Assembly: GCA_021324015.1 (NCBI GenBank) | Contig: JAJPJX010000136.1 | Location: 124,001 to 188,000, forward strand | Length of the DNA: 64,000 nt | Source of the DNA: Solibacteraceae bacterium | GTDB lineage: Bacteria > Acidobacteriota > Terriglobia > Bryobacterales > Bryobacteraceae | Direction: 5' to 3' | Shown: positions 1-64,000 of the stretch, piece by piece | Numbering within the stretch: position 1 is the first letter of the stretch | Layout: every line of letters begins with the position of its first letter | Program-made: the position numbers and the translations under genes | The notes under the pieces: generated by a model | What the model was told of the DNA's origin: nothing | The model's input: the letters and a program-made list of their open reading frames with translations, nothing else | The model's database searches: none

Positions 1-139
1 GCGAAGGATCAAGCGGCCGGCTGTCGTCCGGAAAGGCTTCCACTTCCACCAGCCGCTCCAGGTGCTTCAACAGAGTTTCGGAATAATCCGCGATCCCGCT
101 GCGCGAAGGCGGCAGCGGTGAAAAGAAAGCTACGCGCAT
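1..139 (-). CDS. Glycosyltransferase (GT4-like), N-terminal fragment
   Basis: Partial gene; only the first 46 codons are inside the window. The ATG lies immediately after the stop of the preceding gene at 140, so the two are almost certainly co-transcribed and translationally coupled. The visible protein begins MRVAFFSPLPPSRSGIADYS, the typical first beta strand and Gly-rich turn of GT4 (GT-B fold) glycosyltransferases, where 'P.rSGIadY' marks the donor/acceptor cleft. It is the last visible member of the polysaccharide operon starting at 6648. Substrate specificity cannot be read from this fragment. Confidence 0.75.
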   Translation of the reverse strand, partial: MRVAFFSPLPPSRSGIADYSETLLKHLERLVEVEAFPDDSRPLDPS

Positions 140-844
140 TCAGCGAACCAGTTCCATGGAGAAGGTGCCTAGTGCAAACGGAGCCCGGATCACCAGCGGC
201 GTTCGCGCCGGGTCGCGGGCGAAGAACATTTCGAAGCTGAAATTGGAGGCGGGCCCCTTGAAGGTCGCGATCAGCCGGTCTGCCTGCACTTTGACGTCGT
301 TGACCGAAACCACCTGCGGTCCGGTGTATTCCAGCCGTACGTCATAGGCGGCGCCGAACATTACGGTCTGCGGAGGCGCCACTCTTCCCTGCCCCAGCTC
401 CCGGCGCACGAAGTACAGCAAATCCAGTGCGTCTCGGGCGCAGTCAGAGATGGAAAACTCCGTCTTGCCGCCGTTCAGAGTCGTTCGGCGGCCGGTGCTC
501 TCACGGTAATCGAAAGAGGTGGTTTCCTTCGCACGCCGGGTGCCGTGGCTTAGGTCCTTCTCGAACTCCAGGGAGCACAGGTTGCCCGTGGCGGCGGAGC
601 GATAGTGGTCGTGCACCGAGAACCCTGGGATCGAAGCGTCTAGGTTGAACTCGAAGTCCCAACGATCCACGCCTTGATGGGCTGTCAGGTGCGCCTCGCC
701 TAGGCCCAGCCCGCTCGGCCAGTTCACCGAATAATTCAGGCTTTCGCTGGTAAAAGGAAATCCGCTTTGGGCCGCTGCCGGAACGGCGGCCGTCAGGACC
801 ACAACCGCGAGGCCGGCCCACAAACTGCTCCCGGTCCAGCTCAT
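140..844 (-). CDS. DUF3108 domain-containing exported protein
   Basis: 234 aa with a clear signal peptide (hydrophobic residues about 8-25, AAAQS cleavage region), so periplasmic or outer-membrane associated. The mature part is beta-rich with the DUF3108 pattern (LNYSVNWPSGLGLGEAHL near the N-terminus, then alternating strands); this family has no established biochemical function. The start ATG overlaps the stop of the upstream glycosyltransferase (ATGA) and its own stop abuts the next glycosyltransferase start, so it is embedded in the polysaccharide operon. A role in envelope or glycan handling is inference from context only. Confidence 0.75.
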   Translation of the reverse strand: MSWTGSSLWAGLAVVVLTAAVPAAAQSGFPFTSESLNYSVNWPSGLGLGEAHLTAHQGVDRWDFEFNLDASIPGFSVHDHYRSAATGNLCSLEFEKDLSHGTRRAKETTSFDYRESTGRRTTLNGGKTEFSISDCARDALDLLYFVRRELGQGRVAPPQTVMFGAAYDVRLEYTGPQVVSVNDVKVQADRLIATFKGPASNFSFEMFFARDPARTPLVIRAPFALGTFSMELVR

Positions 845-1998
845 CGCTGTGGAATCGGCGCCGGTCTGAGGGCCTTTCCCACCGCGCGGGACTCTTCAAC
901 TACCTGGTAGTAGATCTCCAGCGTCTTCTGCGCCGTCCGACACCAACTGAAATGCGCCGAGCGCTGCAGGCCCAGCCGCTCCATCCGCGCCCGCAATTCC
1001 GTGTCGCGGATCAGGTCCAGCATGGCGCGCGTGATCTCCCCCGGCGTGTACGGATCGAACAGCAGGGCGGCGCCGTCGGCTACCTCGGGCACTGCGGAAG
1101 CACTCGAACATGCCACTGCCTTGGAGCAGGCCATGGCCTCCAGCACCGGCAGCCCGAATCCCTCATAAAACGACGGGAAGACGAACACCTCGCAGGCATT
1201 GTACAGGTGCTGCAACTGCTCGTCCGTCACGAACCCGGTGAAATGAATCCGCTCCGCAATCCCGGATTGCCGGGCCGCCTCCCGGACGCGTGGCGCGAAC
1301 CACGTCTCCTTACCCGCCAGCACCAGGTGGTGCGGCAGCTCGGGACAGGCGCGCAGCATATCGGCAAACGCCGTGATCAGACCGATCTGGTTCTTGCGTG
1401 GCTGTAAATCGCCGACCGAGAGAACAAAGGGCGTATTCACCCGGAGCGCCGCACGCACGTTGGCCGCCGCTTGCAACCGCGAGGTGGGCCGGAAGCTGCT
1501 CTCCGCGGCGTTCGGCACCGCCACCACGCGATCGGGGTTCACCTCCGGATACGCCCGCAAAATCGAATGCCGCGAGAAATCACTGCCGGTCACAATCCGG
1601 GCAGCCTGGCGCACCGTGCGCCCCACGGTCCAGCGGAGTTGCATCGCCCGCAAGGGCGTGAAGTATTCCGGATGCTCCAGGAAGCTGACGTCGTGTACGC
1701 TGACGACCACCGGCACCGGGCAGCCGACCGGTGCGGTGTACTGCACATGGATCAGATCCGGCTGGTCCTCGCGGAGCTTCATGGCCAGATCGAAGCCCAA
1801 GCGCAGGAATGGGTTAGGCGAAACCCAGCGCACGTGGAAACGGGCCGGAATCCACGCCCGGGCGGTCTCCACCGAGAGGTAGGCAAAGAACTCGGAATCC
1901 TGATCCTGAGCCGCAAACCCGCCCGCCAGGTTCCGCGCGTATACCTCGTTTCCCGTCAGATGCCGTCCGATGGCGTGAGCGTCCAGAGCGAAGCGCAT
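841..1998 (-). CDS. Glycosyltransferase family 4 protein
   Basis: 385 aa, GT-B fold. The N-terminal Rossmann-like half starts MRFALDAHAIGRHLTGNEVY. The C-terminal donor-binding half has FVLSVGDLQPRKN (about residue 190) and the GT4 signature FVFPSFYEGFGLPVLEAMAC, whose E-x7-E pair contacts the nucleotide sugar. It probably transfers a hexose to a lipid-linked glycan at the cytoplasmic face. It follows the previous operon gene by 48 nt, the largest gap in the cluster, and a TATACT box 11 nt before its ATG suggests an extra internal promoter. Donor and acceptor sugars are unknown. Confidence 0.88.
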   Translation of the reverse strand: MRFALDAHAIGRHLTGNEVYARNLAGGFAAQDQDSEFFAYLSVETARAWIPARFHVRWVSPNPFLRLGFDLAMKLREDQPDLIHVQYTAPVGCPVPVVVSVHDVSFLEHPEYFTPLRAMQLRWTVGRTVRQAARIVTGSDFSRHSILRAYPEVNPDRVVAVPNAAESSFRPTSRLQAAANVRAALRVNTPFVLSVGDLQPRKNQIGLITAFADMLRACPELPHHLVLAGKETWFAPRVREAARQSGIAERIHFTGFVTDEQLQHLYNACEVFVFPSFYEGFGLPVLEAMACSKAVACSSASAVPEVADGAALLFDPYTPGEITRAMLDLIRDTELRARMERLGLQRSAHFSWCRTAQKTLEIYYQVVEESRAVGKALRPAPIPQR

Positions 1999-2009
1999 CA
2001 GAATCTTTC

Positions 2010-2015
2010 AGTATA
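2010..2015 (-). promoter_or_regulatory. -10-like box (TATACT) before the 841-1998 glycosyltransferase
   Basis: On the minus strand TATACT ends 11 nt before the ATG at 1998, and there is no good Shine-Dalgarno sequence between. It fits the leaderless-type promoters seen elsewhere in the window. No convincing -35 element is visible. Confidence 0.4.
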
Positions 2016-2046
2016 AGTGGTCCGGAAGCCGATGTGAGTACAGGAA

Positions 2047-3222
2047 TTACAATTTAAGTCTGTTCCAGGCTGCCGGCCATGTAAACTCCCGCTCATAGAC
2101 CTCACGGCCCGCCTGGCCCACCCGCCGCCGTAACCCTTCGGAAGCCAGCAGCGCCGAAACCGCTTCTCCAAAGGCTTTCGGCTCATCTGCCAGCAGAATG
2201 TTCTCTCCATCACACGCTGGAAGGCCCTCCGCCCCCAGGTAAGTAGAAACCACCGGCACACCGGCCGCCCAAGCTTCCATAATCTTATATCGCGTACCAC
2301 TTCCGGCGAGAATCGGTACTATCGCCGCTTTATTGCGCGAAATTTCTACAATCGCGTCAGGTATGGTTCCTGACACTTCGATACGTGGATCGCCCGCGAT
2401 CCATTTCCGCACCGCATGGGGATTCTTGCCCACCAGCCGCCAAACCAGTCCGGGCCATCGCTCGCGCAGCACAGGCCAGATTTCCCGCCGGAAAAACCGT
2501 ACAGCAGAGATGTTCGGGTGGTACTCCAGGTTTCCAGAAAAGACAATGGCTTCCTCCTCCCGGTGCGCGGGCTGCGGGACCAGCGGCATGGAGTTGGGAA
2601 ACACTTGCACCCGGGCGGCGGGCGCGATTGTGCGGATCGCCCGGGCATCCTGCTCCGAAGTCGCCAGAAGCCAGGAAAAGCGCGGTAGCCAGCAGCGCTC
2701 CAGATCCAGGCAGGCACCGTGAAACAGCCGGTGCGCCGCCGCTGCCGCGCCGCCCTCCACCCGCGCGGAGCGGGCGTGCAGCACGGATTCGATGTTGTGC
2801 AAATCCAGCACCGTCCGGCCGCTCACCGGCGCAAGCTGCTCCCAGTACGGCGCACACCAGAAATGCTCGATCACCGATAGGTCGTACCGGCGCCCGCCGA
2901 CGATCTCTCGCAGCCGCTCCTCAAATCCCGCGAAGCGATCCACCAGCGGGGGGACCGCCCGCAGCAGACGGCCGGCGTTGCGCAGCGCACGCGCCACAGC
3001 GTGCCTGGCGTGGCGCGGCAGTTCCAGCACGTGCAGGCTGCGCGCCAGCTCGGCGGGAAAATGCCGGAGCGGGTCTACGGCGCCGGGCTCGCGAAATACC
3101 ACCACGTCCACGGCGTACCGCTCAGCCAGGTAGTGGAGCAGCGAAGCCGTCCGCAGGGCCCCTCCACCGGCCAGTGGATAGGGGGTTTCCGGAGCCAGGA
3201 ACAGCGCCGTCCTAATAGACAA
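2047..3222 (-). CDS. Glycosyltransferase (GT4-like)
   Basis: About 391 aa. The protein begins RTALFLAPETPYPLAGGGAL, the Gly-rich N-terminal loop of GT-B enzymes resembling the TIGR03087-like sugar transferases. The donor half has IVFSGNLEYHPNISAV and then GTRYKIMEAWAAGVPVVST. The reading frame opens as far as 3387, but that N-terminus is low-complexity and overlaps the upstream gene by over 170 nt. An AAGGAGG sequence at 3224-3230 points to a start nearby. TTG at 3222 is only 1 nt from it, whereas ATT at 3216 is at the ideal 7 nt, so the true start may be non-canonical. It overlaps the preceding gene slightly. Confidence 0.82.
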   Translation of the reverse strand: MSIRTALFLAPETPYPLAGGGALRTASLLHYLAERYAVDVVVFREPGAVDPLRHFPAELARSLHVLELPRHARHAVARALRNAGRLLRAVPPLVDRFAGFEERLREIVGGRRYDLSVIEHFWCAPYWEQLAPVSGRTVLDLHNIESVLHARSARVEGGAAAAAHRLFHGACLDLERCWLPRFSWLLATSEQDARAIRTIAPAARVQVFPNSMPLVPQPAHREEEAIVFSGNLEYHPNISAVRFFRREIWPVLRERWPGLVWRLVGKNPHAVRKWIAGDPRIEVSGTIPDAIVEISRNKAAIVPILAGSGTRYKIMEAWAAGVPVVSTYLGAEGLPACDGENILLADEPKAFGEAVSALLASEGLRRRVGQAGREVYEREFTWPAAWNRLKL

Positions 3223-4270
3223 ACCTCCTTTGCGCCTCGGCGTAGACTTCGCGCGTGAGCCGGGCAGTGTGCTCCCAGGAAAACTCGCGCGCCCGCCGCA
3301 GGGATTGTTCCCTCCGCGCCGCCACCCACGCGGGGTTCCGCGCCGCCGCCAGCATGGCCTCCACCAGTTCCTGCTCGCTGCCCGCACGCACAGCCGCGTC
3401 GCCCGCCACTTCCCCCACCGCCGGGTCGCGCGAGGTAATCACGCAGGCGCCGCATTGCATGGCCTCCAGGACCGGAAGCCCAAACCCCTCGTAGTGCGAG
3501 GGATACACGAATGCCAGCGCGCCCGAATAAAGCCCCGGAAGCTCGCCGTCCGCCACCTCTCCCGCCAGTCGCAGGCCCGGTTCGACAGCCGGTTCGGGGA
3601 AATCCTCGCGCCGCCGCCCGGCCAGCACCAGATCAATATCCACCTGCTTGCGCACCTCCCGCCAGGCGGCCATCAGCAGCGGCAAGTTCTTGCGCGGCTC
3701 AAGTGTGCCCACGTACAGAAAATAGGGCTTGGTCTGTCCCGGCTCGACCGGACGGAAATGCCGTCCCGCCGCCAGCGGCACGGCCATCACACGCTGCGGC
3801 GAAAGGCGGAAATGTTCGATGGCCTGGCGCCGCACCGCCTGGCTGTCCGTCAGCACCATCGTGGCGATGCCCAAACCCACCAGCACCGGCGTGCGCCGCC
3901 GCACGCGTTCCGCCGCATGATGCCAGCGCGGGTCCATCCACGGCGAAAGATCGTGCAGGGTCAACACGCTCGGCCGCAACGGGACATACGGCACGGCGAA
4001 ATCCGTCCCGTGAAAGATGTCTGCCCGCAGCCTTCCGAGTTCTTTTGTGAGCCCCCACACCCACCAGCGCCGCTCCAGCCGTCCGTGTGGACCCGAACCG
4101 CGCCGAAGGTTCTGCGGTGCCCCTTCCGGCATGGCAAACTCCTGATCGGAAACCAGCAGTACCTCGTCCTCGGGGAATGTCTCCGCCAAGGCTAGACTTA
4201 GCTCCGAAGTATAGCGGGCCAGCCCCCCGCTCGAGAGAATCAGAGGCGTGGCGTCAACGGCCACCCGCAT
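3212..4270 (-). CDS. Glycosyltransferase family 4 protein
   Basis: 352 aa GT-B enzyme. The N-terminus MRVAVDATPLILSSGGLARY is the usual GT4 opening. The C-terminal half has FLYVGTLEPRKNLPLLMAAW (about residue 185) and AFVYPSHYEGFGLPVLEAMQ, with the two conserved Glu of the nucleotide-sugar site. It overlaps the end of rmlB by 17 nt and runs into the next glycosyltransferase, so it belongs to the same polycistron. It is probably one of several sequential transferases building a rhamnose-containing repeat unit; the individual linkage is unknown. Confidence 0.88.
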   Translation of the reverse strand: MRVAVDATPLILSSGGLARYTSELSLALAETFPEDEVLLVSDQEFAMPEGAPQNLRRGSGPHGRLERRWWVWGLTKELGRLRADIFHGTDFAVPYVPLRPSVLTLHDLSPWMDPRWHHAAERVRRRTPVLVGLGIATMVLTDSQAVRRQAIEHFRLSPQRVMAVPLAAGRHFRPVEPGQTKPYFLYVGTLEPRKNLPLLMAAWREVRKQVDIDLVLAGRRREDFPEPAVEPGLRLAGEVADGELPGLYSGALAFVYPSHYEGFGLPVLEAMQCGACVITSRDPAVGEVAGDAAVRAGSEQELVEAMLAAARNPAWVAARREQSLRRAREFSWEHTARLTREVYAEAQRRFVY

Positions 4271-5303
4271 CGGTCACCGAACGTAGCTCCGCCTGGCGGT
4301 TCTCGTAGTTCTGCGCGTAGTATTTCAGATACTCTCCGCTTCGGACGCGGTGAACCCACCCGGAGTTTCGTTGATACCAGTCGATGGTTTTGGCCAGCCC
4401 GCCCTCGAACCGCACTAGCGGCTGCCAGCCGGTCTCGCGCGCGATTTTCTCGCTTGAAAGGGCGTATCGGCGGTCGTGCCCCGGGCGGTCCTGCACGGTC
4501 TGGATCAGGCTCTCAGGTTTCCCGGTAGCAGCCAGAATCATGCGGATCACTTCCAGGTTCGGCAGGGACCGGTTCCCGCCGATGTTGTAAATCTCGCCGT
4601 CCCGGCCTTTCTTCAGCACGGCCCAGATTCCGCGGCAGTGGTCTTCCACGTATAGCCAGTCCCGCAACTGCATCCCGTCCCCATACACCGGAAGGGACCG
4701 GTCCGAAAGCGCATTCGTAATCATCAGCGGGATGAGCTTCTCCGGGAACTGGTAAGGCCCATAGTTGTTCGAGGCGCGCGTCACCACGACCGGCAAATGG
4801 TACGTCAAAAAATACGAACGCGCCAGCAGGTCCGAACCGGCCTTGGACGCCGAGTACGGGCTGCTGGGGTTCAGCGGAAAATTCTCGTCCGCTTCGAGCG
4901 GCGGCGCCAGGCTGCCGTAGACCTCATCGGTGGAGACGTGCAGGAAACGTCCGATGCGTTGAATCCGCGCCGCTTCGAGCAACGTGAACGTACCCCGCAG
5001 GTTGGTTTCAAATGCCGGGCTGGGAGAAAAGATGCTCCGGTCCACGTGCGACTCGGCGGCGAAGTGCACGATGGCCTCGGGCCTGTGCTTCTCCAGAAGG
5101 GAGTTCACTAGCGCGGCATCGCAGATGTCCCCGTGCACGAAGGCGTAGCGCGGATTCTGCCGCACCGGCTCCAGGTTCTCCAGGTTGCCGGCGTAGCTCA
5201 GTTTGTCCAGGTTCAGGATCTCCACCTCAGGATCCGTCCCTAGCGAAAGGCGAATGAACGCGGACCCGATGAACCCGGCTCCGCCCGTGACCAGAAGTTT
5301 CAT
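4254..5303 (-). CDS. rmlB: dTDP-glucose 4,6-dehydratase
   Basis: 349 aa, extended short-chain dehydrogenase. It converts dTDP-D-glucose to dTDP-4-keto-6-deoxyglucose, the second step to dTDP-L-rhamnose, in the cytoplasm. The NAD-binding GGAGFIGSAFI is at residues 7-17, the active-site STDEVYG (Thr-Asp-Glu) follows, and the catalytic YSASK is further on. NNYGPYQFPEKLIP and RDWLYVEDHC are family hallmarks. The ATG at 5303 is chosen because the frame upstream is unrelated sequence. It lies 17 nt after rmlC in the order rmlA-rmlC-rmlB. Confidence 0.96.
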   Translation of the reverse strand: MKLLVTGGAGFIGSAFIRLSLGTDPEVEILNLDKLSYAGNLENLEPVRQNPRYAFVHGDICDAALVNSLLEKHRPEAIVHFAAESHVDRSIFSPSPAFETNLRGTFTLLEAARIQRIGRFLHVSTDEVYGSLAPPLEADENFPLNPSSPYSASKAGSDLLARSYFLTYHLPVVVTRASNNYGPYQFPEKLIPLMITNALSDRSLPVYGDGMQLRDWLYVEDHCRGIWAVLKKGRDGEIYNIGGNRSLPNLEVIRMILAATGKPESLIQTVQDRPGHDRRYALSSEKIARETGWQPLVRFEGGLAKTIDWYQRNSGWVHRVRSGEYLKYYAQNYENRQAELRSVTDAGGR

Positions 5304-5320
5304 ATCGATAGGCGCCCGGT

Positions 5321-5905
5321 TTATTTGTGCTGGGTTTCCCAGTCGTAGTTGATGTGCGGATCGTTGTAAGCGATCCGGCCCTCGTCCTTGGGATCGTAGT
5401 GTCGGTTGGTGAGGTAAACCAGCATGGCTTCCGAGGTGCCCACCACCTTGTAGCCGTGCCCCACACCCGGCGGAATCAGGATCTGCCAGGGCCGCAACTC
5501 CCCCACGTAGATCGTGTTGCGCAGGCCGAACGTGCGCGCCCCCTGCCGCAGATCCACCATCGCCACCTGGAGCATGCCGCGCACCGGCGTCCAGCAATCC
5601 GTCTGCCGCAGGTGGTAGTGGAAGGCCTTGATCGTGCCGCGGTGGCTCACCGTGGCCGAAACCTGGGTACTCTCCACCGGAAAATCCGCCGCCAGGCCGC
5701 TTCCCATGCGCTGGACTTCCAGAAAGTAGCCGCGGTCATCCGGCCATAAGCTCAGCGGCTGGATTTTGACTCCCTCGATCAGGTCTGCCGCTTGCGGCGA
5801 GGTAATCACCGCGCCGATCCCGCGCGGGCAGTCCGGCAGCAGCAGCTCCAACCCCTGGCCGGAGGCCACCCGCAAGGGTTCCTGTACTGCGATGGGCTCC
5901 ACCAT
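5321..5905 (-). CDS. rmlC: dTDP-4-dehydrorhamnose 3,5-epimerase
   Basis: 194 aa cupin-fold epimerase acting on dTDP-4-keto-6-deoxyglucose. Visible family features are DDRGYFLEV, TIKAFHYHLRQTDCWTP (active-site His region), then YVGELRPWQILIPPGVGHGY. The ATG at 5905 has AAGGAGG 8 nt upstream and overlaps the rmlA stop by one base. Compared with the usual RmlC there are about 35 additional N-terminal residues before the conserved core, which also ends slightly early, so this is a divergent member. Its place between rmlA and rmlB supports the function. Confidence 0.88.
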   Translation of the reverse strand: MVEPIAVQEPLRVASGQGLELLLPDCPRGIGAVITSPQAADLIEGVKIQPLSLWPDDRGYFLEVQRMGSGLAADFPVESTQVSATVSHRGTIKAFHYHLRQTDCWTPVRGMLQVAMVDLRQGARTFGLRNTIYVGELRPWQILIPPGVGHGYKVVGTSEAMLVYLTNRHYDPKDEGRIAYNDPHINYDWETQHK

Positions 5906-6648
5906 CAAGCGCCTCCTTCGGCCGTCCTGCCCTTGGCCGACTGCGCCACCAGGTTTCCCGCCCGCAGCAGCGAATCGAACGTGCCCGCGTCCGTCCACCA
6001 GCCCTCTAGGTACGCAAAGCTCATCGTGCCTTCACGGATATAGGCGTTGTTGACGTCGGTAATTTCCAGTTCCCCGCGGCCGGATGGCACCAGCGTGCGC
6101 ACCTTGGCGAACACGCTGTCGTCGTACATGTAGATACCCGTGACCGCGTAGTTGGATTTGGGCCGTTTGGGCTTTTCCTCGATGTTGATAATCCGGTCGC
6201 CCGCGATTTCCGCCACGCCGAAGCGCTCCGCGTCGGGAACTTCCTTTAACAGGATCTTCGCACCGCATGGCTGTTTGCGAAAATCGTCCACGGCCTCGCG
6301 AATGCTGCCCTCGATGATATTGTCCCCCAGGATCACGCAGATTTTGTGTCCGTCCGCGAAGTGTTCCGCCAGCGCCAGCGCATCCGCAATGCCGCCTTCG
6401 CCCTCCTGGTAGGTATAGTCGATGTGGGTCAGGCCAAAGTGCTTTCCGTTGGCCAGCAGGCGCAGGAAATCTCCCGCGTTCTTGCCGCCCGTGACGATCA
6501 GAATGTCCCGGATGCCCGCGTCCACCAGCGCCTGGATGGGGTAATAAATCATGGGCTTGTCGTAGATCGGCAACAGGTGTTTGTTGGTGATCTTCGTCAG
6601 CGGAAACAGCCGGCTCCCCGTCCCTCCGGCCAGAACGACGCCTTTCAT
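5905..6648 (-). CDS. rmlA: Glucose-1-phosphate thymidylyltransferase
   Basis: 247 aa, the first enzyme of the dTDP-rhamnose pathway (glucose-1-P + dTTP). The nucleotide-binding signature LAGGTGSRLFPLT is at residues 6-18 (Ser where most have Thr), followed by KHLLPIYDKPMIYYP and ILGDNIIEG (catalytic Asp). At 247 aa it is the short form, lacking much of the C-terminal allosteric/oligomer part of the roughly 290-aa enterobacterial enzyme. It is the promoter-proximal gene of the cluster. A TATCAT box 8 nt before the ATG and no Shine-Dalgarno suggest leaderless translation. Confidence 0.95.
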   Translation of the reverse strand: MKGVVLAGGTGSRLFPLTKITNKHLLPIYDKPMIYYPIQALVDAGIRDILIVTGGKNAGDFLRLLANGKHFGLTHIDYTYQEGEGGIADALALAEHFADGHKICVILGDNIIEGSIREAVDDFRKQPCGAKILLKEVPDAERFGVAEIAGDRIINIEEKPKRPKSNYAVTGIYMYDDSVFAKVRTLVPSGRGELEITDVNNAYIREGTMSFAYLEGWWTDAGTFDSLLRAGNLVAQSAKGRTAEGGA

Positions 6649-6656
6649 AAGTTCCC

Positions 6657-6666
6657 ATGATACAAT
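6657..6666. promoter_or_regulatory. Overlapping divergent -10 elements for rmlA and the cupin gene
   Basis: The ten bases carry TATCAT on the minus strand (6662-6657), 8 nt before the rmlA ATG, and TACAAT on the plus strand (6661-6666, with TGA in front making an extended -10), 8 nt before the ATG at 6675. The two promoters physically overlap, so transcription in the two directions should be mutually exclusive at any instant. Confidence 0.55.
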
Positions 6667-6674
6667 ACGCCCCC

Positions 6675-7022
6675 ATGAGGGTCTTCGACTGGCAGCAGGT
6701 GGAGCGCGAACAACTGAATCCCATGCTCGCTCGCCGCGTGATCCACGGCGAAAAAATCACTGTGGCGCGGTTGGAACTCCGCAAGGACGCCGTGGTTCCG
6801 CTGCACAGTCACGTCAGCGAGCAGATGACCATGCTCGAGCGCGGCGCCCTGCGCTTCGTCATTAACGGCGAAGAGCGAATCCTCCACGCCGGCGAGGTGC
6901 TGGACATCCCGCCCAACGCCCCGCATATGGTGGTAGCCCTCGAAGACTCCGTGGCCGTGGACCTGTTCACCCCTGCCCGGGAAGACTGGATCCGTGGAGA
7001 CGACGCCTACCTGAGGCGCTAG
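6675..7022 (+). CDS. Cupin domain-containing protein
   Basis: 115 aa single-domain cupin. Motif 1 includes VVPLHSHVSEQMTMLERGAL (His, His, Glu metal ligands about residues 43-50) and motif 2 is AGEVLDIPPNAPHMVVAL (third His). The start at 6675 is preferred to the ATG at 6657 because the putative -10 box (6661-6666) would lie inside the longer frame. It is divergent from the rml operon and convergent with polA, 4 nt apart. The ligand is unknown; such small cupins serve as sugar isomerases, dioxygenases or sensors. Confidence 0.85.
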   Translation: MRVFDWQQVEREQLNPMLARRVIHGEKITVARLELRKDAVVPLHSHVSEQMTMLERGALRFVINGEERILHAGEVLDIPPNAPHMVVALEDSVAVDLFTPAREDWIRGDDAYLRR

Positions 7023-7026
7023 TGCG

Positions 7027-9612
7027 TCACTTGGCGTCGCGCCAGTTCTCTCCTACCCCCACCTCCGCCACCAGCGGCACCTTCAGCCGGTGCACCTGTT
7101 CCATCTCCCGCTTGACCATGGCGCTGATCGCGGTAGTTTCCTCCGGCGGCGCTTCGAAGAGCAGCTCGTCGTGCACCTGAAGCAGCATCCGGGTGCGGAA
7201 ACCGCCGGCGCGCAACTCCCGGTCGATGCGGATCATGGCCAGCTTGATGAGGTCCGCGGCAGTGCCCTGAAGCGGCGAGTTCACGGCCGTCCGCTCGGCG
7301 AAGCCCCGCGCGTTGGGGTTGCGGCTGTGGATGTCAGGGATGGGTCGCTCCCGCCCGAACAGCGTCCGGGTCACGCCCGTCCGGCGCACCTCCGCAATTG
7401 TGGCATCAATGAACTTCTTCACCCCAGCGTAGCGCTCGAAATAGCTTTTGATATACGCTTCCGCTTCTGCGCGCGGAATGCCCAACTGCGCCGCTAGGCC
7501 AAAGCCGCTGATACCGTACACGATGCCGAAGTTAACCGCCTTGGCGCTGCGGCGCGCTTCCGGAGTGACCATCAGCGGCGGGATGCCCATCACTTCCGCC
7601 GCCGTGCGCGTGTGAATATCCTCGCCGTGCTGGAAAGCGTTTACCAGCACTGGATCCTGGGACATATGCGCCAGGAGGCGCAGCTCGATCTGCGAATAAT
7701 CCGCCACCACCAGCTTCCATCCGGCACAGGGCACGAACGCCGCGCGGATCTCGCGTCCCAGTTGCGTGCGAATCGGGATGTTTTGCAGGTTCGGGTTGGA
7801 CGAGGAGAGCCGGCCGGTGGCCGCGCCTGCCTGGTTAAAGCTGGTGTGCAGGCGGCCGTCGGAAGGGTCGATGAGCGCCGGCAGCGCATCCACGTAGGTG
7901 CCTTTCAGCTTCACTAACTGCCGGTAATCGAGCACCTTGCGCACGATCTCGTAATCCGCGGCCAGTTCTTCGAGCACGTCCGCGGCGGTCGAGATAGTCT
8001 TTCCCTTGCCATATTTCAGCGGTGCCGGCAGCTTCAGGTCCTCGAACAGCACCCGGCCCAACTGCTGCGGCGAGCTGATGTTGAAGGTCTTGCCCGCAAG
8101 CGCGTGAATCTCTGCCGTCAGCCGTCCGATGTCGGTCTCCATCATTTCTGAGAGGCGGCGGAGTTCAGCGGCATCGATCTTCACGCCCGCCCGCTCCATC
8201 CTGGTCAATACTTCCACCAGTGGCTGCTCGATGGTCTCGTAGAGTTGGCGCAGCCCGCGCTCGTCTACCGCCGGGTTGAGTTGCTCCCAGAGAATGCGCG
8301 TGATATCGGCATGCTGCTCCGGCGCCGGCCCGAGCTTGAGATCCAGGCGCCGCTGTGCCTGTTCCACCAGCGAGCAACTCCCCGGATCGGCATCCAGCAG
8401 GAATGCATAAAGCAGGATATCGTGCGCGAAGCCGCGGGCCTCGATTCCCAACTTTCCCAGGGCCAGCAGCACAGATTTGGCGTCCGCCGCGATCTTAGGC
8501 CAGCCGGCGTCCTCCAGAAAAGGCTGCAGCCGGTCCACCAGCGCCGCCGGGACTGCCCGCCCCTCGCCGCCCCTCCACGCCAGGCCCACCGTGTCCAGTG
8601 GAAACCCGCCCTCTTCGGACTCCAGAATCGCTACCGCCACCGGCACGCCCCGCGGAATCCCGCCCAGCCAGCGCTCCAGAGAATCGGCATCCGCGAAAGC
8701 CTGGTAATCCGTGGCGCGCGTGTCTTCGGCCGGGCCCATCTCCCGAATCAGACTGTGGAACTCCAGTTCCTTGTACACTTGCCGGAGCGCCGCCTCGTCC
8801 GCGGGTTGCGCCTTCACTGTCTCCAGCGAGAAAGCAACCGGCACGGCGGTGTCGATGGTTGCCAGCCGTTTGCTCAAGCGCACCTGCTCGGCATGGTTCT
8901 GAAGGCTCTCGCGGTATGTCTTCCGCTCCACTTCGGCGGCGCGTTCGAGCAGCGCGTCGAGCGAGCCGAACCGCTCCAGCAGGTCGCGGGCGCCTTTATC
9001 TCCGATGCCCGGAGCGCCCGGAATGTTGTCTACAGCATCCCCGCGCAAGGCCAGGAGGTCCGCCACCCGCTCCGGCGGCACACCCAGGAACTCCTTGACC
9101 TTGGCGGGGTCGTACCAGAGGTCATCCTTGGCCGGATTGAGCATCGAAATGTGCTCGTCCACCAACTGCATCATGTCTTTGTCGCTGGAGACGATTATGA
9201 CATCCAAACCCTCGGCTTCACCCCGCCGCGCAATCGTGCCAATCACGTCGTCGGCCTCAAAGCCCGGATATTCCAGAATGGGGATGCGCATGGCCTCCAG
9301 CACCCGGCGGACATAAGGAATCTGTTCGGCCAGGTCCGCCGGCATCTCGGCGCGGTTGGCCTTGTACTCGGCGAACTCTTCCAACCGGTGCGTGGGCTCG
9401 CCGCTCTCGAAGACTGCGGCCACATAGTCGGGTTCGTACGCCTTGGCCAGCTTGCGCAGCATGTTGTTGAAAATGTACACAGCCTCGGTGCCCAGGCCTG
9501 TGCTGGTGCGCATGGGCGGCGCGCCGCTGCGGGCGCGGGCATGATAGGCACGGAAGATGAAGCCGAACGAATCGATCAGGAACAGCCGCGGTTTCGCCAC
9601 TGCGCTCATCAT
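7027..9612 (-). CDS. polA: DNA polymerase I
   Basis: 861 aa family A polymerase for repair and Okazaki-fragment processing. The N-terminal 5'-3' exonuclease starts LFLIDSFGFIFRAYHA with metal-binding Asp at about residue 14. The middle domain (about 300-460) has the exonuclease fold but not the DxE, internal Asp and YxxxD residues (VAVAILESEEGG sits where FDTETD is expected), so 3'-5' proofreading is probably lost. The polymerase domain has motif A VVADYSQIELR (Asp638), O-helix RRSAKAVNFGIVYG (Lys691) and motif C QVHDELLFEAP (Asp815). MM start; either Met is possible. Confidence 0.97.
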   Translation of the reverse strand: MMSAVAKPRLFLIDSFGFIFRAYHARARSGAPPMRTSTGLGTEAVYIFNNMLRKLAKAYEPDYVAAVFESGEPTHRLEEFAEYKANRAEMPADLAEQIPYVRRVLEAMRIPILEYPGFEADDVIGTIARRGEAEGLDVIIVSSDKDMMQLVDEHISMLNPAKDDLWYDPAKVKEFLGVPPERVADLLALRGDAVDNIPGAPGIGDKGARDLLERFGSLDALLERAAEVERKTYRESLQNHAEQVRLSKRLATIDTAVPVAFSLETVKAQPADEAALRQVYKELEFHSLIREMGPAEDTRATDYQAFADADSLERWLGGIPRGVPVAVAILESEEGGFPLDTVGLAWRGGEGRAVPAALVDRLQPFLEDAGWPKIAADAKSVLLALGKLGIEARGFAHDILLYAFLLDADPGSCSLVEQAQRRLDLKLGPAPEQHADITRILWEQLNPAVDERGLRQLYETIEQPLVEVLTRMERAGVKIDAAELRRLSEMMETDIGRLTAEIHALAGKTFNISSPQQLGRVLFEDLKLPAPLKYGKGKTISTAADVLEELAADYEIVRKVLDYRQLVKLKGTYVDALPALIDPSDGRLHTSFNQAGAATGRLSSSNPNLQNIPIRTQLGREIRAAFVPCAGWKLVVADYSQIELRLLAHMSQDPVLVNAFQHGEDIHTRTAAEVMGIPPLMVTPEARRSAKAVNFGIVYGISGFGLAAQLGIPRAEAEAYIKSYFERYAGVKKFIDATIAEVRRTGVTRTLFGRERPIPDIHSRNPNARGFAERTAVNSPLQGTAADLIKLAMIRIDRELRAGGFRTRMLLQVHDELLFEAPPEETTAISAMVKREMEQVHRLKVPLVAEVGVGENWRDAK

Positions 9613-9674
9613 AGTGGGCCGCCTCGGCCTATGTCCAACCTGTTACGTGATGGCCACAAGCCGGCTCGCAAAGT

Positions 9675-9690
9675 GTTGCAAATCTGCAAC
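9675..9690. repeat. 16-bp inverted repeat in the polA-lpxC intergenic region
   Basis: GTTGCA-AATC-TGCAAC is a perfect 6-bp dyad with a 4-bp spacer, centred between the divergent polA and lpxC genes and about 23 bp upstream of a TATAAT. It is a plausible operator; the binding protein is unknown. Confidence 0.4.
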
Positions 9691-9712
9691 GGTTACATTT
9701 TAGCTTGCATTT

Positions 9713-9718
9713 TATAAT
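9713..9718 (+). promoter_or_regulatory. -10 element (TATAAT) for lpxC
   Basis: A consensus TATAAT in an unusually AT-rich stretch of the 184-bp polA-lpxC spacer, giving a leader of roughly 70 nt before the TTG start of lpxC. No strong -35 is visible (GTTACA at 9692 is at 15-bp spacing). Confidence 0.45.
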
Positions 9719-9796
9719 CAATGGGTTAGCATTGGATGGCAGCGTGCATTCTTAAGGTGTTTCCATTAGTGCTGCTCATACAACGGAGCTTCCTTC

Positions 9797-10687
9797 TTGC
9801 GATTTGAAACCACCGTTCAGCGCCCGGTCGAGGCCTCCGGAATCGGCCTTCACAGTGGAGTCCCGGTGCACATCCGCATCACGCCGGCTCCTGTCTCCAC
9901 GGGAGTCGTCTTCCTGCGCAGCGACCTGGACTATTTCCCCATTCCCGCAAGCTGGCGTCACGTGGCCAGGGTGAGTTATGCCACCAGTCTCATGCGGCAG
10001 GGCGTGCTGGTCTCCACCACGGAGCACCTGCTGAGCGTGTTCTACAGCGTCGGCATCGACAATGTGTACGTCGAGATCGACAACCTGGAAGTTCCCATCC
10101 TGGACGGCAGCGGTCTCCCTTTCGTCGATCTCATCCGCGAGGCCGGCATCCGGCACTATCGCCGCAAGCGGAAGTACCTCCGCATCCGTCGTCCCGTGAT
10201 GGTGGAGGACCGGGGCAAGCGCATCAGCATCTTGCCTGCCGACAGCTTCCGGCTGACGTGCGACATTCACTGGGACCACCCCCTGGTAGGCACGCAAGGC
10301 CTGGAAATGGAAGGGACTCCGGAGCGCTACGCCGCCGAAATCGCCCCCGCGCGCACCTTTGGATTCGACTACGAGCTCGACAAAATGCGCGACATGGGCC
10401 TGATTCGCGGCGCTTCACTCGAAAACGCCGTGTGCTTCACCCGCGACACCGTGCTGAACCCGGAAGGGCTGCGTTTCCCCGATGAATGCTGCCGGCACAA
10501 GGCGCTGGACTTGATCGGAGACCTGGCGCTGTTGGGCAAGCCGCTGCTCGGCCACGTGATCGCGGAGCGAGCCGGGCACGCCATGCACGCCGCCCTGGTG
10601 GCCCGCATCATGTCCGATCCCACTCTCTACGAAATCCTAACCTTCGACCAGTTGGCCTGCCGGGTGACCCAGGCGCTGGTTTCGTAG
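9797..10687 (+). CDS. lpxC: UDP-3-O-acyl-N-acetylglucosamine deacetylase
   Basis: 296 aa zinc amidase performing the committed step of lipid A synthesis, which places the host among LPS-bearing diderms. Zinc ligands are visible: TTEHLLS (His77), CCRHKALDLIGD (His234, Asp238), with the general acid/base region AGHAMHAALV (His261). GVVFLRSDL and PILDGSGLPFVDL are further family blocks. TTG start at 9797 with GGAG at 9785-9788, 8 nt upstream. It is transcribed alone, divergently from polA; a GC-rich hairpin follows the stop. Confidence 0.96.
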   Translation: MRFETTVQRPVEASGIGLHSGVPVHIRITPAPVSTGVVFLRSDLDYFPIPASWRHVARVSYATSLMRQGVLVSTTEHLLSVFYSVGIDNVYVEIDNLEVPILDGSGLPFVDLIREAGIRHYRRKRKYLRIRRPVMVEDRGKRISILPADSFRLTCDIHWDHPLVGTQGLEMEGTPERYAAEIAPARTFGFDYELDKMRDMGLIRGASLENAVCFTRDTVLNPEGLRFPDECCRHKALDLIGDLALLGKPLLGHVIAERAGHAMHAALVARIMSDPTLYEILTFDQLACRVTQALVS

Positions 10688-10693
10688 CCCGCC

Positions 10694-10726
10694 GCGCCGC
10701 CGGGCATCAGCAGTCTGGGGCGGCGG
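10694..10726 (+). terminator. Weak GC-rich hairpin after lpxC
   Basis: CGCCGCC (10695-10701) can pair with GGCGGCG (10719-10725) just past the lpxC stop. There is no T-tract, so intrinsic termination is uncertain. The rest of the 216-nt gap to 10904 shows only a candidate -10 near its end. Confidence 0.25.
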
Positions 10727-10866
10727 CGTGCACCGTGCCATCCGAGCTGGTTGACAGTTACCAGGCCCGTTCCGCTTGGAACAAGTCGGCACGAGGTTCG
10801 ACTGTTTCAGCCGCTGTGGGCTCAGCCGTCCTCGCTAAACCGCCCGGCTTTTCCTCCGCAATAGGC

Positions 10867-10872
10867 TAAAAT
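10867..10872 (+). promoter_or_regulatory. -10-like box (TAAAAT) before the response regulator gene
   Basis: TAAAAT lies 31 nt before the ATG at 10904. An AAGGA (10893-10897) gives a ribosome-binding site 6 nt before the start, so this gene has a normal leader. Confidence 0.35.
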
Positions 10873-10903
10873 CTTTCAATAAGCAGGCTTTTAAGGATGC
10901 TGC

Positions 10904-11701
10904 ATGCTTCGTATACTGCATTTGGAAGATCGACAGGAGGACGCCTTTCTCATAGAAAATGCCATCCTGAACTGGGGCATTCCAGCCGAGTTTATCGTGG
11001 TCCGGGACCGGCCTGAATTTGTTTCGGCGCTGGAACAAAGCCAGTTCGATTTGATTCTGGCTGACAACGGATTGCCTGGCTTCGATGGGCTGGCCGCGCT
11101 AAAAATGGTCCGCCAACAATTTCCCAGCATAGGATTTATCTGCGTTTCAGGAGCGGCCGGCGAAAACCAAACCCGGGCAAGCTTTCAAGCTGGCGCGACC
11201 GATTATGTGCTCAAAGATGATCTCAGCCGTCTGGTCGCCACCGTGCGTCGTGAATGGGACAGAACGCAATTGCTGCGGATGAATCGCGGCATGGCGCGGT
11301 TGATCGCCGCCGTGCAGGAACTTTCTCTGGCGCGTGACCTCGATGGTGTTATGGCCATTGTCCGCCGCGCCGGGCGGGAGCTGACCGGCGCGGACGGGGC
11401 CACGTTTGTCCTGCGAGAGGGTGACTTGTGCCATTACGCCGACGAAGATGCGGTTGCGCCGCTTTGGAAGGGACAGAAGTTTCCATTAAGCGCCTGCATC
11501 AGCGGTTGGGTGATGCTCAACCGGCAGGCCGCCGTCATCGAGGACATTTACGCCGACCCGCGCATTCCGGCTGACGCTTACCGCCCGACCTTTGTAAAGA
11601 GTCTGGCAATGGTCCCGATTCGCACGGAAGCGCCTGTTGGCGCGATCGGCAACTACTGGGCCGCCGCCGCTTGCCGTCGGCGGAGGAAGTCGAGTTGTTG
11701 A
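10904..11701 (+). CDS. Response regulator-GAF protein (N-terminal part of a frameshifted sensor)
   Basis: 265 aa as read. Residues 1-120 are a CheY-like receiver: acidic pair LEDRQED (about 8-13), phospho-acceptor in DLILADNGLPGFDG (Asp54), ATDYVLKDD (Lys104). A GAF domain follows from about 135 and runs normally to AMVPIRTEAPVGAIGNYWA, after which the frame changes to an unrelated Arg-rich tail. The expected GAF C-terminus and the kinase continue in another frame from 11671. Base composition is lower in GC than the neighbours, which may indicate acquisition. It is the broken first half of a hybrid receiver-GAF-kinase, or a sequencing indel. Confidence 0.72.
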   Translation: MLRILHLEDRQEDAFLIENAILNWGIPAEFIVVRDRPEFVSALEQSQFDLILADNGLPGFDGLAALKMVRQQFPSIGFICVSGAAGENQTRASFQAGATDYVLKDDLSRLVATVRREWDRTQLLRMNRGMARLIAAVQELSLARDLDGVMAIVRRAGRELTGADGATFVLREGDLCHYADEDAVAPLWKGQKFPLSACISGWVMLNRQAAVIEDIYADPRIPADAYRPTFVKSLAMVPIRTEAPVGAIGNYWAAAACRRRRKSSC

Positions 11702-12495
11702 AAGCATTGGCCAACACTACGTCCGTGGCGATGGAAAATGTGCGCGTCTATAGCGAATTGGAACAGCGGGTGAAAGAGCGCACCGCGCAACTGGAAAGGG
11801 CCAATGCCAGGCTGGAGGAGGCCAACCGCGAACTGGAATCATTTGGCCATGCGGTCTCGCATGACTTGGCCGCACCGTTGCGAAGCATTCGGGGCTTTGC
11901 CCAAATGGCGTTGAAAGAAGGCGAGACCACACTGAATGAAAGGGGCAGGCAGTATCTGGCCATTGTGCAAAGCAGCGCCAGACAAATGCGGGAGGTGATG
12001 GACGACCTGTTGCGGTTGTCGCAGGTGGCTCGTGCCGAATTCAAAAAAGAGCAGGTCGATCTGAGCCGATTGGCGCAGGAAATTATCAAACAATTGTCCG
12101 CACATTCACCGGATAGGATCGTAGACGTTCAAATCACCGAAGGCATGGAAGTGGAAGCTGATTCTGGATTGCTCCGTATCGCCTTGGAAAATCTGCTCTC
12201 CAACGCTTGGAAATACACGGCGAAACGGGCGTCGGCCCGGATTGAGTTTGGAAAGATGACACAGCCGGACGGCTTGCAGGTTTATTGTGTCCGCGACAAT
12301 GGCGCCGGCTTTGACATGAAGCAGGCAGGCCACTTGTTTCAGCCTTTCAAACGGCTGCACCGGCAGGATGAGTTTCCGGGAACCGGCATCGGGTTGACGA
12401 CGGTCCAGCGCATCATTCAGCGGCACGGCGGCTGGGTGTGGGCTGAGGCGCAAGTAGAGAACGGAGCGGCGTTTTATTTCACATTGCCCCAGTGA
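11671..12495 (+). CDS. Sensor histidine kinase (C-terminal part of the frameshifted sensor)
   Basis: About 274 aa. It begins with the end of the GAF domain (LPSAEEVELLKALANTTSVA), then a coiled-coil linker, a HisKA dimerisation/phosphoacceptor helix with VSHDLAAPLRSI (phospho-His), and a HATPase_c domain with N-box ENLLSNAWKY, G1 DNGAGFD and G2 GTGIGLTTV. The sequence aligns with phytochrome-like and bacteriophytochrome-associated kinases. A TTG at 11671 could initiate it, but no ribosome-binding site is evident, and the domain boundary falls in mid-GAF. It is better read as one gene with 10904-11701 carrying a one-base loss (or two-base gain) within 11658-11671. Confidence 0.72.
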   Translation: MPSAEEVELLKALANTTSVAMENVRVYSELEQRVKERTAQLERANARLEEANRELESFGHAVSHDLAAPLRSIRGFAQMALKEGETTLNERGRQYLAIVQSSARQMREVMDDLLRLSQVARAEFKKEQVDLSRLAQEIIKQLSAHSPDRIVDVQITEGMEVEADSGLLRIALENLLSNAWKYTAKRASARIEFGKMTQPDGLQVYCVRDNGAGFDMKQAGHLFQPFKRLHRQDEFPGTGIGLTTVQRIIQRHGGWVWAEAQVENGAAFYFTLPQ

Positions 12496-12588
12496 CGCGA
12501 ATTTCGCCGCGGGCAATCGGAACGATTCGGTCGGCGTCAAACCCCTTGGGTGACGTTTTTCCCGGAGCGCGGGGGCCTGAGCCGCTGG

Positions 12589-12594
12589 TATAAT
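12589..12594 (+). promoter_or_regulatory. -10 element (TATAAT) for the S41 pseudoprotease gene
   Basis: A consensus TATAAT 31 nt before the ATG at 12626. It also makes the GTG at 12596 an unlikely start, because it would fall at or before the transcription start. Confidence 0.5.
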
Positions 12595-12625
12595 AGTGCG
12601 AGGCCCCTGCGCGTGCGCAAACCCT

Positions 12626-13828
12626 ATGAATAGCCGCTTGAAGTACCTGGTTGTCCTGACCTCGACCTGCCTCGTGGTCCTGCTGTTGATCGGCAGCGTG
12701 CTGGGCAAGAGTTCCTCTCCGGAGGGCGCTTACCGGCAGCTGGGCGTTTACACCGAAGTCCTGCACCGCATCAAAAGCGAGTATGTGGAAGAGCCGGACC
12801 TGAAGAGCGTCACGCTGGGCGCGCTGAACGGGATGCTGGAGTCCATCGACCCCTTCGCCAGCTACCTGAACGCCGACCAGTATAAGGATTACCTGAAAAA
12901 TAAGGACGCCAAGAAGGCGGAGGTCGGACTCATCCTCTCCAAAAAATTCGGCTACGTCGGGGTGGTGGGCGCCATCCCGGGTTCTCCCGCGGCCAAAGCC
13001 GGCCTTTCCACGGGCGACATGCTGGAGACCATTAAGGGCGTGGCCACGCGCGACATGCCGCTGGCGTATGCCTACCTGCTGCTCCAGGGTGACCCGGGCA
13101 CTTCGGTCGATCTCACCGTCGTCCGGGTGCGGCGCCCCGAGCCGTCCAAGCTCAAGCTCAACCGCGTGGAAATCACCTACCCGGCAGTGACCGCCAAAAT
13201 GATGCCCGATCAGATCGGGTACGTCGATCCGGAAACTCTGGCTTCCGGCAAAGCCCAGGAAGTGGCTGCGGCGCTCGAAAACCTGCAGAAGCAGGGCGCC
13301 CAGAAGCTGATTCTGGATCTCCGCAATTGCGCCGTGGGCCAGCCGGACGAAGGTATCGCGCTGGCCAACCTTTTCCTCTCCAAGGGTCTGATTGCGTACC
13401 TGCAAGGCCAGCGGGTGCCCCGCCAGAATTTTGATGCGAACCCGGCCAAGGCGGTCAGCAAGCTGCCCCTGGTGGTCCTCACCAACCGCGGCACCGCGGA
13501 CGGTGCGGAGATAGCCGCGGCCGCCCTGCTGGACGACAAGCGCGCCGAACTGGTGGGCGAGCGCACCTACGGCGATGCGTCCCTGCGCCGCGCCATCACC
13601 ATGGATGACGGCGGCGCCATCATCCTCTCGGTGGCCAAGTACTACTCCCCGAGCGGCAAGGCCATTCAGGACACGGGCGTCACCCCCGGTACCCTGATGG
13701 CCGAACCCGACCAGCAGGTGGACGTGGATGAAAACGGCGAACCGCTGCCGGAGACCGCCGAACAGCCGCAGGCCAAAAACCAGGAAGATCCGCTCCTGAA
13801 GAAAGCCGTCGAACTCCTGAAGAAGTAG
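12626..13828 (+). CDS. S41 (CtpA/Prc-like) protein lacking the catalytic Ser-Lys pair
   Basis: 400 aa. A signal/anchor segment (residues 6-25), then the CtpA N-terminal helices (YTEVLHRIKSEYVEEPDL), a PDZ domain (about 95-190) and a tail-specific protease core. In active CTPs the core has N-x-G-S-A-S-A-S-E with Ser nucleophile and Lys 25 residues on. Here the matching sequence is NRGTADGAEI (Asp292 for Ser), and the Lys position in GERTYGDAS is Asp317. Both catalytic residues are therefore changed while the fold is well kept, suggesting a non-proteolytic scaffold or substrate-binding paralogue. The C-terminus is acidic. ATG at 12626 begins the signal sequence. Confidence 0.88.
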   Translation: MNSRLKYLVVLTSTCLVVLLLIGSVLGKSSSPEGAYRQLGVYTEVLHRIKSEYVEEPDLKSVTLGALNGMLESIDPFASYLNADQYKDYLKNKDAKKAEVGLILSKKFGYVGVVGAIPGSPAAKAGLSTGDMLETIKGVATRDMPLAYAYLLLQGDPGTSVDLTVVRVRRPEPSKLKLNRVEITYPAVTAKMMPDQIGYVDPETLASGKAQEVAAALENLQKQGAQKLILDLRNCAVGQPDEGIALANLFLSKGLIAYLQGQRVPRQNFDANPAKAVSKLPLVVLTNRGTADGAEIAAAALLDDKRAELVGERTYGDASLRRAITMDDGGAIILSVAKYYSPSGKAIQDTGVTPGTLMAEPDQQVDVDENGEPLPETAEQPQAKNQEDPLLKKAVELLKK

Positions 13829-13840
13829 CCCGCCGTAGAT

Positions 13841-13846
13841 TATACT
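13841..13846 (+). promoter_or_regulatory. -10-like box (TATACT) before the rhodanese gene
   Basis: TATACT ends 7 nt before the ATG at 13854, consistent with a leaderless transcript; no Shine-Dalgarno sequence is present. Confidence 0.5.
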
Positions 13847-13853
13847 GGCTGTC

Positions 13854-14252
13854 ATGAACCGGCGTACAGCGATCTGCACGTTGTTTGTAGGCGGCACTTT
13901 ATTCGCCGCCGGCACCCCCCCAGCCAAAAAGCTCACCGATGAAGAGCTGGCCAAGCTCCTGGAGAAGCGGGAGAACCTGTTCTTCCTCGATGTGCGCGAG
14001 CCCAGGGAGATCCAGCAACTGGGCAGCATCGAGGGCTACGTAAACATCCCGCTGGGGCAGCTTGAAAGCCGGCTCTCCGAGATCCCCAGGGACAAGCTGA
14101 TCATCACCGCTTGAAACCGCGGCGGAAGAGCCGCGCGTGCCGCGGACATTCTCAGCAAACACGGGTTCAAGGTCATTGGTTCGTGCGGTCTGGCCGAATG
14201 GAAGGACAAAAAGCATCCGCTCGTCTATCCCAGGAAGGACGAAAAGAAATAG
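13854..14252 (+). CDS. Exported rhodanese-like protein with in-frame TGA at the catalytic Cys (candidate selenoprotein)
   Basis: Read through TGA at 14112-14114, the frame stays open to TAG at 14250-14252, giving 132 residues. Residues 1-20 form a signal sequence with twin Arg (MNRRTAIC). A single rhodanese domain follows: LFFLDVREPREIQQLG, GYVNIPLGQLESRL, DKLIITA-[TGA]-NRGGRAARA. Rhodaneses carry CxxGxR here, and the TGA (codon 87) replaces precisely that Cys, with G and R in register. The 3' part (ADILSKHGFKV, GLAEWKDKKHPLVYP) is a normal rhodanese end. A hairpin with CCGCG/CGCGG stem and CGTGC loop starts 16 nt after the TGA. Either Sec insertion or a nonsense mutation; the position makes Sec attractive. 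Confidence 0.75.
14124..14152 (+). promoter_or_regulatory. Candidate bacterial SECIS hairpin in the rhodanese gene
   Basis: Upper stem 14131-14135 with 14141-14145 (5 GC pairs), apical loop CGTGC with G second and GU present. The loop begins 21 nt after the TGA. A short lower helix (14124-14127 with 14149-14152, one G-U) lies below a 3x3 internal loop. Spacing and loop G fit the published bacterial SECIS model as remembered. A competing GC hairpin at 14118-14135 is also possible, and GC-rich DNA forms hairpins by chance. Confidence 0.4.
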
Positions 14253-14267
14253 CGCCGCCGGTCCGCC

Positions 14268-14273
14268 TACAAT
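14268..14273 (+). promoter_or_regulatory. -10-like box (TACAAT) before the first DPP3-like gene
   Basis: TACAAT ends 6 nt before the ATG at 14280, with no ribosome-binding site; leaderless-type. Confidence 0.45.
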
Positions 14274-14279
14274 GACTGC

Positions 14280-15905
14280 ATGGGACCTCTGCCCGTGCTT
14301 CTTTTCGCCGTGACCTCCCCCGGCCTGTCCCAACTGCAAACCATGCTGGCGCGCTTCGCGCCCACTGAACTCCGGGCCGATACGTCCGCGCTCTCCCCGG
14401 CCGACAATCGGGCGCTCGCCAAATTAGTGGACGCCGCCCGCGTGATGAACGACCTCTTCCTGGCCCAGTTGTGGAGTGGCAACCCCGCGCTCGCGGCCCG
14501 GCTGCGGAAGGACACCAGTCCGCTCGGCCAGGCGCGCTGGCACTACTTCTGGCTCAACAAGGGCCCCTGGTCGGATCTCGACGGACACACCGCTTTTCTG
14601 CCGGATGTCCCTCCGCGCAAACCTCTGGGAGCCAGGTTCTATCCGGCGGATATGACCCGCCAGGAGTTCGATCGCTGGCTCGGAACGCTTCCCGAGGCCG
14701 AACGCCGCCAGGCCGAGGGATTCTTCACCGTGGTCCGGCGCGATTCGGCCGGCAAACTAGCGCTCGTGCCCTACCATCGGGAATACGGCCGGCTACTCGA
14801 ACGGGCCGCCGGGTTGCTGCGCGAAGCCGCCGCCCTCACCGGCAATGCCTCGCTGCGAAAATTCCTCACCCTCCGCGCGGATGCGTTTCTCTCCGACGAC
14901 TACTACGCGAGCGACGTCGCCTGGATGGATCTGGATTCGCCGCTCGATATCACCATCGGCCCCTACGAAACCTACACCGACGAGTTGTTCGGTTACAAAG
15001 CCGCCTTCGAAGCCTATGTGAACGTGCGCGATGAGCAGGAATCCGCCCGCCTGCGGGCCTACGCAGGCCGCTTGCAGGAGATCGAGGATCACCTGCCCAT
15101 CGATCCCCAGTACCGCAATCCGAAGCTCGGTGCGCTGGCGCCCATCACCGTGGTCAACGAGGTGTTCGCGTCGGGCGACGCCGCTCACGGCGTGCAGACG
15201 GCCGCCTACAACCTGCCCAATGACGAGCGCGTGGTGCATGAAAAAGGCAGCAAGCGCGTCATGTTGAAAAATGTGCAGGAGGCTAAGTTCCGCACCATTC
15301 TGACACCCATCGCGGCGCGCGTGCTGCCGCCTTCCGAGCGGCCCGACGTGAGCTTCGAATCGTTTTTTACCCACATCCTGGCGCACGAACTGAGCCACGG
15401 CATAGGGCCGCATCAGATCCGCGTCGCCGGGCGCAGCACCACGCCGCGGCAGGAACTCAAGGATCTCTACAGCGCCTGGGAGGAAGCCAAGGCAGATGTG
15501 ACCGGGCTTTTCATGCTGGACTACCTCTACGGCCACGGCATGCCCGCGGGGCCAAGGGGGCTTCAGCGGCTCTACACCACGTACCTGGCCTCCGCCTTCC
15601 GGTCTCTGCGCTTCGGACTCACCGAGGCCCACGGCAAGGGAATGGCCCTGCAATTCAACTATCTCTGGGATAAGGGCGCCATCGTGGCCCGGCCCGGCGG
15701 AACCTTCGCGGTGGAGTTTACCCGCATCCAGGCCGCCGTCCGCGACCTCGCGCGCGACCTGCTCACCATCGAAGCCCAGGGCGACTACGCGGGCGCCCAG
15801 GCCATGCTCACGCGCCTGGCCGTGGTGCGGCCGGACATGCAGCGGGCCCTCGACGGCCTGAAAGACATCCCTGTGGACATCGAGCCGGTCTTCACGGTGA
15901 AATAG
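14280..15905 (+). CDS. Dipeptidyl-peptidase 3 family (M49-like) metalloprotease
   Basis: 541 aa with a short hydrophobic N-terminus (LPVLLFAVTSPGLS), so probably exported. The zinc site is HELSH at residues 369-373 with a downstream EEAKAD (401-406) supplying the third ligand, the arrangement of DPP3-like enzymes; the motif is HExxH rather than the HExxGH of classical DPP3. SDDYYASDVAWMDLD and GPYETYTDELFGYKAAFEAY are conserved with the paralogue at 20171. It likely cleaves short peptides in the periplasm (inference). It is followed 4 nt later by an SGNH hydrolase, probably in the same transcript. Confidence 0.86.
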   Translation: MGPLPVLLFAVTSPGLSQLQTMLARFAPTELRADTSALSPADNRALAKLVDAARVMNDLFLAQLWSGNPALAARLRKDTSPLGQARWHYFWLNKGPWSDLDGHTAFLPDVPPRKPLGARFYPADMTRQEFDRWLGTLPEAERRQAEGFFTVVRRDSAGKLALVPYHREYGRLLERAAGLLREAAALTGNASLRKFLTLRADAFLSDDYYASDVAWMDLDSPLDITIGPYETYTDELFGYKAAFEAYVNVRDEQESARLRAYAGRLQEIEDHLPIDPQYRNPKLGALAPITVVNEVFASGDAAHGVQTAAYNLPNDERVVHEKGSKRVMLKNVQEAKFRTILTPIAARVLPPSERPDVSFESFFTHILAHELSHGIGPHQIRVAGRSTTPRQELKDLYSAWEEAKADVTGLFMLDYLYGHGMPAGPRGLQRLYTTYLASAFRSLRFGLTEAHGKGMALQFNYLWDKGAIVARPGGTFAVEFTRIQAAVRDLARDLLTIEAQGDYAGAQAMLTRLAVVRPDMQRALDGLKDIPVDIEPVFTVK

Positions 15906-15909
15906 GCGC

Positions 15910-16569
15910 ATGCGTCCGCTCTTTCTGCTCCTGCTGGCCGCCGCCTCCCTGGCTGCCCAAGCACCCCCCAACCCGGCTTTCGTCGAAATTCAGGATACGC
16001 CCGGCTTGCCGCGCGTGCTGCTGATCGGAGATTCCATCTCCATCGGTTATACGCTGCCGGTGCGCCAACTGCTCGCGGGCCAGGCCAACGTGCACCGTAT
16101 CCTCACCAACGGCGGGCCCACCTCCAACGGCATCGCGCACCTGGAGGACTGGCTGGATGCCGGCAAGTGGGACGTGATACACTTCAACTTCGGCCTGCAC
16201 GACCTGAAAATCATGGAGGCGCGAAAGCGTCAGGTCCCGCTGGCGCAATACGAGCAGAACCTGCGCCAGATCGTGAGCCGCCTCCAGCGCACCGGAGCCC
16301 GGCTGATCTGGGCCAGCACCACGCCCGTCCCGGAAGGGCCGGTGAATCCGCCGCGCGATCCCGCGGATGTGCCGGCGTATAATCAGGTGGCCCGGAAAGT
16401 CATGCAGGCGGCCGGGATTCCCATCGACGATCTGTACGCGTTGGTGCTGCCCCAGGAGGACCGCATCCAGCAGCCCCACAACGTGCACTTCACCGAGGCC
16501 GGCTATCAGGCGCTGGCCGCCCAGGTGGCCGCCGTCATCCGCCGCGAGTTGGCCGCATCCGGCAGGTAG
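15910..16569 (+). CDS. SGNH/GDSL-family hydrolase, exported
   Basis: 219 aa with an N-terminal signal peptide (MRPLFLLLLAAASLAAQ). SGNH blocks: VLLIGDSISIGYT (nucleophile Ser about residue 43), NGGPTSNG (Gly oxyanion), HFNFGLHD (in place of the GxND block), and NVHFTEAGY with the catalytic Asp/His region near the C-terminus. It probably removes ester groups from carbohydrates or lipids in the periplasm. It starts 4 nt after the metalloprotease stop and converges on the sulfatase-TPR gene (4-nt gap). Confidence 0.86.
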   Translation: MRPLFLLLLAAASLAAQAPPNPAFVEIQDTPGLPRVLLIGDSISIGYTLPVRQLLAGQANVHRILTNGGPTSNGIAHLEDWLDAGKWDVIHFNFGLHDLKIMEARKRQVPLAQYEQNLRQIVSRLQRTGARLIWASTTPVPEGPVNPPRDPADVPAYNQVARKVMQAAGIPIDDLYALVLPQEDRIQQPHNVHFTEAGYQALAAQVAAVIRRELAASGR

Positions 16570-16573
16570 CCGG

Positions 16574-18271
16574 CTATTTCATCCGGCGGTTGACCAGATC
16601 CAGTTCCCGCTGGCATTGCCCCGCCGCGGGGGCCAGCCTGCACGCCGCCTCAAGCTGCTCTTTGGCTTCCGCCAGGCGGCCCAGGCGCTCATCCGCCACG
16701 CCGAGTTCGTAGCGCGTCATGTAGTCGTCCGGCACCGCCGCCGTCACCTCCCGCAGGTACACGCTCGCTTTCTCGTACGCCCCCGCTTCCAGGTACGTCG
16801 CTCCCAGGTCGCGCCGTGCCAGGATGTTGTGCGGATCCATGGCCAGCACGCGCCGCAAGGCCGCCGCGGCTTCCCCCAGGCGCCGTTCGGCCAGCAGCAC
16901 CATGGCGTCTTCATACAGCCGGAACTCGGGCAGCCGGTCTTTGGGGTCGGGCCGCGCGGCGCTCCGTGCCGCCTGCGGTCCGGGCGCCAGGTATCCCAGC
17001 GAGCCCAGCAGTGCCCGGCTCTGCTCGGAAAGTACCGGCTGAGCGCCACGCCGCCGCGGTGCGGACCGGGCCAGAAGGTCCTTCAGCCGCGCGCGCAGGG
17101 CGGCGGCTTGCGCCGGATTCGCGTGCACCAGGTTGTTCCGCTCCTGCGGATCCGCTTTCAGATCGTAGAGTTCCGGTTTCGGCGCGTCGATGTACTTAAC
17201 CTCCCCAAGACGAACCGCGCGTAACGGTGCCCATCCGAAGGAGTCGCGCGCATGTACGCTCTCGGCGTACACCGCCCGCGGCGGGCTCGCCGGGCCCATG
17301 CCGCGGAGCAGGCTCTGCCCTTCAAACGAGGCTGGAAGCGGCAGGTGCAGAAAATCCAGAATGGTAGGCGCCACATCGATCAGCCCGGCTGGCTGCTGCA
17401 CCTCGGCAGGATATTTCGGCGCCCCCGCCGGCCAGTGCACGATGAGCGGTACCCGCAGCGTGCTTTCGTAAACGAAATAGCCGTGGCTGGCCTCGCCATG
17501 CTCGCCCAGGCTCTCGCCGTGGTCCGCCAGCAAAGCCACCAGCGAGCGCTCCCACCAGCCGCCCTTCTCCAATGCCTGCCGGAACCAGCCCAGCACCTGG
17601 TCTACGTATTCCAGTTCCGCGTCGTAATCGGAGGTGCCGGGCGGGCGCGCAAACCCCGGCGGCAGACGGTAGGGCTTGTGCATATCGAACAGGTGCACGA
17701 AGGCAAACACCGGCTGGCTGCGGTTTGCCGAAAGCCAGCGCGCCGCTGCATGCGCGACTAGCAGTCCCAGCCGGCTCTCCCGCACCGCGTAGGGATTCTT
17801 CGCCTCGCCGGCGAAGAACATAGAGCCCGAAAGCCGCGAAAAGGCCTCGAAATGGAACGGGCTGTCGTACACGTCGAATCCCTGGCCGAGCCCCAACTGC
17901 TGCTCCAGAAAAACGCTGCCGATGAACGCCCCCGTCCGGTACCCCTGGGAGCGCAGCACCGAAGCCAACGTCACCGCCCCGGGAGGCACAATCTCCGCGT
18001 TCTCCTCGATGCGGTTCTCAAACGGGTAGGTGGACGTGAACAGGGAAGTGTGGGACGGCAGCGTCAGCGGAATCTGGCAATCCGCGGCGCGGAACAGCGT
18101 GCCCCCCTGGGCAAAGGAGTCGATATGCGGCGTGCGGATCTTGCGGTATCCATAGGCGCTCAGATGATCCGCGCGCAAGGTGTCGATGGAGATGAGAATG
18201 ACCGGCGTCTGTTGCGAAAACGCCAGCCCGGCCGCCAGATACAGCAATACTCCCGCGCCCGAAAACCGCAT
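16574..18271 (-). CDS. Sulfatase-fold hydrolase with C-terminal TPR repeats
   Basis: 565 aa, signal peptide (1-20). The alkaline-phosphatase superfamily core has VILISIDTLRADHLSAYGY (metal Asp30), and the nucleophile block PLTLPSHTS puts Thr70 where true sulfatases have Cys/Ser for formylglycine (C/S-x-P-S-R). LLADHGESLGEHGE supplies further metal ligands. After about residue 425, TPR-like helical pairs (AAAALRRVLAMDPHNILARR) run to the end. Thr at the nucleophile fits phosphotransferase/phosphodiesterase-type members better than a sulfatase, so the product name is structural only. Convergent with the SGNH gene. Confidence 0.85.
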   Translation of the reverse strand: MRFSGAGVLLYLAAGLAFSQQTPVILISIDTLRADHLSAYGYRKIRTPHIDSFAQGGTLFRAADCQIPLTLPSHTSLFTSTYPFENRIEENAEIVPPGAVTLASVLRSQGYRTGAFIGSVFLEQQLGLGQGFDVYDSPFHFEAFSRLSGSMFFAGEAKNPYAVRESRLGLLVAHAAARWLSANRSQPVFAFVHLFDMHKPYRLPPGFARPPGTSDYDAELEYVDQVLGWFRQALEKGGWWERSLVALLADHGESLGEHGEASHGYFVYESTLRVPLIVHWPAGAPKYPAEVQQPAGLIDVAPTILDFLHLPLPASFEGQSLLRGMGPASPPRAVYAESVHARDSFGWAPLRAVRLGEVKYIDAPKPELYDLKADPQERNNLVHANPAQAAALRARLKDLLARSAPRRRGAQPVLSEQSRALLGSLGYLAPGPQAARSAARPDPKDRLPEFRLYEDAMVLLAERRLGEAAAALRRVLAMDPHNILARRDLGATYLEAGAYEKASVYLREVTAAVPDDYMTRYELGVADERLGRLAEAKEQLEAACRLAPAAGQCQRELDLVNRRMK

Positions 18272-18311
18272 CCAAGGAAGTGACGTCCGCCGCGCAGCGG
18301 ATGTTTCCCGC

Positions 18312-19319
18312 TTACCGCTTCGCCGCCAGCAATCCCTCCAAACGGTGCAGATTTTCGTGGCGGCCCATCACGATCAGATAATCCCCGCCGCTGATGGCCG
18401 TGTCCGCCGGCGGATTAAACAGCATCCCGCCGTCGCCTTTTCTCACCGCCAGCACGATCACGCCCAGGTCGCGGCGGATCTGCATCTCCTGGATGGTCTT
18501 CGAGACAAACTCGCTCTCCTCGGCCACGCGCACCTGCTCGATGGCTACGTTCATATCGATCTTGTTGCTGGTGAAGTCCAGGAACTGCATCACGTGCGGG
18601 CGCAGCAGGGCCTGCGCCAGGCGATGCCCGGTGATGGAGTAAGGAGCGAAGACAGCGTCCGCGCCGGCGCGCCGCATCTTTTCCTCCGCCCCTTCTTCGG
18701 CCGCCCGCGCGGCCACGTACAGCTTCGGATTCAAAGCCTTGGCGGAAAGCACCACAAAGAGGTTGTCGGCATCCGTCGCCAGGGCTGCGATTAAGCCTCT
18801 GGCCCGGGCCACCCCCACGCTGTGCAGGGTCTCGTCGCGCGTGGAGTCCGCCTCCACCGCCAGCATTCCCGCGTTGGTGGCCCGTGTCACCCGGTCCGGG
18901 TCGCGGTCCACCACCACAAAGGGCATGCCGGAGTGCTGCAACTCCGCGGCGGCGCCCCGGCCGACCCGGCCGAAACCGCACACGATGAAATGGTTCTCCA
19001 GTTTGTCGATCATGTGTTTCACCCGCCGCTTGCCCAGCGCTTCGCCGAATTCCAGTTCGATGATCGTCTGGGTCATGGCGCCGATGGCGATAAAGATAGT
19101 GGTGACTCCGAAGATGATGAGGAACGAATTGAAGATGCGGCCGGCGTGGCTGAGTTCGTGAATCTCGCGGTACCCCACCGTGGTCATGGTGGTCAGGGTC
19201 ATGTAAAACGCGTCGAAGGGCGGCCAGCCCTCGATGACCGTGAAGCCCACGGTGCCGATGACCAGGGTCGTTGCAATCCCCAGGGCGATATAGAGCAGCC
19301 TGCGTGCCAGCCGGTTCAT
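18312..19319 (-). CDS. Two-TM potassium channel with RCK (TrkA-N/TrkA-C) domains
   Basis: 335 aa. Two transmembrane helices (about 7-27 and 62-85) flank a pore helix and filter TMTTVGYREIH. A cytoplasmic RCK domain then has the Rossmann motif FIVCGFGRVGRG and VVVDRDPDRV, followed by a TrkA-C-like lobe (IQEMQIRRDLGVIVLAV). It gates K+ flux in response to a nucleotide or ligand. The filter has Arg in place of the second Gly of TVGYG. Start ATG at 19319 is chosen because a TATACT box lies 17-22 nt upstream and AAGGG precedes it; the frame opens further but overlaps the divergent gene. Confidence 0.86.
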   Translation of the reverse strand: MNRLARRLLYIALGIATTLVIGTVGFTVIEGWPPFDAFYMTLTTMTTVGYREIHELSHAGRIFNSFLIIFGVTTIFIAIGAMTQTIIELEFGEALGKRRVKHMIDKLENHFIVCGFGRVGRGAAAELQHSGMPFVVVDRDPDRVTRATNAGMLAVEADSTRDETLHSVGVARARGLIAALATDADNLFVVLSAKALNPKLYVAARAAEEGAEEKMRRAGADAVFAPYSITGHRLAQALLRPHVMQFLDFTSNKIDMNVAIEQVRVAEESEFVSKTIQEMQIRRDLGVIVLAVRKGDGGMLFNPPADTAISGGDYLIVMGRHENLHRLEGLLAAKR

Positions 19320-19335
19320 CCCTTGTTCCGGGTCC

Positions 19336-19341
19336 AGTATA
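19336..19341 (-). promoter_or_regulatory. -10-like box (TATACT) for the K+ channel gene
   Basis: Minus-strand TATACT, 16 nt before the ATG at 19319, with AAGGG between. Confidence 0.4.
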
Positions 19342-19358
19342 AGATACGGCACGCTTGC

Positions 19359-19364
19359 TACCAT
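19359..19364 (+). promoter_or_regulatory. -10-like box (TACCAT) for the TIM-barrel isomerase gene
   Basis: TACCAT ends 7 nt before the ATG at 19372, with no ribosome-binding site. The divergent TATACT is only 18 bp away, so the two promoters share a compact region. Confidence 0.35.
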
Positions 19365-19371
19365 AGGGATC

Positions 19372-20199
19372 ATGACACGCAGATCCTTTTTGCCGGCCAT
19401 GGCCGTTCCCGCCCTGGCTGCCGCGGCGCCCGTCGCGCGCAAAGGACGCCTGAAGCAATGTGTCACGCGGGGCTGCTTCGGCCGCGGCATGAGCCTGGAC
19501 GAGATGTGCCGCGAGGCCGCCCGTCTGGGGGTCGTGGGCTTCGACCTCATCGGACCGCAGGAATGGCCCACCCTGAAAGCCCACGGGCTGCTGCCCACCA
19601 TGGTGCCCAGCGGTTCCACCATCCGCGATGGGATCAACCGCGTCGAGAACCACGAGCGCATCGAAGCGGCCATCCGCGAGAGCATCGACCTTTCCGCCGC
19701 CGCCGGCGCGCCCAACGTGATCGTCCTTTCCGGCGAGCGCCGCGGGCTCTCCGACGAAAAGGGCCTGGAAAACTGCGTGCTGTTCCTTAACAAGGTGAAG
19801 TCCCACGCCGAGGATAAGGCCGTCACCCTTTGCCTGGAACTGCTCAATAGCAAGGTCAACCACCCGGATTACCAGTGCGATCACACGGCCTGGGGCGCGG
19901 AAGTGATGAAGCGCGTCAATTCCCCGCGGGTCAAACTGCTCTACGACATCTACCACATGCAGATCATGGAGGGCGATATCATCCGCACCATCCGCGAGAA
20001 TCTCCGCTACATCGGCCATTTCCATACCGCCGGTGTGCCCGGACGCCACGAAATTGACGGGCGCCAGGAATTGAACTACGCTCCGATCGCCCAGGCCATC
20101 GTGGACGCCGGATATACCGGGTACCTGGCGCATGAATACAGCCCCACCAAAGATCCCCTCACCTCTCTCGATGAAGCGCTACGCATTTGCGACGTCTAG
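19372..20199 (+). CDS. Tat-exported sugar phosphate isomerase/epimerase (hydroxypyruvate isomerase-like)
   Basis: 275 aa. The N-terminus MTRRSFLPAMAVPALAAAAP is a Tat-type signal. The remainder is a TIM barrel of the AP-endonuclease-2 / Hyi class: VTLCLELLNSKVN (metal Glu), VKLLYDIYHMQIMEGD (Asp, His), IGHFHTAGVPGRHEIDG (His, Glu region) and GYLAHEYSP. The barrel residues for a divalent metal are intact, so it should isomerise a ketose or hydroxypyruvate-like substrate, outside the cytoplasm if the signal works. Its last 29 nt overlap the start of the next DPP3-like gene. Confidence 0.87.
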   Translation: MTRRSFLPAMAVPALAAAAPVARKGRLKQCVTRGCFGRGMSLDEMCREAARLGVVGFDLIGPQEWPTLKAHGLLPTMVPSGSTIRDGINRVENHERIEAAIRESIDLSAAAGAPNVIVLSGERRGLSDEKGLENCVLFLNKVKSHAEDKAVTLCLELLNSKVNHPDYQCDHTAWGAEVMKRVNSPRVKLLYDIYHMQIMEGDIIRTIRENLRYIGHFHTAGVPGRHEIDGRQELNYAPIAQAIVDAGYTGYLAHEYSPTKDPLTSLDEALRICDV

Positions 20200-21799
20200 C
20201 CTCGTTCTGACTCTCTGCCTGGCCGGGAGCGTCCGGGCCGCGAACTACGCGGAGATCCGGGCCAAGTGGCTCACCGTCCGCATCGAAAATTCCGCGGCGC
20301 GTCTTCCCGCCCGCGAACAAAAGCTGGTGGAGCACCTGGTGGAGGCCACCCTCTGGTTGGACGACGCCTACTGGCGCCAGAGCGATCCCGAGGGTTTGCG
20401 CCTCTACCTGACTTCCCAGGACGCCACCCTCCGCGCGCTGCTCATGATTAACGGCTGCCGGTTCGACCTGCTCAATGAGAACCGGCCCTTCGTGGGCACA
20501 GAGCCTATGCCGCCCGGCCGGGCGCTCTATCCCCACGGCCTCACGCGCGCGCAAATCGAGGCATACGTCCGCCGGCATCCCGAAGACAAGGCCGCCATCT
20601 ACAACCCCTACACCGTCGTTGAATGGCGCGGCAACCGGCTGGTGGGCGTGCCCTACCACGAAAAATACCGGCAGTATCTGGAACCCGCCGCCCGCGAACT
20701 GCGCGCCGCGGCCTCTCTCAGTAGCGATCCCGCGTTCGCGCGCTTCCTGCGCCTGCGCGCGGACGCCTTGCTCAGCGACGATTACTACCCCAGCGACCTG
20801 GCTTGGCTGGACTTGAAAGATCCCCAGTTCGACGTCATCTTCGCGCCCTACGAAACCTACCTGGACGACCTGCTGGGCGTCAAGACTTCGTACGGCGCCT
20901 CCGTGCTGATCCGCGACGAAGAGCAAAGCCGCAAGCTGGCCGTGTATCAGAAGTACGTGCCGGATATCCAGGACGCACTGCCCCTTTCGCCAGCGGACCG
21001 GCCCTCTAAACGCGGCCATCTCACCCCCATGGAAGTCATGGACTCGCCCTACCGCGGCGGCGACCTGCGGCACGGCTACCAGGCTGTCGCCGACAATCTG
21101 CCCAACGATCCGCGCATCCACCAGGAGAAGGGCACCAAGAAGATCTTCTTCAAAAACTTCATGGACGCCCGCGTGGAGCACATCATTCTGCCGGTGGCCA
21201 AGCTGCTCCTGGTCCCGGAACAGGCCGCGAAGGTCTCCGCCGAAGGCTACATGGCCGGTACGCTGCTGCATGAAATCTCGCACGGCTTGGGTCCCGCCTT
21301 TTCCCGTGTCGGCGGCCGGCAGGCGGATATCCGCGAGGCCGTGGGCCCGGTCTACTCAGGGCTGGAAGAAGCCAAGGCCGACGTGGTGGGCATGTTCGGC
21401 TTGAAGTGGCTGGTGGATCACGGCGCCATGCCGAAAAGCCGCCTGGAAGAGTATTACGCCTCCTATGTGGGTGGCATTTTCCGCACGCTGCGTTTCGGCA
21501 CCGGTGAAGCGCACGGGCGGGCGGAGATGATGGAGTTCAACTATCTGCTGGAACACCAGGCGCTGGCGCATACCCCTGCCGGCCGCTACCGCATCGACTA
21601 CGCCCGCATGCCGCGGACCATCGCCGACCTGGCCAAAGAACTCCTGGAAATCGAGGTCTCTGGCGACCGCGCCCGCGCCGAACGCTGGATGACGCGCTAC
21701 GACGTCATGCCCGCCGAATTGCAGACCGCCCTGCGCGCCGCGCAGCATGTGGCCGTGGACCTCGATCCGGTCTTTCCCTACCCCGACCGGGTCCAGTGA
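20171..21799 (+). CDS. Dipeptidyl-peptidase 3 family (M49-like) metalloprotease, second copy
   Basis: 542 aa, paralogue of the 14280 gene with the same domain order. Signal peptide MKRYAFATSSLVLTLCLAGS; the ATG at 20171 is chosen because the longer frame lacks a signal. Zinc site HEISH (367-371) and EEAKAD (399-404). SDDYYPSDLAWLDLKD and APYETYLDDLLGVKTSYGA match the paralogue. The gene starts inside the 3' end of the isomerase gene (29-nt overlap), implying translational coupling. A 3' hairpin repeat lies at 21812-21838. Confidence 0.87.
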   Translation: MKRYAFATSSLVLTLCLAGSVRAANYAEIRAKWLTVRIENSAARLPAREQKLVEHLVEATLWLDDAYWRQSDPEGLRLYLTSQDATLRALLMINGCRFDLLNENRPFVGTEPMPPGRALYPHGLTRAQIEAYVRRHPEDKAAIYNPYTVVEWRGNRLVGVPYHEKYRQYLEPAARELRAAASLSSDPAFARFLRLRADALLSDDYYPSDLAWLDLKDPQFDVIFAPYETYLDDLLGVKTSYGASVLIRDEEQSRKLAVYQKYVPDIQDALPLSPADRPSKRGHLTPMEVMDSPYRGGDLRHGYQAVADNLPNDPRIHQEKGTKKIFFKNFMDARVEHIILPVAKLLLVPEQAAKVSAEGYMAGTLLHEISHGLGPAFSRVGGRQADIREAVGPVYSGLEEAKADVVGMFGLKWLVDHGAMPKSRLEEYYASYVGGIFRTLRFGTGEAHGRAEMMEFNYLLEHQALAHTPAGRYRIDYARMPRTIADLAKELLEIEVSGDRARAERWMTRYDVMPAELQTALRAAQHVAVDLDPVFPYPDRVQ

Positions 21800-21811
21800 A
21801 TTCGCCCGCTA

Positions 21812-21838
21812 CCGAGCCGCGGCCGTCACGGAGCGGTG
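21812..21838 (+). repeat. Intergenic hairpin repeat, copy 1
   Basis: CCGAGCCGCGG...CGGAGCGGTG, 13 nt past the stop of the second DPP3-like gene. CCGC can pair with GCGG. It is one of five related copies in the window, all at gene 3' ends. Confidence 0.55.
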
Positions 21839-21855
21839 TTTTGGCCATGGGCTGC

Positions 21856-21861
21856 TACACT
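21856..21861 (+). promoter_or_regulatory. -10-like box (TACACT) for fabI
   Basis: TACACT ends 8 nt before the ATG at 21870; no Shine-Dalgarno; leaderless-type. Confidence 0.4.
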
Positions 21862-21869
21862 AACAGCTT

Positions 21870-22754
21870 ATGCCCATGAGTGTCGAGGGGAAGAACGTCG
21901 TGGTGCTGGGGGTCGCGGACGAGTCCAGCATCGCCTGGGCCATCGCCCGCGCCTTCGCCGAACACGGCGCCAAGGTCCACATCGGCTACCAGCAGAAGTT
22001 CTTCAGCCGCGTGCGCCTGCTGCTGGTGAACCATCCCAAAGTCCGCGGGCAGCGCTGCGACGTGCTGAACCCGGAAGAACTCGCCGCGTTTTTCGAACCT
22101 TTCCGGCAGGACCCCATCGACGTCCTGGTGCACGCCATCGCCTACGGTCCTCCGGAATTTTTCACTCACGACCCTTCCGACGTGAGCGCGGAAGCGTTCA
22201 CGCAGAGCCTGGTGGTCTCGGCGCATTCCCTTTGCACCGCCGTGCGTTACGCCAAGACCTACATGCGCGAGTGGGGCAGCGTGATGACGCTGACCTATCA
22301 GGCATCCGAACGCGCTGAGCCTTCCTATGGCATGATGGGCGTGGCCAAGTCGGCGCTGGAGAGCACCGTGCGCTACCTGGCGGTCGAGATGGGCACGCGC
22401 AAGATCCGCGTGAACGCCATTTCCCCGGGACCCGTCGAGACTGTGGCGGCGCTGGGCATCCTCTCGGCCTTTCAACGCCACCCGCAGTCCCTCAACAGCC
22501 GGCGCAGCGCCATCTTCGAGAAAGCCATTCGCAAAGCCCGCGAGCGGGGCCCCTACCCCGACGAGTTCGCCATGCTGAGCGCCGCCTGGAAGCACTTTCA
22601 GTCCGAAATCGCGGAGCGCTGCCCCATAGGCGACACCATCTCCAAGGAGGATGTGGCGGGCTGCGCCCTCTTCCTGGGCAGCGACTACTCCCGCAAGATC
22701 ACCGGCCAGGTCCTGCACATCGACTGCGGCTACTCCTCCTCCACGATTATGTAG
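21870..22754 (+). CDS. fabI: Enoyl-[acyl-carrier-protein] reductase (FabI-type) with enlarged substrate loop
   Basis: 294 aa SDR enzyme reducing trans-2-enoyl-ACP in fatty-acid elongation. NAD site GVADESSIAWAIARAFAE (SIA motif specific to FabI), HAIAYGPPEFF, and the catalytic Tyr153-x6-Lys160 in PSYGMMGVAK with the upstream LTYQASERA Tyr143. VNAISPGPVET and ITGQVLHIDCGY are family blocks. Compared with the roughly 262-aa E. coli enzyme there are about 30 extra residues between GILSA (about 197) and CPIGD (about 250), in the substrate-binding loop region. Monocistronic by context. Confidence 0.9.
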   Translation: MPMSVEGKNVVVLGVADESSIAWAIARAFAEHGAKVHIGYQQKFFSRVRLLLVNHPKVRGQRCDVLNPEELAAFFEPFRQDPIDVLVHAIAYGPPEFFTHDPSDVSAEAFTQSLVVSAHSLCTAVRYAKTYMREWGSVMTLTYQASERAEPSYGMMGVAKSALESTVRYLAVEMGTRKIRVNAISPGPVETVAALGILSAFQRHPQSLNSRRSAIFEKAIRKARERGPYPDEFAMLSAAWKHFQSEIAERCPIGDTISKEDVAGCALFLGSDYSRKITGQVLHIDCGYSSSTIM

Positions 22755-22770
22755 CGGTTGCAGGCTCGCC

Positions 22771-22799
22771 TTGACAGTCCGCATCCCCGGTGGTATGAA
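22771..22799 (+). promoter_or_regulatory. Sigma-70-type promoter for the Oar-like receptor gene
   Basis: TTGACA (22771-22776) and TATGAA (22794-22799) with an exact 17-bp spacer, the only near-consensus -35/-10 pair noticed in the window. GGAGGGG follows, 8 nt before the GTG start. Confidence 0.7.
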
Positions 22800-22826
22800 A
22801 GACCAATACCATCGGAGGGGACTTTC

Positions 22827-25800
22827 GTGAAAACGTGGGCAAGCCTGGCTCTACTCTTCGTGTTGTTCGTGGCGAACGCGCTGGCGCAGACCGCCACCGG
22901 CACCATCACCGGCATTGTCAGTGATCCGAGCGGATCTCCCATCCCGGGCGTGCGCATCACCCTGACCGATCAGGCTACCAACCAATCACGCACTCAGCTC
23001 ACCAATGACGCGGGCCTCTACGAATTCCGCTCCCTGCCTCGCGGCGCCTACAGGCTGGAGGCAGAAAAGTCCGGCTTCAAAAAGGAAAGCATCGCCGCGA
23101 TCACCCTGCAGGTCGCGCAATCCCAACGCCAGGACATCGCGCTGCAACTGGGCGCCGTCAGCGAGTCGGTCACGGTGGAAGCCTCGCCTGGCCTGTTGCA
23201 GACCAACGACACCAACCTGTCCCAGGTCATCGACCAGCGGCGCGTGACCGAACTTCCGATCAATGGCCGCAACTTCATGCAACTCACCTTCCTGGCCCCC
23301 GGAGTCGTGACGGCTGGCAGAGCCAGTGCGACCGAACGGCAGGCAAATTACGGTCCGGCCTTCAGCGTGGGCGGGCAGCGCGATAACACGGCCGTCGTGC
23401 TGATGGATGGAATTGAGATCAGCGGCATGGAGCTGAACAATTACCCCCTGGCGATTCCTTCCCTCGACTCCGTCGCCGAATTCCGCGTGCAGACGGCCAA
23501 TTATTCCGCCGAGTTCGGTGGCAACTCGGGAGCCATCATCAACGTGGCCTCGCGCCGCGGGACCAACCAGTTGCACGGAACGCTCTTCGACTTCCTGCGC
23601 AACGACAAGTTGGATGCCCGGAACTTCTTCGCGCCGGGCGTCAATCCGCAAAAACGTAACCAGTTCGGCTTCATGCTGGGCGGCCCGGTGTTGATCCCGC
23701 ACCTGTACAACGGGCGCGATCGCACCTTTTGGATGTTCAGCTACGAAGGCACACGCCAGCGCAACGCCGTGAGCAGCACCACCTTGGTGCCCACCGCGCA
23801 AGAGCGCGCCGGCGACTTCAGCGGCGACGCCGGGGCCTTGATCGTGGATCCCTTCACCAAGGTTCCCATCCCCAACAACATCATTCCCGCCAGCCGCATC
23901 AATTCCGTGGGCAAGGGACTGCTGGCTCTCTACCCGCTCCCCAACAATCCCGCCGATCCGTCGCGCAATTACATCGGTTCTCCGCTGCGCCGCCTGGACG
24001 TAGACATCCCCACCCTGCGCGTCGACCATCGCCTTACTTCCAAGGACAACCTGTTCGGGCGCTTTACCATCAACCAGTCCCATGATGAAGGAACCTTGCA
24101 GGCCCTGACGCCGGCCTTCCCTTATAATGCCGTTCAGCCGGACCACAACGTTCAGGTTGCCCTGGGAGACACCCGGGTATTCAGCCCCACTATCGTCAAC
24201 GAAACCAATCTCGGCCTGGTGCGCTTTCACCGGGACCGCGAATCATCGGATTCCTTCAAGCGGAATTGGGTGTCCGAGTTGGGGATCAAGGGCATTCCGA
24301 CGCAACCATTGACCTACGGGGCCCCTTCCGTGACCCCCAGTGGATTCGGGGAGGTCGGCTTCTCGACCAACAACGCGTTCTTCACGTGGATCACGCAATC
24401 GATCCAGGTCGTCGACAACCTCTCGATCGTTCGCGGCAAGCACACCTTCAAACTGGGCGAGACCTACCAGAAGAAACAGTTGAACTCCACCCAATGGGGC
24501 GCACCCAACGGCGCGTATGCGTTTTCCGGCATCTTCACGGCTGCCCCGCCGGCGGCCACCACCACCCGCCTCAACTCCCTGGCGGATGCGCTGTTCGGCT
24601 ACCCGTCCTCTTATTCCGTGCAGACCGGACCCTACCAGCAACGCTTCCGCTACCACAATTTCGCCTGGTATCTTCAGGACGACTGGCGGCTGACCTCCAC
24701 GCTGACCATGAATTTGGGCGTCCGCTGGGAATTTTTCGGCAAACCGATTGATCTCAACAACCGCATTGCCACGTTTGACCTCGCCAGCGGCCAGCAGATC
24801 CTGCCCGGGCAGAACGGCGTTCCCCGCAACCTGGTCAACAACGATTTCAACAACTTTTCGCCGCGGCTGGGTCTCGCCTGGCGCCCCCGCGGAAGCAATC
24901 GCCTGACTGCGCGGGTGGCCTATGGGATGTTCTACTCCCCCTTTGTCGGCAACGATTTCCGCCAGCTCGGCTTTCAGAATCCGTTCGCGGTTCTCTACAG
25001 CCGAATTGTGCGGCCTCCAGACCCGTCTCATCCTTTGCCTGTCTTCACCACCGATGACCCGCTGGCGAATCTCGGCCAGTTGAGCCTCACCACCCGCACC
25101 GGCGTCGATCGGAACTTCCGCGACGGTTACGTTCAGGAATGGAATGTCACTATCCAAGAATTGCTCACCCCAAACACGTTGTTCGAAGTCGCCTATCGCG
25201 GTTCGAAGAGTACCCGCCTGCCCACCGGGCTGAATTACAATGAGCCGATCCCGTTCCCGCCGCAGCCCCCGTCTTTCGCGCTGAACTACCCCTACCCTTC
25301 CCTGTCCGGCATCACCATGCTGGAATCGCGGGGAGCCGCCACCTACGAAGCGGCGCAGGTCCGCCTGGAGAAAAGGTATTCCAACGGCTTCTCGCTGCTG
25401 GCCGGCTACATTTTCGGCAAAATGCTGACCGACGTGGATAGCAGTTCCGTTGGCGTGGCGATCGGAGCCGGCGCATTCGGTCCGCCGACCATCCGCAACC
25501 TGCGCCTCAACAAAGGCCCCTCCGTTTTCGACCGGCCGCAGGAGTTGAACGTGAGCGCTCTCTACGACCTGCCCTTTTTCAAGAACCAGGCCGGCGTGTT
25601 GGGGCGGATCGCCGGCGGATGGGAGGTTGCCGCCCGGCCATCCTTCTTCAGCGGCGCGTACCTGACTCCCAGCCAGTTTGGCGCTCAGTTCACCGGACCC
25701 CGCCCCGATCTGGTCGGCAACCCGAATCTGCCCCACAGCCAACGCACCATCGACCGCTGGTTCAACGTCAGTGCACTGGTCAATCCTCAGCCCGGGAGCC

Positions 25801-26063
25801 TGGGAACCGCCGGGAAAGGAATCATTCAGGGCAGCGGCGTGAATCGGTGGGACCTGACACTGGCCAAGAACTTCCGCATCGTGGAAAACCACAAGCTCCA
25901 GTTCCGGGCGGAACTGTTCAACGCCTTCAACCACCCGCAGTTCGATGATCCGGTGATGACCCCGGCCAACAACCCGCTGGCCGGGAAGATCACCTCGGCC
26001 AGCGACTTTGGCTACAACCAGACCGAGCGCGTCATCCAACTGGCCTTGAAATACGATTTCTGA
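22827..26063 (+). CDS. TonB-dependent receptor, Oar-like, with carboxypeptidase-regulatory domain
   Basis: 1078 aa outer-membrane protein. GTG start at 22827, 8 nt after GGAGGGG; signal peptide VKTWASLALLFVLFVANALA. A carboxypeptidase-regulatory-like beta-sandwich (GTITGIVSDPSGSPIPGVRI, about 24-105) precedes a plug (ELPINGRNFMQLTFLAPG) and a 22-strand-type barrel ending in LALKYDF with C-terminal Phe. This architecture is expanded in acidobacteria and is thought to import large glycans or peptides; the ligand is unknown. It is driven by its own strong promoter and has no SusD-like partner beside it. Confidence 0.92.
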   Translation: MKTWASLALLFVLFVANALAQTATGTITGIVSDPSGSPIPGVRITLTDQATNQSRTQLTNDAGLYEFRSLPRGAYRLEAEKSGFKKESIAAITLQVAQSQRQDIALQLGAVSESVTVEASPGLLQTNDTNLSQVIDQRRVTELPINGRNFMQLTFLAPGVVTAGRASATERQANYGPAFSVGGQRDNTAVVLMDGIEISGMELNNYPLAIPSLDSVAEFRVQTANYSAEFGGNSGAIINVASRRGTNQLHGTLFDFLRNDKLDARNFFAPGVNPQKRNQFGFMLGGPVLIPHLYNGRDRTFWMFSYEGTRQRNAVSSTTLVPTAQERAGDFSGDAGALIVDPFTKVPIPNNIIPASRINSVGKGLLALYPLPNNPADPSRNYIGSPLRRLDVDIPTLRVDHRLTSKDNLFGRFTINQSHDEGTLQALTPAFPYNAVQPDHNVQVALGDTRVFSPTIVNETNLGLVRFHRDRESSDSFKRNWVSELGIKGIPTQPLTYGAPSVTPSGFGEVGFSTNNAFFTWITQSIQVVDNLSIVRGKHTFKLGETYQKKQLNSTQWGAPNGAYAFSGIFTAAPPAATTTRLNSLADALFGYPSSYSVQTGPYQQRFRYHNFAWYLQDDWRLTSTLTMNLGVRWEFFGKPIDLNNRIATFDLASGQQILPGQNGVPRNLVNNDFNNFSPRLGLAWRPRGSNRLTARVAYGMFYSPFVGNDFRQLGFQNPFAVLYSRIVRPPDPSHPLPVFTTDDPLANLGQLSLTTRTGVDRNFRDGYVQEWNVTIQELLTPNTLFEVAYRGSKSTRLPTGLNYNEPIPFPPQPPSFALNYPYPSLSGITMLESRGAATYEAAQVRLEKRYSNGFSLLAGYIFGKMLTDVDSSSVGVAIGAGAFGPPTIRNLRLNKGPSVFDRPQELNVSALYDLPFFKNQAGVLGRIAGGWEVAARPSFFSGAYLTPSQFGAQFTGPRPDLVGNPNLPHSQRTIDRWFNVSALVNPQPGSLGTAGKGIIQGSGVNRWDLTLAKNFRIVENHKLQFRAELFNAFNHPQFDDPVMTPANNPLAGKITSASDFGYNQTERVIQLALKYDF

Positions 26064-26094
26064 GCCCATCGCCGGCCCGGCGGCGTCCGTCTGC

Positions 26095-26112
26095 TATCGT
26101 ATTTGCTATAGT
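26095..26112 (+). promoter_or_regulatory. Two extended -10-like boxes before the GT39-like gene
   Basis: TGCTATCGT (box 26095-26100) and TGCTATAGT (box 26107-26112) occur in tandem. The second overlaps the GTG at 26111, so if it is used, translation must start further in. Confidence 0.35.
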
Positions 26113-27595
26113 GAACTCGCTTCCTTCCGGGCACGCCGAAGGAGGATACAGGCGTCAGTACGTGTGGCTCTGTGGCCTGTTGTCGCTGTATGCGGCGGCG
26201 CTCTTGGTTTACTCTCAAACCTGGGCCTTCACTTGGGATGAAAGCTATCATCTGCTCGCGGCGCAACTGATAGACGCTGGCAGAAGGCCATACATCGATT
26301 TTTGTTTCCCCCAGGCGCCTTTGAATGCTTACTGGAATGCGTTTTGGATGCGCGTCATGGGCCAGAATTGGCGCGTGCCGCACGCATTCGCGGCGCTGCT
26401 CACCGCCGGCGCGGTGCTGCTGACGGCCGATTATGTGTTTCGGCGGTTTCCTGTCCCAAGTTGGCGTTTCGCTGCCGCGACCACCGCTGGCCTGGCGGCT
26501 GGCCTGAACTTCACTGTATTTTTGTACGGGCCCCTGGCGCAGGCCTACGGAATGTGCCTGTTCATGTTGATGGCAGCGTTCCGGATTTCCGTGGCCGCGG
26601 TGAATCGAAGCGGGCTACTGCTGCCTGCGGCGGCCGGCTTCTGCGCCGGCGCCGGCGCCGGTTCGTCGCTTCTTTCAGCCGCCGCCGTCCCCGTGCTGCT
26701 CGTCTGGATGCTGTTTTACAACCGCGCCGGCAGCCGGTGGACCAAACTCGTGGCTTTCGGCGCCGGAACAGCGGTTCCCTTTGCGCCGGTGTTCTGGCTG
26801 TTTTCGCAGGGGCCCCGGCAGACCTGGTTCAATCTGGCCCAGTATCACCTCTTCTTTCGCAAGCTGTATTGGCCCGACACGACGCGCCACGACCTGGAAA
26901 TCCTGACATCCTGGATCGACTCCGGCCAGGGCTTGGTGATTGGCCTGCTCGCGGCGTTCGGCCTGCTCTTCGTCGCGCGCCGAAGCCTGTGGCCGCGCCC
27001 GCTAAAGGCAGAGTTCTACCTGTGCGCATGGCTCGCGGCTGCCCTTGCTGCGGAAGTTGGCAGCGCCCACCCGACCTTCACGCGGTACTTTTTACTAAGC
27101 GTGCCGTTTCTGGCAATTCTGGCTGTGGCTGGGCTCTACGCGATCGCCTCCCGCCTGCTCGAACCGGATCGGCCACTCTGGCCGGTGCTGCTGGTTACGG
27201 TGCTGTTCACACTCGGACTGGGCAAATCGCTTTATGAGCGCAGAGACATGGACACCTGGGCTACGTACGAACGGTTGGCGAAAAAGATCAGCGAGCTGAC
27301 GCCCCGGGACGCGATGTTCTTTGCGGATGAGCCGATTTATTTCCTGACCGGGCGCACGCCCCCACGGGGATTCGAATTGTCCTATTCCCACAAGGTTGTC
27401 CTGCCGCCCGCGGAGAGGGCGCTTCTGCACATCCTCACCGAAGCCGAGGTTAAGCGCCAGCTCCAAGCCGGAATCTTTGCAACGGCCTATAGTTGCGACG
27501 ACGAGGAAATCGCCGACTACGGTTTGAAGGATCTCTACAAGCAGCACCTGGAGATGGCCGACTGCACCATCTTTTGGCAGTTGGCGGCTCGGTAG
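26111..27595 (+). CDS. Multi-pass membrane glycosyltransferase, GT39/ArnT-like
   Basis: 494 aa with about ten hydrophobic helices between residues 15 and 385 and a soluble C-terminal domain. After TM1 comes WAFTWDESYHLLAAQLI then GRRPYIDFCFPQAPL, the Asp/Glu-bearing first extracytoplasmic loop typical of GT-C enzymes such as PMT/ArnT. It presumably uses a polyprenyl-phosphate sugar donor at the periplasmic face. The start is uncertain: GTG 26111 overlaps a -10-like box, and an AAGGAGG at 26139-26145 is 16 nt before GTG 26162. A convergent gene follows after a hairpin repeat. Confidence 0.75.
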   Translation: MNSLPSGHAEGGYRRQYVWLCGLLSLYAAALLVYSQTWAFTWDESYHLLAAQLIDAGRRPYIDFCFPQAPLNAYWNAFWMRVMGQNWRVPHAFAALLTAGAVLLTADYVFRRFPVPSWRFAAATTAGLAAGLNFTVFLYGPLAQAYGMCLFMLMAAFRISVAAVNRSGLLLPAAAGFCAGAGAGSSLLSAAAVPVLLVWMLFYNRAGSRWTKLVAFGAGTAVPFAPVFWLFSQGPRQTWFNLAQYHLFFRKLYWPDTTRHDLEILTSWIDSGQGLVIGLLAAFGLLFVARRSLWPRPLKAEFYLCAWLAAALAAEVGSAHPTFTRYFLLSVPFLAILAVAGLYAIASRLLEPDRPLWPVLLVTVLFTLGLGKSLYERRDMDTWATYERLAKKISELTPRDAMFFADEPIYFLTGRTPPRGFELSYSHKVVLPPAERALLHILTEAEVKRQLQAGIFATAYSCDDEEIADYGLKDLYKQHLEMADCTIFWQLAAR

Positions 27596-27617
27596 CACAC
27601 CGCAAACCCGATCACGG

Positions 27618-27644
27618 CCGGGCCGCGGCCTCCGGGAGCGGCCC
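27618..27644. repeat. Intergenic hairpin repeat, copy 2 (convergent gap)
   Basis: GGGCCGC and GCGGCCC can form a 7-bp stem. It fills the convergent gap between the GT39-like and ThuA genes, as a bidirectional terminator would. Confidence 0.6.
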
Positions 27645-28448
27645 CTACTTCGCCAGTTCCACCGGCAGTGGGATGGTCACGGTGCCTGTGGCCGCCCATT
27701 CCGACCCGCGCGCGAAAGTCGCCACGAAACCCGCGCTCCCCAGAGCCGCGGCGTCGTGTCCCAGCGCCGTCGCGAAGACCCGTCCCCTCCCGTACGGCAC
27801 GGTCCAGAGCATCGGCTGATCAAGCCCCGGCCCGGGGATCGGCTGGCGCGCCTTGCCCTGGTACAGCGAGTGATCGTCCCAGGCGGTGGCCAGCACGTGA
27901 TAGCGGTCCGGCGGCTGCCACTGCAGGTTGGCATACAGCTCGTCGTTCGCCTGCGGGAAGGAGTCTTTCATGCCGCGCGTGATGGGGTGCTCCCCATCCA
28001 CGATCTTCACCGTGAAATCGTGCCGCGCGGAATGATGCCCGTGGTTGGGCCGCCAGTTGCCGCCGCACAGCTTGTCGTATTCCTCCCAGCCGTTGAACGC
28101 CGCGGTCGAGAAGTGGTACACCACGACTCCCTTGCCGCCGCGGACAAAGTCCAGCAGCGCCTGGTCGGCCCGCCCGCCCCAGCGCAACTCCGGGCGGTTC
28201 TTCTCGAAGTAATTCAGGATCACCACGTCGTAGGGCGCCAGCGTCTCCGGCCCCGCGCCGCGAAACTCTTCCGTCACGCGCACCTCGAAACGGCCCGTGT
28301 CTTCGAGGATCTTGCGCAGCACCGGCGTGGTGCCGCGCCAGTCGTGCCCGTTCTGCCCGGTGATGATCAGCGCCTGGATTTTAGCCGTCGGCTGCGCCGC
28401 AAGCGGGGCCAGGCTCACCAGGGCGCCAAAAAGAGCTAAGATTCTCAA
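27645..28448 (-). CDS. ThuA domain-containing exported protein
   Basis: 267 aa with a signal peptide (MRILALFGALVSLAPLAAQ). The ThuA fold (class I glutamine amidotransferase-like) is shown by KIQALIITGQNGHDWRGTTP, YDVVILNYFEKNRPE and FVRGGKGVVVYHFS, then GEHPITRGMKDSF and GRVFATALGHD. ThuA-like proteins act in sugar (trehalose-type) utilisation; no catalytic activity is firmly assigned. TTG start with GGAGG 4 nt upstream. It is divergent from the DHDPS-like gene and shares a 78-nt promoter region. Confidence 0.87.
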   Translation of the reverse strand: MRILALFGALVSLAPLAAQPTAKIQALIITGQNGHDWRGTTPVLRKILEDTGRFEVRVTEEFRGAGPETLAPYDVVILNYFEKNRPELRWGGRADQALLDFVRGGKGVVVYHFSTAAFNGWEEYDKLCGGNWRPNHGHHSARHDFTVKIVDGEHPITRGMKDSFPQANDELYANLQWQPPDRYHVLATAWDDHSLYQGKARQPIPGPGLDQPMLWTVPYGRGRVFATALGHDAAALGSAGFVATFARGSEWAATGTVTIPLPVELAK

Positions 28449-28526
28449 GGTACCTCCTGGGAGACCGAAACCGAATTATATCGGAAATACCGGACTGAAT
28501 TCACCGAAATGACTGGAGAGAGCAGT

Positions 28527-29498
28527 ATGACGGTTCTGGCGACACGGCGGCATTTTCTGGCATCTCTGGGGGTGGCGGCGCTGGCGGGACGCGCGCGGGC
28601 GGCGGGCGCTAAGACCCTGCGCGGCGTCTTCCCCATCATGTCCACGCCCTACACGGAGGCCAAGGCTCTGGACTTCGAGGACCTGGCCCACGAAGTCGAA
28701 TTTCTGGACCGCTGCGGCGCCCAGGGCATGGTGTGGCCGCAGATGGCCAGCGAGTACTGGCTCCTCAGCCGCGAGGAGCGCATGCACGGCATGGAAGTCC
28801 TGGCCCGCGCGGCGCGCGGCAAGCGGCCGGCCCTGATCCTGGGCGTGCAGGGGCCCGACACCGAGACTGCCCTGGCCTATGCGCGCCACGCCGAGTCGCT
28901 CCAGCCCGATGGCCTGATCGCCATGCCCCCCAGCCAGGCCAAGTCGCTCGACGACTACCGCGCCTATTACCACGCTTTGGCCGGGGTCTCCAAGCGGCCG
29001 TTCTTCATTCAGACCACCGGCGGCGCCAAGGGCGTCACCATGACGGTGGACCTCCTCGTAGAACTGGCGAACGAGTTTCCCAATTTTGGCTACGTCAAAG
29101 AGGAACTGGAGCCTGCGATTCAGCGCATGAAAGAACTCGGCCGGCACCGTCCGCCCATCAAAGGTATCTTCAGCGGATCTTTCGGTAAAGGCATGATGTA
29201 CGAGGCGCGGCTGGGCTTCGACGGCACCATGCCCGGCGCCGAGTACGCCGACATCCACGCGCAGGTCTGGGAGTGGCAGCAGGCCGGCCAGACCGAAAAA
29301 GCCCGCGACCTGTTCGGGCGCCTCCTCATGATGATCGAAGTGGGCCACCAGATCCCCGGAGCCCGCCAGTACATCCTCAAGAAGCGCGGCGTCTTCAAAA
29401 CCACCGTCTCGCGCCTGGAAAAAGCTTCCCTCGGCCCCCCGGAGATCCAGGAGATCGACTTCAGTTTCGAAGCGCTCAAGCCCTACCTGCGCGCCTAG
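28527..29498 (+). CDS. Tat-exported dihydrodipicolinate synthase/N-acetylneuraminate lyase family protein
   Basis: 323 aa. ATG at 28527 follows GGAGAG by 6 nt; the earlier ATG at 28509 lacks a ribosome-binding site. Tat signal TRRHFLASLGVAALAG. Class I aldolase TIM barrel: GVFPIMSTPYTEAKALDFED, then GYVKEELEP with the Schiff-base Lys191. The GxxGE substrate motif is replaced by GAQGMVWPQMASEYW and the usual Tyr of the YY pair by MPPSQ, so it is not a normal DapA. An exported aldolase or dehydratase on a sugar acid is likely but unproven. It is convergent with the MBL gene, 1 nt apart. Confidence 0.87.
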   Translation: MTVLATRRHFLASLGVAALAGRARAAGAKTLRGVFPIMSTPYTEAKALDFEDLAHEVEFLDRCGAQGMVWPQMASEYWLLSREERMHGMEVLARAARGKRPALILGVQGPDTETALAYARHAESLQPDGLIAMPPSQAKSLDDYRAYYHALAGVSKRPFFIQTTGGAKGVTMTVDLLVELANEFPNFGYVKEELEPAIQRMKELGRHRPPIKGIFSGSFGKGMMYEARLGFDGTMPGAEYADIHAQVWEWQQAGQTEKARDLFGRLLMMIEVGHQIPGARQYILKKRGVFKTTVSRLEKASLGPPEIQEIDFSFEALKPYLRA

Positions 29499-29499
29499 C

Positions 29500-30474
29500 C
29501 TATTTGCCGCCCAGAATCTCCCCGTGCGGCTTGCCCTGCGTCACTTCTTCGTAGGTGTCCTTCACCTGCGCGGCCATGAAGTCGCCCACCCAGTGCTGCA
29601 CGCCGGCGGGTAGCTGCAAGGTCGTCGAGACCGGCTTGTCGCCGTCCATCTTCACCAGGTCGGGTAGCTTCTTCCCGGAATCCACGGCGGATTTCACCGC
29701 CCGGTACAGTTCCGTCATGTACTGCTCCTGGCCTCGCAGGACCTCGGGCCCCCCGGGCGTCCCGTGGCCCGGCAGAACATACTTCACCTGCAGTTTTTCT
29801 GCGGCGCGCACCACGTTGGGCCAATTCTTGACGTTGCCGTCCGCGGTGTAGTTATAGGGGCCGTTGGCCACCGCGTCTCCCGTGCACAGCACCTGCTCCT
29901 TTGGAAGATACACGAAGCCGTCGCCCCGCGTGTGGGCCCATCCCAGGTAGCGGAACTCCACCGTGCGCGTGCCTTCGCTCAGCTTGAACAGCTTCTGATC
30001 GAACGTTTGCTTGGGCGGCTCGGCCGTGGTGCGGTTCAACTCCGCCACGTCCTTGCGCTGCTGGGCCGCTTCCTGCCAGCGCTTCGGCTCGTAGCGCTTC
30101 ATCTCCTCGGCCACACCCTTGTACGCCAGGGTGGTCACCCCCGCCTGCGTCCACAGCGGATTCCCGTAGGCGTGGTCGCCGTGATGGTGCGTGTCGAACA
30201 CGTACTTCACCGGCTTGGAGGAGATGCGCTTGATGTCCGCCATCACAGCCCGGGCGCCGCTGGGAAAATTGGCGTCCACCACGATCAGGTAGTCCTTCAT
30301 CTCGATCACGATGTTGTTGCAGTGGCCCAGGTGCTGGAGATCGCCCTCGCGGAACCACACGCCCGGCAGGATCTGCTCCATGGTCTCCGGCTTGGCGTCC
30401 GTCCGGGAAATAAACAGCGCCAGCCCGGCCAGCGCGGCGAAGGAGGTGAGGATCAGGAAGCGAAGTCTCTTCAT
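29500..30474 (-). CDS. MBL-fold metallohydrolase, exported
   Basis: 324 aa with a signal/anchor (MKRLRFLILTSFAALAGLALF). Metallo-beta-lactamase fold with THHHGDHAYGN (His96-x-His98-x-Asp100-His101), LGWAHTRGDGFVYLP (third His), LCTGDAVANGPYNY (bridging Asp) and VLPGHGTPGG (last His), a complete two-metal site. Sequence style is that of the SoxH/quinoprotein-relay-like or lactonase-like secreted group; substrate unknown. GGAGAG lies 6 nt before the ATG, and a TAAACT box at 30499-30504 could be its -10. Confidence 0.88.
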   Translation of the reverse strand: MKRLRFLILTSFAALAGLALFISRTDAKPETMEQILPGVWFREGDLQHLGHCNNIVIEMKDYLIVVDANFPSGARAVMADIKRISSKPVKYVFDTHHHGDHAYGNPLWTQAGVTTLAYKGVAEEMKRYEPKRWQEAAQQRKDVAELNRTTAEPPKQTFDQKLFKLSEGTRTVEFRYLGWAHTRGDGFVYLPKEQVLCTGDAVANGPYNYTADGNVKNWPNVVRAAEKLQVKYVLPGHGTPGGPEVLRGQEQYMTELYRAVKSAVDSGKKLPDLVKMDGDKPVSTTLQLPAGVQHWVGDFMAAQVKDTYEEVTQGKPHGEILGGK

Positions 30475-30498
30475 CAGCGGCTCTCCGAAAACCTACCC

Positions 30499-30504
30499 AG
30501 TTTA
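30499..30504 (-). promoter_or_regulatory. -10-like box (TAAACT) for the MBL gene
   Basis: Minus-strand TAAACT, 24 nt before the ATG at 30474, with GGAGAG in between. Confidence 0.35.
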
Positions 30505-30529
30505 CACCAGGCCGCCGGAACCGCGATGA

Positions 30530-30535
30530 TAAAAT
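30530..30535 (+). promoter_or_regulatory. -10-like box (TAAAAT) for ispG
   Basis: TAAAAT lies 20 nt before the ispG ATG; GGAGG (30547-30551) is 4 nt before the start. Confidence 0.35.
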
Positions 30536-30555
30536 GAAGACTTCCCGGAGGATGC

Positions 30556-31770
30556 ATGTCTGTAAAGCCCCGTCATGCGACGGTTACGGTGGATGTCGGC
30601 GGTGTCTCCGTGGGAGGTAACCATCCCATCGTGGTCCAGTCCATGACCAATACGGATACCGCCGATGTGGCCTCCACGGTCAACCAGGTGATGGCCCTGG
30701 CCCGCGCCGGCTCCGAGCTGGTGCGCGTGACCGTGAACACCGAGCAGGCCGCGGCGGCCGTCCCCCGGATCGTCGATACCTTGCACAAATTCGGCGTCCG
30801 TGTGCCCATCATCGGCGACTTCCATTACAACGGCCACATCCTTCTCAAGAAGTATCCGGAATGCGCCCGCGCCCTGGCTAAGTACCGCATCAATCCCGGC
30901 AACGTGAACATCGGCAAGAAGCACGACGATAACTTCCGCACCATGATCGAGGTGGCCATCGAAAATGACCGCCCCGTGCGCATCGGCGTGAACTGGGGCT
31001 CCCTGGACCAGGCCCTGCTCACCCGCATGATGGACGAAAACTCGCGCCTCCCGGAGCCCAAGGACGCGCGCGACGTAACGCTGGACGCCATGGTGGCCAG
31101 CGCCATCGAATCCGCCCGCGCCGCCGAGCGCTACGGCCTGGGGAAAAACAAGATCATTCTCAGCGCCAAGGTCTCTGGAGTGCAGGACCTCATCGATGTC
31201 TACCGCGCTCTGGCTGCGCAGTGCGACTATCCCCTGCACCTGGGGCTCACCGAAGCAGGCATGGGCGCCAAGGGCATCGTGGCCACCACCGCCGCCCTCG
31301 CGGTCCTCCTCCAGGACGGCATCGGCGATACCATTCGCGCCTCCCTCACGCCCCTGCCCAACGGCGACCGCACCGAGGAAGTCGTTGTGTCCCAACAGAT
31401 TCTGCAATCCCTGGGCATCCGCAGCTTCACCCCCCAGGTCACCGCGTGTCCCGGCTGCGGTCGCACCACCAGCACCTTCTTCCAGGAAATGGCCGATCAG
31501 ATCCAGACGTACCTGCGCCAGCAGATGCCCCAGTGGAAGGAGAAGCACCCGGGCGTCGAGGCGATGAAGGTGGCCGTGATGGGCTGCGTGGTCAACGGGC
31601 CGGGCGAATCCAAGCACTCCAACATCGGCATTTCCCTGCCCGGCACTTTCGAGGAACCCAAAGCGCCGGTCTACGTGGACGGCCGCCTGCTCACCACGCT
31701 CAAAGGCGACCGCATCGTGGCGGAGTTCATTGAAATCCTGGATGACTATATCGCCACGCATTACGCCTAG
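30556..31770 (+). CDS. ispG: 4-hydroxy-3-methylbut-2-enyl-diphosphate synthase
   Basis: 404 aa [4Fe-4S] enzyme of the MEP isoprenoid pathway, converting MEcPP to HMBPP. The TIM-barrel part includes [37 protein letters not shown] and [11 protein letters not shown]. The cluster domain has ACPGCGR (Cys298, Cys301) and [10 protein letters not shown] (Cys344, Glu351). All ligands are present and the length is normal. Well-placed GGAGG and ATG at 30556. The P1-peptidase gene begins inside its last 30 nt. Confidence 0.97.
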
Positions 31771-32812
31771 CCTGCTGGCCGCGCTCCTCGTCTCCGGCAT
31801 GTCTGGCGAGACCCGTCCCCGCGCCCGCGAAATCGGATTGGCGCCCGGCATTCTGCGGCCCGGGCCGTTGAACGCCATCACCGACGTGGCCGGCGTGCGC
31901 GTCGGCCAGGTCACGCTCCAGGACGACGCCCGCCGCGTGCACACCGGCGTTACCGCCATCCTGCCCCACGGCGGCAACCTCTTTCAGCAGAAGGTGCCCG
32001 CCGCGATTTACGTAGGCAACGGCTTCGGCAAGCTCACCGGCTCCACGCAGGTGGAGGAACTGGGCGTCATCGAGACGCCCGTGGTGCTGACCAACACCCT
32101 GGGCGTCTGGCAGGCGGGTGAAGCCGTGGTGGAATACACGCTCGCCCAGCCCGGCAACGAAAAAGTCGTTTCGGTCAACCCGGTGGTGGGAGAAACCAAT
32201 GACGGCGGCCTGAACGATATCCGCAGTCTCCCCGTCCGCAGGGAGCACGTGCTCGAAGCCATCCGCGCCGCCCGCGGCGGTCCGGTGGAAGAAGGCGCCG
32301 TCGGCGCGGGTACCGGCACGAAGGCCTTCGGATTCAAGGGCGGCATCGGCACCTCCTCGCGCGTGCTGCCCGCCGGACTTGGCGGCTATACGCTGGGAGT
32401 GCTGGTGCAGTCGAATTTCGGCGGTATCCTCACCATGGATGGCGTCCCCGTCGGCCGCGAGCTCGGGCGCTACCTGCTCAAAAATGAGACCGGCGACGGC
32501 TCCCTCATGATGGTGGTGGCCACCGATGCGCCCGTGGATGCCCGCGAACTGAAGCGCATCGCCCGCCGCGCCATGCTCGGTATGGCCCGCACCGGCTCGC
32601 CTTCCTCGCACGGCAGCGGCGATTACGTGATCGCTTTCTCCACCGTCCGGCAGCCCGCCAACCTGCTGGCCGACGAGGCCCTGACGCCGCTGTTCGAGGC
32701 CGCCGTGGAAGCTACCGAGGAGGCCATTTACAATTCCCTCCTCAAGGCCGCCGGGCCGAACGCCCTCCCCCTCGACCGCCTCCGCGAGATCCTCCGCAAA
32801 TACGGCCGCTGA
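31742..32812 (+). CDS. P1 family (DmpA-like, S58) peptidase
   Basis: 356 aa with an N-terminal signal-like segment ([12 protein letters not shown]). DmpA-type Ntn-hydrolase that self-cleaves to alpha and beta chains; the nucleophile is in [14 protein letters not shown] (Ser254). Other family blocks are [47 protein letters not shown] and [20 protein letters not shown]. It likely hydrolyses N-terminal amino acids from peptides or amides. ATG at 31742 overlaps the ispG end by 29 nt; a TTG at 31730 is also in frame. Hairpin repeat copy 3 follows. Confidence 0.9.
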
Positions 32813-32845
32813 GCCCTATCTCGCGAACCTTACTGCAAAATCTAG

Positions 32846-32875
32846 CCGAGCCGCGACCAAAGGGAGCGGAAGCGG
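32846..32875. repeat. Intergenic hairpin repeat, copy 3 (convergent gap)
   Basis: CCGAGCCGCGACC...GGGAGCGG in the 64-bp convergent gap between the P1 peptidase and PLP-enzyme genes; CCGC pairs with GCGG. Confidence 0.55.
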
Positions 32876-32876
32876 C

Positions 32877-34403
32877 CTACACCCAGTGCTGCTTCGCTTC
32901 GAAGCGCGTTTTGCCGTACTCCCCGAGGTCCACCGTGCCGCTCATGGTGTTCTCACCCAGGGTTCCCTCGAAGTGATACGTCAGCGCCGTGCCCTGATAC
33001 CGATGCACGCTGCGCAGGCTCACGCGGTTGCCTTCCCGCGTGCCGCGCACATCGCCGGAAAGGAATTCGCCGCGGTGCTGCCCCACCACCTTGCCGTTCT
33101 TCTCTTCCAGCCACAGGCTGTGGTTCGCCTCGCCGCGAATGAAGTCGATCTGCACGTCCCACTGCCCGGTCAGCGCGGCGTTGCTCGGCGTCACCGCCGG
33201 CTTTTCGTGCCGCGGGGGATTCTTCAGCACTTCGTACAATCGCTCGGAAGCGATCTTGTCGTCGCCGGGCATCATCATGTACGGCATGATCGAAAGGGCG
33301 TTCCCGTATCCCGATAGGATCACCCGCGGATTCCCCGCCAGCAGCGCATCCTGCACTTCGGTGGCATTCGCTCCCAACTTCTCCGGATCCCAGGAGATCC
33401 GCAGCGTGGGAGCGTAGTTGGAGGGTCCCCTGGGCTGGTGCACCTGCGTAGTCACGCCCGGGAGGGAGGCCAGCTTTTCCTGAAACGTCGCCAGCCAGCG
33501 CTCCCATTGCTTCCACTCGGCATCGTGGTCGCGCTTGGTCCACATGTCCACCGCGGCCAGCATGCCCATAATCTCTTCTTTGCCCACTTTGAGTGATCGT
33601 CCGAAGGCATGGTGCGGCGCGCTGTTACTCCAGGCGGCCTGGAGCAGGTCCTTCTTGCCCAGCAGCAGGCCCGCGCACTGCGGCCCGCGCAGGCACTTGC
33701 CGCCGCTGTAGGCCACCATATCCACACCCTTGCCCAGATACACATTAGGTATGGTGAGCCGCTCGGCGGCCGCATCCACGAATACCGGCACGCCGTGCTG
33801 GTGCGCCACCTGCACCATCTCCTCCAACTGCATCGGATGGTGATCCAGCGCCTCGCCCAGAATCGCCAGCATGGCCGTCTTGGGGCCGAAGCTCGTCAGG
33901 AACTGTTCGCGCGTTTCGGGCGTGATCATCTTCACGCCCAGCATCCGGATGGCGTGGTCGTAGACGTTGCGCGACTGCCGCGGCATGACCACTTCGTCCT
34001 TCAGCCCGGCCAGGTCCGTGGGCAGGCGCTGCATCTTCTCCGGATTGTTGCCCGCGATGCAGGCTGCCGTGGCATGTGTGGCCGCCGCCGCGCAACCCGC
34101 CGTGATGATGCCCCATTCCGCCTTGGTCAGCTCCGCCAGCCGCTGGCCCACGGCGTCCATCAGCTCATCCAGGTGCACGTAGTGCCGCGAGGCCTCGTCC
34201 ATCGCCTCTTTGACTTCGGGCAACGTGAGCGAGCCGCTGATAATCGTGAAAGTGCCCTTGCAGTTGATGAGCGGGCGCACGCCGATCTTTTCGTAAATGT
34301 TCGGCCCGCCGCCCCGGGTCGCTGCCTTGGCCGGTGCGCGGCCCGCCAAACCCGCGGCCATCAGACCGCCGCCGACACCGCGAAACATATCACGCCGATT
34401 CAT
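32877..34403 (-). CDS. Tat-exported PLP-dependent aminotransferase-fold enzyme (SelA-like group) with extra C-terminal domain
   Basis: 508 aa. Tat signal MNRRDMFRGVGGGLMAAGLA; GGGAG precedes the ATG at 34403. Residues about 35-400 form a fold-type I PLP enzyme of the SelA/DgaE-like group: YEKIGVRPLINCKGTFT, GCAAAATHATAACIAG, VFVDAAAE (PLP Asp), YSGGKCLRGPQ with Schiff-base Lys236. A beta-rich domain of about 95 residues follows (TGQWDVQIDFIRGEANHSLW to the end), repeating strand motifs and unlike the core. It is probably an ammonia-lyase or racemase on amino sugars rather than a true selenocysteine synthase, and export argues against tRNA as substrate. Confidence 0.84.
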   Translation of the reverse strand: MNRRDMFRGVGGGLMAAGLAGRAPAKAATRGGGPNIYEKIGVRPLINCKGTFTIISGSLTLPEVKEAMDEASRHYVHLDELMDAVGQRLAELTKAEWGIITAGCAAAATHATAACIAGNNPEKMQRLPTDLAGLKDEVVMPRQSRNVYDHAIRMLGVKMITPETREQFLTSFGPKTAMLAILGEALDHHPMQLEEMVQVAHQHGVPVFVDAAAERLTIPNVYLGKGVDMVAYSGGKCLRGPQCAGLLLGKKDLLQAAWSNSAPHHAFGRSLKVGKEEIMGMLAAVDMWTKRDHDAEWKQWERWLATFQEKLASLPGVTTQVHQPRGPSNYAPTLRISWDPEKLGANATEVQDALLAGNPRVILSGYGNALSIMPYMMMPGDDKIASERLYEVLKNPPRHEKPAVTPSNAALTGQWDVQIDFIRGEANHSLWLEEKNGKVVGQHRGEFLSGDVRGTREGNRVSLRSVHRYQGTALTYHFEGTLGENTMSGTVDLGEYGKTRFEAKQHWV

Positions 34404-34450
34404 AATTCTCCCTTCCTTCCCACTCCCGCCTGCGTCTCTGTGGATGTGCC

Positions 34451-34459
34451 TGCTATAAT
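34451..34459 (+). promoter_or_regulatory. Extended -10 promoter (TGCTATAAT) for the YjbQ gene
   Basis: Consensus TATAAT with the TGn extension, about 75 nt before the YjbQ ATG; no -35 is needed for this class. The leader contains AT-rich sequence and a GGAGGAG ribosome-binding site. Confidence 0.6.
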
Positions 34460-34533
34460 CATAGAACGACACGAGGAGAAAAATCTTCGCATCTTTCAGG
34501 CGCGTAAAGACATGGAGGGGCGGAGGAGTGCAT

Positions 34534-35034
34534 ATGAACACAAGCATCGCGAATCTCGAGGAGAAAGTCTCGGAAAACGGCTCGCATCCCGTAACACCTG
34601 GCGGACTTCGGATCTTCAGCCGCATCCTCGACTGGATTACCAGCGAGCGCATGCAGCTCATCAACATCACGGACCGCATCAACGAAGTGGTGCGCAAAAG
34701 CGGCGTCCGCGACGGCTTGGTTCACCTGCAATCCCTGCACACTACCACCGCCGTTTTCATCAACGAATGGCAGGACGCCCTGCTGCATGACGTCAAAGCG
34801 TTCCTCGACGAGCTCGTCAACCGGGACAACGGCTGGCGGCATAACGACCCCGCCTACTCCGACTGCGAACGCCGCAACGCCGACTCCCACCTCCGCGGCA
34901 TGCTGATGGGCCAGAGCCTGTGCCTGCAAGTACGCAACTCGGCCGTGCTCCTCGGGACCTGGCAAAGCATCATCCTGGCGGAATTCGACGGCCCCCGCAG
35001 CCGCTCCGTCTCCGTGCAGGTTTCCGGCGTCTGA
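34534..35034 (+). CDS. yjbQ: YjbQ family (UPF0047) protein
   Basis: 166 aa. ATG at 34534, 7 nt after GGAGG (34522-34526). YjbQ fold shown by VHLQSLHTTTAVFINEW (His and Asn/Glu of the putative site), NADSHLRGMLMGQSLCLQV and LGTWQSIILAEFDGPRSR. Members have weak thiamine-phosphate synthase activity in complementation; the physiological role is unsettled. The N-terminal 35 residues before LDWITSERMQL are an extension not typical of the family. A DUF2203 gene follows after 19 nt and is probably co-transcribed. Confidence 0.9.
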   Translation: MNTSIANLEEKVSENGSHPVTPGGLRIFSRILDWITSERMQLINITDRINEVVRKSGVRDGLVHLQSLHTTTAVFINEWQDALLHDVKAFLDELVNRDNGWRHNDPAYSDCERRNADSHLRGMLMGQSLCLQVRNSAVLLGTWQSIILAEFDGPRSRSVSVQVSGV

Positions 35035-35053
35035 ACCTCAACCCGTTTGTCCC

Positions 35054-35494
35054 ATGAGCAAATGCTTTACGCTCCAGGAGGCAGCCGGCCTGTTGCCTCA
35101 AGTCGGAACCCTGTTGCGTGAGGCCGTCTCTCTCAAGTCGCAGCACGACGAGGCCGACCAGGCCTTGCAGGCCCTCGCGCAGCGCATCGCCCTCACCGGC
35201 GGCATGGTTGTGGACCGCCAGACCCCGCTCGAGATCCGTAACCGGCGGGACCAGGTCGCGGGCCGTCTGAAGGCCGCTCTGGAAGAGATCCAGAGCCTCG
35301 GCGTCCTGGTCAAAGACCTGGACATCGGCCTCATCGACTTCCCCACGCGCTTCCGTGGCCAGGAAGTCTACCTCTGTTGGAAGATGGGCGAACCCGAGAT
35401 TGGTTTCTGGCACGGCGTGCACGAAGGCTATGCCGGGCGCAAACCCATCGACCAGGACTTCCTCACCCACCACGAAGGCGATAAACCGCACTAA
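35054..35494 (+). CDS. DUF2203 family protein
   Basis: 146 aa, small and soluble. KCFTLQEAAGLLPQVGTLLREA opens two long helices with heptad character, followed by LGVLVKDLDIGLIDFPTRFRGQEVYLCWKMGEPEIGFWHG, the conserved DUF2203 core (glycine-acidic-aromatic block), and a HEGYAGRKPI end. Function unknown; the core Trp/Glu/His suggest a binding pocket. It is 19 nt after yjbQ, same strand. Confidence 0.88.
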   Translation: MSKCFTLQEAAGLLPQVGTLLREAVSLKSQHDEADQALQALAQRIALTGGMVVDRQTPLEIRNRRDQVAGRLKAALEEIQSLGVLVKDLDIGLIDFPTRFRGQEVYLCWKMGEPEIGFWHGVHEGYAGRKPIDQDFLTHHEGDKPH

Positions 35495-35701
35495 CCCCGC
35501 ACCAGGCATCTCCCTCAAGGGAATTTCCTAGTTCCTAAAATCAGACTTCCGGCATCTGAAATGCGCATCTAACTCCCGCAACACGGAAAGCGGATCCGGA
35601 TGGCTGGGCGCAATTACCTCCGGAAATCGTTGAAACCGGAATCGAAACCTCCGGCAGGCAGAGGAAAATGTGGTCGCGCCGGGAGAGAAAGAGGGGACCA
35701 G

Positions 35702-35884
35702 ATGCTGCAAACCATCGACGCGCTGGGTCAAAGCACCCAGTCACACCCAGTTTTGGGGCACACCGTAAAACCCAAAACCCCCACGACCGACACCCCCGCC
35801 GACCGGTGGGAACGGATCCGGCGCAAACGCCTCTGCTGCAAGACCTGCAAGGGCAAAAACTGCATCGGCCGCTGCCGCTTCTGA
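35702..35884 (+). CDS. Small Cys-rich hypothetical protein
   Basis: 60 aa from the ATG at 35702, with GAGGGG about 6 nt upstream; a longer in-frame start at 35600 is possible. The first 35 residues are low-complexity and Thr/Pro-rich. The C-terminus is basic and Cys-rich: RRKRLCCKTCKGKNCIGRC, i.e. CCxxCxGxxCxxxC, which looks like a small zinc or Fe-S knuckle. Within it an inverted pair TTTTGGG/CCCAAAA lies near 35752-35779. I do not recognise a family. The Cys pattern is hard to explain by chance in noncoding DNA, but the call is tentative. Confidence 0.45.
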   Translation: MLQTIDALGQSTQSHPVLGHTVKPKTPTTDTPADRWERIRRKRLCCKTCKGKNCIGRCRF

Positions 35885-35905
35885 TTTCTGATCATGGCAA
35901 CCAGA

Positions 35906-35930
35906 AGCCAGAATCGCTGCCATTCTGGCT
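35906..35930. terminator. Nine-bp hairpin in the convergent gap before pyrC
   Basis: AGCCAGAAT and ATTCTGGCT pair perfectly around a 7-nt loop, between the Cys-rich ORF and the pyrC 3' end. No T-tract on either side. Confidence 0.45.
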
Positions 35931-35961
35931 CCTGTCTCCTGACTTCTGGCTCCTGTCTCCT
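35923..35961. repeat. Direct repeat TTCTGGCTCCTGTCTCCT x2
   Basis: Two exact 18-bp copies (35923-35940 and 35944-35961) with a 21-bp period, containing TCCTGTCTCCT-type heptads. The first copy shares its start with the right arm of the hairpin at 35906-35930. The remaining bases to 36002 show nothing else. Confidence 0.6.
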
Positions 35962-36002
35962 CAAAATCCGACCACCGGGAGCGGTCTTTTCACCGCTGCC
36001 AA

Positions 36003-37286
36003 TTACCCCTCCCGCCGCCATACGACCGCGCCACCCACCACCGTGGCCACCGGCCCCCCGCGAAACTTCGCCCCATGAAACGGCGTATTCCGGCTCTTCG
36101 AGAACGATTGGTTGACGTCGTAGGTCCACTCGAAATCGGTCCCGAAAATGGTCACGTCGCCCGGAGCCCCCACCCCCAGCGTGCCGCGTTCCAGCCGCAG
36201 GATCCGCGCCGGCCCCGTGGTGAACAGTTCCACCAGGCGGCCCAGCCCGATCCGCCCGCTGTGCACCAACCGTTCCAGCGCCAGGCCCAGGGCGGTCTCC
36301 AGCCCGATGATGCCGAACGGGCAGCGCTCGAACTCCTGCATCTTCTCGCTGCCCGGGTGCGGCGCGTGGTCGGTGGCGATGGCGTCGATCACCCCCGACA
36401 CGATGCCTTCGATCACCGCCGTGGTGTCCGCCCCCTCCCGCAGCGGCGGCTTCATCTTGTAGTTGCTGTCGTAGGGCGCCATGTCGCGGTCGGTCAGCGC
36501 GAAATGGTGCGGGGTCGCCTCGCAGCTCACCGGCAGGCCTTGCCGGCGCGCGTACGCCACCATGGCCACCGCGTTGCGCGTCGAAAGGTGCGCCACGTGG
36601 AAACGCGCGCCGGTGGCCTGCGCCAGCAGGATGTCCCGCGCCACCATGACGTCTTCCGAGCTCGCCGGAATGCCGCGCAGGCCCAGCCGCGTGGATTCCA
36701 GCCCCTCGTGCATATCGCCGCCCGCGCTCAGGTGCAGATCCTCGCAGTGGTAGATCACCGGCAGGTCGAACGAGCGCGCGAATTCCATGGCCCGCCGCAT
36801 CACGCGCGCGTTCATCACCGGCTTGCCGTCGTCGGAGATCGCCACTACGCCCGCGGCTATCATTGAGCCGATGGCCGCCAACTCCTCGCCGGCGCTGTTC
36901 TTGGTGATGGCGCCGATGGGAAACACGTTCACCACCGCCGAGCGCCGCGCTCGCTCCACGATGTAGTTGGTCACCGTGGCGCTGTCGTTCACCGGAATCG
37001 TATTGGGCATCGCGCAGATGGAGGTATACCCGCCCGCCGCCGCGGCCCGCGACCCGCTCTCGATGGTCTCCGCGTGTTCGATTCCCGGCTCGCGCAGGTG
37101 CACGTGCATGTCGATGAAGCCGGGCGCCACCACCAGCCCGCTGGCGTCGAAGACCTCCGCCCCCAGGCGGCTCAGCCCCGCCCCCACCGCGGCCACGCGC
37201 CCGTCCTCCAGGAGCACGTCCGCGACGCCGTCCCGCCCCGACGCCGGATCGATCACCCGTCCGTTTTGAATCAGAAGCGCAGCCAT
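36003..37286 (-). CDS. pyrC: Dihydroorotase
   Basis: 427 aa, type I dihydroorotase (carbamoyl-aspartate to dihydroorotate, pyrimidine pathway). Zinc site: APGFIDMHVHLREPG (His-x-His), then SDDGKPVMN, IYHCEDLHLS (His), ARFHVAHLST (His) and ATDHAPHP (Asp). C-terminal GAPGDVTIFGTDFEWTYD is the amidohydrolase beta-sandwich. Its ATG overlaps the pyrB stop by one base, so it is the third gene of pyrR-pyrB-pyrC. Confidence 0.96.
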   Translation of the reverse strand: MAALLIQNGRVIDPASGRDGVADVLLEDGRVAAVGAGLSRLGAEVFDASGLVVAPGFIDMHVHLREPGIEHAETIESGSRAAAAGGYTSICAMPNTIPVNDSATVTNYIVERARRSAVVNVFPIGAITKNSAGEELAAIGSMIAAGVVAISDDGKPVMNARVMRRAMEFARSFDLPVIYHCEDLHLSAGGDMHEGLESTRLGLRGIPASSEDVMVARDILLAQATGARFHVAHLSTRNAVAMVAYARRQGLPVSCEATPHHFALTDRDMAPYDSNYKMKPPLREGADTTAVIEGIVSGVIDAIATDHAPHPGSEKMQEFERCPFGIIGLETALGLALERLVHSGRIGLGRLVELFTTGPARILRLERGTLGVGAPGDVTIFGTDFEWTYDVNQSFSKSRNTPFHGAKFRGGPVATVVGGAVVWRREG

Positions 37287-38194
37287 CAGCCAATCACCCG
37301 TTCCAGCACCGCCATGCGCACCGCGATGCCGTTTTCCACCTGGTTGAGAATCACGGACCGCTGGAAATCCGCCACGTCCGAGGAAAGCTCGCGCCCGCGG
37401 TTGATCGGTCCCGGGTGCATCACGATGGCGTCCGGCTTGGCCAGGGCCAGGTGCTCCAGCCGCAGTCCGTAGAACTGGAAATACTCGCCCGCCGGGAAAG
37501 CCGCCTCATGCTGCCGCTCCAGTTGCACGCGCAGCATCATGATCACGTCCGCGTCGGCGATGGCTTCCCGGATGTCAAAGGTGAGGTGCACTCCCGGCGC
37601 CAGGCAGCCCAGTTCCGCCGGCAGCAGCGAGGCCGGGCCGCACAGCACGATCTGCGCGCCGAATTTCGAAAGCAGGTGCACGTTCGACCGCGCCACCCGG
37701 CTGTGGGCGATGTCCCCGATAATGGCCACCCGCAACCCCTCCAGCCCCGGCCGGTGATCCAGAATCGTGCGCGCGTCCAGCAGCGCCTGCGTGGGATGCT
37801 CGTGCGTGCCGTCCCCCGCGTTGATGATCGGAATGGCCAGGTGGCGCGCCAGGAAGTGCGGCGCCCCGGAGGCCGCGTGCCGCATCACGATGCAGTCCGG
37901 ACGCATGGCCGCCAGCGTGTTCAGCGTGTCCACCAGCGATTCGCCCTTCGACACGCTGGAACCCGCCGCCGTGATCGACACCGTGTCCGCGCCCAGCCGC
38001 TTGGCGGCGATCTCGAAGCTCGTCCGCGTGCGCGTGGAGGCTTCGAAAAACAGGTTCACCAGCATTTTCCCGCGCAGCGTGTCCAGCTTCTTCTGGGCCT
38101 GGGTCTGAATGGGCTGAAAGTCTTTGGCTCGCGCCAGGATGGCCTCGATCTCCTGGCGCTCGAGCTCCTCGATTCCGAGCAGTCCGGCCGGCAT
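37286..38194 (-). CDS. pyrB: Aspartate carbamoyltransferase catalytic subunit
   Basis: 302 aa. Carbamoyl-phosphate site [13 protein letters not shown] (STRTRTSFE), the [14 protein letters not shown] block and [16 protein letters not shown] are all intact; RVQLERQHE is in the aspartate domain. Catalyses carbamoyl-aspartate formation. No pyrI regulatory subunit is beside it; with adjacent pyrC this fits the noncatalytic-partner type of ATCase-DHOase complex seen in some bacteria (inference). Begins 11 nt after pyrR. Confidence 0.96.
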
Positions 38195-38205
38195 GGTCTT
38201 CAGGC

Positions 38206-38763
38206 TTAGCTTGCGGCTACCTTCTCCACGAGCAGGACCTTCTCCGTCGCGTCCACCTCGCGGAATTTCACTTCGATGATTTCGTCATCCGTGGTCTGCA
38301 CCGTGCGCCCCACGAAGCGCGCCTCGATGGGTAGCTCCCGGTGCCCGCGGTCGATCAGCACCAGCAGGTGTACTTTGGCCGGGCGGCCGTGATCGAACAG
38401 CGCGTCCAGCGCCGCCCGTACCGTGCGCCCGGTGTACAGCACATCGTCGGTCAGGATGATTTCCTTGCCCTGCACCGAAAACGGGATGTCCGTGCCGTTT
38501 ACCACCGGCTTGATATCCACCGTGGTCAGATCGTCGCGATAGAGATTAATGTCCAACGTCCCTGTGGGAATCGCCCGCTTCTCCAGCTCCTGGATTTTGC
38601 GCGCTAGGCGCTGCGCCAGCGGCACGCCCCGCCGCCGGATGCCGATGAACGCCAGCTTGTCCAGGTCCGGCGTCTTCTCCAGGATCTCGTGCGCCAGCCG
38701 CACCAGCGTCCGGTCGATCTCCGACGCGCTCATCACTTGGGATTTCTCGCGGGTGAGGGACAT
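38206..38763 (-). CDS. pyrR: Bifunctional pyr operon regulator / uracil phosphoribosyltransferase
   Basis: 185 aa PRTase fold. The PRPP loop [19 protein letters not shown] and [16 protein letters not shown] are diagnostic for PyrR, as is [11 protein letters not shown]. It binds pyr mRNA in Bacillus and also makes UMP. The gap to the preceding stop is only 31 nt, too short for an attenuator, so regulation may act at an internal site or on translation. A TATGCT box at 38783-38788 could start a separate transcript. Confidence 0.95.
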
Positions 38764-38782
38764 ACGCTCGAACGATCAGGTT

Positions 38783-38788
38783 AGCATA
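38783..38788 (-). promoter_or_regulatory. -10-like box (TATGCT) before pyrR
   Basis: Minus-strand TATGCT, 19 nt before the pyrR ATG, within the 31-nt gap. No -35 or ribosome-binding site stands out. Confidence 0.3.
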
Positions 38789-38794
38789 CCGGGT

Positions 38795-40030
38795 TCAGGG
38801 ACACCGCGCCGCATGCAACAGCTCTTTTTGCACGCTCAACAGCCAGCACCCGGCCGCGGCCTCCTTGGCCACCTCCGCGCCGTTCCAGTTGATCGTCGCG
38901 GGGGCCCACTCGGCGGGCACCGTCACGCGCATCTCCGCAACCGCCCGGCTGAGCACCTGGATCTCCTTCATCTCCGGCAGAAACTGCGCCTGCACCCGCG
39001 CCGTGATCAGTTCGTCCCGCCGCGGCAGCACGATCTGGGTCTCTACCCTTATGCGGTTCTCGCCCCGCTGCACCATGATCACCACGGGCTTCTCTTCCAC
39101 CGTCTGGTCCATCAGTTGGACGTAGGCGTCAGCGTCCGCCAGGGGTTTGCCGCCGACCGCCACAATGCGGTCGCCAGTCTTCAGGGGCCCGCTGTAGTTC
39201 GCCGGAAGCTGGCTCACCAGCACGCCCGGCCCTGGCTGCGAAACATCGAAGCCGAAGGGCCCCGCCGCCAGCATGGCGCCGGAACCCGCCGTCACCCGCG
39301 TGGAGACCAGCACGTCGTTCTTCTCCGCCGGATCGAACTTGGTCATCTGCACCCAGTAACACCGCGCGAACAGCGGCGTGCCCGTCTCGCAGTCCACCTT
39401 GGCCGGATGCGGGTCCCGCTCGTGTTTGGCCAGCCAGTCGAACACCTGCTCGGGATTCGCCGAGGCCGCTTGGCGCGACTCCAGGTTGTATCCCGCGTCC
39501 CGCAGCAGCTTCGCCAGCGGCTCCAGCCGCGCCTCCGCGAACAACCACAGCACCGGCACGTTCGCGGTGTTGACGGCGTAGAGGTGGTTGGTGTCGATGG
39601 CCGGCCGCGGCGTGCCGCCCAGCGCCACCGCGGCGGTCCACAGGTCCGGCGCGCGCGCCGCCACGTAAAAGACCGCCGTCGCGCCCTCCCCCTGCCCCAC
39701 CAGGTAGACGCGCGACGCGTCCACCCCGGCCCGCTGCTCGAGCTCCGCCAGTTGCTTCTCCAGGGCCTGAATGCGCAGGTCGATGTTCCGCTCGCTGCTG
39801 CCCGCCCACGGCGTCAGCAACTCCCAGCCGCGCTGCGCGCACCAGCCCTGCCACGGCTTGGCGTCGCCGCCCAAAAGCACCAGTACCGGCGCCTTTTGAG
39901 CGGTTGGCGTTGGCGCGGTTGGCGTGCTTTGCCCGGCCAGCCCGCCCGCCGCCAGCAGCAGGGCCAGCAGGCGGCCAATGCCTCTAGAATCTCCGCAACC
40001 GGGAGCGAATCCGTTTGGCGATCTTCTCAA
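38795..40030 (-). CDS. Alpha/beta hydrolase-like domain fused to a PDZ domain
   Basis: 411 aa from the only in-frame ATG. Residues about 45-195 resemble an alpha/beta-hydrolase with VYLVGQGEGATAVFY (GxGxG nucleophile-elbow position has Glu, not Ser, so catalysis is doubtful). Residues about 255-345 are a PDZ domain (GPGVLVSQLPANYSGPLKTGDRIVAVGG). The hydrophobic signal segment starts near residue 20 (RLLALLLAAGGLAG), so the real start is probably nearer 39979, where only ATT is available with AGAGG just before it. Its 5' end overlaps the preceding gene; it lies 31 nt before pyrR. Confidence 0.72.
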   Translation of the reverse strand: MRRSPNGFAPGCGDSRGIGRLLALLLAAGGLAGQSTPTAPTPTAQKAPVLVLLGGDAKPWQGWCAQRGWELLTPWAGSSERNIDLRIQALEKQLAELEQRAGVDASRVYLVGQGEGATAVFYVAARAPDLWTAAVALGGTPRPAIDTNHLYAVNTANVPVLWLFAEARLEPLAKLLRDAGYNLESRQAASANPEQVFDWLAKHERDPHPAKVDCETGTPLFARCYWVQMTKFDPAEKNDVLVSTRVTAGSGAMLAAGPFGFDVSQPGPGVLVSQLPANYSGPLKTGDRIVAVGGKPLADADAYVQLMDQTVEEKPVVIMVQRGENRIRVETQIVLPRRDELITARVQAQFLPEMKEIQVLSRAVAEMRVTVPAEWAPATINWNGAEVAKEAAAGCWLLSVQKELLHAARCP

Positions 40031-40307
40031 TTTCTTCCGTCTTCTTCAGGCTGGAAACGGAAAGAACATGCCGGTCGTTCTTCTCCAGCTCTTCCTTGAG
40101 CTGTTCGGACAGCTCCACGAGCTGCGCGGCGTCCTTCAGATCTTTTTCGTGGTCGGCCTTGAGGATCGCTTCCGCCTGTGACTTCCCGTTGGGAAGCGTT
40201 GCGTCTCCGGGTCGTGTGGGCCGCCCCAACGGAGCCTGCGTGGCCGCCGGAGGAGAAGTCACCGCCAGCAGCAGCGCCAGGGCCGGGAGCCCGAACCAGC
40301 TTTTCAT
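39984..40307 (-). CDS. Small exported coiled-coil protein
   Basis: 107 aa. Signal peptide MKSWFGLPALALLLAVTSPPAATQ. The mature part has a long charged helix (HEKDLKDAAQLVELSEQLKEELEK, described by heptads about residues 53-78) and a basic end (KRIRSRLRRF). AGGA lies 5 nt before the ATG. No known family is recognised; small proteins of this type are common in the periplasm of acidobacteria. It overlaps the start of the hydrolase-PDZ gene and is likely co-transcribed. Confidence 0.65.
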   Translation of the reverse strand: MKSWFGLPALALLLAVTSPPAATQAPLGRPTRPGDATLPNGKSQAEAILKADHEKDLKDAAQLVELSEQLKEELEKNDRHVLSVSSLKKTEEIEKIAKRIRSRLRRF

Positions 40308-40374
40308 GGCGAATCCTGTAGCTATCATAACCAACTGTGGCGTCCGCCACTGAAATAGGCCCCGGGGCTGATTT

Positions 40375-40380
40375 ATACTG
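40375..40380 (+). promoter_or_regulatory. -10-like box (TATACT) for the lipoprotein gene
   Basis: TATACT 31 nt before the ATG at 40412, followed by GGAGGA (40393-40398). Confidence 0.45.
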
Positions 40381-40411
40381 GCTGAGACTCTCGGAGGAGC
40401 TAGCGACTCAC

Positions 40412-41335
40412 ATGCGCAAAATCTCGATTGGTCTGATCGCCGTTCTCGCATTTTTATTCACGGCCTGCGGCAACAAGACCGCGGGCGACCGGCCGCACGC
40501 CACCGTGGTGCTCCGCGACGGCACCCGCGTCTCCGGCTCGGTGATGGCTAGTTCGCCCTCGGAAATCACGATTGCCGGCGACGACGGCTCCAGCCGCACC
40601 ATCCCCATGAGTCAGGTGAAGTCCGTCGACTACGATCAGGCCGCCGCTCCCGCCGCGACCACTACGGCGCAGGCGGAACGTCCGCGGTCCGCGAAGCACG
40701 AGCGCGAATCCGGGGCGCCCTCCGCCGGCCAGGATGCCGGCGCGCTCGCGCCCGATGCGTCCCACGACAGCCATGTCCACCCGGACCAGACCGCGATTCA
40801 AACCAAGACCTACGACCTTGCCGCCGGCACCCAGCTCAGTGTGCGCACCGAGGAAACCATCGATTCCGCCAAGGCCGCCCAAGGGCAGACCTACGCCGCG
40901 GAAATCACCCAGGATGTGCTCGACCCCAGCGGTGCCGTAGTGATTCCCAAGGGCGCCAATGCGCAGATCGTGATCCGCTCGGCATCCGGCGGCGGCCGCA
41001 TCCGCGGCGCCTCCGACCTGGTCCTGGATCTCCAGTCGGTCTCCATCGGCGGACAGCAGTATCAGCTCTCCACCACCGATGTGGCGGAGCGCGGAAAGTC
41101 CGGAGTCGGCGCCAATAAGCGCACCGCCGCCTATACCGGAGGCGGTGCAGCCCTGGGAGCCATCATCGGCGCCATCGCCGGCCACGGAAAAGGCGCCGCC
41201 ATCGGAGCCGCCTCCGGTGCCGGAGCCGGAGCGCTCACCCAGATCCTTACCAAAGGCGGCTCCATCAAAGTGCCCGCCGAATCCATCCTGACCTTCAAGC
41301 TGGACAAGCCCCTCCACATAACCGCCGCCAGCTAG
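40412..41335 (+). CDS. Predicted lipoprotein with glycine-zipper C-terminal region
   Basis: 307 aa. Lipobox LAFLFTAC with Cys after a 15-residue hydrophobic segment, then GNKTAGD. An SH3-like strand segment (ATVVLRDGTRVSGSVM) is followed by a low-complexity His/Ala/Asp linker (about 90-135). The region LAAGTQLSVRTEETIDSAKA and IPKGANAQIVIRSASGGGR resembles envelope proteins with an anchored beta domain, and AAYTGGGAALGAIIGAIAG is a glycine zipper that could insert in a membrane or pack helices. Ends with PAESILTFKLDKPL. Hairpin repeat copy 4 lies 25 nt after the stop. Confidence 0.8.
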   Translation: MRKISIGLIAVLAFLFTACGNKTAGDRPHATVVLRDGTRVSGSVMASSPSEITIAGDDGSSRTIPMSQVKSVDYDQAAAPAATTTAQAERPRSAKHERESGAPSAGQDAGALAPDASHDSHVHPDQTAIQTKTYDLAAGTQLSVRTEETIDSAKAAQGQTYAAEITQDVLDPSGAVVIPKGANAQIVIRSASGGGRIRGASDLVLDLQSVSIGGQQYQLSTTDVAERGKSGVGANKRTAAYTGGGAALGAIIGAIAGHGKGAAIGAASGAGAGALTQILTKGGSIKVPAESILTFKLDKPLHITAAS

Positions 41336-41359
41336 CGCAAATCCGCGACTCAACTGGAA

Positions 41360-41386
41360 CCGAGCCGCGACCGCCGGAGAGCGGTC
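41360..41386 (+). repeat. Intergenic hairpin repeat, copy 4
   Basis: CCGAGCCGCGACCGCCGGAG...GCGGTCG; ACCGC pairs with GCGGT. It sits between the lipoprotein gene and the recombinase remnant. Confidence 0.6.
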
Positions 41387-41406
41387 GAACTCCGCAAAAG
41401 CGCATC

Positions 41407-41857
41407 TTGGCAAGCCTGGAACTTGAGGATTTTCGGTGGCGATCTCGCGTGATCCGTGTACCGCGGCCCAAGGTCGGGACACCGCTGGCGGTACCGCTCA
41501 CCGATGAAGCCGCTACGGCCGTAGCCGCGTACCTGCGACATCGAGCCGGAGATCGCACCGAACGGAAGCTCTTGTTGCGCGTCCGTGCGCCTCGCGGCCC
41601 GATACAGGCGAGCGCGGTTTCCGATGCACTTGATTATTGGGCAGCGTGCGCCGGAGTGCGGCTGCCGGGACTCGGGGGGCCACACACTCTTCGGCACGGC
41701 TGTGGCCATGCACCTGCTCCGCCAAGGCACGCCACTCAAGACCATAGGCGACCTGCTCGGACACCGCAGCGTCGAAAGTACAGGCACGTATCTGCGGCTT
41801 CAAATCGACGACTTGAGCGATGTGGCCCGCTTCCGGCCCAATGCCGCCCGGAGGTGA
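41407..41857 (+). pseudogene. Tyrosine recombinase remnant A (catalytic half)
   Basis: Starts in mid-domain just after the expected first catalytic Arg box (LELEDFRWRSRVIRV). It keeps HTLRHG (His-x-x-Arg), then, in another frame, TAVAMHLLRQGTPLKTIGDL and LGHRSVESTGTYLRL with the nucleophile Tyr. The frame change is explained by loss of one copy of a 5-bp GGCAC repeat at 41693-41700, so this is genuine decay. The N-terminal core-binding domain is absent. The stop precedes by 4 nt the ATG of remnant B, as in tandem recombinase operons. Confidence 0.75.
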
Positions 41858-41861
41858 GATC

Positions 41862-42490
41862 ATGAAAGCGCCTGAGGCATTCGAGTCGCCGATCGGACCG
41901 CGCATAAAGAACTATCTCGCTCTTAAACGCGCGCTGGGCCGGCGTGCGATTTGGATGGCGTATATCCTCCGGGGTGTGGACCGGTTCCTCGTCTCCTGCC
42001 GTGCCACGGATCTGACGCGTGATGCCTTCGCGGTTTGGGCTGAGTCGATGGCCTCTGTGCACGCGAGCACCCGGCGCACGCGGCTGCGTGCGGTGTATCA
42101 ATTCTGCGTTTTGCCAATGCGAGGACCCCCCACGCCTTTGTGCCCGATCCGACGCAGCTTCCGCCTCTGGCACCTCGGCCGTTTCCCTACATCTATTCGA
42201 TAACGACCTCGTTCGCCTGCTAGCCGCCGCAGATGCACTGGCCCCGCACCAAGGGTTGCCATCGCAACGCGAGGTGGCCCGGGCGGCCATCGTTGTGCTT
42301 TGCACAACCGGTCTGCGTCGGGGCGAACTGGTGCGCCTGACTCTCGGCGACTACGACGAGACGGCCCAAGTATCCCACGTGCGCCGGACAACGTTCGACA
42401 AGTCACGCCTCGTGCCTCTGTCTGCGGACACCACGGTGGAACTTTGTCGCTACCTGACGGCTCGGCGCCGGTTCGGCGCCCCTCGTGATA
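41862..42490 (+). pseudogene. Tyrosine recombinase remnant B (N-terminal and first catalytic box)
   Basis: From ATG 41862: SPIGPRIKNYLALKRALGRR, the core-binding domain. Frames change near 42110-42130 and again near 42190; afterwards LVRLLAAADALAPHQGLPSQ and CTTGLRRGELVRLTLGDYD (catalytic Arg) continue, ending abruptly at RYLTARRRFGAP. The C-terminal HxxR and Tyr boxes are missing. Together with remnant A it suggests a decayed tandem of recombinases such as a RIT element. 42491-42625 shows nothing recognisable. Confidence 0.7.
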
Positions 42491-42625
42491 GGTACCGGAG
42501 CATACGTCCGTAATACGTGGGTTGCCGCTATCGAGCTGCTATCGGGAATGATAAGCGCGCCAGCACCTGACGAACCATGCTGACGCGTAGTTGTCAATGC
42601 TGTCGCGGCAACCTCATGGGTCCAG

Positions 42626-43570
42626 TCACATGTGCCGCTGGAGAAATTCGAGGGCGCGCGCAAAGGCCTGCGCGACGACGGGATCGGACATGCGCTTGCC
42701 GCCATCAAAGCCGTGCGGTCCTCCGGGGATGGTGATGAACTGGTGCTCCACACCCCGGCGGGCGAGTTCGGCATCCATGGCCACGGACTGCTGGTAGGGC
42801 ACATCGGTGTCGGCGTCGCCGTGCAGCAGCATCGTGGGCGGGTAGTCCCTGGTGATGTTGCGGATGGGGCAGTAGCGGTCGAAGGCCCGCGGCTGAGTGA
42901 CAGGATCGAGGCCCGCTACTTCCTGGGGCCAGATGCCGTGCTGGCGGCAGTAAAGGTAAAACCGGCCGCGGTTGTTGGGTGAGCCGGCGCCGGTGAGAAC
43001 TTTCCCGCCCACGGCCGCGTAGGCCTCCTCCCGGGAGACGGCGGGGGAACGCAGATAGAACGGATCTGGCTTGCCATACCAGGGACCGTCGATATCGCCG
43101 TAGCCGTAGAACGCGACCAGCGCCTTCGGACGGGGCCGCAGCATGTCGCCGCACATGAGCGTGAGGTAGCCGCCCGCCGAGCCGCCCACCACGGCGATGC
43201 GGTTGGGATCGATGGCGAACAGCCCGGGGCCTTTCGCGCGCAACCAGGCGTAGGCGTCCCGGACGTCTTCGAGGATGGCCGGGAGTTTCACTTCGGGGGC
43301 CAGGCGGTAGTCGATCGAGACAACGGTGAAGCCCGCACCCACGTATTTTTCCATCTGCAGCGGGTTGAGGTTGCCGCGCTGGCCCATGATGAGCGCGCCC
43401 CCGTGAATCCAGAGGATGGCGGGGCGGCTCCGGCCGTCCGGAATGCGATAGACGTCGGCATGGATCTCCGTGCCGTCCACCACCTTATAGACGTAAGTCT
43501 GTTTGGATATCTCCGGCGGAGCGGCAAAGCTGGTCCCGGCGCAGAGTAGCAACAGCAAACGGGTAGTCAC
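42626..43570 (-). CDS. Alpha/beta hydrolase (acetyl esterase / HSL-like), exported
   Basis: 314 aa with GTG start at 43570 giving signal VTTRLLLLLCAGTSFA; the frame opens to 43642, but that part is unlike a signal. Hormone-sensitive-lipase type: LWIHGGALIMG (oxyanion HGG), VVGGSAGGYLTLM (nucleophile Ser), HGDADTDVPYQQSV (Asp) and GGPHGFDGG (His). Probably deacetylates or de-esterifies carbohydrates. It is divergent from the PSD1 gene, which begins 26 nt away. Confidence 0.85.
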   Translation of the reverse strand: MTTRLLLLLCAGTSFAAPPEISKQTYVYKVVDGTEIHADVYRIPDGRSRPAILWIHGGALIMGQRGNLNPLQMEKYVGAGFTVVSIDYRLAPEVKLPAILEDVRDAYAWLRAKGPGLFAIDPNRIAVVGGSAGGYLTLMCGDMLRPRPKALVAFYGYGDIDGPWYGKPDPFYLRSPAVSREEAYAAVGGKVLTGAGSPNNRGRFYLYCRQHGIWPQEVAGLDPVTQPRAFDRYCPIRNITRDYPPTMLLHGDADTDVPYQQSVAMDAELARRGVEHQFITIPGGPHGFDGGKRMSDPVVAQAFARALEFLQRHM

Positions 43571-43575
43571 CTTGA

Positions 43576-43581
43576 TATGAT
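43576..43581 (+). promoter_or_regulatory. -10-like box (TATGAT) for the PSD1 gene
   Basis: TATGAT 15 nt before the ATG at 43597 (24 nt before ATG 43606). Confidence 0.4.
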
Positions 43582-43596
43582 GACGGGAAATCCGGG

Positions 43597-46020
43597 ATGC
43601 TGGGCATGAGAATTTCGGTTGTCGCATGGGTGTCGATGGCACTTCAGGCCGCGGCGGGGCAGACGCTGCCGGCGCGGGCGGTGGCCCTGCTCGGTGAGCG
43701 CTGCGGCGCCTGCCACGGCCAGAAGACCGGCATGTCGGGCTTGCGGCTCACTTCGCGCGAGAGCCTGATCGAGGGCGGCAAACGCGGCCCGGCCATCCAG
43801 CCCGGGCACGCGGACGAGAGCCTGTTGCTGCGAGCGGTCCTGCACCGCGGCCCGGTATCCATGCCTCCCGGCGGCCGGCTTTCGGGCGAGGAAATCGAAA
43901 CCCTGCGATCCTGGATCGACCAGGGGGCGGAGTGGCCCGCGGGGCCGGTGAAAGCGCCGACGGCCGCGTGGTGGGCATTCCGCAAGCCCGGGCGGCCGGA
44001 GGTTCCCGCAACGGCGGACGCCGCCACGCCTGCGGACGCCTTCCTCCTCGAAAAGATGCGCGCCGCCGGCGTGGAACCGGCGCCGGAGGCGGACCGGCTG
44101 ACCCTGCTGCGGCGCGCCAGTTTCGATCTCACCGGATTACCGCCCTCGCCGGAGCAAGTGCGCGCGTTTCTCAACGACGCCTCGCCCCAGGCTTGGGAGA
44201 AGGTGGTGGACGCGCTGCTGGCCTCGCCGCGCTACGGCGAGAAGTGGGGCCGCATCTGGCTGGACCTGGTGCGCTACGGCGACACCTCCGGCTTCGAGCA
44301 GGACCCCTACATCCTGGAGGCCTGGCGCTACCGGGATTATGTGATCCAGTCGTTCAACAGCGACAAGCCTTACGACCGCTTCGCCAAAGAACAGATTGCC
44401 GGCGACGAACTGTGGCCGGACGATCCGCAGGCGAAGACGGGAACGGGCTTCTTCCGGGTAGGCACCAACCGTGACATGCTCTTCAAGGTCGAAGACTTGA
44501 ACCGGGTGGAGAAGCTCACCGACTACGTGGATACGACTTCTTCGGTGTTCCTGGGCCTGACGGTGGGCTGCGCCCGCTGCCACGACCACAAGTTCGATCC
44601 CATCCCGCAGCGCGACTACTACCGGATGCAGGCGATCTTCGCGCCGGCGGTGAACGACCGGGTGTTTCTGGAATACAACGACGCGCGCTTCTACGACCTA
44701 GCGGCCAACACGCGCGAGTTCCGGCTGCGCCAGATCGGGCGGGAGATCGGGCGCATCGAGAAGCCTTACCGGGAACGGCTGCAAGAGGAGAAGGCCGCCC
44801 ACCTGCCCGCGGCCGTGCAGGCAGCGCGCCGCACCAAGGCGGCGGCGCGCACGCCCGAACAGCAGGCCATTGCGGCCGAATCCGATAAGCAGATCAAGCC
44901 CAGCGACGAGGAAGTGCTGGCGGCGCTCAGCCCGGCGGACGCGGAGCGCATCCAGGCCATCGAGAAGCGCCTGCTGAACATGTTCGCCGGCTACGGGCCT
45001 CCGCCGATGTCGCCGGGCATCATCGACGTGGGCCGCGAAGCGCCGCGGACCTATATCGCACTGCGGGGCAATCCGGACGCGCCCGGCGACGAAGTGGGGC
45101 CGGGGTTCCTGAGCTGCCTGGGCGGCGGGGACGTGCCGGATCCGCCGCTTCACGCGCGCACCACCGGGCGGCGCAAGGCCCTGGCCGAATGGATCGCCAG
45201 CGCGGATAATCCGCTGTTCGCGCGGGTGATGGTGAATCGCATCTGGCAGGGGCACTTCGGCTACGGCCTGCTGCGCACGCCCAGCGATTTCGGCACCCGC
45301 GCCGGCCAGCCTTCGCACCCGGAGCTGCTGGACTGGCTGGCCACCGAATTCGCCGCGCGCCATTGGTCGATCAAGGCCATGCACCGGATGATGATGCTTT
45401 CGGCAGCGTACCGGCGCAGCGCCAACGCCACCGAATCAGCGCGCATCAAAGACCCGGCCAACATGCTGGTTTCGCACATGAACCGGCGGCGGCTGGAAGC
45501 CGAGGAGATCCGCGACGCCGTGCTCCAGGCGGCGGGCACGCTGAACCTGCAGATGGGCGGCATGCCGGTGGTGCCGCCGCTCGAAGCGCAAGAGCTGTAC
45601 GGCATCATCGGCAAGCCGGAGAATGCGTGGGTGGTGACGCCGGACCCCGCCGAGCACACGCGCCGGAGCGTGTACCTGATCGTGCGGCGGACCTTCCAGC
45701 AGCCGATGTTCGAGGCCTTTGACGCGCCGGACGGTGTGTTCTCCTGCCCGCGCCGGACGGAGAGCACCACCGCGCCGCAGTCGCTGGCGCTGCTCAACAG
45801 CCGCTTTATGCTGGAGCAGGCGCGCGCGCTGGCGGCCAAGATCCGAGGCGTAGAGGACGCCTGGGAGCGGGTGCTGGAGCGCGCGCCGAGCCCGGGCGAG
45901 AAGAGGGCCGCCGAGGAATTTCTGGCGCGGCAGAAGGCGCGCCTGGGATCGGACGAGGCGGCGCGGGTGGAACTGGTACGCGGCCTGCTCAACCTGAACG
46001 AGTTTCTGTATGTGGACTAG
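43597..46020 (+). CDS. PSD1-type cytochrome c plus DUF1549/DUF1553 protein
   Basis: 807 aa. Signal sequence followed by a heme-binding GERCGACHG (Cys36, Cys39, His40) in a planctomycete-type cytochrome domain. DUF1549 (SPRYGEKWGRIWLDLVRYGD) comes next, and DUF1553 (NPLFARVMVNRIWQGHFGYG to FQQPMFEAFDAPDGVF) ends the protein. A coiled-coil Ala/Glu-rich linker lies near 400-445. These proteins are common in Planctomycetes and Solibacter-like acidobacteria, usually next to DUF1501 genes; a role in polysaccharide or sulfated-glycan degradation has been suggested, not shown. ATG at 43606 is an alternative start. Confidence 0.92.
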   Translation: MLGMRISVVAWVSMALQAAAGQTLPARAVALLGERCGACHGQKTGMSGLRLTSRESLIEGGKRGPAIQPGHADESLLLRAVLHRGPVSMPPGGRLSGEEIETLRSWIDQGAEWPAGPVKAPTAAWWAFRKPGRPEVPATADAATPADAFLLEKMRAAGVEPAPEADRLTLLRRASFDLTGLPPSPEQVRAFLNDASPQAWEKVVDALLASPRYGEKWGRIWLDLVRYGDTSGFEQDPYILEAWRYRDYVIQSFNSDKPYDRFAKEQIAGDELWPDDPQAKTGTGFFRVGTNRDMLFKVEDLNRVEKLTDYVDTTSSVFLGLTVGCARCHDHKFDPIPQRDYYRMQAIFAPAVNDRVFLEYNDARFYDLAANTREFRLRQIGREIGRIEKPYRERLQEEKAAHLPAAVQAARRTKAAARTPEQQAIAAESDKQIKPSDEEVLAALSPADAERIQAIEKRLLNMFAGYGPPPMSPGIIDVGREAPRTYIALRGNPDAPGDEVGPGFLSCLGGGDVPDPPLHARTTGRRKALAEWIASADNPLFARVMVNRIWQGHFGYGLLRTPSDFGTRAGQPSHPELLDWLATEFAARHWSIKAMHRMMMLSAAYRRSANATESARIKDPANMLVSHMNRRRLEAEEIRDAVLQAAGTLNLQMGGMPVVPPLEAQELYGIIGKPENAWVVTPDPAEHTRRSVYLIVRRTFQQPMFEAFDAPDGVFSCPRRTESTTAPQSLALLNSRFMLEQARALAAKIRGVEDAWERVLERAPSPGEKRAAEEFLARQKARLGSDEAARVELVRGLLNLNEFLYVD

Positions 46021-47416
46021 CCTGACCAGACGGGACCTGTTGTGCCGCGCGGGCCGGGGGTTCGGCGCGGTGGCCCTGGCCGCCATGCTAGAGGCCGAAA
46101 CCAATCCTCTGGCCCCCAAGCGGCCCATGCTGCCGGCCAAAGCGAAGAGCATCATCTACCTGTTCATGCACGGCGGCGTGAGTCACGTGGACACCTTCGA
46201 CCCCAAGCCGGAACTCACCAGGCGCACGGGGCAGCCGCTCTCGGTGGAACTGGCGCGGACCATCAAGACCAGCTTCATCCACGACCCCACCAAGGCGATT
46301 CTGCGGGGCAGCCCGTGGCAGTTCCGGCCAGGCGGCACCTGCGGCACGCCGGTCTCCGACCTGTATCCGCACCTGCGGAAGCGCATGGACGATATCGCGG
46401 TGCTGCGCAGTTGCTACGGGGACGTGTTCGACCACGCGCCGGCCATCTACCTGAGGAACACGGGCTCGCAGTTTCCCGGGCGGCCCTGCCTGGGCTCCTG
46501 GGTCACCTACGGGCTGGGCACGGAAAACCAGAATCTGCCGGCCTTCGTGGTGATGACTGATGGCTCGACCAAATCCGGACCGCCCGCCTATGGCGCGGGC
46601 TTCCTGCCGGCGGTCTACCAGGGAACGGTATTCCGCGGCGGCGCGAACCCGATTCTGTATCTCGAAAATCCGCCGGGCATCCCGGCCGAAGTGCAGCGCG
46701 AAACGCTGAGCTTCATCCGCCGGGTGGACGAGATGCACGAGGCGGCGCGGCCGGGTGATTCCACGCTCGAGGCGCGCATCTCCTCTTACGAACTGGCCTA
46801 CCGGATGCAAAGCGCGGCCCCGGAGGCGGTGGATTTCCGGAAGGAGACGGCGGCCACGCGGGGGCTTTACGGAATAGATGAACCTTTAACTGAGGATTTT
46901 GGTCGTAAATGTTTGCTAACTAGGCGCTTAGTAGAGCGTGGAGTGCGCTTCGTGCAGCTCTATTCCGGGACCAACGTGGGGGACGACTGGGATAACGCGC
47001 ACACAGACCTGGTGGGCTCGCACACGCGCATGGCGGGCAAGACGGACCGGCCCATCGCCGGGTTGCTGGAAGACCTCAAAGGCCGGGGCCTGCTGGATTC
47101 GACCCTGGTGGTTTGGGGCGGCGAGTTCGGGCGGACGCCGCTTTCGCAGGGGCAGAACGGGCGGGATCATCATCCCTACGGGTTCACCATGTGGCTGGCG
47201 GGCGGCGGCGTGCGCGGCGGGCAGGTGCTGGGCGCCACCGACGAATTCGGCGTGCAGGCAGCGGAGATGCGCGTGGATGCCCACGACGTGAACGCCACGC
47301 TGCTGCGGCTGATCGGCCTGGATCACGAGAAGCTGACCTATTTCTACCAGGGGCGCGATCAGCGCCTCACGGACGTACACGGGCAGGCGGAGTTCACGCG
47401 CAAGTTGACGGCATAG
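46010..47416 (+). CDS. DUF1501 family protein, Tat-exported
   Basis: 468 aa. Starts 11 nt inside the 3' end of the PSD1 gene. Tat signal SLTRRDLLCRAGRGFG. The body is DUF1501 (alkaline-phosphatase-like fold): IIYLFMHGGVSHVDTFDPKP near residue 50, LLTRRLVERGVRFVQLYSG, WGGEFGRTPL and GRDHHPYGFTMWLAGGGV with His/Asp metal ligands. About 23 codons (46868-46937) use AT-rich synonyms unlike the rest of the gene while the protein stays in family register. It is probably functionally coupled to the PSD1 protein. Confidence 0.92.
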   Translation: MWTSLTRRDLLCRAGRGFGAVALAAMLEAETNPLAPKRPMLPAKAKSIIYLFMHGGVSHVDTFDPKPELTRRTGQPLSVELARTIKTSFIHDPTKAILRGSPWQFRPGGTCGTPVSDLYPHLRKRMDDIAVLRSCYGDVFDHAPAIYLRNTGSQFPGRPCLGSWVTYGLGTENQNLPAFVVMTDGSTKSGPPAYGAGFLPAVYQGTVFRGGANPILYLENPPGIPAEVQRETLSFIRRVDEMHEAARPGDSTLEARISSYELAYRMQSAAPEAVDFRKETAATRGLYGIDEPLTEDFGRKCLLTRRLVERGVRFVQLYSGTNVGDDWDNAHTDLVGSHTRMAGKTDRPIAGLLEDLKGRGLLDSTLVVWGGEFGRTPLSQGQNGRDHHPYGFTMWLAGGGVRGGQVLGATDEFGVQAAEMRVDAHDVNATLLRLIGLDHEKLTYFYQGRDQRLTDVHGQAEFTRKLTA

Positions 47417-47486
47417 TTCGTAAACCTCGCGCGTAACCGGAGGCGCGGGCGGGCCGCCAAAGACAAAGATCATCTGAGGAACTGAC

Positions 47487-50400
47487 TTGGAGATTTCGGC
47501 GCATTTCATCCGGCGGCCCATTGCCACCAGCCTGATCATGCTGGCGATCGCGCTGTTCGGGGTGCTGGCGTACCGCGCGCTGCCGGTGAGCGATTTGCCC
47601 AACGTGGACTTCCCGACGCTGGTGGTTTCCGCCAGCCTGCCGGGCGCCAACCCGGACACCATGGCTTCCGCCGTGGCCACGCCGCTCGAGCGCCAGTTCA
47701 CGATGATCGCGGGGCTGGACTCGATGATCTCGACCAGTTCGCTGGGCAACACGCAGGTCACCCTGCAATTCGACCTGGGGCGGGACCTGGACGGCGCAGC
47801 CGTGGACGTGGAGACAGCCATCGCCGAGGCCACGCCTCTGCTGCCCCCGGGCATGCCGGCCCCACCCTCCTTCCGCAAGTACAATCCGGCCGATTCGCCG
47901 GTGATGTTCCTGGGCGTCTTCTCCGAGACCTTGCCCATCTGGACCGTGGACGAATACGCCGAGACTACCATCGCGCAACGCATCTCCATGGTTTCCGGCG
48001 TGGCGCAGGTGATGGTGTTCGGTACGCAGAAGTACGCCGTGCGCGTGCAGGTGGACCCGGACAGGCTGGCCGCGCGGCAGATCGGGCTCAACGAAGTGGC
48101 CGGCACCCTGCAGGATTGGAACGTGAACATCCCGACGGGCACGCTCTACGGCCCGCAGCGCGCGTTCAACGTGCAGGTGAGCGGCCAACTCATGAAGGCC
48201 GAAGACTACCGGCCCATGATCGTGGCCTGGCGGAACGGCTCCCCTGTGCGCCTGGAGGACCTGGCCAGGGTGATCGACAGCGTGGAGGACGATAAGACAG
48301 CTTCCTGGATGTACCTGAACGGGCACGGGCGCAAGGCCATCAACCTGGCGGTGATGCGCCAGCCCGGCAGCAATACCATCGAGGTGACCGACGCCATTCG
48401 CAAGCTGCTGCCGGTGTTCCAGGCGCAGCTACCGCCGTCGGTGCAATTGACCATCCGCGGCGACCGCTCGGTGAACATCCGGGAGGCCTTTCACGACGTG
48501 CAGACCACCATGATGCTGACGCTCGGGCTGGTGATCCTGGTGATCTTCCTGTTCCTGCGCAACGTCTCGGCCACCATGATTCCCAGCCTGGCGCTGCCCT
48601 TCTCCATCGTGGGCACTTTCTCGGTGATGTACCTGCTGGACTACAGCCTGGACAACATCTCCATGATGGCGCTGATTCTGTCCATCGGGTTCGTGGTGGA
48701 CGACGCCATCGTGATGCTGGAAAACACGGTGCGGCACCTGGAACAGGGAGAATTGCCCATGCAGGCGGCGCTGCGGGGCTCGCGGGAGATCGGCTTCACC
48801 ATCGTCTCCATGACCATCTCGCTCGCGGCGGTGTTCATCCCGGTGTTGTTCATGGGCGGGATCATGGGGCGGCTGCTGCGGGAATTCGCGGTCACTATCT
48901 GCGCGGCTATCCTGATTTCGGGGATGGTCTCGGTCTCGCTCACGCCCATGTTGTGCAGCCGCTTCCTGCGCAGGCCCGGGGATCAGTCCGGCAGCTTCTA
49001 CCGGGTAACGGAATTCTTTTTTCAGTCCATGCTGCGCGCCTACAGCGGCAGCCTGCGCTGGGTGCTGAACCACCGCCCCGTGATGCTGGCGCTCTTCCTG
49101 GCGGTGCTGAGCGCCACCGGCTACCTGTACGTCAAGGTGCCCAAGGGCTTCATCCCGGACCAGGACAACGACCAGATGTACGTGAACACAGAGGCCCTCC
49201 AGGGCACCTCGTTCTACCAGATGGAGGAATACCAGCAGAAGGTGGCCTCCATCGTGAGGGAAGACCCGAACGTGGAGACCTTCATGTCCTACGTGGGGGG
49301 CAATTTCAACGGGGGATCGAACTACGGCCGCATGTTCGTGCAGTTGATCCCGCGGCGCAAACGCCAACTGAAGGCCGATGAAGTGCTCCAGGAGCTGCGC
49401 GGCAGGCTGCAAGGCATTCCGGGCATGCGCGTGTACCTGACGCTGCCTCCGGCCATCCGCATCGGCGGCCATCCGTCGAAGACGGCCTACGATTTCACGC
49501 TGCAAGGGCCGGACACCGCGGAACTCTACCGCCAGGCGCAGCGGTTCGAGCGCCTGGCCGCGCGCCTTCCCGGATTACAGGACGTCAACAGCGACCTGCA
49601 AATCAAGACGCCGCGGGTGAACGTGGAACTGGATCGGGACAAGGCAGCGGCCCTAGCGCTGAACACGGCCGATATCGAAGGCGCGCTCTACAGCGCCTAC
49701 GGGCCGCGCTGGGCATCCACCATCTACTCCCCCATCAACCAGTACCGCGTGCTGCTGGAACTGGAGCAGAAATACCAGATGCACGCTGACGCGCTCTCCC
49801 AGCTCTACTTCAAGTCCACCGACGGCCATCTCATCCCCCTGAATACCTTCTGCCGCATCTGGGAGGACGCCGGACCGCAAAGCATCAACCACTCCGGCCA
49901 GTTGCCCTCGGTGACGATTTCCTTCAACCTGAAGCCCGGCACGTCGCTGGGCGACGCGGTGAGCGCCATGGAGGAACTGGCCCTGAACAACCTGCCGGAC
50001 AGCATCCGGACCAGCTTCCAGGGCACGGCCAAGGCGTTTCAGAGCTCACTGAAGAACATGGGCATCCTGTTGCTGGTGGCCATCATGGTGGTCTATATCG
50101 TGCTGGGCGTGCTGTATGAGAGCTACGTGCACCCCATCACCATCCTTTCCGGGCTGCCTTCGGCGGGCTTCGGCGCGCTGTTGACCCTGCTGCTGTTCCA
50201 TGTGGAGCTGAGTATTTACGCCTTCGTGGGGTTGATCATGCTGATCGGCATCGTGAAGAAGAACGCCATCATGCAGATCGACTTCGCGCTGGAAGCCGAG
50301 CGCAGCCGCGGCCTGGCGCCCAAGGAAGCCATCTTCCAGGGCTGCGTGATCCGTTTCCGGCCCATCATGATGACCACCATGGCGGCGCTGCTGGGAGCGC

Positions 50401-50609
50401 TGCCCATCTCGCTGGGCTTAGGCGCCGGAGGCGAGGCGCGGCGCCCGCTGGGCCTGGCGGTGGTGGGCGGGCTGATGTTCTCGCAGTTCCTGACTCTTTA
50501 CCTGACCCCCGTGGTGTACACCTATATGGCGGCCATCGTGGAAAAGTGGAAAGCCTGGAAGGCCACAGAAGCGGCCGCGCCCGAGGCGCTGGAAAGCTTT
50601 CCCTCATGA
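47487..50609 (+). CDS. RND efflux transporter permease subunit, first
   Basis: 1040 aa, twelve-TM HAE1-type RND permease. TTG start with GAGGA 6 nt upstream (47476-47480). FIRRPIATSLIMLAIALFG is TM1; the proton-relay Asp405-Asp406 lie in IGFVVDDAIVMLEN (TM4), and the TM10 Lys is in IGIVKKNAIMQIDFA. Porter-domain loops are typical (GANPDTMASAVATPLERQF). Subfamily style is MdtB/MdtC-like, where two different permeases form a heterotrimer. The next gene overlaps its stop (ATGA). No adaptor or TolC gene is adjacent. Confidence 0.94.
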   Translation: MEISAHFIRRPIATSLIMLAIALFGVLAYRALPVSDLPNVDFPTLVVSASLPGANPDTMASAVATPLERQFTMIAGLDSMISTSSLGNTQVTLQFDLGRDLDGAAVDVETAIAEATPLLPPGMPAPPSFRKYNPADSPVMFLGVFSETLPIWTVDEYAETTIAQRISMVSGVAQVMVFGTQKYAVRVQVDPDRLAARQIGLNEVAGTLQDWNVNIPTGTLYGPQRAFNVQVSGQLMKAEDYRPMIVAWRNGSPVRLEDLARVIDSVEDDKTASWMYLNGHGRKAINLAVMRQPGSNTIEVTDAIRKLLPVFQAQLPPSVQLTIRGDRSVNIREAFHDVQTTMMLTLGLVILVIFLFLRNVSATMIPSLALPFSIVGTFSVMYLLDYSLDNISMMALILSIGFVVDDAIVMLENTVRHLEQGELPMQAALRGSREIGFTIVSMTISLAAVFIPVLFMGGIMGRLLREFAVTICAAILISGMVSVSLTPMLCSRFLRRPGDQSGSFYRVTEFFFQSMLRAYSGSLRWVLNHRPVMLALFLAVLSATGYLYVKVPKGFIPDQDNDQMYVNTEALQGTSFYQMEEYQQKVASIVREDPNVETFMSYVGGNFNGGSNYGRMFVQLIPRRKRQLKADEVLQELRGRLQGIPGMRVYLTLPPAIRIGGHPSKTAYDFTLQGPDTAELYRQAQRFERLAARLPGLQDVNSDLQIKTPRVNVELDRDKAAALALNTADIEGALYSAYGPRWASTIYSPINQYRVLLELEQKYQMHADALSQLYFKSTDGHLIPLNTFCRIWEDAGPQSINHSGQLPSVTISFNLKPGTSLGDAVSAMEELALNNLPDSIRTSFQGTAKAFQSSLKNMGILLLVAIMVVYIVLGVLYESYVHPITILSGLPSAGFGALLTLLLFHVELSIYAFVGLIMLIGIVKKNAIMQIDFALEAERSRGLAPKEAIFQGCVIRFRPIMMTTMAALLGALPISLGLGAGGEARRPLGLAVVGGLMFSQFLTLYLTPVVYTYMAAIVEKWKAWKATEAAAPEALESFPS

Positions 50610-53600
50610 ACATCTCGGAAACCTTCATTCGCCGGCCCATCGCCACCAGCCTGCTGATGCTGGCCATCGCCATGTTCGGGCTGGTGGCGTACCGCTCGCT
50701 GCCGGTAAGCGACCTGCCCAACGTGGACTTCCCTACCCTGCTGGTGACGGCGGCGCTGCCAGGCGCGAGCCCCGACACCATGGCGTCGGCCGTGGCCACG
50801 CCGCTCGAGAACCAGTTCTCGATGATCGCCGGCCTGGAGTCCATGACCTCGGTGAATTCGCTGGGGAACACGCAAGTCACCCTGGAGTTCGATCTGAGCC
50901 GCAACCTGGACGGCGCCGCGGTAGACGTGCAGGCGGCCATCACGCAGGCCTCCCGCCTGCTGCCGCAGGGCATGCCCACGCCGCCCACCTTCACCAAGGT
51001 AAACCCGGCCGATCAGCCCATCCTCTACCTGGCGCTGACCTCTCCCTCGATTCCGCTGTGGACCCTGGATGAATACGCGGAAACGCGCATCGCGCAGCGC
51101 ATCTCCATGGTGACGGGCGTGGCGCAGGTGCAGGTGCTGGGCGCGCAGAAAGACGCCGTACACGCGCAGATGGACCCGCAGGCGCTGGCCACGCGGCAGA
51201 TCGGCATCAACGAGGTGGAGGCCGCGCTGCGCAACTGGAACGTCAACCTGCCTACCGGGGCCATCACCGGACCCAAGCGAGCCTTTACACTGCAAGCCTC
51301 CGGGCAGTTGATGAGCGCGGCGCAGTACCGCCCCCTGGTGGTGGCCTATCGCAAGGGCTCTCCGGTGCGGCTGGAAGAGCTGGGCAAGGTGATCGACAGC
51401 GTGGAGGACGACAAGACCGCCTCCTGGTTTTACAACGCCCGGGGCGGGCAGCGCGCCGTCGTGCTGGCCATCCAACGGCAGCCCGGTACCAATACGATCG
51501 AGGTCACCGACAACGTCAAGAAGCTTCTGCCGGTGTTCAAGCAGGAACTGCCGCCCTCGGTGGTGATGAATGTGTTGTACGACCGCTCGGAGACCATCCG
51601 CGAGTCGTTCAACGACGTGAAGTTCACCATGGTGCTCACGCTGGGCCTGGTGGTGATGGTCATCTTCCTGTTCCTGCGCAACGTTTCGGCCACAGTGATT
51701 CCCAGCCTGGCGCTGCCATTTTCCATCATCGGTACCTTCGCCATCATGTACCTGCTGAACTACAGCCTGGACAACCTTTCCATGATGGCTCTGATTCTCT
51801 CCATCGGCTTCGTGGTGGACGACGCCATCGTGATGCTGGAGAACATCGTGCGGCATATGGAGATGGGCGAGCGGCCGATGCAGGCGTCGCTCGAAGGCTC
51901 GCGGGAGATCGGCTTCACAATCGTCTCGATGACGCTTTCGCTCGCGGCGGTGTTCATCCCGGTGCTGTTCATGGGCGGAATCCTGGGGCGGCTGTTCAAA
52001 GAGTTCGCGGTGACCATCTGCGTGGCGATTCTGATTTCCGGCGTGGTTTCGGTGACGCTCACGCCCATGCTGTGCAGCCGCTTTCTGAAGCCGCCGCACG
52101 AGCAGCGCCGGAGCTGGTTCTACCACGCGACCGAGCGCTGCTTCGAAGGCATGCTGCGGGTCTACGATCACAGTCTGCAATGGGTGCTGCGCTACCGCCC
52201 GGCCACCATGGCGATTTTCGTGGCGGTGCTGGCGGCCACCGCCTGGATGTTCCTGGATATCCCCAAGGGCTTCATCCCGGCGCAGGACACCGAGCAGATG
52301 ATCGCCGTGACCGAGGCGCAGCAGGGCACCTCCTACTACCAGATGGTCCGGGCGCAGAACGAAATCGCCGAAGTGATCCGCAAGGATCCCAACGTAGACG
52401 CGCTGGTCTCGACCGTGGGCGGCACGGCCGCCTCCACGCTGGGCGGCCCGAACTACGGCGAACTGGTAGTGCATCTGAAGCCCCGCAGCCAACGGGAGCT
52501 GCTGGTGGACGAAATCATCGCCGAACTGCGTCCCAAGCTGGCCGCCTTCCCCGGCATGCGCGTGTTTTTGCAGAATCCGCCCACCATTCAGATCGGCGGC
52601 CAGGTGACCAAGAGCCTCTACCAGTTCTCCATGCACTCCCCGGACAAGGAGGAACTGTACCCGCTCTCGAAGAAGCTGCTCGAACGCGTGGCGGCGCTGC
52701 CCGGATTGCAGGATGTGACCAGCGATTTGCAGATTGAAAGTCCGCAGGTGAAGGTTAACATCGACCGGGACAAGGCCGCGGCGGTGCAGGTGAGCCCCTC
52801 GCAGATCGAAAACGCGTTTTACGACGCCTTCGGGCCGCGCTGGGTATCCACGATCTACGCGGCGGTCAACGAATACAAGGTGCTGCTGGAGCTGGAGCCG
52901 CGCTACCAGATGGATCCGCGAGCCATCTCCCTGCTGTACTTCAAGTCTGCCGGCGGCCAACTGATCCCCCTGGATACGCTGGCCAGCGTGGTGCAGGAAA
53001 CCGGGCCGCAGGCCATCAACCACTTCGGACAGCTCCCGGCGGTCACGGTGTCCTTCAACCTGAAGCCAGGCACTTCGCTTGGCGACGTGGTTAGCAAGAT
53101 CGATGCCCTGGCCCAGGAGACGCTGCCCGCCACCATCGGCACCACCTTCGAAGGCGAGGCCAAGGCGTTCCAGAGCTCCCTGGGAAATTTGTGGGTCCTC
53201 CTGATGGTGGCCATCATGGTGGTCTACATCGTGCTGGGCATTCTGTACGAGAGTTACATCCACCCGCTGACCATTCTTTCCGGCCTGCCTTCAGCGGGCT
53301 TTGGCGCGCTGCTCACGCTCTACCTGTTCAAGATCGACCTGAACATCTACGCCTTCGTGGGCTTGATCATGCTGATCGGCATCGTGAAGAAGAACGCCAT
53401 CATGCAGATCGATTTCGCGCTGGACGCTGAGCGCCGCCAGGGTCTGCCGGCGCATCAGGCCATTTACGAAGGCTGCCTGATCCGTTTCCGGCCCATCATG
53501 ATGACCACCATGGCCGCCCTGCTGGGTGCGCTGCCCATCGCGCTGGGCTACGGCGCGGGCGCCGAGGCGCGGCGGCCCCTGGGCCTGGCGGTGGTCGGCG

Positions 53601-53725
53601 GGCTGCTGTTTTCGCAGCTCATCACGCTTTACCTCACGCCGGTGTTCTACACCTACCTGGCGAACTGGCAGACGCGCTTCCACGCCTGGCGCAGCCGGCG
53701 GCAGTTGGCCGAGGCGGTGCAGTAG
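50606..53725 (+). CDS. RND efflux transporter permease subunit, second
   Basis: 1039 aa, paralogue of the preceding permease and translationally coupled (ATGA overlap at 50606-50609). Asp405-Asp406 in IGFVVDDAIVMLENIV are at the same numbers as in the partner; the TM10 Lys is in IGIVKKNAIMQIDFA. The pair most resembles an MdtB-MdtC heteromeric drug/bile-salt pump. Sequence differs enough from the partner (YNARGGQRAVVLA, NVRHMEMGERPM-type loops) for distinct drug pockets. It needs an adaptor encoded elsewhere. Confidence 0.94.
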   Translation: MNISETFIRRPIATSLLMLAIAMFGLVAYRSLPVSDLPNVDFPTLLVTAALPGASPDTMASAVATPLENQFSMIAGLESMTSVNSLGNTQVTLEFDLSRNLDGAAVDVQAAITQASRLLPQGMPTPPTFTKVNPADQPILYLALTSPSIPLWTLDEYAETRIAQRISMVTGVAQVQVLGAQKDAVHAQMDPQALATRQIGINEVEAALRNWNVNLPTGAITGPKRAFTLQASGQLMSAAQYRPLVVAYRKGSPVRLEELGKVIDSVEDDKTASWFYNARGGQRAVVLAIQRQPGTNTIEVTDNVKKLLPVFKQELPPSVVMNVLYDRSETIRESFNDVKFTMVLTLGLVVMVIFLFLRNVSATVIPSLALPFSIIGTFAIMYLLNYSLDNLSMMALILSIGFVVDDAIVMLENIVRHMEMGERPMQASLEGSREIGFTIVSMTLSLAAVFIPVLFMGGILGRLFKEFAVTICVAILISGVVSVTLTPMLCSRFLKPPHEQRRSWFYHATERCFEGMLRVYDHSLQWVLRYRPATMAIFVAVLAATAWMFLDIPKGFIPAQDTEQMIAVTEAQQGTSYYQMVRAQNEIAEVIRKDPNVDALVSTVGGTAASTLGGPNYGELVVHLKPRSQRELLVDEIIAELRPKLAAFPGMRVFLQNPPTIQIGGQVTKSLYQFSMHSPDKEELYPLSKKLLERVAALPGLQDVTSDLQIESPQVKVNIDRDKAAAVQVSPSQIENAFYDAFGPRWVSTIYAAVNEYKVLLELEPRYQMDPRAISLLYFKSAGGQLIPLDTLASVVQETGPQAINHFGQLPAVTVSFNLKPGTSLGDVVSKIDALAQETLPATIGTTFEGEAKAFQSSLGNLWVLLMVAIMVVYIVLGILYESYIHPLTILSGLPSAGFGALLTLYLFKIDLNIYAFVGLIMLIGIVKKNAIMQIDFALDAERRQGLPAHQAIYEGCLIRFRPIMMTTMAALLGALPIALGYGAGAEARRPLGLAVVGGLLFSQLITLYLTPVFYTYLANWQTRFHAWRSRRQLAEAVQ

Positions 53726-53767
53726 GGACGCGACGCGCGCCCGCGGTTCCTTGCGGGAGGCGGCGGA

Positions 53768-55315
53768 ATGCGGTCTACTGTTGTGGTGGCGCAGATCACA
53801 ACCGAAAAGCGGGGCTTGCTGGCCCGGAAGCCGTTACAGGCTATCCTTTCCGAGTCGGAGCGCGAGGACGAGCACAGCCTGAAGCGCGCGCTGGGGCCCG
53901 TGAACCTGGTGGCGCTGGGCATTGGCGCGATCATCGGAGCGGGCATCTTCGTGCTCACGGGCACCGCCGCGGCGCAGTATGCCGGGCCGGCGATCATGCT
54001 CTCGTTCATCCTGGCCGGCGGCGGGTGCCTGTTTGCGGGCCTGTGCTACGCGGAGTTCGCCTCGCTGATTCCCATTTGCGGATCGGCCTACACGTACGGC
54101 TACGCCACGCTGGGCGAGATTTTCGCCTGGATCATCGGCTGGGACCTGATCCTGGAGTACGCCTTCGGCGCCGCCACGGTGGCTTCGGGGTGGAGCGCCA
54201 ACGTGATCCTGCTGGCGCAGCACCTGGGCATCACCATCCCCCCGGAACTGACCGCCACTCCGGGCAGCCTGCTGGTCCAATACAACGGCATCTGGGTGCC
54301 GGCCGCCAGCGTGCCGGAGGGACTGGTGGCCAGCCTGCCGCACGTGACGGCCTCCTTCAACCTGATCGCCTTTCTGGCGATCTGCATGGTGACGACCATC
54401 CTGGTGATCGGCATCAAAGAATCCGCCAACCTGAACACCGCGATCGTGTTCGTGAAGGTGGGCACGGTGCTGGTGTTCATCGGCATTGCGGCGGTCTATG
54501 TGCTGCAACACCCGGCTCTGGCCGCTTCCCACTGGCACCCTTTCGTGCCGCCGAATATCGGTGAGTTCGGCCGCTACGGCTGGTCCGGCGTAGGACGCGG
54601 CGCGGCGGTAATCTTCTTCGCCTATATCGGCTTCGACGCCGTCTCGACGGCCGCGCAGGAGGCCAAGAATCCGCAGCGCGACATGCCGGTGGGCATCCTC
54701 GGGTCGCTGATCATCTGCACCATCCTCTACATCGTGACTTCCGGGCTGCTTACCGGCGTGGTGAGCTACAAGCAGCTCAACGTGGCTGCGCCGGTGGCCT
54801 TCGGCATGGAAGCCATCGGCCTGCGCTGGGGCCAGTACCTGGTTCTGATCGGCACCATCATGGGGTTGAGCACGGTGATGCTGGTGATGCTGCTGGGGCA
54901 ATCCCGGGTGTTCTTCTCTATGTCGAAGGACGGCCTGCTGCCGCAGTGGGCCGGCGCCGTGCATCCGCGCTTCCGCACCCCGTGGATCTCCTCCATCCTG
55001 GTGGGCGCGTTCGTGGCGGTGTTCGCCGCCACGATTCCGATCGGGATTCTGGGCGAACTGGTGAGCATCGGCACGCTGCTGGCCTTCGTGATCGTGTGCG
55101 CCGGCGTGTGGGTGCTGCGCGTGCGGCGGCCGGAGCTGCCCCGGCCCTTCCAGACGCCGCTGGTGCCGCTGGTGCCCATCCTGGGTATTTTCATTTCCCT
55201 GCTGCTGATGGCCAGTCTGCCGCTAGACACCTGGCTGCGCCTGCTCATCTGGCTGGTAGTAGGCCTGGTGATTTACTTCACGTACGGGCGGAAACACAGC
55301 CGCGCGCAGAACTGA
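53768..55315 (+). CDS. APC family amino acid permease (cationic amino acid transporter type)
   Basis: 515 aa with about 12-14 TM helices. The first helix has the APC unwound motif GIGAIIGAGIFVLTGTAA, followed by SFILAGGGCLFAGLCYAEFAS, IGWDLILEYAFG and FFAYIGFDAVSTAAQEAKNP (CAT-type TM6). Likely imports amino acids by proton or sodium symport; substrate not deducible. GGGAGG precedes the ATG by 8 nt. Convergent with the E1 gene across hairpin repeat copy 5. Confidence 0.9.
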   Translation: MRSTVVVAQITTEKRGLLARKPLQAILSESEREDEHSLKRALGPVNLVALGIGAIIGAGIFVLTGTAAAQYAGPAIMLSFILAGGGCLFAGLCYAEFASLIPICGSAYTYGYATLGEIFAWIIGWDLILEYAFGAATVASGWSANVILLAQHLGITIPPELTATPGSLLVQYNGIWVPAASVPEGLVASLPHVTASFNLIAFLAICMVTTILVIGIKESANLNTAIVFVKVGTVLVFIGIAAVYVLQHPALAASHWHPFVPPNIGEFGRYGWSGVGRGAAVIFFAYIGFDAVSTAAQEAKNPQRDMPVGILGSLIICTILYIVTSGLLTGVVSYKQLNVAAPVAFGMEAIGLRWGQYLVLIGTIMGLSTVMLVMLLGQSRVFFSMSKDGLLPQWAGAVHPRFRTPWISSILVGAFVAVFAATIPIGILGELVSIGTLLAFVIVCAGVWVLRVRRPELPRPFQTPLVPLVPILGIFISLLLMASLPLDTWLRLLIWLVVGLVIYFTYGRKHSRAQN

Positions 55316-55338
55316 CCGCTCCCTCTCTGGCCGCTCGG
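55314..55338. repeat. Intergenic hairpin repeat, copy 5 (convergent gap, inverted)
   Basis: On the minus strand it reads CCGAGCGGCC...GGGAGCGGTC, matching the other copies, in the 36-bp gap between convergent APC and E1 genes. Confidence 0.5.
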
Positions 55339-55351
55339 TTGACCGATTGGG

Positions 55352-57385
55352 CTAGTATCGCAAAACCTGCTCGACGGCGGCTTTCACGGATTCGGCCGAA
55401 GGCAGCACCATGGCTTCGAGGCTGGGAGCCGAGGGGACGAAGGAGTCCTGCGCTGCCACGCGAAGGATGGGGGCATCCAGCGCATCGATGCAGTTTTGAG
55501 CCACGCGGGCGGCGATTTCCGCGGCGAAACCCATGGTGAGACTGTCTTCGGAGGCGATCACCAGGCGGCTGGTTTTACGCACGCTGCGGTAGATCAATTG
55601 CTCGTCGAGAGGGATAATCGATCGGGGGTCGATTATCTCCACCGAATAACCCTGCGGCTCGAGTTGGCGGGCGGCCTCGAGCGCCAGATAGATGGCGCTG
55701 CCCCACGCAACTACGGTAACATCCTTCCCTTCCCTGCGGACGCGCCCGCAGCCGAAGGGCACCAGGTAATTGGCATCCGGCTCCGGGGTTTTCGCCTGGA
55801 TGCGCCGGTACAGGCCCTTGTGCTCGAGGAACACGACCGGGTCGGCGGAACGGGCCGCAGTTTTGATGAGGCCCTTGGCGTCGTCCGCGCAACTGGGGAA
55901 CACCACGCGCCAGCCCGGCACGTGGGCGAAGAAGCTTTCGACGCAGGCTGAGTGCCAGGGGCCGCCCTTGATATAGCCACCCACGGCGATGCGCACCACG
56001 ACGGGGCAGGTCCAGGCGCCCTGGCTGCGCCAGCGCACGGTGGCGATTTCATCGCGCATCTGCATGAAGCCGGGCCACAGGTAGTCGCCGAACTGGATTT
56101 CGACGATGGGCTTGTAGCCGGCGATGGCCACGCCGCCAGCGACACCGACGATGCTGGCCTCGGCCAGGGGCGAGTTTTCCACGCGGCCCGGAAAGGCGGT
56201 GGTGAGCCCCCGCGTGACGCCGAAGACGCCTCCCTTGGGATCGGCGATATCCTCGCCCCACATGACACTCTTCGGGTTGCGCTCCATCTCCTCGCGCAGG
56301 CCGTGATTGATGGCGTCGATCATGGTGATCTCACCGGAGGGCAGATAACGCGGGGCAGGCGGCGGGGAGCCGACTGCGGGCTCATCGGAATAAATGTGCG
56401 CCAGGAGATCACGGCCGGAGGGCGCCGGCTGGGCGTCGGCTTCGGCGGCGGCACGATCCACCTCCGCCTTGATCTCGGCGCGCAGCGCATCCATTTCATC
56501 CGCGTTCATCACGCGGTGGCGCAGCAGGTACTGTTCGGTCTGGTAGATGGGATCGCGCTGCCGAAGGGCCTCAAGTTCCTCCGGCGAGCGGTATTTGCGC
56601 TGGTCGTCGGAGGAGGAGTGAGGATCCAGGCGGATGACGTGCGCTTCGATCAAAGCGGGACCTTCGCCACGGCGCAGGCGCTCGATGACCGGGGGGATGG
56701 TCTGGTACATAGGCTCGAACCAGGTGCCATCCAGGTTGTAAGTGGGCATGGCGAAGCCCTGGGCGATGCGGTGCACTTCCGAGCCGGTCTGCACCTCCTG
56801 CGGCACGCTGATGGCATAGCCGTTGTTCTCGACCACAAAAAGGACGGGCAGTTTTTCGCGGCCGGCCCAGTTGAGGGCTTCGAAGAACTCGCCTTCGCTG
56901 GTGGCGCCTTCGCCGGAGGAGACATAAACCACCTGGCCGGCGCCATCGCGCTTCAGAGCGCGCGCCATGCCCACGGCCGGCAGGTACTGCGTGCCGGTGC
57001 AGGCGGTCTGCGCGACGAGTTTCAGCTCGCGGGAAGAGAATTGCTCGGGCATGTTGCGGCCGTTCGAGTTGGGGTCTCCTTCGCGGCTGAGCATGGCCAG
57101 GAAGATGTCCTTGAGCGGCATGCCCAGACCGACGACCACGCCCTTGGAGCGGTAGTAAGTGAAGAACCAGTCATGGCGCGGCTTGAGAAGCATGGTGAGG
57201 CCGACCTGCACTTTTTCGTGCCCGCGCGTGGAGGCATGGAAGGAGCACTTACCCTGCCGGTCGAAGACTTTGAGCCGCTCCTCGACGTAATAGACGGTCA
57301 GCATCTTGCGGTACAACTCGAGCGTGACCGGATGCGGAACGATGATGGGTTCCTGAACTTCCGGATTGGCTGCGGCAGTGGTCAT
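55352..57385 (-). CDS. 2-oxoacid dehydrogenase E1 component, alpha-beta fusion (branched-chain type)
   Basis: 677 aa. Residues about 10-330 are the E1-alpha half: FHASTRGHEKVQVG, FFTYYRSKG, TPP site SSGEGATSEGEF...NNGYAIS. Residues about 350-677 are the E1-beta half: VMWGEDIADPKGGVFGVTRG, NSPLAEASIVGVAGG, HSACVESFFAHVPGW, EIIDPRSIIPLDE. The Mg-binding GDG is GEG here. Fused E1s of this sort decarboxylate branched-chain or related 2-oxoacids, needing E2/E3 not in this window. AGGGGA precedes the ATG; a TACCAT box is near 57400. Confidence 0.92.
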   Translation of the reverse strand: MTTAAANPEVQEPIIVPHPVTLELYRKMLTVYYVEERLKVFDRQGKCSFHASTRGHEKVQVGLTMLLKPRHDWFFTYYRSKGVVVGLGMPLKDIFLAMLSREGDPNSNGRNMPEQFSSRELKLVAQTACTGTQYLPAVGMARALKRDGAGQVVYVSSGEGATSEGEFFEALNWAGREKLPVLFVVENNGYAISVPQEVQTGSEVHRIAQGFAMPTYNLDGTWFEPMYQTIPPVIERLRRGEGPALIEAHVIRLDPHSSSDDQRKYRSPEELEALRQRDPIYQTEQYLLRHRVMNADEMDALRAEIKAEVDRAAAEADAQPAPSGRDLLAHIYSDEPAVGSPPPAPRYLPSGEITMIDAINHGLREEMERNPKSVMWGEDIADPKGGVFGVTRGLTTAFPGRVENSPLAEASIVGVAGGVAIAGYKPIVEIQFGDYLWPGFMQMRDEIATVRWRSQGAWTCPVVVRIAVGGYIKGGPWHSACVESFFAHVPGWRVVFPSCADDAKGLIKTAARSADPVVFLEHKGLYRRIQAKTPEPDANYLVPFGCGRVRREGKDVTVVAWGSAIYLALEAARQLEPQGYSVEIIDPRSIIPLDEQLIYRSVRKTSRLVIASEDSLTMGFAAEIAARVAQNCIDALDAPILRVAAQDSFVPSAPSLEAMVLPSAESVKAAVEQVLRY

Positions 57386-57432
57386 GAAATCCCCTCTGCT
57401 GTTTATGGTACTGCCGCAGGGGCCGGGCGAGG

Positions 57433-59298
57433 TCAGCGGTGCAAGACGGCGAGGGCGTCGAGGTCGAACTGGGGGAACAGGCCGAGGCAGAACAGGTCCG
57501 GCGCGTCCTGATATTCCACGGGGGCGTCGAGCAGGTGGCGCAGGGAACTCATTCCGTTCCGCACGATCACTTCGCGGAAGAGGGCAGGTTCGAGCGCGGC
57601 CGCCACGCGGGCGATCACCTGGGTGCGGATGCCGCTGGTTTCGACGCGCACGGGGCCGGGGCCGAGCCAGCGGGCCAGGGCGATCAACTGTGCCGCTTCG
57701 AGACCCAGCGGGCGATCGCCCACGGCGGCCAGCATCTGGGTGTAGGCCGAGGCGCCGGGATTTTCGGGCGCGGCGTCCCCGGTGAGAAGCAGGTCGGCGG
57801 CCAGCACGCGCTCGCCGCGATTCACGCGATCGGAGACCGCCTCCCCGGCGGCTTTGCGGCCCTTGTCATCGAGCACGATGGTGGCGTGGACGGGGTGCGC
57901 GACGGCGATGGAATGGAGCGCGACGCCGGCGGCGCTCAGGCCGTTGTCAAAATCGAAGCGGTAGGAGAGCGACTCTACGCCTTTGTTTTTGCTGTTGTTG
58001 AGTGCCCAGGCCTTGGCAACCTCCACGGGCCGGTAGCGGACGGTGCGGCCGATCTGGTCGCGGGTGCCGGAAGAGTGCGGGCGGCTATCGGCCAACTGGC
58101 GCGCGAGTCCCAGGATGGTGAGGTTGTTGACCGGGAGACCGGCGGCCAGCTCCTCGACAGTCTTGATCTCGCCGTCCACGGGGATTTCCGGGCCCGGGTC
58201 GGGCCTGCCGAAGTGGCGCGCGAAGAAGCGGTAGGACTGCTGGCGGTTATCGAGCTGATAGTTGTGGGTTCCGGGATCGGTGTTCTCATGCCAGGCGAGG
58301 TTGGCAACTTTTCCGTAGAGCGCAAAGAAGGGCTGGACCTGGTCGAAGATGTAGGGCCTCACCAGCGGGGCGCGGAAACAGCAATCGTCTTCGGCGTTGT
58401 AGATCAGCAGGGTCGGGCGGGGCGCACGCATGGCGGTGAGGTGCGTGAAATCCTGGCTCTCGAGAAAATCCGAAGGATTCTGCTCGATGTCGCCGGTGTC
58501 GGCGGGGCGCTCGATGCGGGAACGCAAGGAGGCGTAACCAGCCACCGGGACGGAGACCGACACGCGCTCATCGAGCGCGCTCAGCACGATGGTTTGCCAC
58601 CCGCCGCCGGAAAGTCCGGTCACGCCCAGGCGGGTGGAGTCCACGTGGGGGTGCTGGGCCAGGTAATCCAGGCCCTTACGCATGGCCAGGTAGAAGAGAC
58701 CAACGCCGTTGGCGCCCACCAGATCCAGGTGGGCCGCATACCAGTGCAGGTTTTCCCTGGAAGAAAGCTCGCCGAAGCTGAACCATTCCAGGTTCAACGA
58801 GACGATGCCGCGGCGCGCTTGATTGATGCAGCGCTTTTGTTTGTACTCGACGGCCTTGCCGGGGGCGCCGACATGGCCGTTCACGTTGAGGATCGCGGGC
58901 GCCTTCCCATCCAGGTGTTCGGGCTCATAGAGGACGGCGCTGGACCAGAATCCGGGCACGATTTCGTACCGCAGCTTGCGCATGCGGTAGCCGCTCGCGG
59001 GGATCACGCCGCGCTCTTCAAAACGCGGAGGCGCCTCGACCCACTCGCGGGGCCAGCCGTGGAAGACGACATCGTCCAGCAGATGCCTGCGCAGGCGGCG
59101 GGACTCGGCGGTCCAGCCATCCGGCGTGGGGTTAGCCGGTAGCGGCGGGGCTTTGCGCAGCAGGTATTCGCGCAACTGGAAGGCCACCAGATCCGGACCT
59201 ACCAGGCGGGGCTCCAGCAGGCGGCGGATCTGCTGGGGATCCGACTGGGCGGCGGCCAGGGCGCAGAACAGAGATGCCGTAGCGAGGAGACGAGACAT
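57433..59298 (-). CDS. Large exported alpha/beta hydrolase (acetyl xylan esterase / S9-like)
   Basis: 621 aa with signal [18 protein letters not shown]. Core hydrolase: [34 protein letters not shown] (nucleophile Ser), [12 protein letters not shown] (Asp) and [15 protein letters not shown] (His). A C-terminal domain of about 190 residues (from [15 protein letters not shown]) is not recognised. ATG at 59298 is chosen over 59310 because a TATAAT spans 59309-59314, so the upstream ATG overlaps the promoter. Probably a carbohydrate esterase in the periplasm. Confidence 0.85.
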
Positions 59299-59308
59299 GG
59301 CAAGGCGC

Positions 59309-59314
59309 ATTATA
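59309..59314 (-). promoter_or_regulatory. -10 element (TATAAT) for the large esterase gene
   Basis: Consensus TATAAT on the minus strand, 10 nt before the ATG at 59298; it overlaps the alternative ATG at 59310. Confidence 0.55.
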
Positions 59315-59327
59315 TCCGGTGGACTGA

Positions 59328-59333
59328 TATTCT
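59328..59333 (+). promoter_or_regulatory. Extended -10-like box (TGATATTCT) for the ROK kinase gene
   Basis: TATTCT with TGA in front, 8 nt before the ATG at 59342; back-to-back with the esterase promoter. Confidence 0.45.
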
Positions 59334-59341
59334 GGTCGGCT

Positions 59342-60241
59342 ATGCAGCGTTACGGGGGTATCGAAGCGGGCGGCACCAAGTTCGTGTGCGCGGTGGGCAA
59401 CCCGGCAGGCGAGTTGACGGCACGGGTGGAGTTTGCGACCACCTCGCCCGAGGAAACGCTGGAGCGGGCGGCGGCATTTTTCCGTGAGGAAGGCACGCGA
59501 CATTCGCTCGATGCGATCGGCATCGGCTCCTTCGGCCCGGTAGACCTGAATCCGCGATCGCCGACCTATGGATACATCACCTCAACGCCGAAGCCTGGCT
59601 GGGCGAACACGGAGTTTGCGGGGGCGATCGAGCGGGCCACGGGCCTGAAGGTGGGATTCGACACGGACGTCAACGCCGCGGCTTTGGGGGAGGCGCGCTG
59701 GGGCGCAGCGCGGGGCTTGGACACCTTCCTCTATTTCACGGTGGGCACGGGATTCGGTGGCGGCGGCATGGCGCACGGGCGGCTCCTGCACGGGTTGATC
59801 CACCCCGAGATGGGGCATATTCGGGTGCCGCGTGACGCCGCGCGTGATCCCTACGCCGGCGCGTGCCCGTTCCACGGCGACTGCCTGGAGGGGCTGGTCT
59901 GTGGTCCGGCGATCGAAGGCCGGTGGGGCGGGCGCGGCGAGACGCTGCCGGACGATCATCCGGCCTGGGACCTGGAGGCGCGCTATCTGGCCCTGGCGAT
60001 GGTCAATTTCATCTGTACGCTATCGCCCCAGCGGCTGATTCTGGGCGGGGGCGTGATGCGGCGCGGCCACCTGTTTCCACCGATCCGCCGCCAGGTGTGC
60101 GCCTTGCTGAACGGCTATATCCGGGCACCGGAGCTGATCGAATGTATTGAAGAATACATCGTACCGCCGGCGCTGGGAGACGACGCGGGAGTGCTGGGAG
60201 CGATCGCCCTGGGGGAGCGTGCCGCTCGCGGGACGGCGTGA
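59342..60241 (+). CDS. ROK family sugar kinase (fructokinase-like)
   Basis: 299 aa. ROK fold: [16 protein letters not shown] (phosphate loop), [31 protein letters not shown] (catalytic Asp109), [11 protein letters not shown]. The zinc motif [12 protein letters not shown] followed by [19 protein letters not shown] (His, Cys-x-x-His-x-x-Cys type) is the ROK signature. It resembles fructokinase/mannokinase of the ScrK/GmuE group. The ATG at 59342 fits the promoter and length; the frame extends upstream without support. Confidence 0.92.
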
Positions 60242-60328
60242 CGATCCACACACGGGACGCATTCAGGCGGGTTGCGTTTGGCCGGGGCGGCTGCTAGATT
60301 AAAAAAGGTTCATCTTCTTAGTTACACC

Positions 60329-60676
60329 ATGTCGCGCGGCAAGACCAACTGGCTCACCCTGAGCGCCGTTTTGTGGCTGCTGCCCCTAGCCGGTCAAAGC
60401 GGCTGGGCGGTTCCCGATGCGGGGTTGTGCCAGGGATGGGCAAGTCTGCGTGCCGTGGCGCGCCCGGCGGACTTATGGATGGCCGCCGGCCAGCGCGCCG
60501 GGGTCGTGGTCCAAAGGCAATGGCGTGAACGCGGCGCGGCCGCGGGCGTGACCTGGCTGACGACGCCAGGGCTGCAGGCAACCGTGTTCCGGATACCATC
60601 CGGTGCCGGTCCGCAGTCCGGCCGAAGCAGAAATGCGGCGGGCAGCCGCGCTCCGCCTCTCTCGATTGTTCCGTAA
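60329..60676 (+). CDS. Hypothetical small exported protein
   Basis: 115 aa. Begins MSRGKTNWLTLSAVLWLLPL, a plausible signal peptide, then AGQSGWAVPDAGLCQGW. The rest is Arg/Ala/Trp-rich and ends with a Ser/Pro stretch, with no recognised domain. No ribosome-binding site, and the codon pattern is not clearly coding, so this may be noncoding. It is the only plausible gene in the roughly 500 nt between the ROK kinase and the universal stress protein; 60242-60328 and 60677-60745 show nothing else. Confidence 0.35.
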   Translation: MSRGKTNWLTLSAVLWLLPLAGQSGWAVPDAGLCQGWASLRAVARPADLWMAAGQRAGVVVQRQWRERGAAAGVTWLTTPGLQATVFRIPSGAGPQSGRSRNAAGSRAPPLSIVP

Positions 60677-60745
60677 CGTCCAAGAACCGCGGCGCGATGT
60701 TAGGCGCTGCGGCTCCCTAAAGCGTCTTGGAATTGAGGAGAGGCG

Positions 60746-61483
60746 ATGTGGCCATTTCTTAGAATCGTTTATCCCTCCGATGCCTGCCCGCAATGCAGGA
60801 AGACTCTGGCACAGGCGGTGGAACTGGCCGAGAAGTGCCGGTCGCAACTGGTGGTGCTGGACACCTCGCGCGGCGGCAAGAGCGACCCCGCCGGGCGGAT
60901 TGTGGAACTGGCCAACGGCGGCCGCGCGAACCTGATCTTCATGCCGCGCCACGGCTCGGGCAACTGTCCGGGGGGCCTGGAGAGCACGATCACGGCCGTA
61001 CTGGCGCGGGCGAAGTGCCCGGTGTGGATTGCGCCGGCGCGCGAGCCCAAGGAGGGCGGGCCGGTGCTGTGCGCGATGGAACCTCGGCCGGGCGGCGAAG
61101 AGCACCTCGACTCGGCGGCCAGCATCGCGCAGGCGTACGGGCGGCCCTTGCACCTGATCCACGCGGTGCCGGAAGTGGGGGGAGTCCGGCAGCGCTTGGC
61201 GGCTTTCGAACGTGCCATGGCGTGGCTGCTGGAGTTCCGGCGCAGGCTGGCGCGCAGCGCGGAAGTGGCGGTGCACGCGGGTGAAGTCGTGAAGGTCGTC
61301 GTGCGCGCGGCCCAGTCGCGCGGCGCGTCGCTGCTGGTGATCGGACATGGAGAATGCGGCGGGACCCCGGGACATCTCGGCTCGCACGCGTACCGCATCG
61401 CGCGGGAAGCCTCCTGTCCGGTGCTGGTGGGCGCGCCGACGGCATCGGTCAGCCTGACGCGTGAGAAGCAGCGGGCGGCGTAG
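60746..61483 (+). CDS. Universal stress protein with two Usp domains
   Basis: 245 aa. GAGGAGAGG precedes the ATG. Two Usp folds: residues about 1-105 (LRIVYPSDACPQCRK ... IFMPRHGSGN ... AKCPVWIAP) and about 110-230 (VLCAMEPRPGG ... LLVIGHGECGG ... REASCPVLVGAP). The second repeat retains a G-x2-G-x9-G-S-like nucleotide-binding pattern; the first is more degenerate. CPQC in the first repeat is a CxxC unusual for the family. A stress/starvation role is inferred from the family. Confidence 0.82.
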   Translation: MWPFLRIVYPSDACPQCRKTLAQAVELAEKCRSQLVVLDTSRGGKSDPAGRIVELANGGRANLIFMPRHGSGNCPGGLESTITAVLARAKCPVWIAPAREPKEGGPVLCAMEPRPGGEEHLDSAASIAQAYGRPLHLIHAVPEVGGVRQRLAAFERAMAWLLEFRRRLARSAEVAVHAGEVVKVVVRAAQSRGASLLVIGHGECGGTPGHLGSHAYRIAREASCPVLVGAPTASVSLTREKQRAA

Positions 61484-61595
61484 GGCGCGGCGCAGGGGAC
61501 AGCCGCAGGCTTCTGGATCGCTTCAGCCGGTACTGCAAGGACCGAGTGCTATGTGTATCTGAGCGCGTCGCGCCCCCTCGCGGCCCGGGACGTCG

Positions 61596-61601
61596 TAGAC
61601 T
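61596..61601 (+). promoter_or_regulatory. -10-like box (TAGACT) for the BTAD/AAA regulator gene
   Basis: TAGACT ends 8 nt before the ATG at 61610; no ribosome-binding site; leaderless-type. Confidence 0.35.
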
Positions 61602-61609
61602 AAGCACTC

Positions 61610-64000
61610 ATGCGGATCAACTTGTTTGGCAACCTGCGGGTCAGCTACGCGGGACACTTGGTCACCTCGGTGAACACGAACCGCCTGCAATCCCTGATTG
61701 CCTATCTCATCCTGCATGGGGATACGCCACAACCGCGGGAGCGGCTGGCGTTTGTGCTCTGGCCGGCTTCCAACGAATCGCAGGCCCGGACGAATCTGCG
61801 GCAGCTCCTCCACCACCTAAAGCGAGCCTTGCCGGCGGAATGCAACTCGCTGGTGACCGACCATTACACAGTGCGCTGGCGGCAGGACGCTTCCTGTGAG
61901 ATCGACGTCGTGGATTTCCAAAGGGCGATCGCCGAGGCCACTTCCGCACTAGCGGAAAACGATCGCGCCCGGGCGATCCAATCACTCACGGCCGCGGCCC
62001 AACTCTACGAGGACGACCTTCTGCCCGGGCTCTACGACGACTGGCTCACGCCATTCCGCGAAGAGTACCGGCAAGACGCTTCCGATGCTCTGCACCGGCT
62101 CGCGACGCTCTTCGAAGAGCAGAAGGAATTCGCCGCGGCGCTCCCATTCGCCGAACGCCTGGTCGCACTCGATCCGCTGGGGGAGTCCCACCATCAACTG
62201 CTGATGCGGCTGCATGCGGCCAATCACGACCGATCGAGCGCGCTTCGCGCCTACCATCAGTGCATGCGCGTGTTGCGGCGGGAAATGGGGGTGGAGCCGG
62301 GTCCCGCAACAGTGGAACTGTTTGAGCGAATTCTCAAGACAAAGCCGGAGCCCGGGGCTTCGCGCGATAGGGCTTCCGGGCACGCGGCGCCGACAGAGGT
62401 CTTCCAACCACAAAAAGCCCGGGTGCTGGTCGGGCGCACGCGGGAATGGCAGCAGTTGACGTCGGCCTGGCAACTCGCGGCGGAGACGGGGCCGCGAGTG
62501 GCCGTGGTCTCCGGCGAGCCAGGCATCGGCAAGACGAGACTTGCGGACGAATTCTTCCAAGCATGTGTAAGCCAGGGACACGCGGCTGCGCGCAGCCGGT
62601 GTTACGCCGGGCAGGGTCAGGTAGCCTATGCGCCCGTGGCGGAGTGGCTGCGTTCCGACGTGGTTCGCGCGGGTTGGTCAAGCCTGACGCGCGAGCAAGC
62701 GGTGGAGCTGGCCCGGCTGGCGCCGGAGATCCGCGAGCAGTTTGCCAAGATCGAACCACGCGCGTCCGGAGAGCCTCTCGCGCTCACCGAAAGCTGGCAG
62801 CGCCTTCGGTTTTACGAATCGATCAACGCCGCGGTTGGAAAAAGCCGTAAGCCGCTGCTGCTCTACCTGGACGATATGCAATGGTGCGACCCCGCTTCGT
62901 TCGAGTGGCTCAACGCCCTGTTGACCTCGCCCGCCGCTGGCCGTGTCCTTGTGCTTGGAACGGTACGGGCGGAAGAAACAGGCCGGGAACATCCGTTTAC
63001 CCGGTTTGTGGCTGGGCTGCGGCAAACCGGGATTACAGTAGAGATTCCACTGGAACCCTTGGGCGCCGGCGAGACAGCGGAGTTGGCCCGGCTCGAATCC
63101 GTCCAGCCACTAGACAGCGCCAAGCTCGCAGAGATCGTTCGCGCCACTCGCGGCAACCCGCTGTTTGTAGTGGAGAGTGTCAGGGTAGGACTGCAGAGCA
63201 CGCGAGTGCACTCGGTCATCGCAGCACGGCTGGCGCAGCTTACGGCGGCCTCCTACGAACTCGCCGGCATTGCGAGCGTGATCGGCCGCCCCTTTACCGT
63301 CGAATTGATGGAGAAGGCAACGGATTGGGACGAACTCAGCGTCTCCCAAGCCCTCGACGAACTCTGGCGGCGACGGATCATCGAAAGCCGGGGTATTTCC
63401 GAATACGACTTCACCCATGACCGGCTGCGGGAGGTGGCCTGCTCGGAACTGACTCCCGTGCGCCGGCGCTACTTCCACCGGCGTGTGGCGCGGGCGCTGG
63501 CCGAGGCATATGGAGCGGATATCGATATCTGGAATGGGCAGATTGCCTCGCATTTCGAACAGGCCGGAATGGCGGAAGAGGCGATCGAACATTACCGGCG
63601 GGCGGCCGCGTACGCGCGCCAGCGATATGCGAACGCCGAAGCGGCGGACCTGTTGAGGCGGGCTCTGGCTCTTTGCCGCGGATTTCCCGAGTCGGAGCGG
63701 AGACTGGGGCAGGAGCTCGATCTGCTGGCCACGCTCGGTCCCGCGTTGGTGACAACCGAAGGCTATTCCGCGCCGGAAGTGGGCGAGACGTACGAGCGCG
63801 CGCTGGAAATCTCGCGGCGTCTGGACGATCGAAACCTGTTCGCGATCGTGAGCGGCGCGTGGGTCTTTCACATAGTCCGGGGCGATTTGGAGACAGCACG
63901 GCGGTTCAGCCTGGACTTTCTGAGAGCGGCGGAACGGGAGGGGACGGCCGGGCTGATGTTGGCGGGAAACTTCCTGGTGGGAAGCTGCCTGTTTCATGTG
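61610..64000 (+). CDS. BTAD (SARP-like) transcriptional regulator with AAA ATPase, partial
   Basis: 797 codons to the window end, in frame throughout, with no stop. Residues 1-95: winged-helix DNA-binding domain (MRINLFGNLRVSYAG, TNRLQSLIAYLILH, SQARTNLRQLLHHLKRALP). Residues about 95-245: bacterial transcriptional activation domain with TPR helices (YEDDLLPGLYDDW, ESHHQLLMRLHAANHDRSSA, MGVEPGPATVELF). From about 265: AAA_16 ATPase with Walker A SGEPGIGKTRLADEF and Walker B LLLYLDDMQWCD, then helical repeats. An AfsR/MalT-like switch; the target genes are unknown. Confidence 0.88.
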   Translation, partial: MRINLFGNLRVSYAGHLVTSVNTNRLQSLIAYLILHGDTPQPRERLAFVLWPASNESQARTNLRQLLHHLKRALPAECNSLVTDHYTVRWRQDASCEIDVVDFQRAIAEATSALAENDRARAIQSLTAAAQLYEDDLLPGLYDDWLTPFREEYRQDASDALHRLATLFEEQKEFAAALPFAERLVALDPLGESHHQLLMRLHAANHDRSSALRAYHQCMRVLRREMGVEPGPATVELFERILKTKPEPGASRDRASGHAAPTEVFQPQKARVLVGRTREWQQLTSAWQLAAETGPRVAVVSGEPGIGKTRLADEFFQACVSQGHAAARSRCYAGQGQVAYAPVAEWLRSDVVRAGWSSLTREQAVELARLAPEIREQFAKIEPRASGEPLALTESWQRLRFYESINAAVGKSRKPLLLYLDDMQWCDPASFEWLNALLTSPAAGRVLVLGTVRAEETGREHPFTRFVAGLRQTGITVEIPLEPLGAGETAELARLESVQPLDSAKLAEIVRATRGNPLFVVESVRVGLQSTRVHSVIAARLAQLTAASYELAGIASVIGRPFTVELMEKATDWDELSVSQALDELWRRRIIESRGISEYDFTHDRLREVACSELTPVRRRYFHRRVARALAEAYGADIDIWNGQIASHFEQAGMAEEAIEHYRRAAAYARQRYANAEAADLLRRALALCRGFPESERRLGQELDLLATLGPALVTTEGYSAPEVGETYERALEISRRLDDRNLFAIVSGAWVFHIVRGDLETARRFSLDFLRAAEREGTAGLMLAGNFLVGSCLFHV

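What the first reader, a model, noticed from the sequence alone, without database searches (positions are those of the whole stretch)
13854..14252. Candidate selenocysteine rhodanese: TGA exactly at the catalytic Cys, with a SECIS-like hairpin
Seen: a rhodanese-like frame is interrupted by one TGA (14112-14114), then stays open for 45 more codons with a normal rhodanese C-terminus. The TGA replaces the C of CxxGxR (NRGGR follows directly). A CCGCG/CGCGG hairpin with CGTGC loop lies 21 nt after it. Known: bacterial Sec is often at catalytic thiols, and SECIS hairpins have this spacing. Inference: a periplasmic (twin-Arg signal) selenoenzyme in sulfur or selenium transfer. Alternative: a TGC-to-TGA nonsense mutation.
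Basis: partly seen in the sequence, partly recalled or inferred. Interest (0 to 1): 0.9.

Follow-up and report, generated by a model that had tools for sequence, protein, structure and literature searches.

The report
Selenocysteine rhodanese of Acidobacteriota
This gene appears to read a stop codon as the rare selenium amino acid selenocysteine, exactly at the reactive site of a small exported sulfur-handling enzyme, and dozens of related bacteria share it; selenium-containing rhodaneses are already known, so it enlarges a known kind.

Summary
The finding is real. A 132-residue rhodanese (13854-14252, +) carries one TGA exactly at the catalytic residue of the CxxGxR loop. The genome has SelA, SelB, tRNA-Sec(UCA) and a SelD that itself contains a TGA. 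Of 105 matches in 200 genomes of the same order, the catalytic codon is TGA in 65, Cys in 32 (11 of another rhodanese type), Ser in 7, and TAA in one decayed extra copy. The SECIS hairpin (loop CGTGC) is under selection as RNA: its closing pair swaps C-G with G-C at two third codon positions (28 and 23 of 59), and the loop's Arg codon is CGT in 53 of 60 Sec genes against 49 of 483 Arg codons elsewhere in the same genes. Cys homologues lack this signal. So a nonsense mutation is very unlikely. Sec rhodaneses are listed in reviews (forms 1-5): a new member of a known kind. New here, as far as I found: a large exported acidobacterial subfamily in which Sec is the commonest state, with a second Cys in most Sec and many Cys forms and no Ser form seen. 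I infer a Sec/Cys pair handling sulfane sulfur in the cell envelope; that chemistry is untested.

The parts
13854..14252 (+). Selenocysteine rhodanese gene, 132 residues with U87, stop TAG included
13854..13913 (+). Signal-peptide-like N-terminus (first 20 codons; cleavage site not predicted by a tool)
   Evidence: Hydropathy rule: found in 62 of 66 Sec rows, 20 of 20 Cys rows, 5 of 5 Ser rows of the order
14112..14114 (+). Sec codon TGA at the catalytic residue
   Evidence: 65 TGA, 32 Cys, 7 Ser, 1 TAA among 105 matches of the order
14112..14129 (+). Six-residue active-site loop U-N-R-G-G-R
   Evidence: Alignment A1
14131..14145 (+). SECIS hairpin: stem CCGCG/CGCGG, loop CGTGC at 14136-14140
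   Evidence: Covariation, CGT codon bias, third-position pairing, codon shuffles, fold
14184..14186 (+). Codon of the second Cys (Cys111, in C-G-L-A-E-W)
13841..13846 (+). -10-like TATACT 7 nt before the ATG (leaderless-type start; suggestion only)
   Evidence: Read from the sequence; the pattern precedes 20 of 768 ATGs of the window by chance

Best explanation
The gene encodes a true selenoprotein: an exported single-domain rhodanese whose catalytic residue is selenocysteine, decoded from UGA by SelB and tRNA-Sec with a SECIS hairpin just downstream. That much is supported by comparison. The rest is inferred: after export the selenolate takes sulfane sulfur from thiosulfate, polysulfide or a persulfide, giving Se-S on Sec87; in most members Cys111, at the end of the neighbouring strand, attacks it, releasing sulfide or passing the sulfur on and leaving a Sec-Cys selenenylsulfide that a periplasmic thioredoxin-like reductant resets. 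So it would work as an envelope sulfane-sulfur (persulfide) transferase or reductase. The confidence given is for the Sec rhodanese; about 0.6 for a sulfane-sulfur role and about 0.35 for the Sec-Cys cycle.
For: In-frame TGA aligned with Cys of homologues. SelA, SelB, tRNA-Sec and a Sec-type SelD in the genome. Synonymous covariation of the SECIS stem and the CGT codon in its loop, absent from Cys homologues. dN/dS below 1 after the TGA. Rhodanese domain and fold. Loop of six residues as in sulfurtransferases (length rule recalled). Second Cys in 46 of 65 Sec genes, 9 of 20 Cys genes first read, none of 7 Ser genes of the order. In the model Sec67 and Cys91 (domain numbering) end strands 62-67 and 86-92.
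Against: 5 of 63 genomes with the TGA gene show no SelB, two of them 92% and 97% complete. The window's own hairpin is not significant alone and competes with another fold. 11 of 61 Sec stretches lack a hairpin by my strict rule. The second Cys is missing in 19 of 65 Sec genes (3 of these have a Cys one place earlier), and its link with Sec could not be tested free of kinship (3 independent pairs). No gene context points to a substrate. The distance between the two residues was not measured. No selenium was measured.
Confidence: 0.95

Rival explanations
1. A TGC-to-TGA nonsense mutation or a sequencing error in an ordinary Cys rhodanese; the product is truncated or dead.
For: A single TGA in one genome would look like this. 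One decayed extra copy with TAA at this codon and a broken continuation does exist (L276 in G854, which also has an intact TGA copy, L207).
Against: The same TGA in 65 genes of the order and in others of the phylum; dN/dS below 1 after it; synonymous covariation and codon bias in the hairpin.
Confidence: 0.02
2. The Sec rhodanese has a plain transferase role, with no part for the second Cys: it moves sulfur between donor and acceptor in the envelope by a perselenide alone.
For: 19 of 65 Sec genes and 11 of the 20 Cys genes first read lack the second Cys at its place; a clade with Sec and Gly-Gly keeps both Sec and Cys members.
Against: The second Cys is kept in most members of the main clade, Cys forms among them, and was seen in no Ser form of the order (0 of 7).
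Confidence: 0.35
3. It carries or detoxifies selenium (or arsenic) rather than sulfur: a rhodanese that binds selenium on its Sec or reduces an oxyanion.
For: A rhodanese domain handles selenium in the tRNA selenouridine synthase (recalled; its title is in the reference lists seen). Weak likeness to MnmH and SelU models, 13.9 and 21.7 bits, far below their cut-offs.
Against: Cys-only forms occur in SelB-bearing genomes (16 of 19 such genomes), so the Sec form is not needed for Sec supply. The protein appears exported, away from SelD. No Pfam family among the neighbours that I scanned points to selenium or arsenic. The loop is six residues, not the seven of arsenate reductases and Cdc25 (rule recalled).
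Confidence: 0.1
4. TGA is read as another amino acid by general recoding in this genome.
For: None beyond the open frame.
Against: TGA ends 21 of 41 mechanically picked ORFs of 150 aa or more in the window; the genome has tRNA-Sec.
Confidence: 0.01

Closest known systems
Sec rhodaneses forms 2 and 4 (PF00581, UxxG) of the prokaryotic selenoproteome reviews PMC13188914 (2026) and PMC9312934 (2022), seen as table passages
   Same: Rhodanese domain with Sec in a UxxG motif (here U-N-R-G)
   Different: The reference proteins are not held, so kinship was not tested. The passages name no Acidobacteriota, no signal peptide and no second Cys. Some of my neighbours may belong to these forms.
NF041203 rhodanese_LYCAU, CxU motif (form 3)
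   Same: Rhodanese with Sec
   Different: Sec two places after the catalytic Cys; window protein 34.3 bits against a cut-off of 115. CxU proteins turned up separately (L111, L112, L173, L178, L180, L183, L184).
PspE and GlpE, single-domain rhodaneses
   Same: Single rhodanese domain; PspE is a sequence match in the PDB search
   Different: Cys enzymes; window protein 28.6 bits against 102 (PspE) and 15.4 against 102 (GlpE)
Rhodanese domains of CoA-disulfide and persulfide reductases (3icr, 3nta, 8a56)
   Same: Among the closest matches by sequence and fold; they reduce persulfides
   Different: There the domain is fused to an NAD(P)H-dependent flavoprotein; here it stands alone and appears exported
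Rubrerythrin-fused Sec rhodaneses found here in another phylum (L179, L181, L185, L186)
   Same: Sec at the catalytic residue of UxxGxR
   Different: Extra C-terminal part with a rubrerythrin match in L185 (25.5 bits, cut-off 22.8) and a sub-threshold one in L179 (20.4); Gly-Gly instead of the second Cys; separate clade

Membership tests
Bacterial selenoprotein | In-frame TGA aligned with Cys in homologues | tested here: met
Bacterial selenoprotein | SelA, SelB, tRNA-Sec and SelD in the genome | tested here: met
Bacterial selenoprotein | SECIS model: loop 3-9 nt, stem 4-16 bp, G in loop position 1 or 2, 16-37 nt from UGA, MFE at most -7.5 (passage of PMC13188914) | tested here: met
   Loop CGTGC, 5 bp, G second, 21 nt; -18.8 kcal/mol with 60 nt after the UGA. 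The hairpin alone is -6.5, and other folds win at 45, 54 and 66 nt; the program bSECISearch was not run
Bacterial selenoprotein | Selenium in the full-length protein | not testable with these tools
   Needs 75Se labelling or mass spectrometry
Rhodanese (PF00581) | Domain score over the cut-off and rhodanese fold | tested here: met
   47.8 bits against 22.2; top Foldseek match 3gk5, TM 0.81/0.90
Rhodanese (PF00581) | Six-residue loop CX4R of sulfurtransferases (rule recalled) | tested here: met
   U-N-R-G-G-R, with Sec for Cys
Rhodanese (PF00581) | Sulfurtransferase activity | not testable with these tools
   Needs enzyme assay
Cdc25 or arsenate reductase type of rhodanese fold | Seven-residue loop CX5R (rule recalled) | tested here: not met
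   Six residues
Sec rhodanese forms 2 and 4 | PF00581 with UxxG motif | tested here: met
   definition from passages
Sec rhodanese forms 2 and 4 | Close kinship with the reference proteins | not testable with these tools
   Reference sequences not held
NF041203 rhodanese_LYCAU (form 3) | Model score over the cut-off; CxU motif | tested here: not met
   34.3 bits against 115; UxxGxR instead
NF045694 TsoB (form 5) | Rhodanese/DsbD fusion with two Sec | tested here: not met
   Window protein not listed for the model at E 0.1; one Sec, 132 residues

The most novel reading that the evidence does not exclude
An undescribed, mainly acidobacterial subfamily of exported rhodaneses that works as a Sec-Cys redox pair: the Sec perselenide is resolved by a Cys at the end of the next strand, making it a periplasmic persulfide or polysulfide reductase instead of a plain transferase. 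Sec is the prevailing and perhaps ancestral state of the main clade, with repeated Sec-to-Cys changes and one Ser clade that lacks both reactive residues.
Probability: 0.3. Interest if true: 0.65.

Novelty: new member of a known kind. Interest (0 to 1): 0.5.

Why it matters
It adds a well-supported selenoprotein family to a phylum for which the 2006 survey listed 3 selenoprotein families and 4 selenoproteins (passage of PMC1794560). The window protein reaches no NCBIfam cut-off, so such genes are liable to be annotated as truncated. SelB is over its cut-off in 254 of 396 sampled Acidobacteriota genomes, so selenium use looks common there. The synonymous covariation of the SECIS stem is a natural experiment on what SelB reads. 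The many Sec/Cys differences between relatives make it possible to ask what Sec buys in a rhodanese.

Tried and rejected
Nonsense mutation or sequencing error, and code reassignment, were set aside (shared TGA; TGA is a normal stop). The idea that the second Cys marks Sec enzymes came from the 101-row set, where 14 rows have it, all of Sec type; the order set corrected it, since 9 of 20 Cys forms have it too. The idea that Ser forms mark loss of the Sec machinery came from two SelB-less genomes (G359, G202); it was dropped, since 4 of 5 Ser-bearing genomes have SelB and so has G787, which holds a further Ser form.

Conserved gene context was looked for and not found: of seven window proteins searched in 53 loci, three matched in one locus each and four in none; most of these loci reach only about 1.5 kb on either side. 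Sec and SelB go together only weakly as a statistic (58 of 63 against 108 of 137 genomes, p 0.025, kinship not corrected). Rfam gave nothing for the window and the SelB locus at gathering scores.

The SECIS rule (loop start +17 to +24, loop 3-6 nt, G in position 1 or 2) was fixed after looking and. Rows left out before counting: L010, L011 and L015 as copies or near copies; identical 48-nt stretches, leaving 61 Sec stretches from 66 rows; own and L258 from the 59-row alignment because they had served to draw the structure. In one search, one of 92 rows was unreadable and one gene of G830 was read twice (66 Sec rows are 65 genes). I had first left 15 weaker matches unread. The statistics and the tree do not include these 15.

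Full report
Observation. The frame 13854-14252 encodes 132 residues with a single TGA at 14112-14114, then 45 codons to TAG. Pfam places one rhodanese domain across the TGA (47.8 bits, cut-off 22.2).

Sec machinery. The window's genome has one SelB over the cut-off (381.6 bits), SelA (489.4 bits), tRNA-Sec by covariance model (69 bits, gathering score 47) and by ARAGORN with anticodon UCA, and SelD (368.9 bits). SelD has a TGA of its own in the stretch AAG-U-ASK, which I take from memory to be its reactive position, so it is probably a second selenoprotein. TGA ends 21 of 41 mechanically picked ORFs of 150 aa or more in the window, so it is not generally reassigned.

Relatives. The first scan gave TGA at the same column in L009, L010, L011, L012, L016 and L017, and Cys in L013, L014 and L015. 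The eight genomes of these nine loci all have SelB over the cut-off (L011 shares its assembly with L009). In 396 genomes of the phylum 316 have some rhodanese match. Of the 20 matches with stops inside that the cut list showed, 17 are TGA and 3 TAG. 14 TGA lie at the catalytic column (own included), 2 belong to the CxU form, 1 is a terminal stop, and the 3 TAG are terminal stops. SelB is over the cut-off in 254 of 396 and present in 12 of the 14 genomes with the catalytic TGA; the two misses are 75% and 72% complete.

The order. In 200 genomes, 95 have a match at 1e-15, with 105 matches in all. I read 90 genes (92 rows, one unreadable, one gene twice): 65 TGA, 20 Cys, 5 Ser. The other 15 were read: 11 Cys of another rhodanese type, 1 Cys of the subfamily, 2 Ser, and 1 TAA. 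The TAA copy (L276, genome G854) runs out of homology just after the stop, while an intact TGA copy (L207) stands elsewhere in that genome: what true decay looks like. SelB was found in 166 of 200 genomes (164 over the cut-off), in 58 of 63 with the TGA form and 108 of the other 137 (p 0.025, kinship not corrected). Of the five without it, G887 and G771 are 92% and 97% complete; I cannot explain these beyond gaps in assemblies.

Selection. In the 9 of 13 pairs where both values could be computed, dN/dS is below 1 on both sides of the TGA (0.11-0.38 before, 0.17-0.55 after), somewhat higher after it in 8 of 9; the other 4 pairs were saturated on one or both sides.

SECIS. Codon shuffling that keeps the protein and the gene's codon use gave, for 18 Sec genes, a mean best hairpin of -9.11 against -3.09 (sd 0.95, 0 of 2000), and for 4 Cys or Ser controls z -0.87; one of the 18 (L086) had no hairpin by the rule. 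In the order: 61 distinct Sec stretches -7.53 against -4.08 (0 of 500; 50 of 61 with a hairpin by the rule), 20 Cys z -0.17, 5 Ser z -0.73. The structure drawn on 8 sequences (covariation 0.335 against 0.131, 0 of 500; slid versions at most 0.170) was tested on 59 others: 0.229 against 0.093, 0 of 500, slid versions at most 0.107. There the number of pairs changed on both sides did not exceed shuffles (3 against 3.0), while the cells so changed did (41 against 19.2). The closing pair is C-G in 28 and G-C in 23 of 59; both bases are third codon positions. At fourfold-degenerate codons it is Watson-Crick in 53 of 60 Sec stretches, 3 of 17 Cys and 2 of 5 Ser. The codon in the loop is CGT in 53 of 61 Sec stretches (60 have Arg there), against 49 of 483 Arg codons elsewhere in the same genes (p 4.6e-37, rows treated as independent though they are kin); 0 of 20 Cys and 1 of 5 Ser homologues have CGT. 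Selection on the protein does not explain this. L009, L012, L017 and kin use a hairpin with loop GGA or GGC at +20, and L087 and kin one at +18. In the window itself the hairpin alone is -6.5 kcal/mol; it is in the minimum-energy fold with 60 nt (-18.8), another fold wins with 45, 54 and 66, and its central pair has probability 0.48. The published bacterial model was read as passages of PMC13188914, and its constraints are met.

Evolution. The tree of 115 rows on 105 columns is poorly resolved in part. It needs 9 changes among Sec, Cys and Ser; well-supported branches force at least 4 for Sec. Several Cys groups are nested in the Sec-rich clade, and the Ser rows form one clade (100/100) inside it. 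This fits repeated Sec-to-Cys change, but the direction was not tested.

Second Cys. Where rhodaneses usually have Gly-Gly after strand 5, the window protein has Cys-Gly (Cys111). In the order Cys stands at this column in 46 of 65 Sec genes (3 more have it one place earlier; 12 have Gly, 4 Met), 9 of 20 Cys genes (1 more one place earlier) and none of 7 Ser genes. In the 101-row set 14 rows have it, all of Sec type. In the model (pLDDT 87.8, pTM 0.79) the Sec ends strand 62-67 and the Cys lies at the end of strand 86-92 of the domain. That these strands are neighbours is recalled from the rhodanese fold, not measured.

Export and context. A signal-like N-terminus by a hydropathy rule of my own was found in 62 of 66 Sec rows, 20 of 20 Cys and 5 of 5 Ser; RR stands in the first 8 residues in 16 of the 62, and a lipobox-like pattern in 7 of the 62. 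No signal-peptide program was at hand. Upstream is an S41 peptidase, downstream a protein with a partial M49 match; this context was not found in 53 loci save one distant S41.

Known kinds. Sec rhodaneses are in print. The 2026 review lists forms 1-5, forms 2 and 4 as PF00581 with UxxG (passages); the 2022 review lists four entries under rhodanese or rhodanase (passages); the Sargasso Sea paper counts 3 sequences (passages), and the ocean survey has several rows (passages). The 2006 survey gives Acidobacteria 3 families and 4 selenoproteins, and its only 'rhodanese' is in a reference (passages). PMC12013277 counts 3 known selenoprotein genes in Occallatibacter riparius, unnamed in the passage seen. 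Searches of the held library listed no paper that I recognised as describing a rhodanese selenoprotein of Acidobacteriota; for most hits I saw listings only, one search showed 25 of 46, and most subscription journals are not held. No NCBIfam model reaches its cut-off with the five proteins scanned.

Verdict. Supported by comparison: Sec decoding of a rhodanese shared by many relatives. Inferred: export, sulfane-sulfur chemistry in the envelope (about 0.6), and a Sec-Cys cycle (about 0.35). It is a new member of a known kind, with a possible new variant of the active site.

Noticed in passing
window 10904-11701 and 11671-12495, +: A receiver-GAF frame and a HisKA-HATPase frame overlap in different frames; they look like one signalling gene split by a frameshift near 11670-11700.
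   Followed up: partly
L074:1531-1533 (own genome): SelD of the window's genome has an in-frame TGA of its own, in AAG-U-ASK, so it is probably a selenoprotein too.
   Followed up: partly
L085, L105, L129, L130, L262, L267, L270, L274, L275, L277, L290: Rhodaneses with Ser at the catalytic residue and no second Cys; those in the tree form one clade inside the Sec-rich clade. They may be non-catalytic binding proteins.
   Followed up: partly
L179, L181, L185, L186: Sec rhodaneses with an extra C-terminal part, rubrerythrin-like in L185 (over the cut-off) and L179 (below it), in another phylum.
   Followed up: partly
L111, L112, L173, L178, L180, L183, L184: CxU-type rhodaneses, with TGA two codons after the catalytic Cys, in Acidobacteriota and in another phylum.
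   Followed up: no
L199 and L216 (G830:C555:8492-9280): Two Sec rhodanese genes side by side in one genome.
   Followed up: no
L276 (G854:C313:3587-3844): A decayed second copy of the gene with TAA at the catalytic codon, in a genome that also has an intact TGA copy (L207).
   Followed up: partly
window 13841-13846 and the site before 14280: -10-like hexamers 7 and 6 nt before the ATGs of the rhodanese and of the M49-like gene suggest leaderless mRNAs; 3 of 41 ORFs show the pattern against 20 of 768 ATGs.
   Followed up: partly
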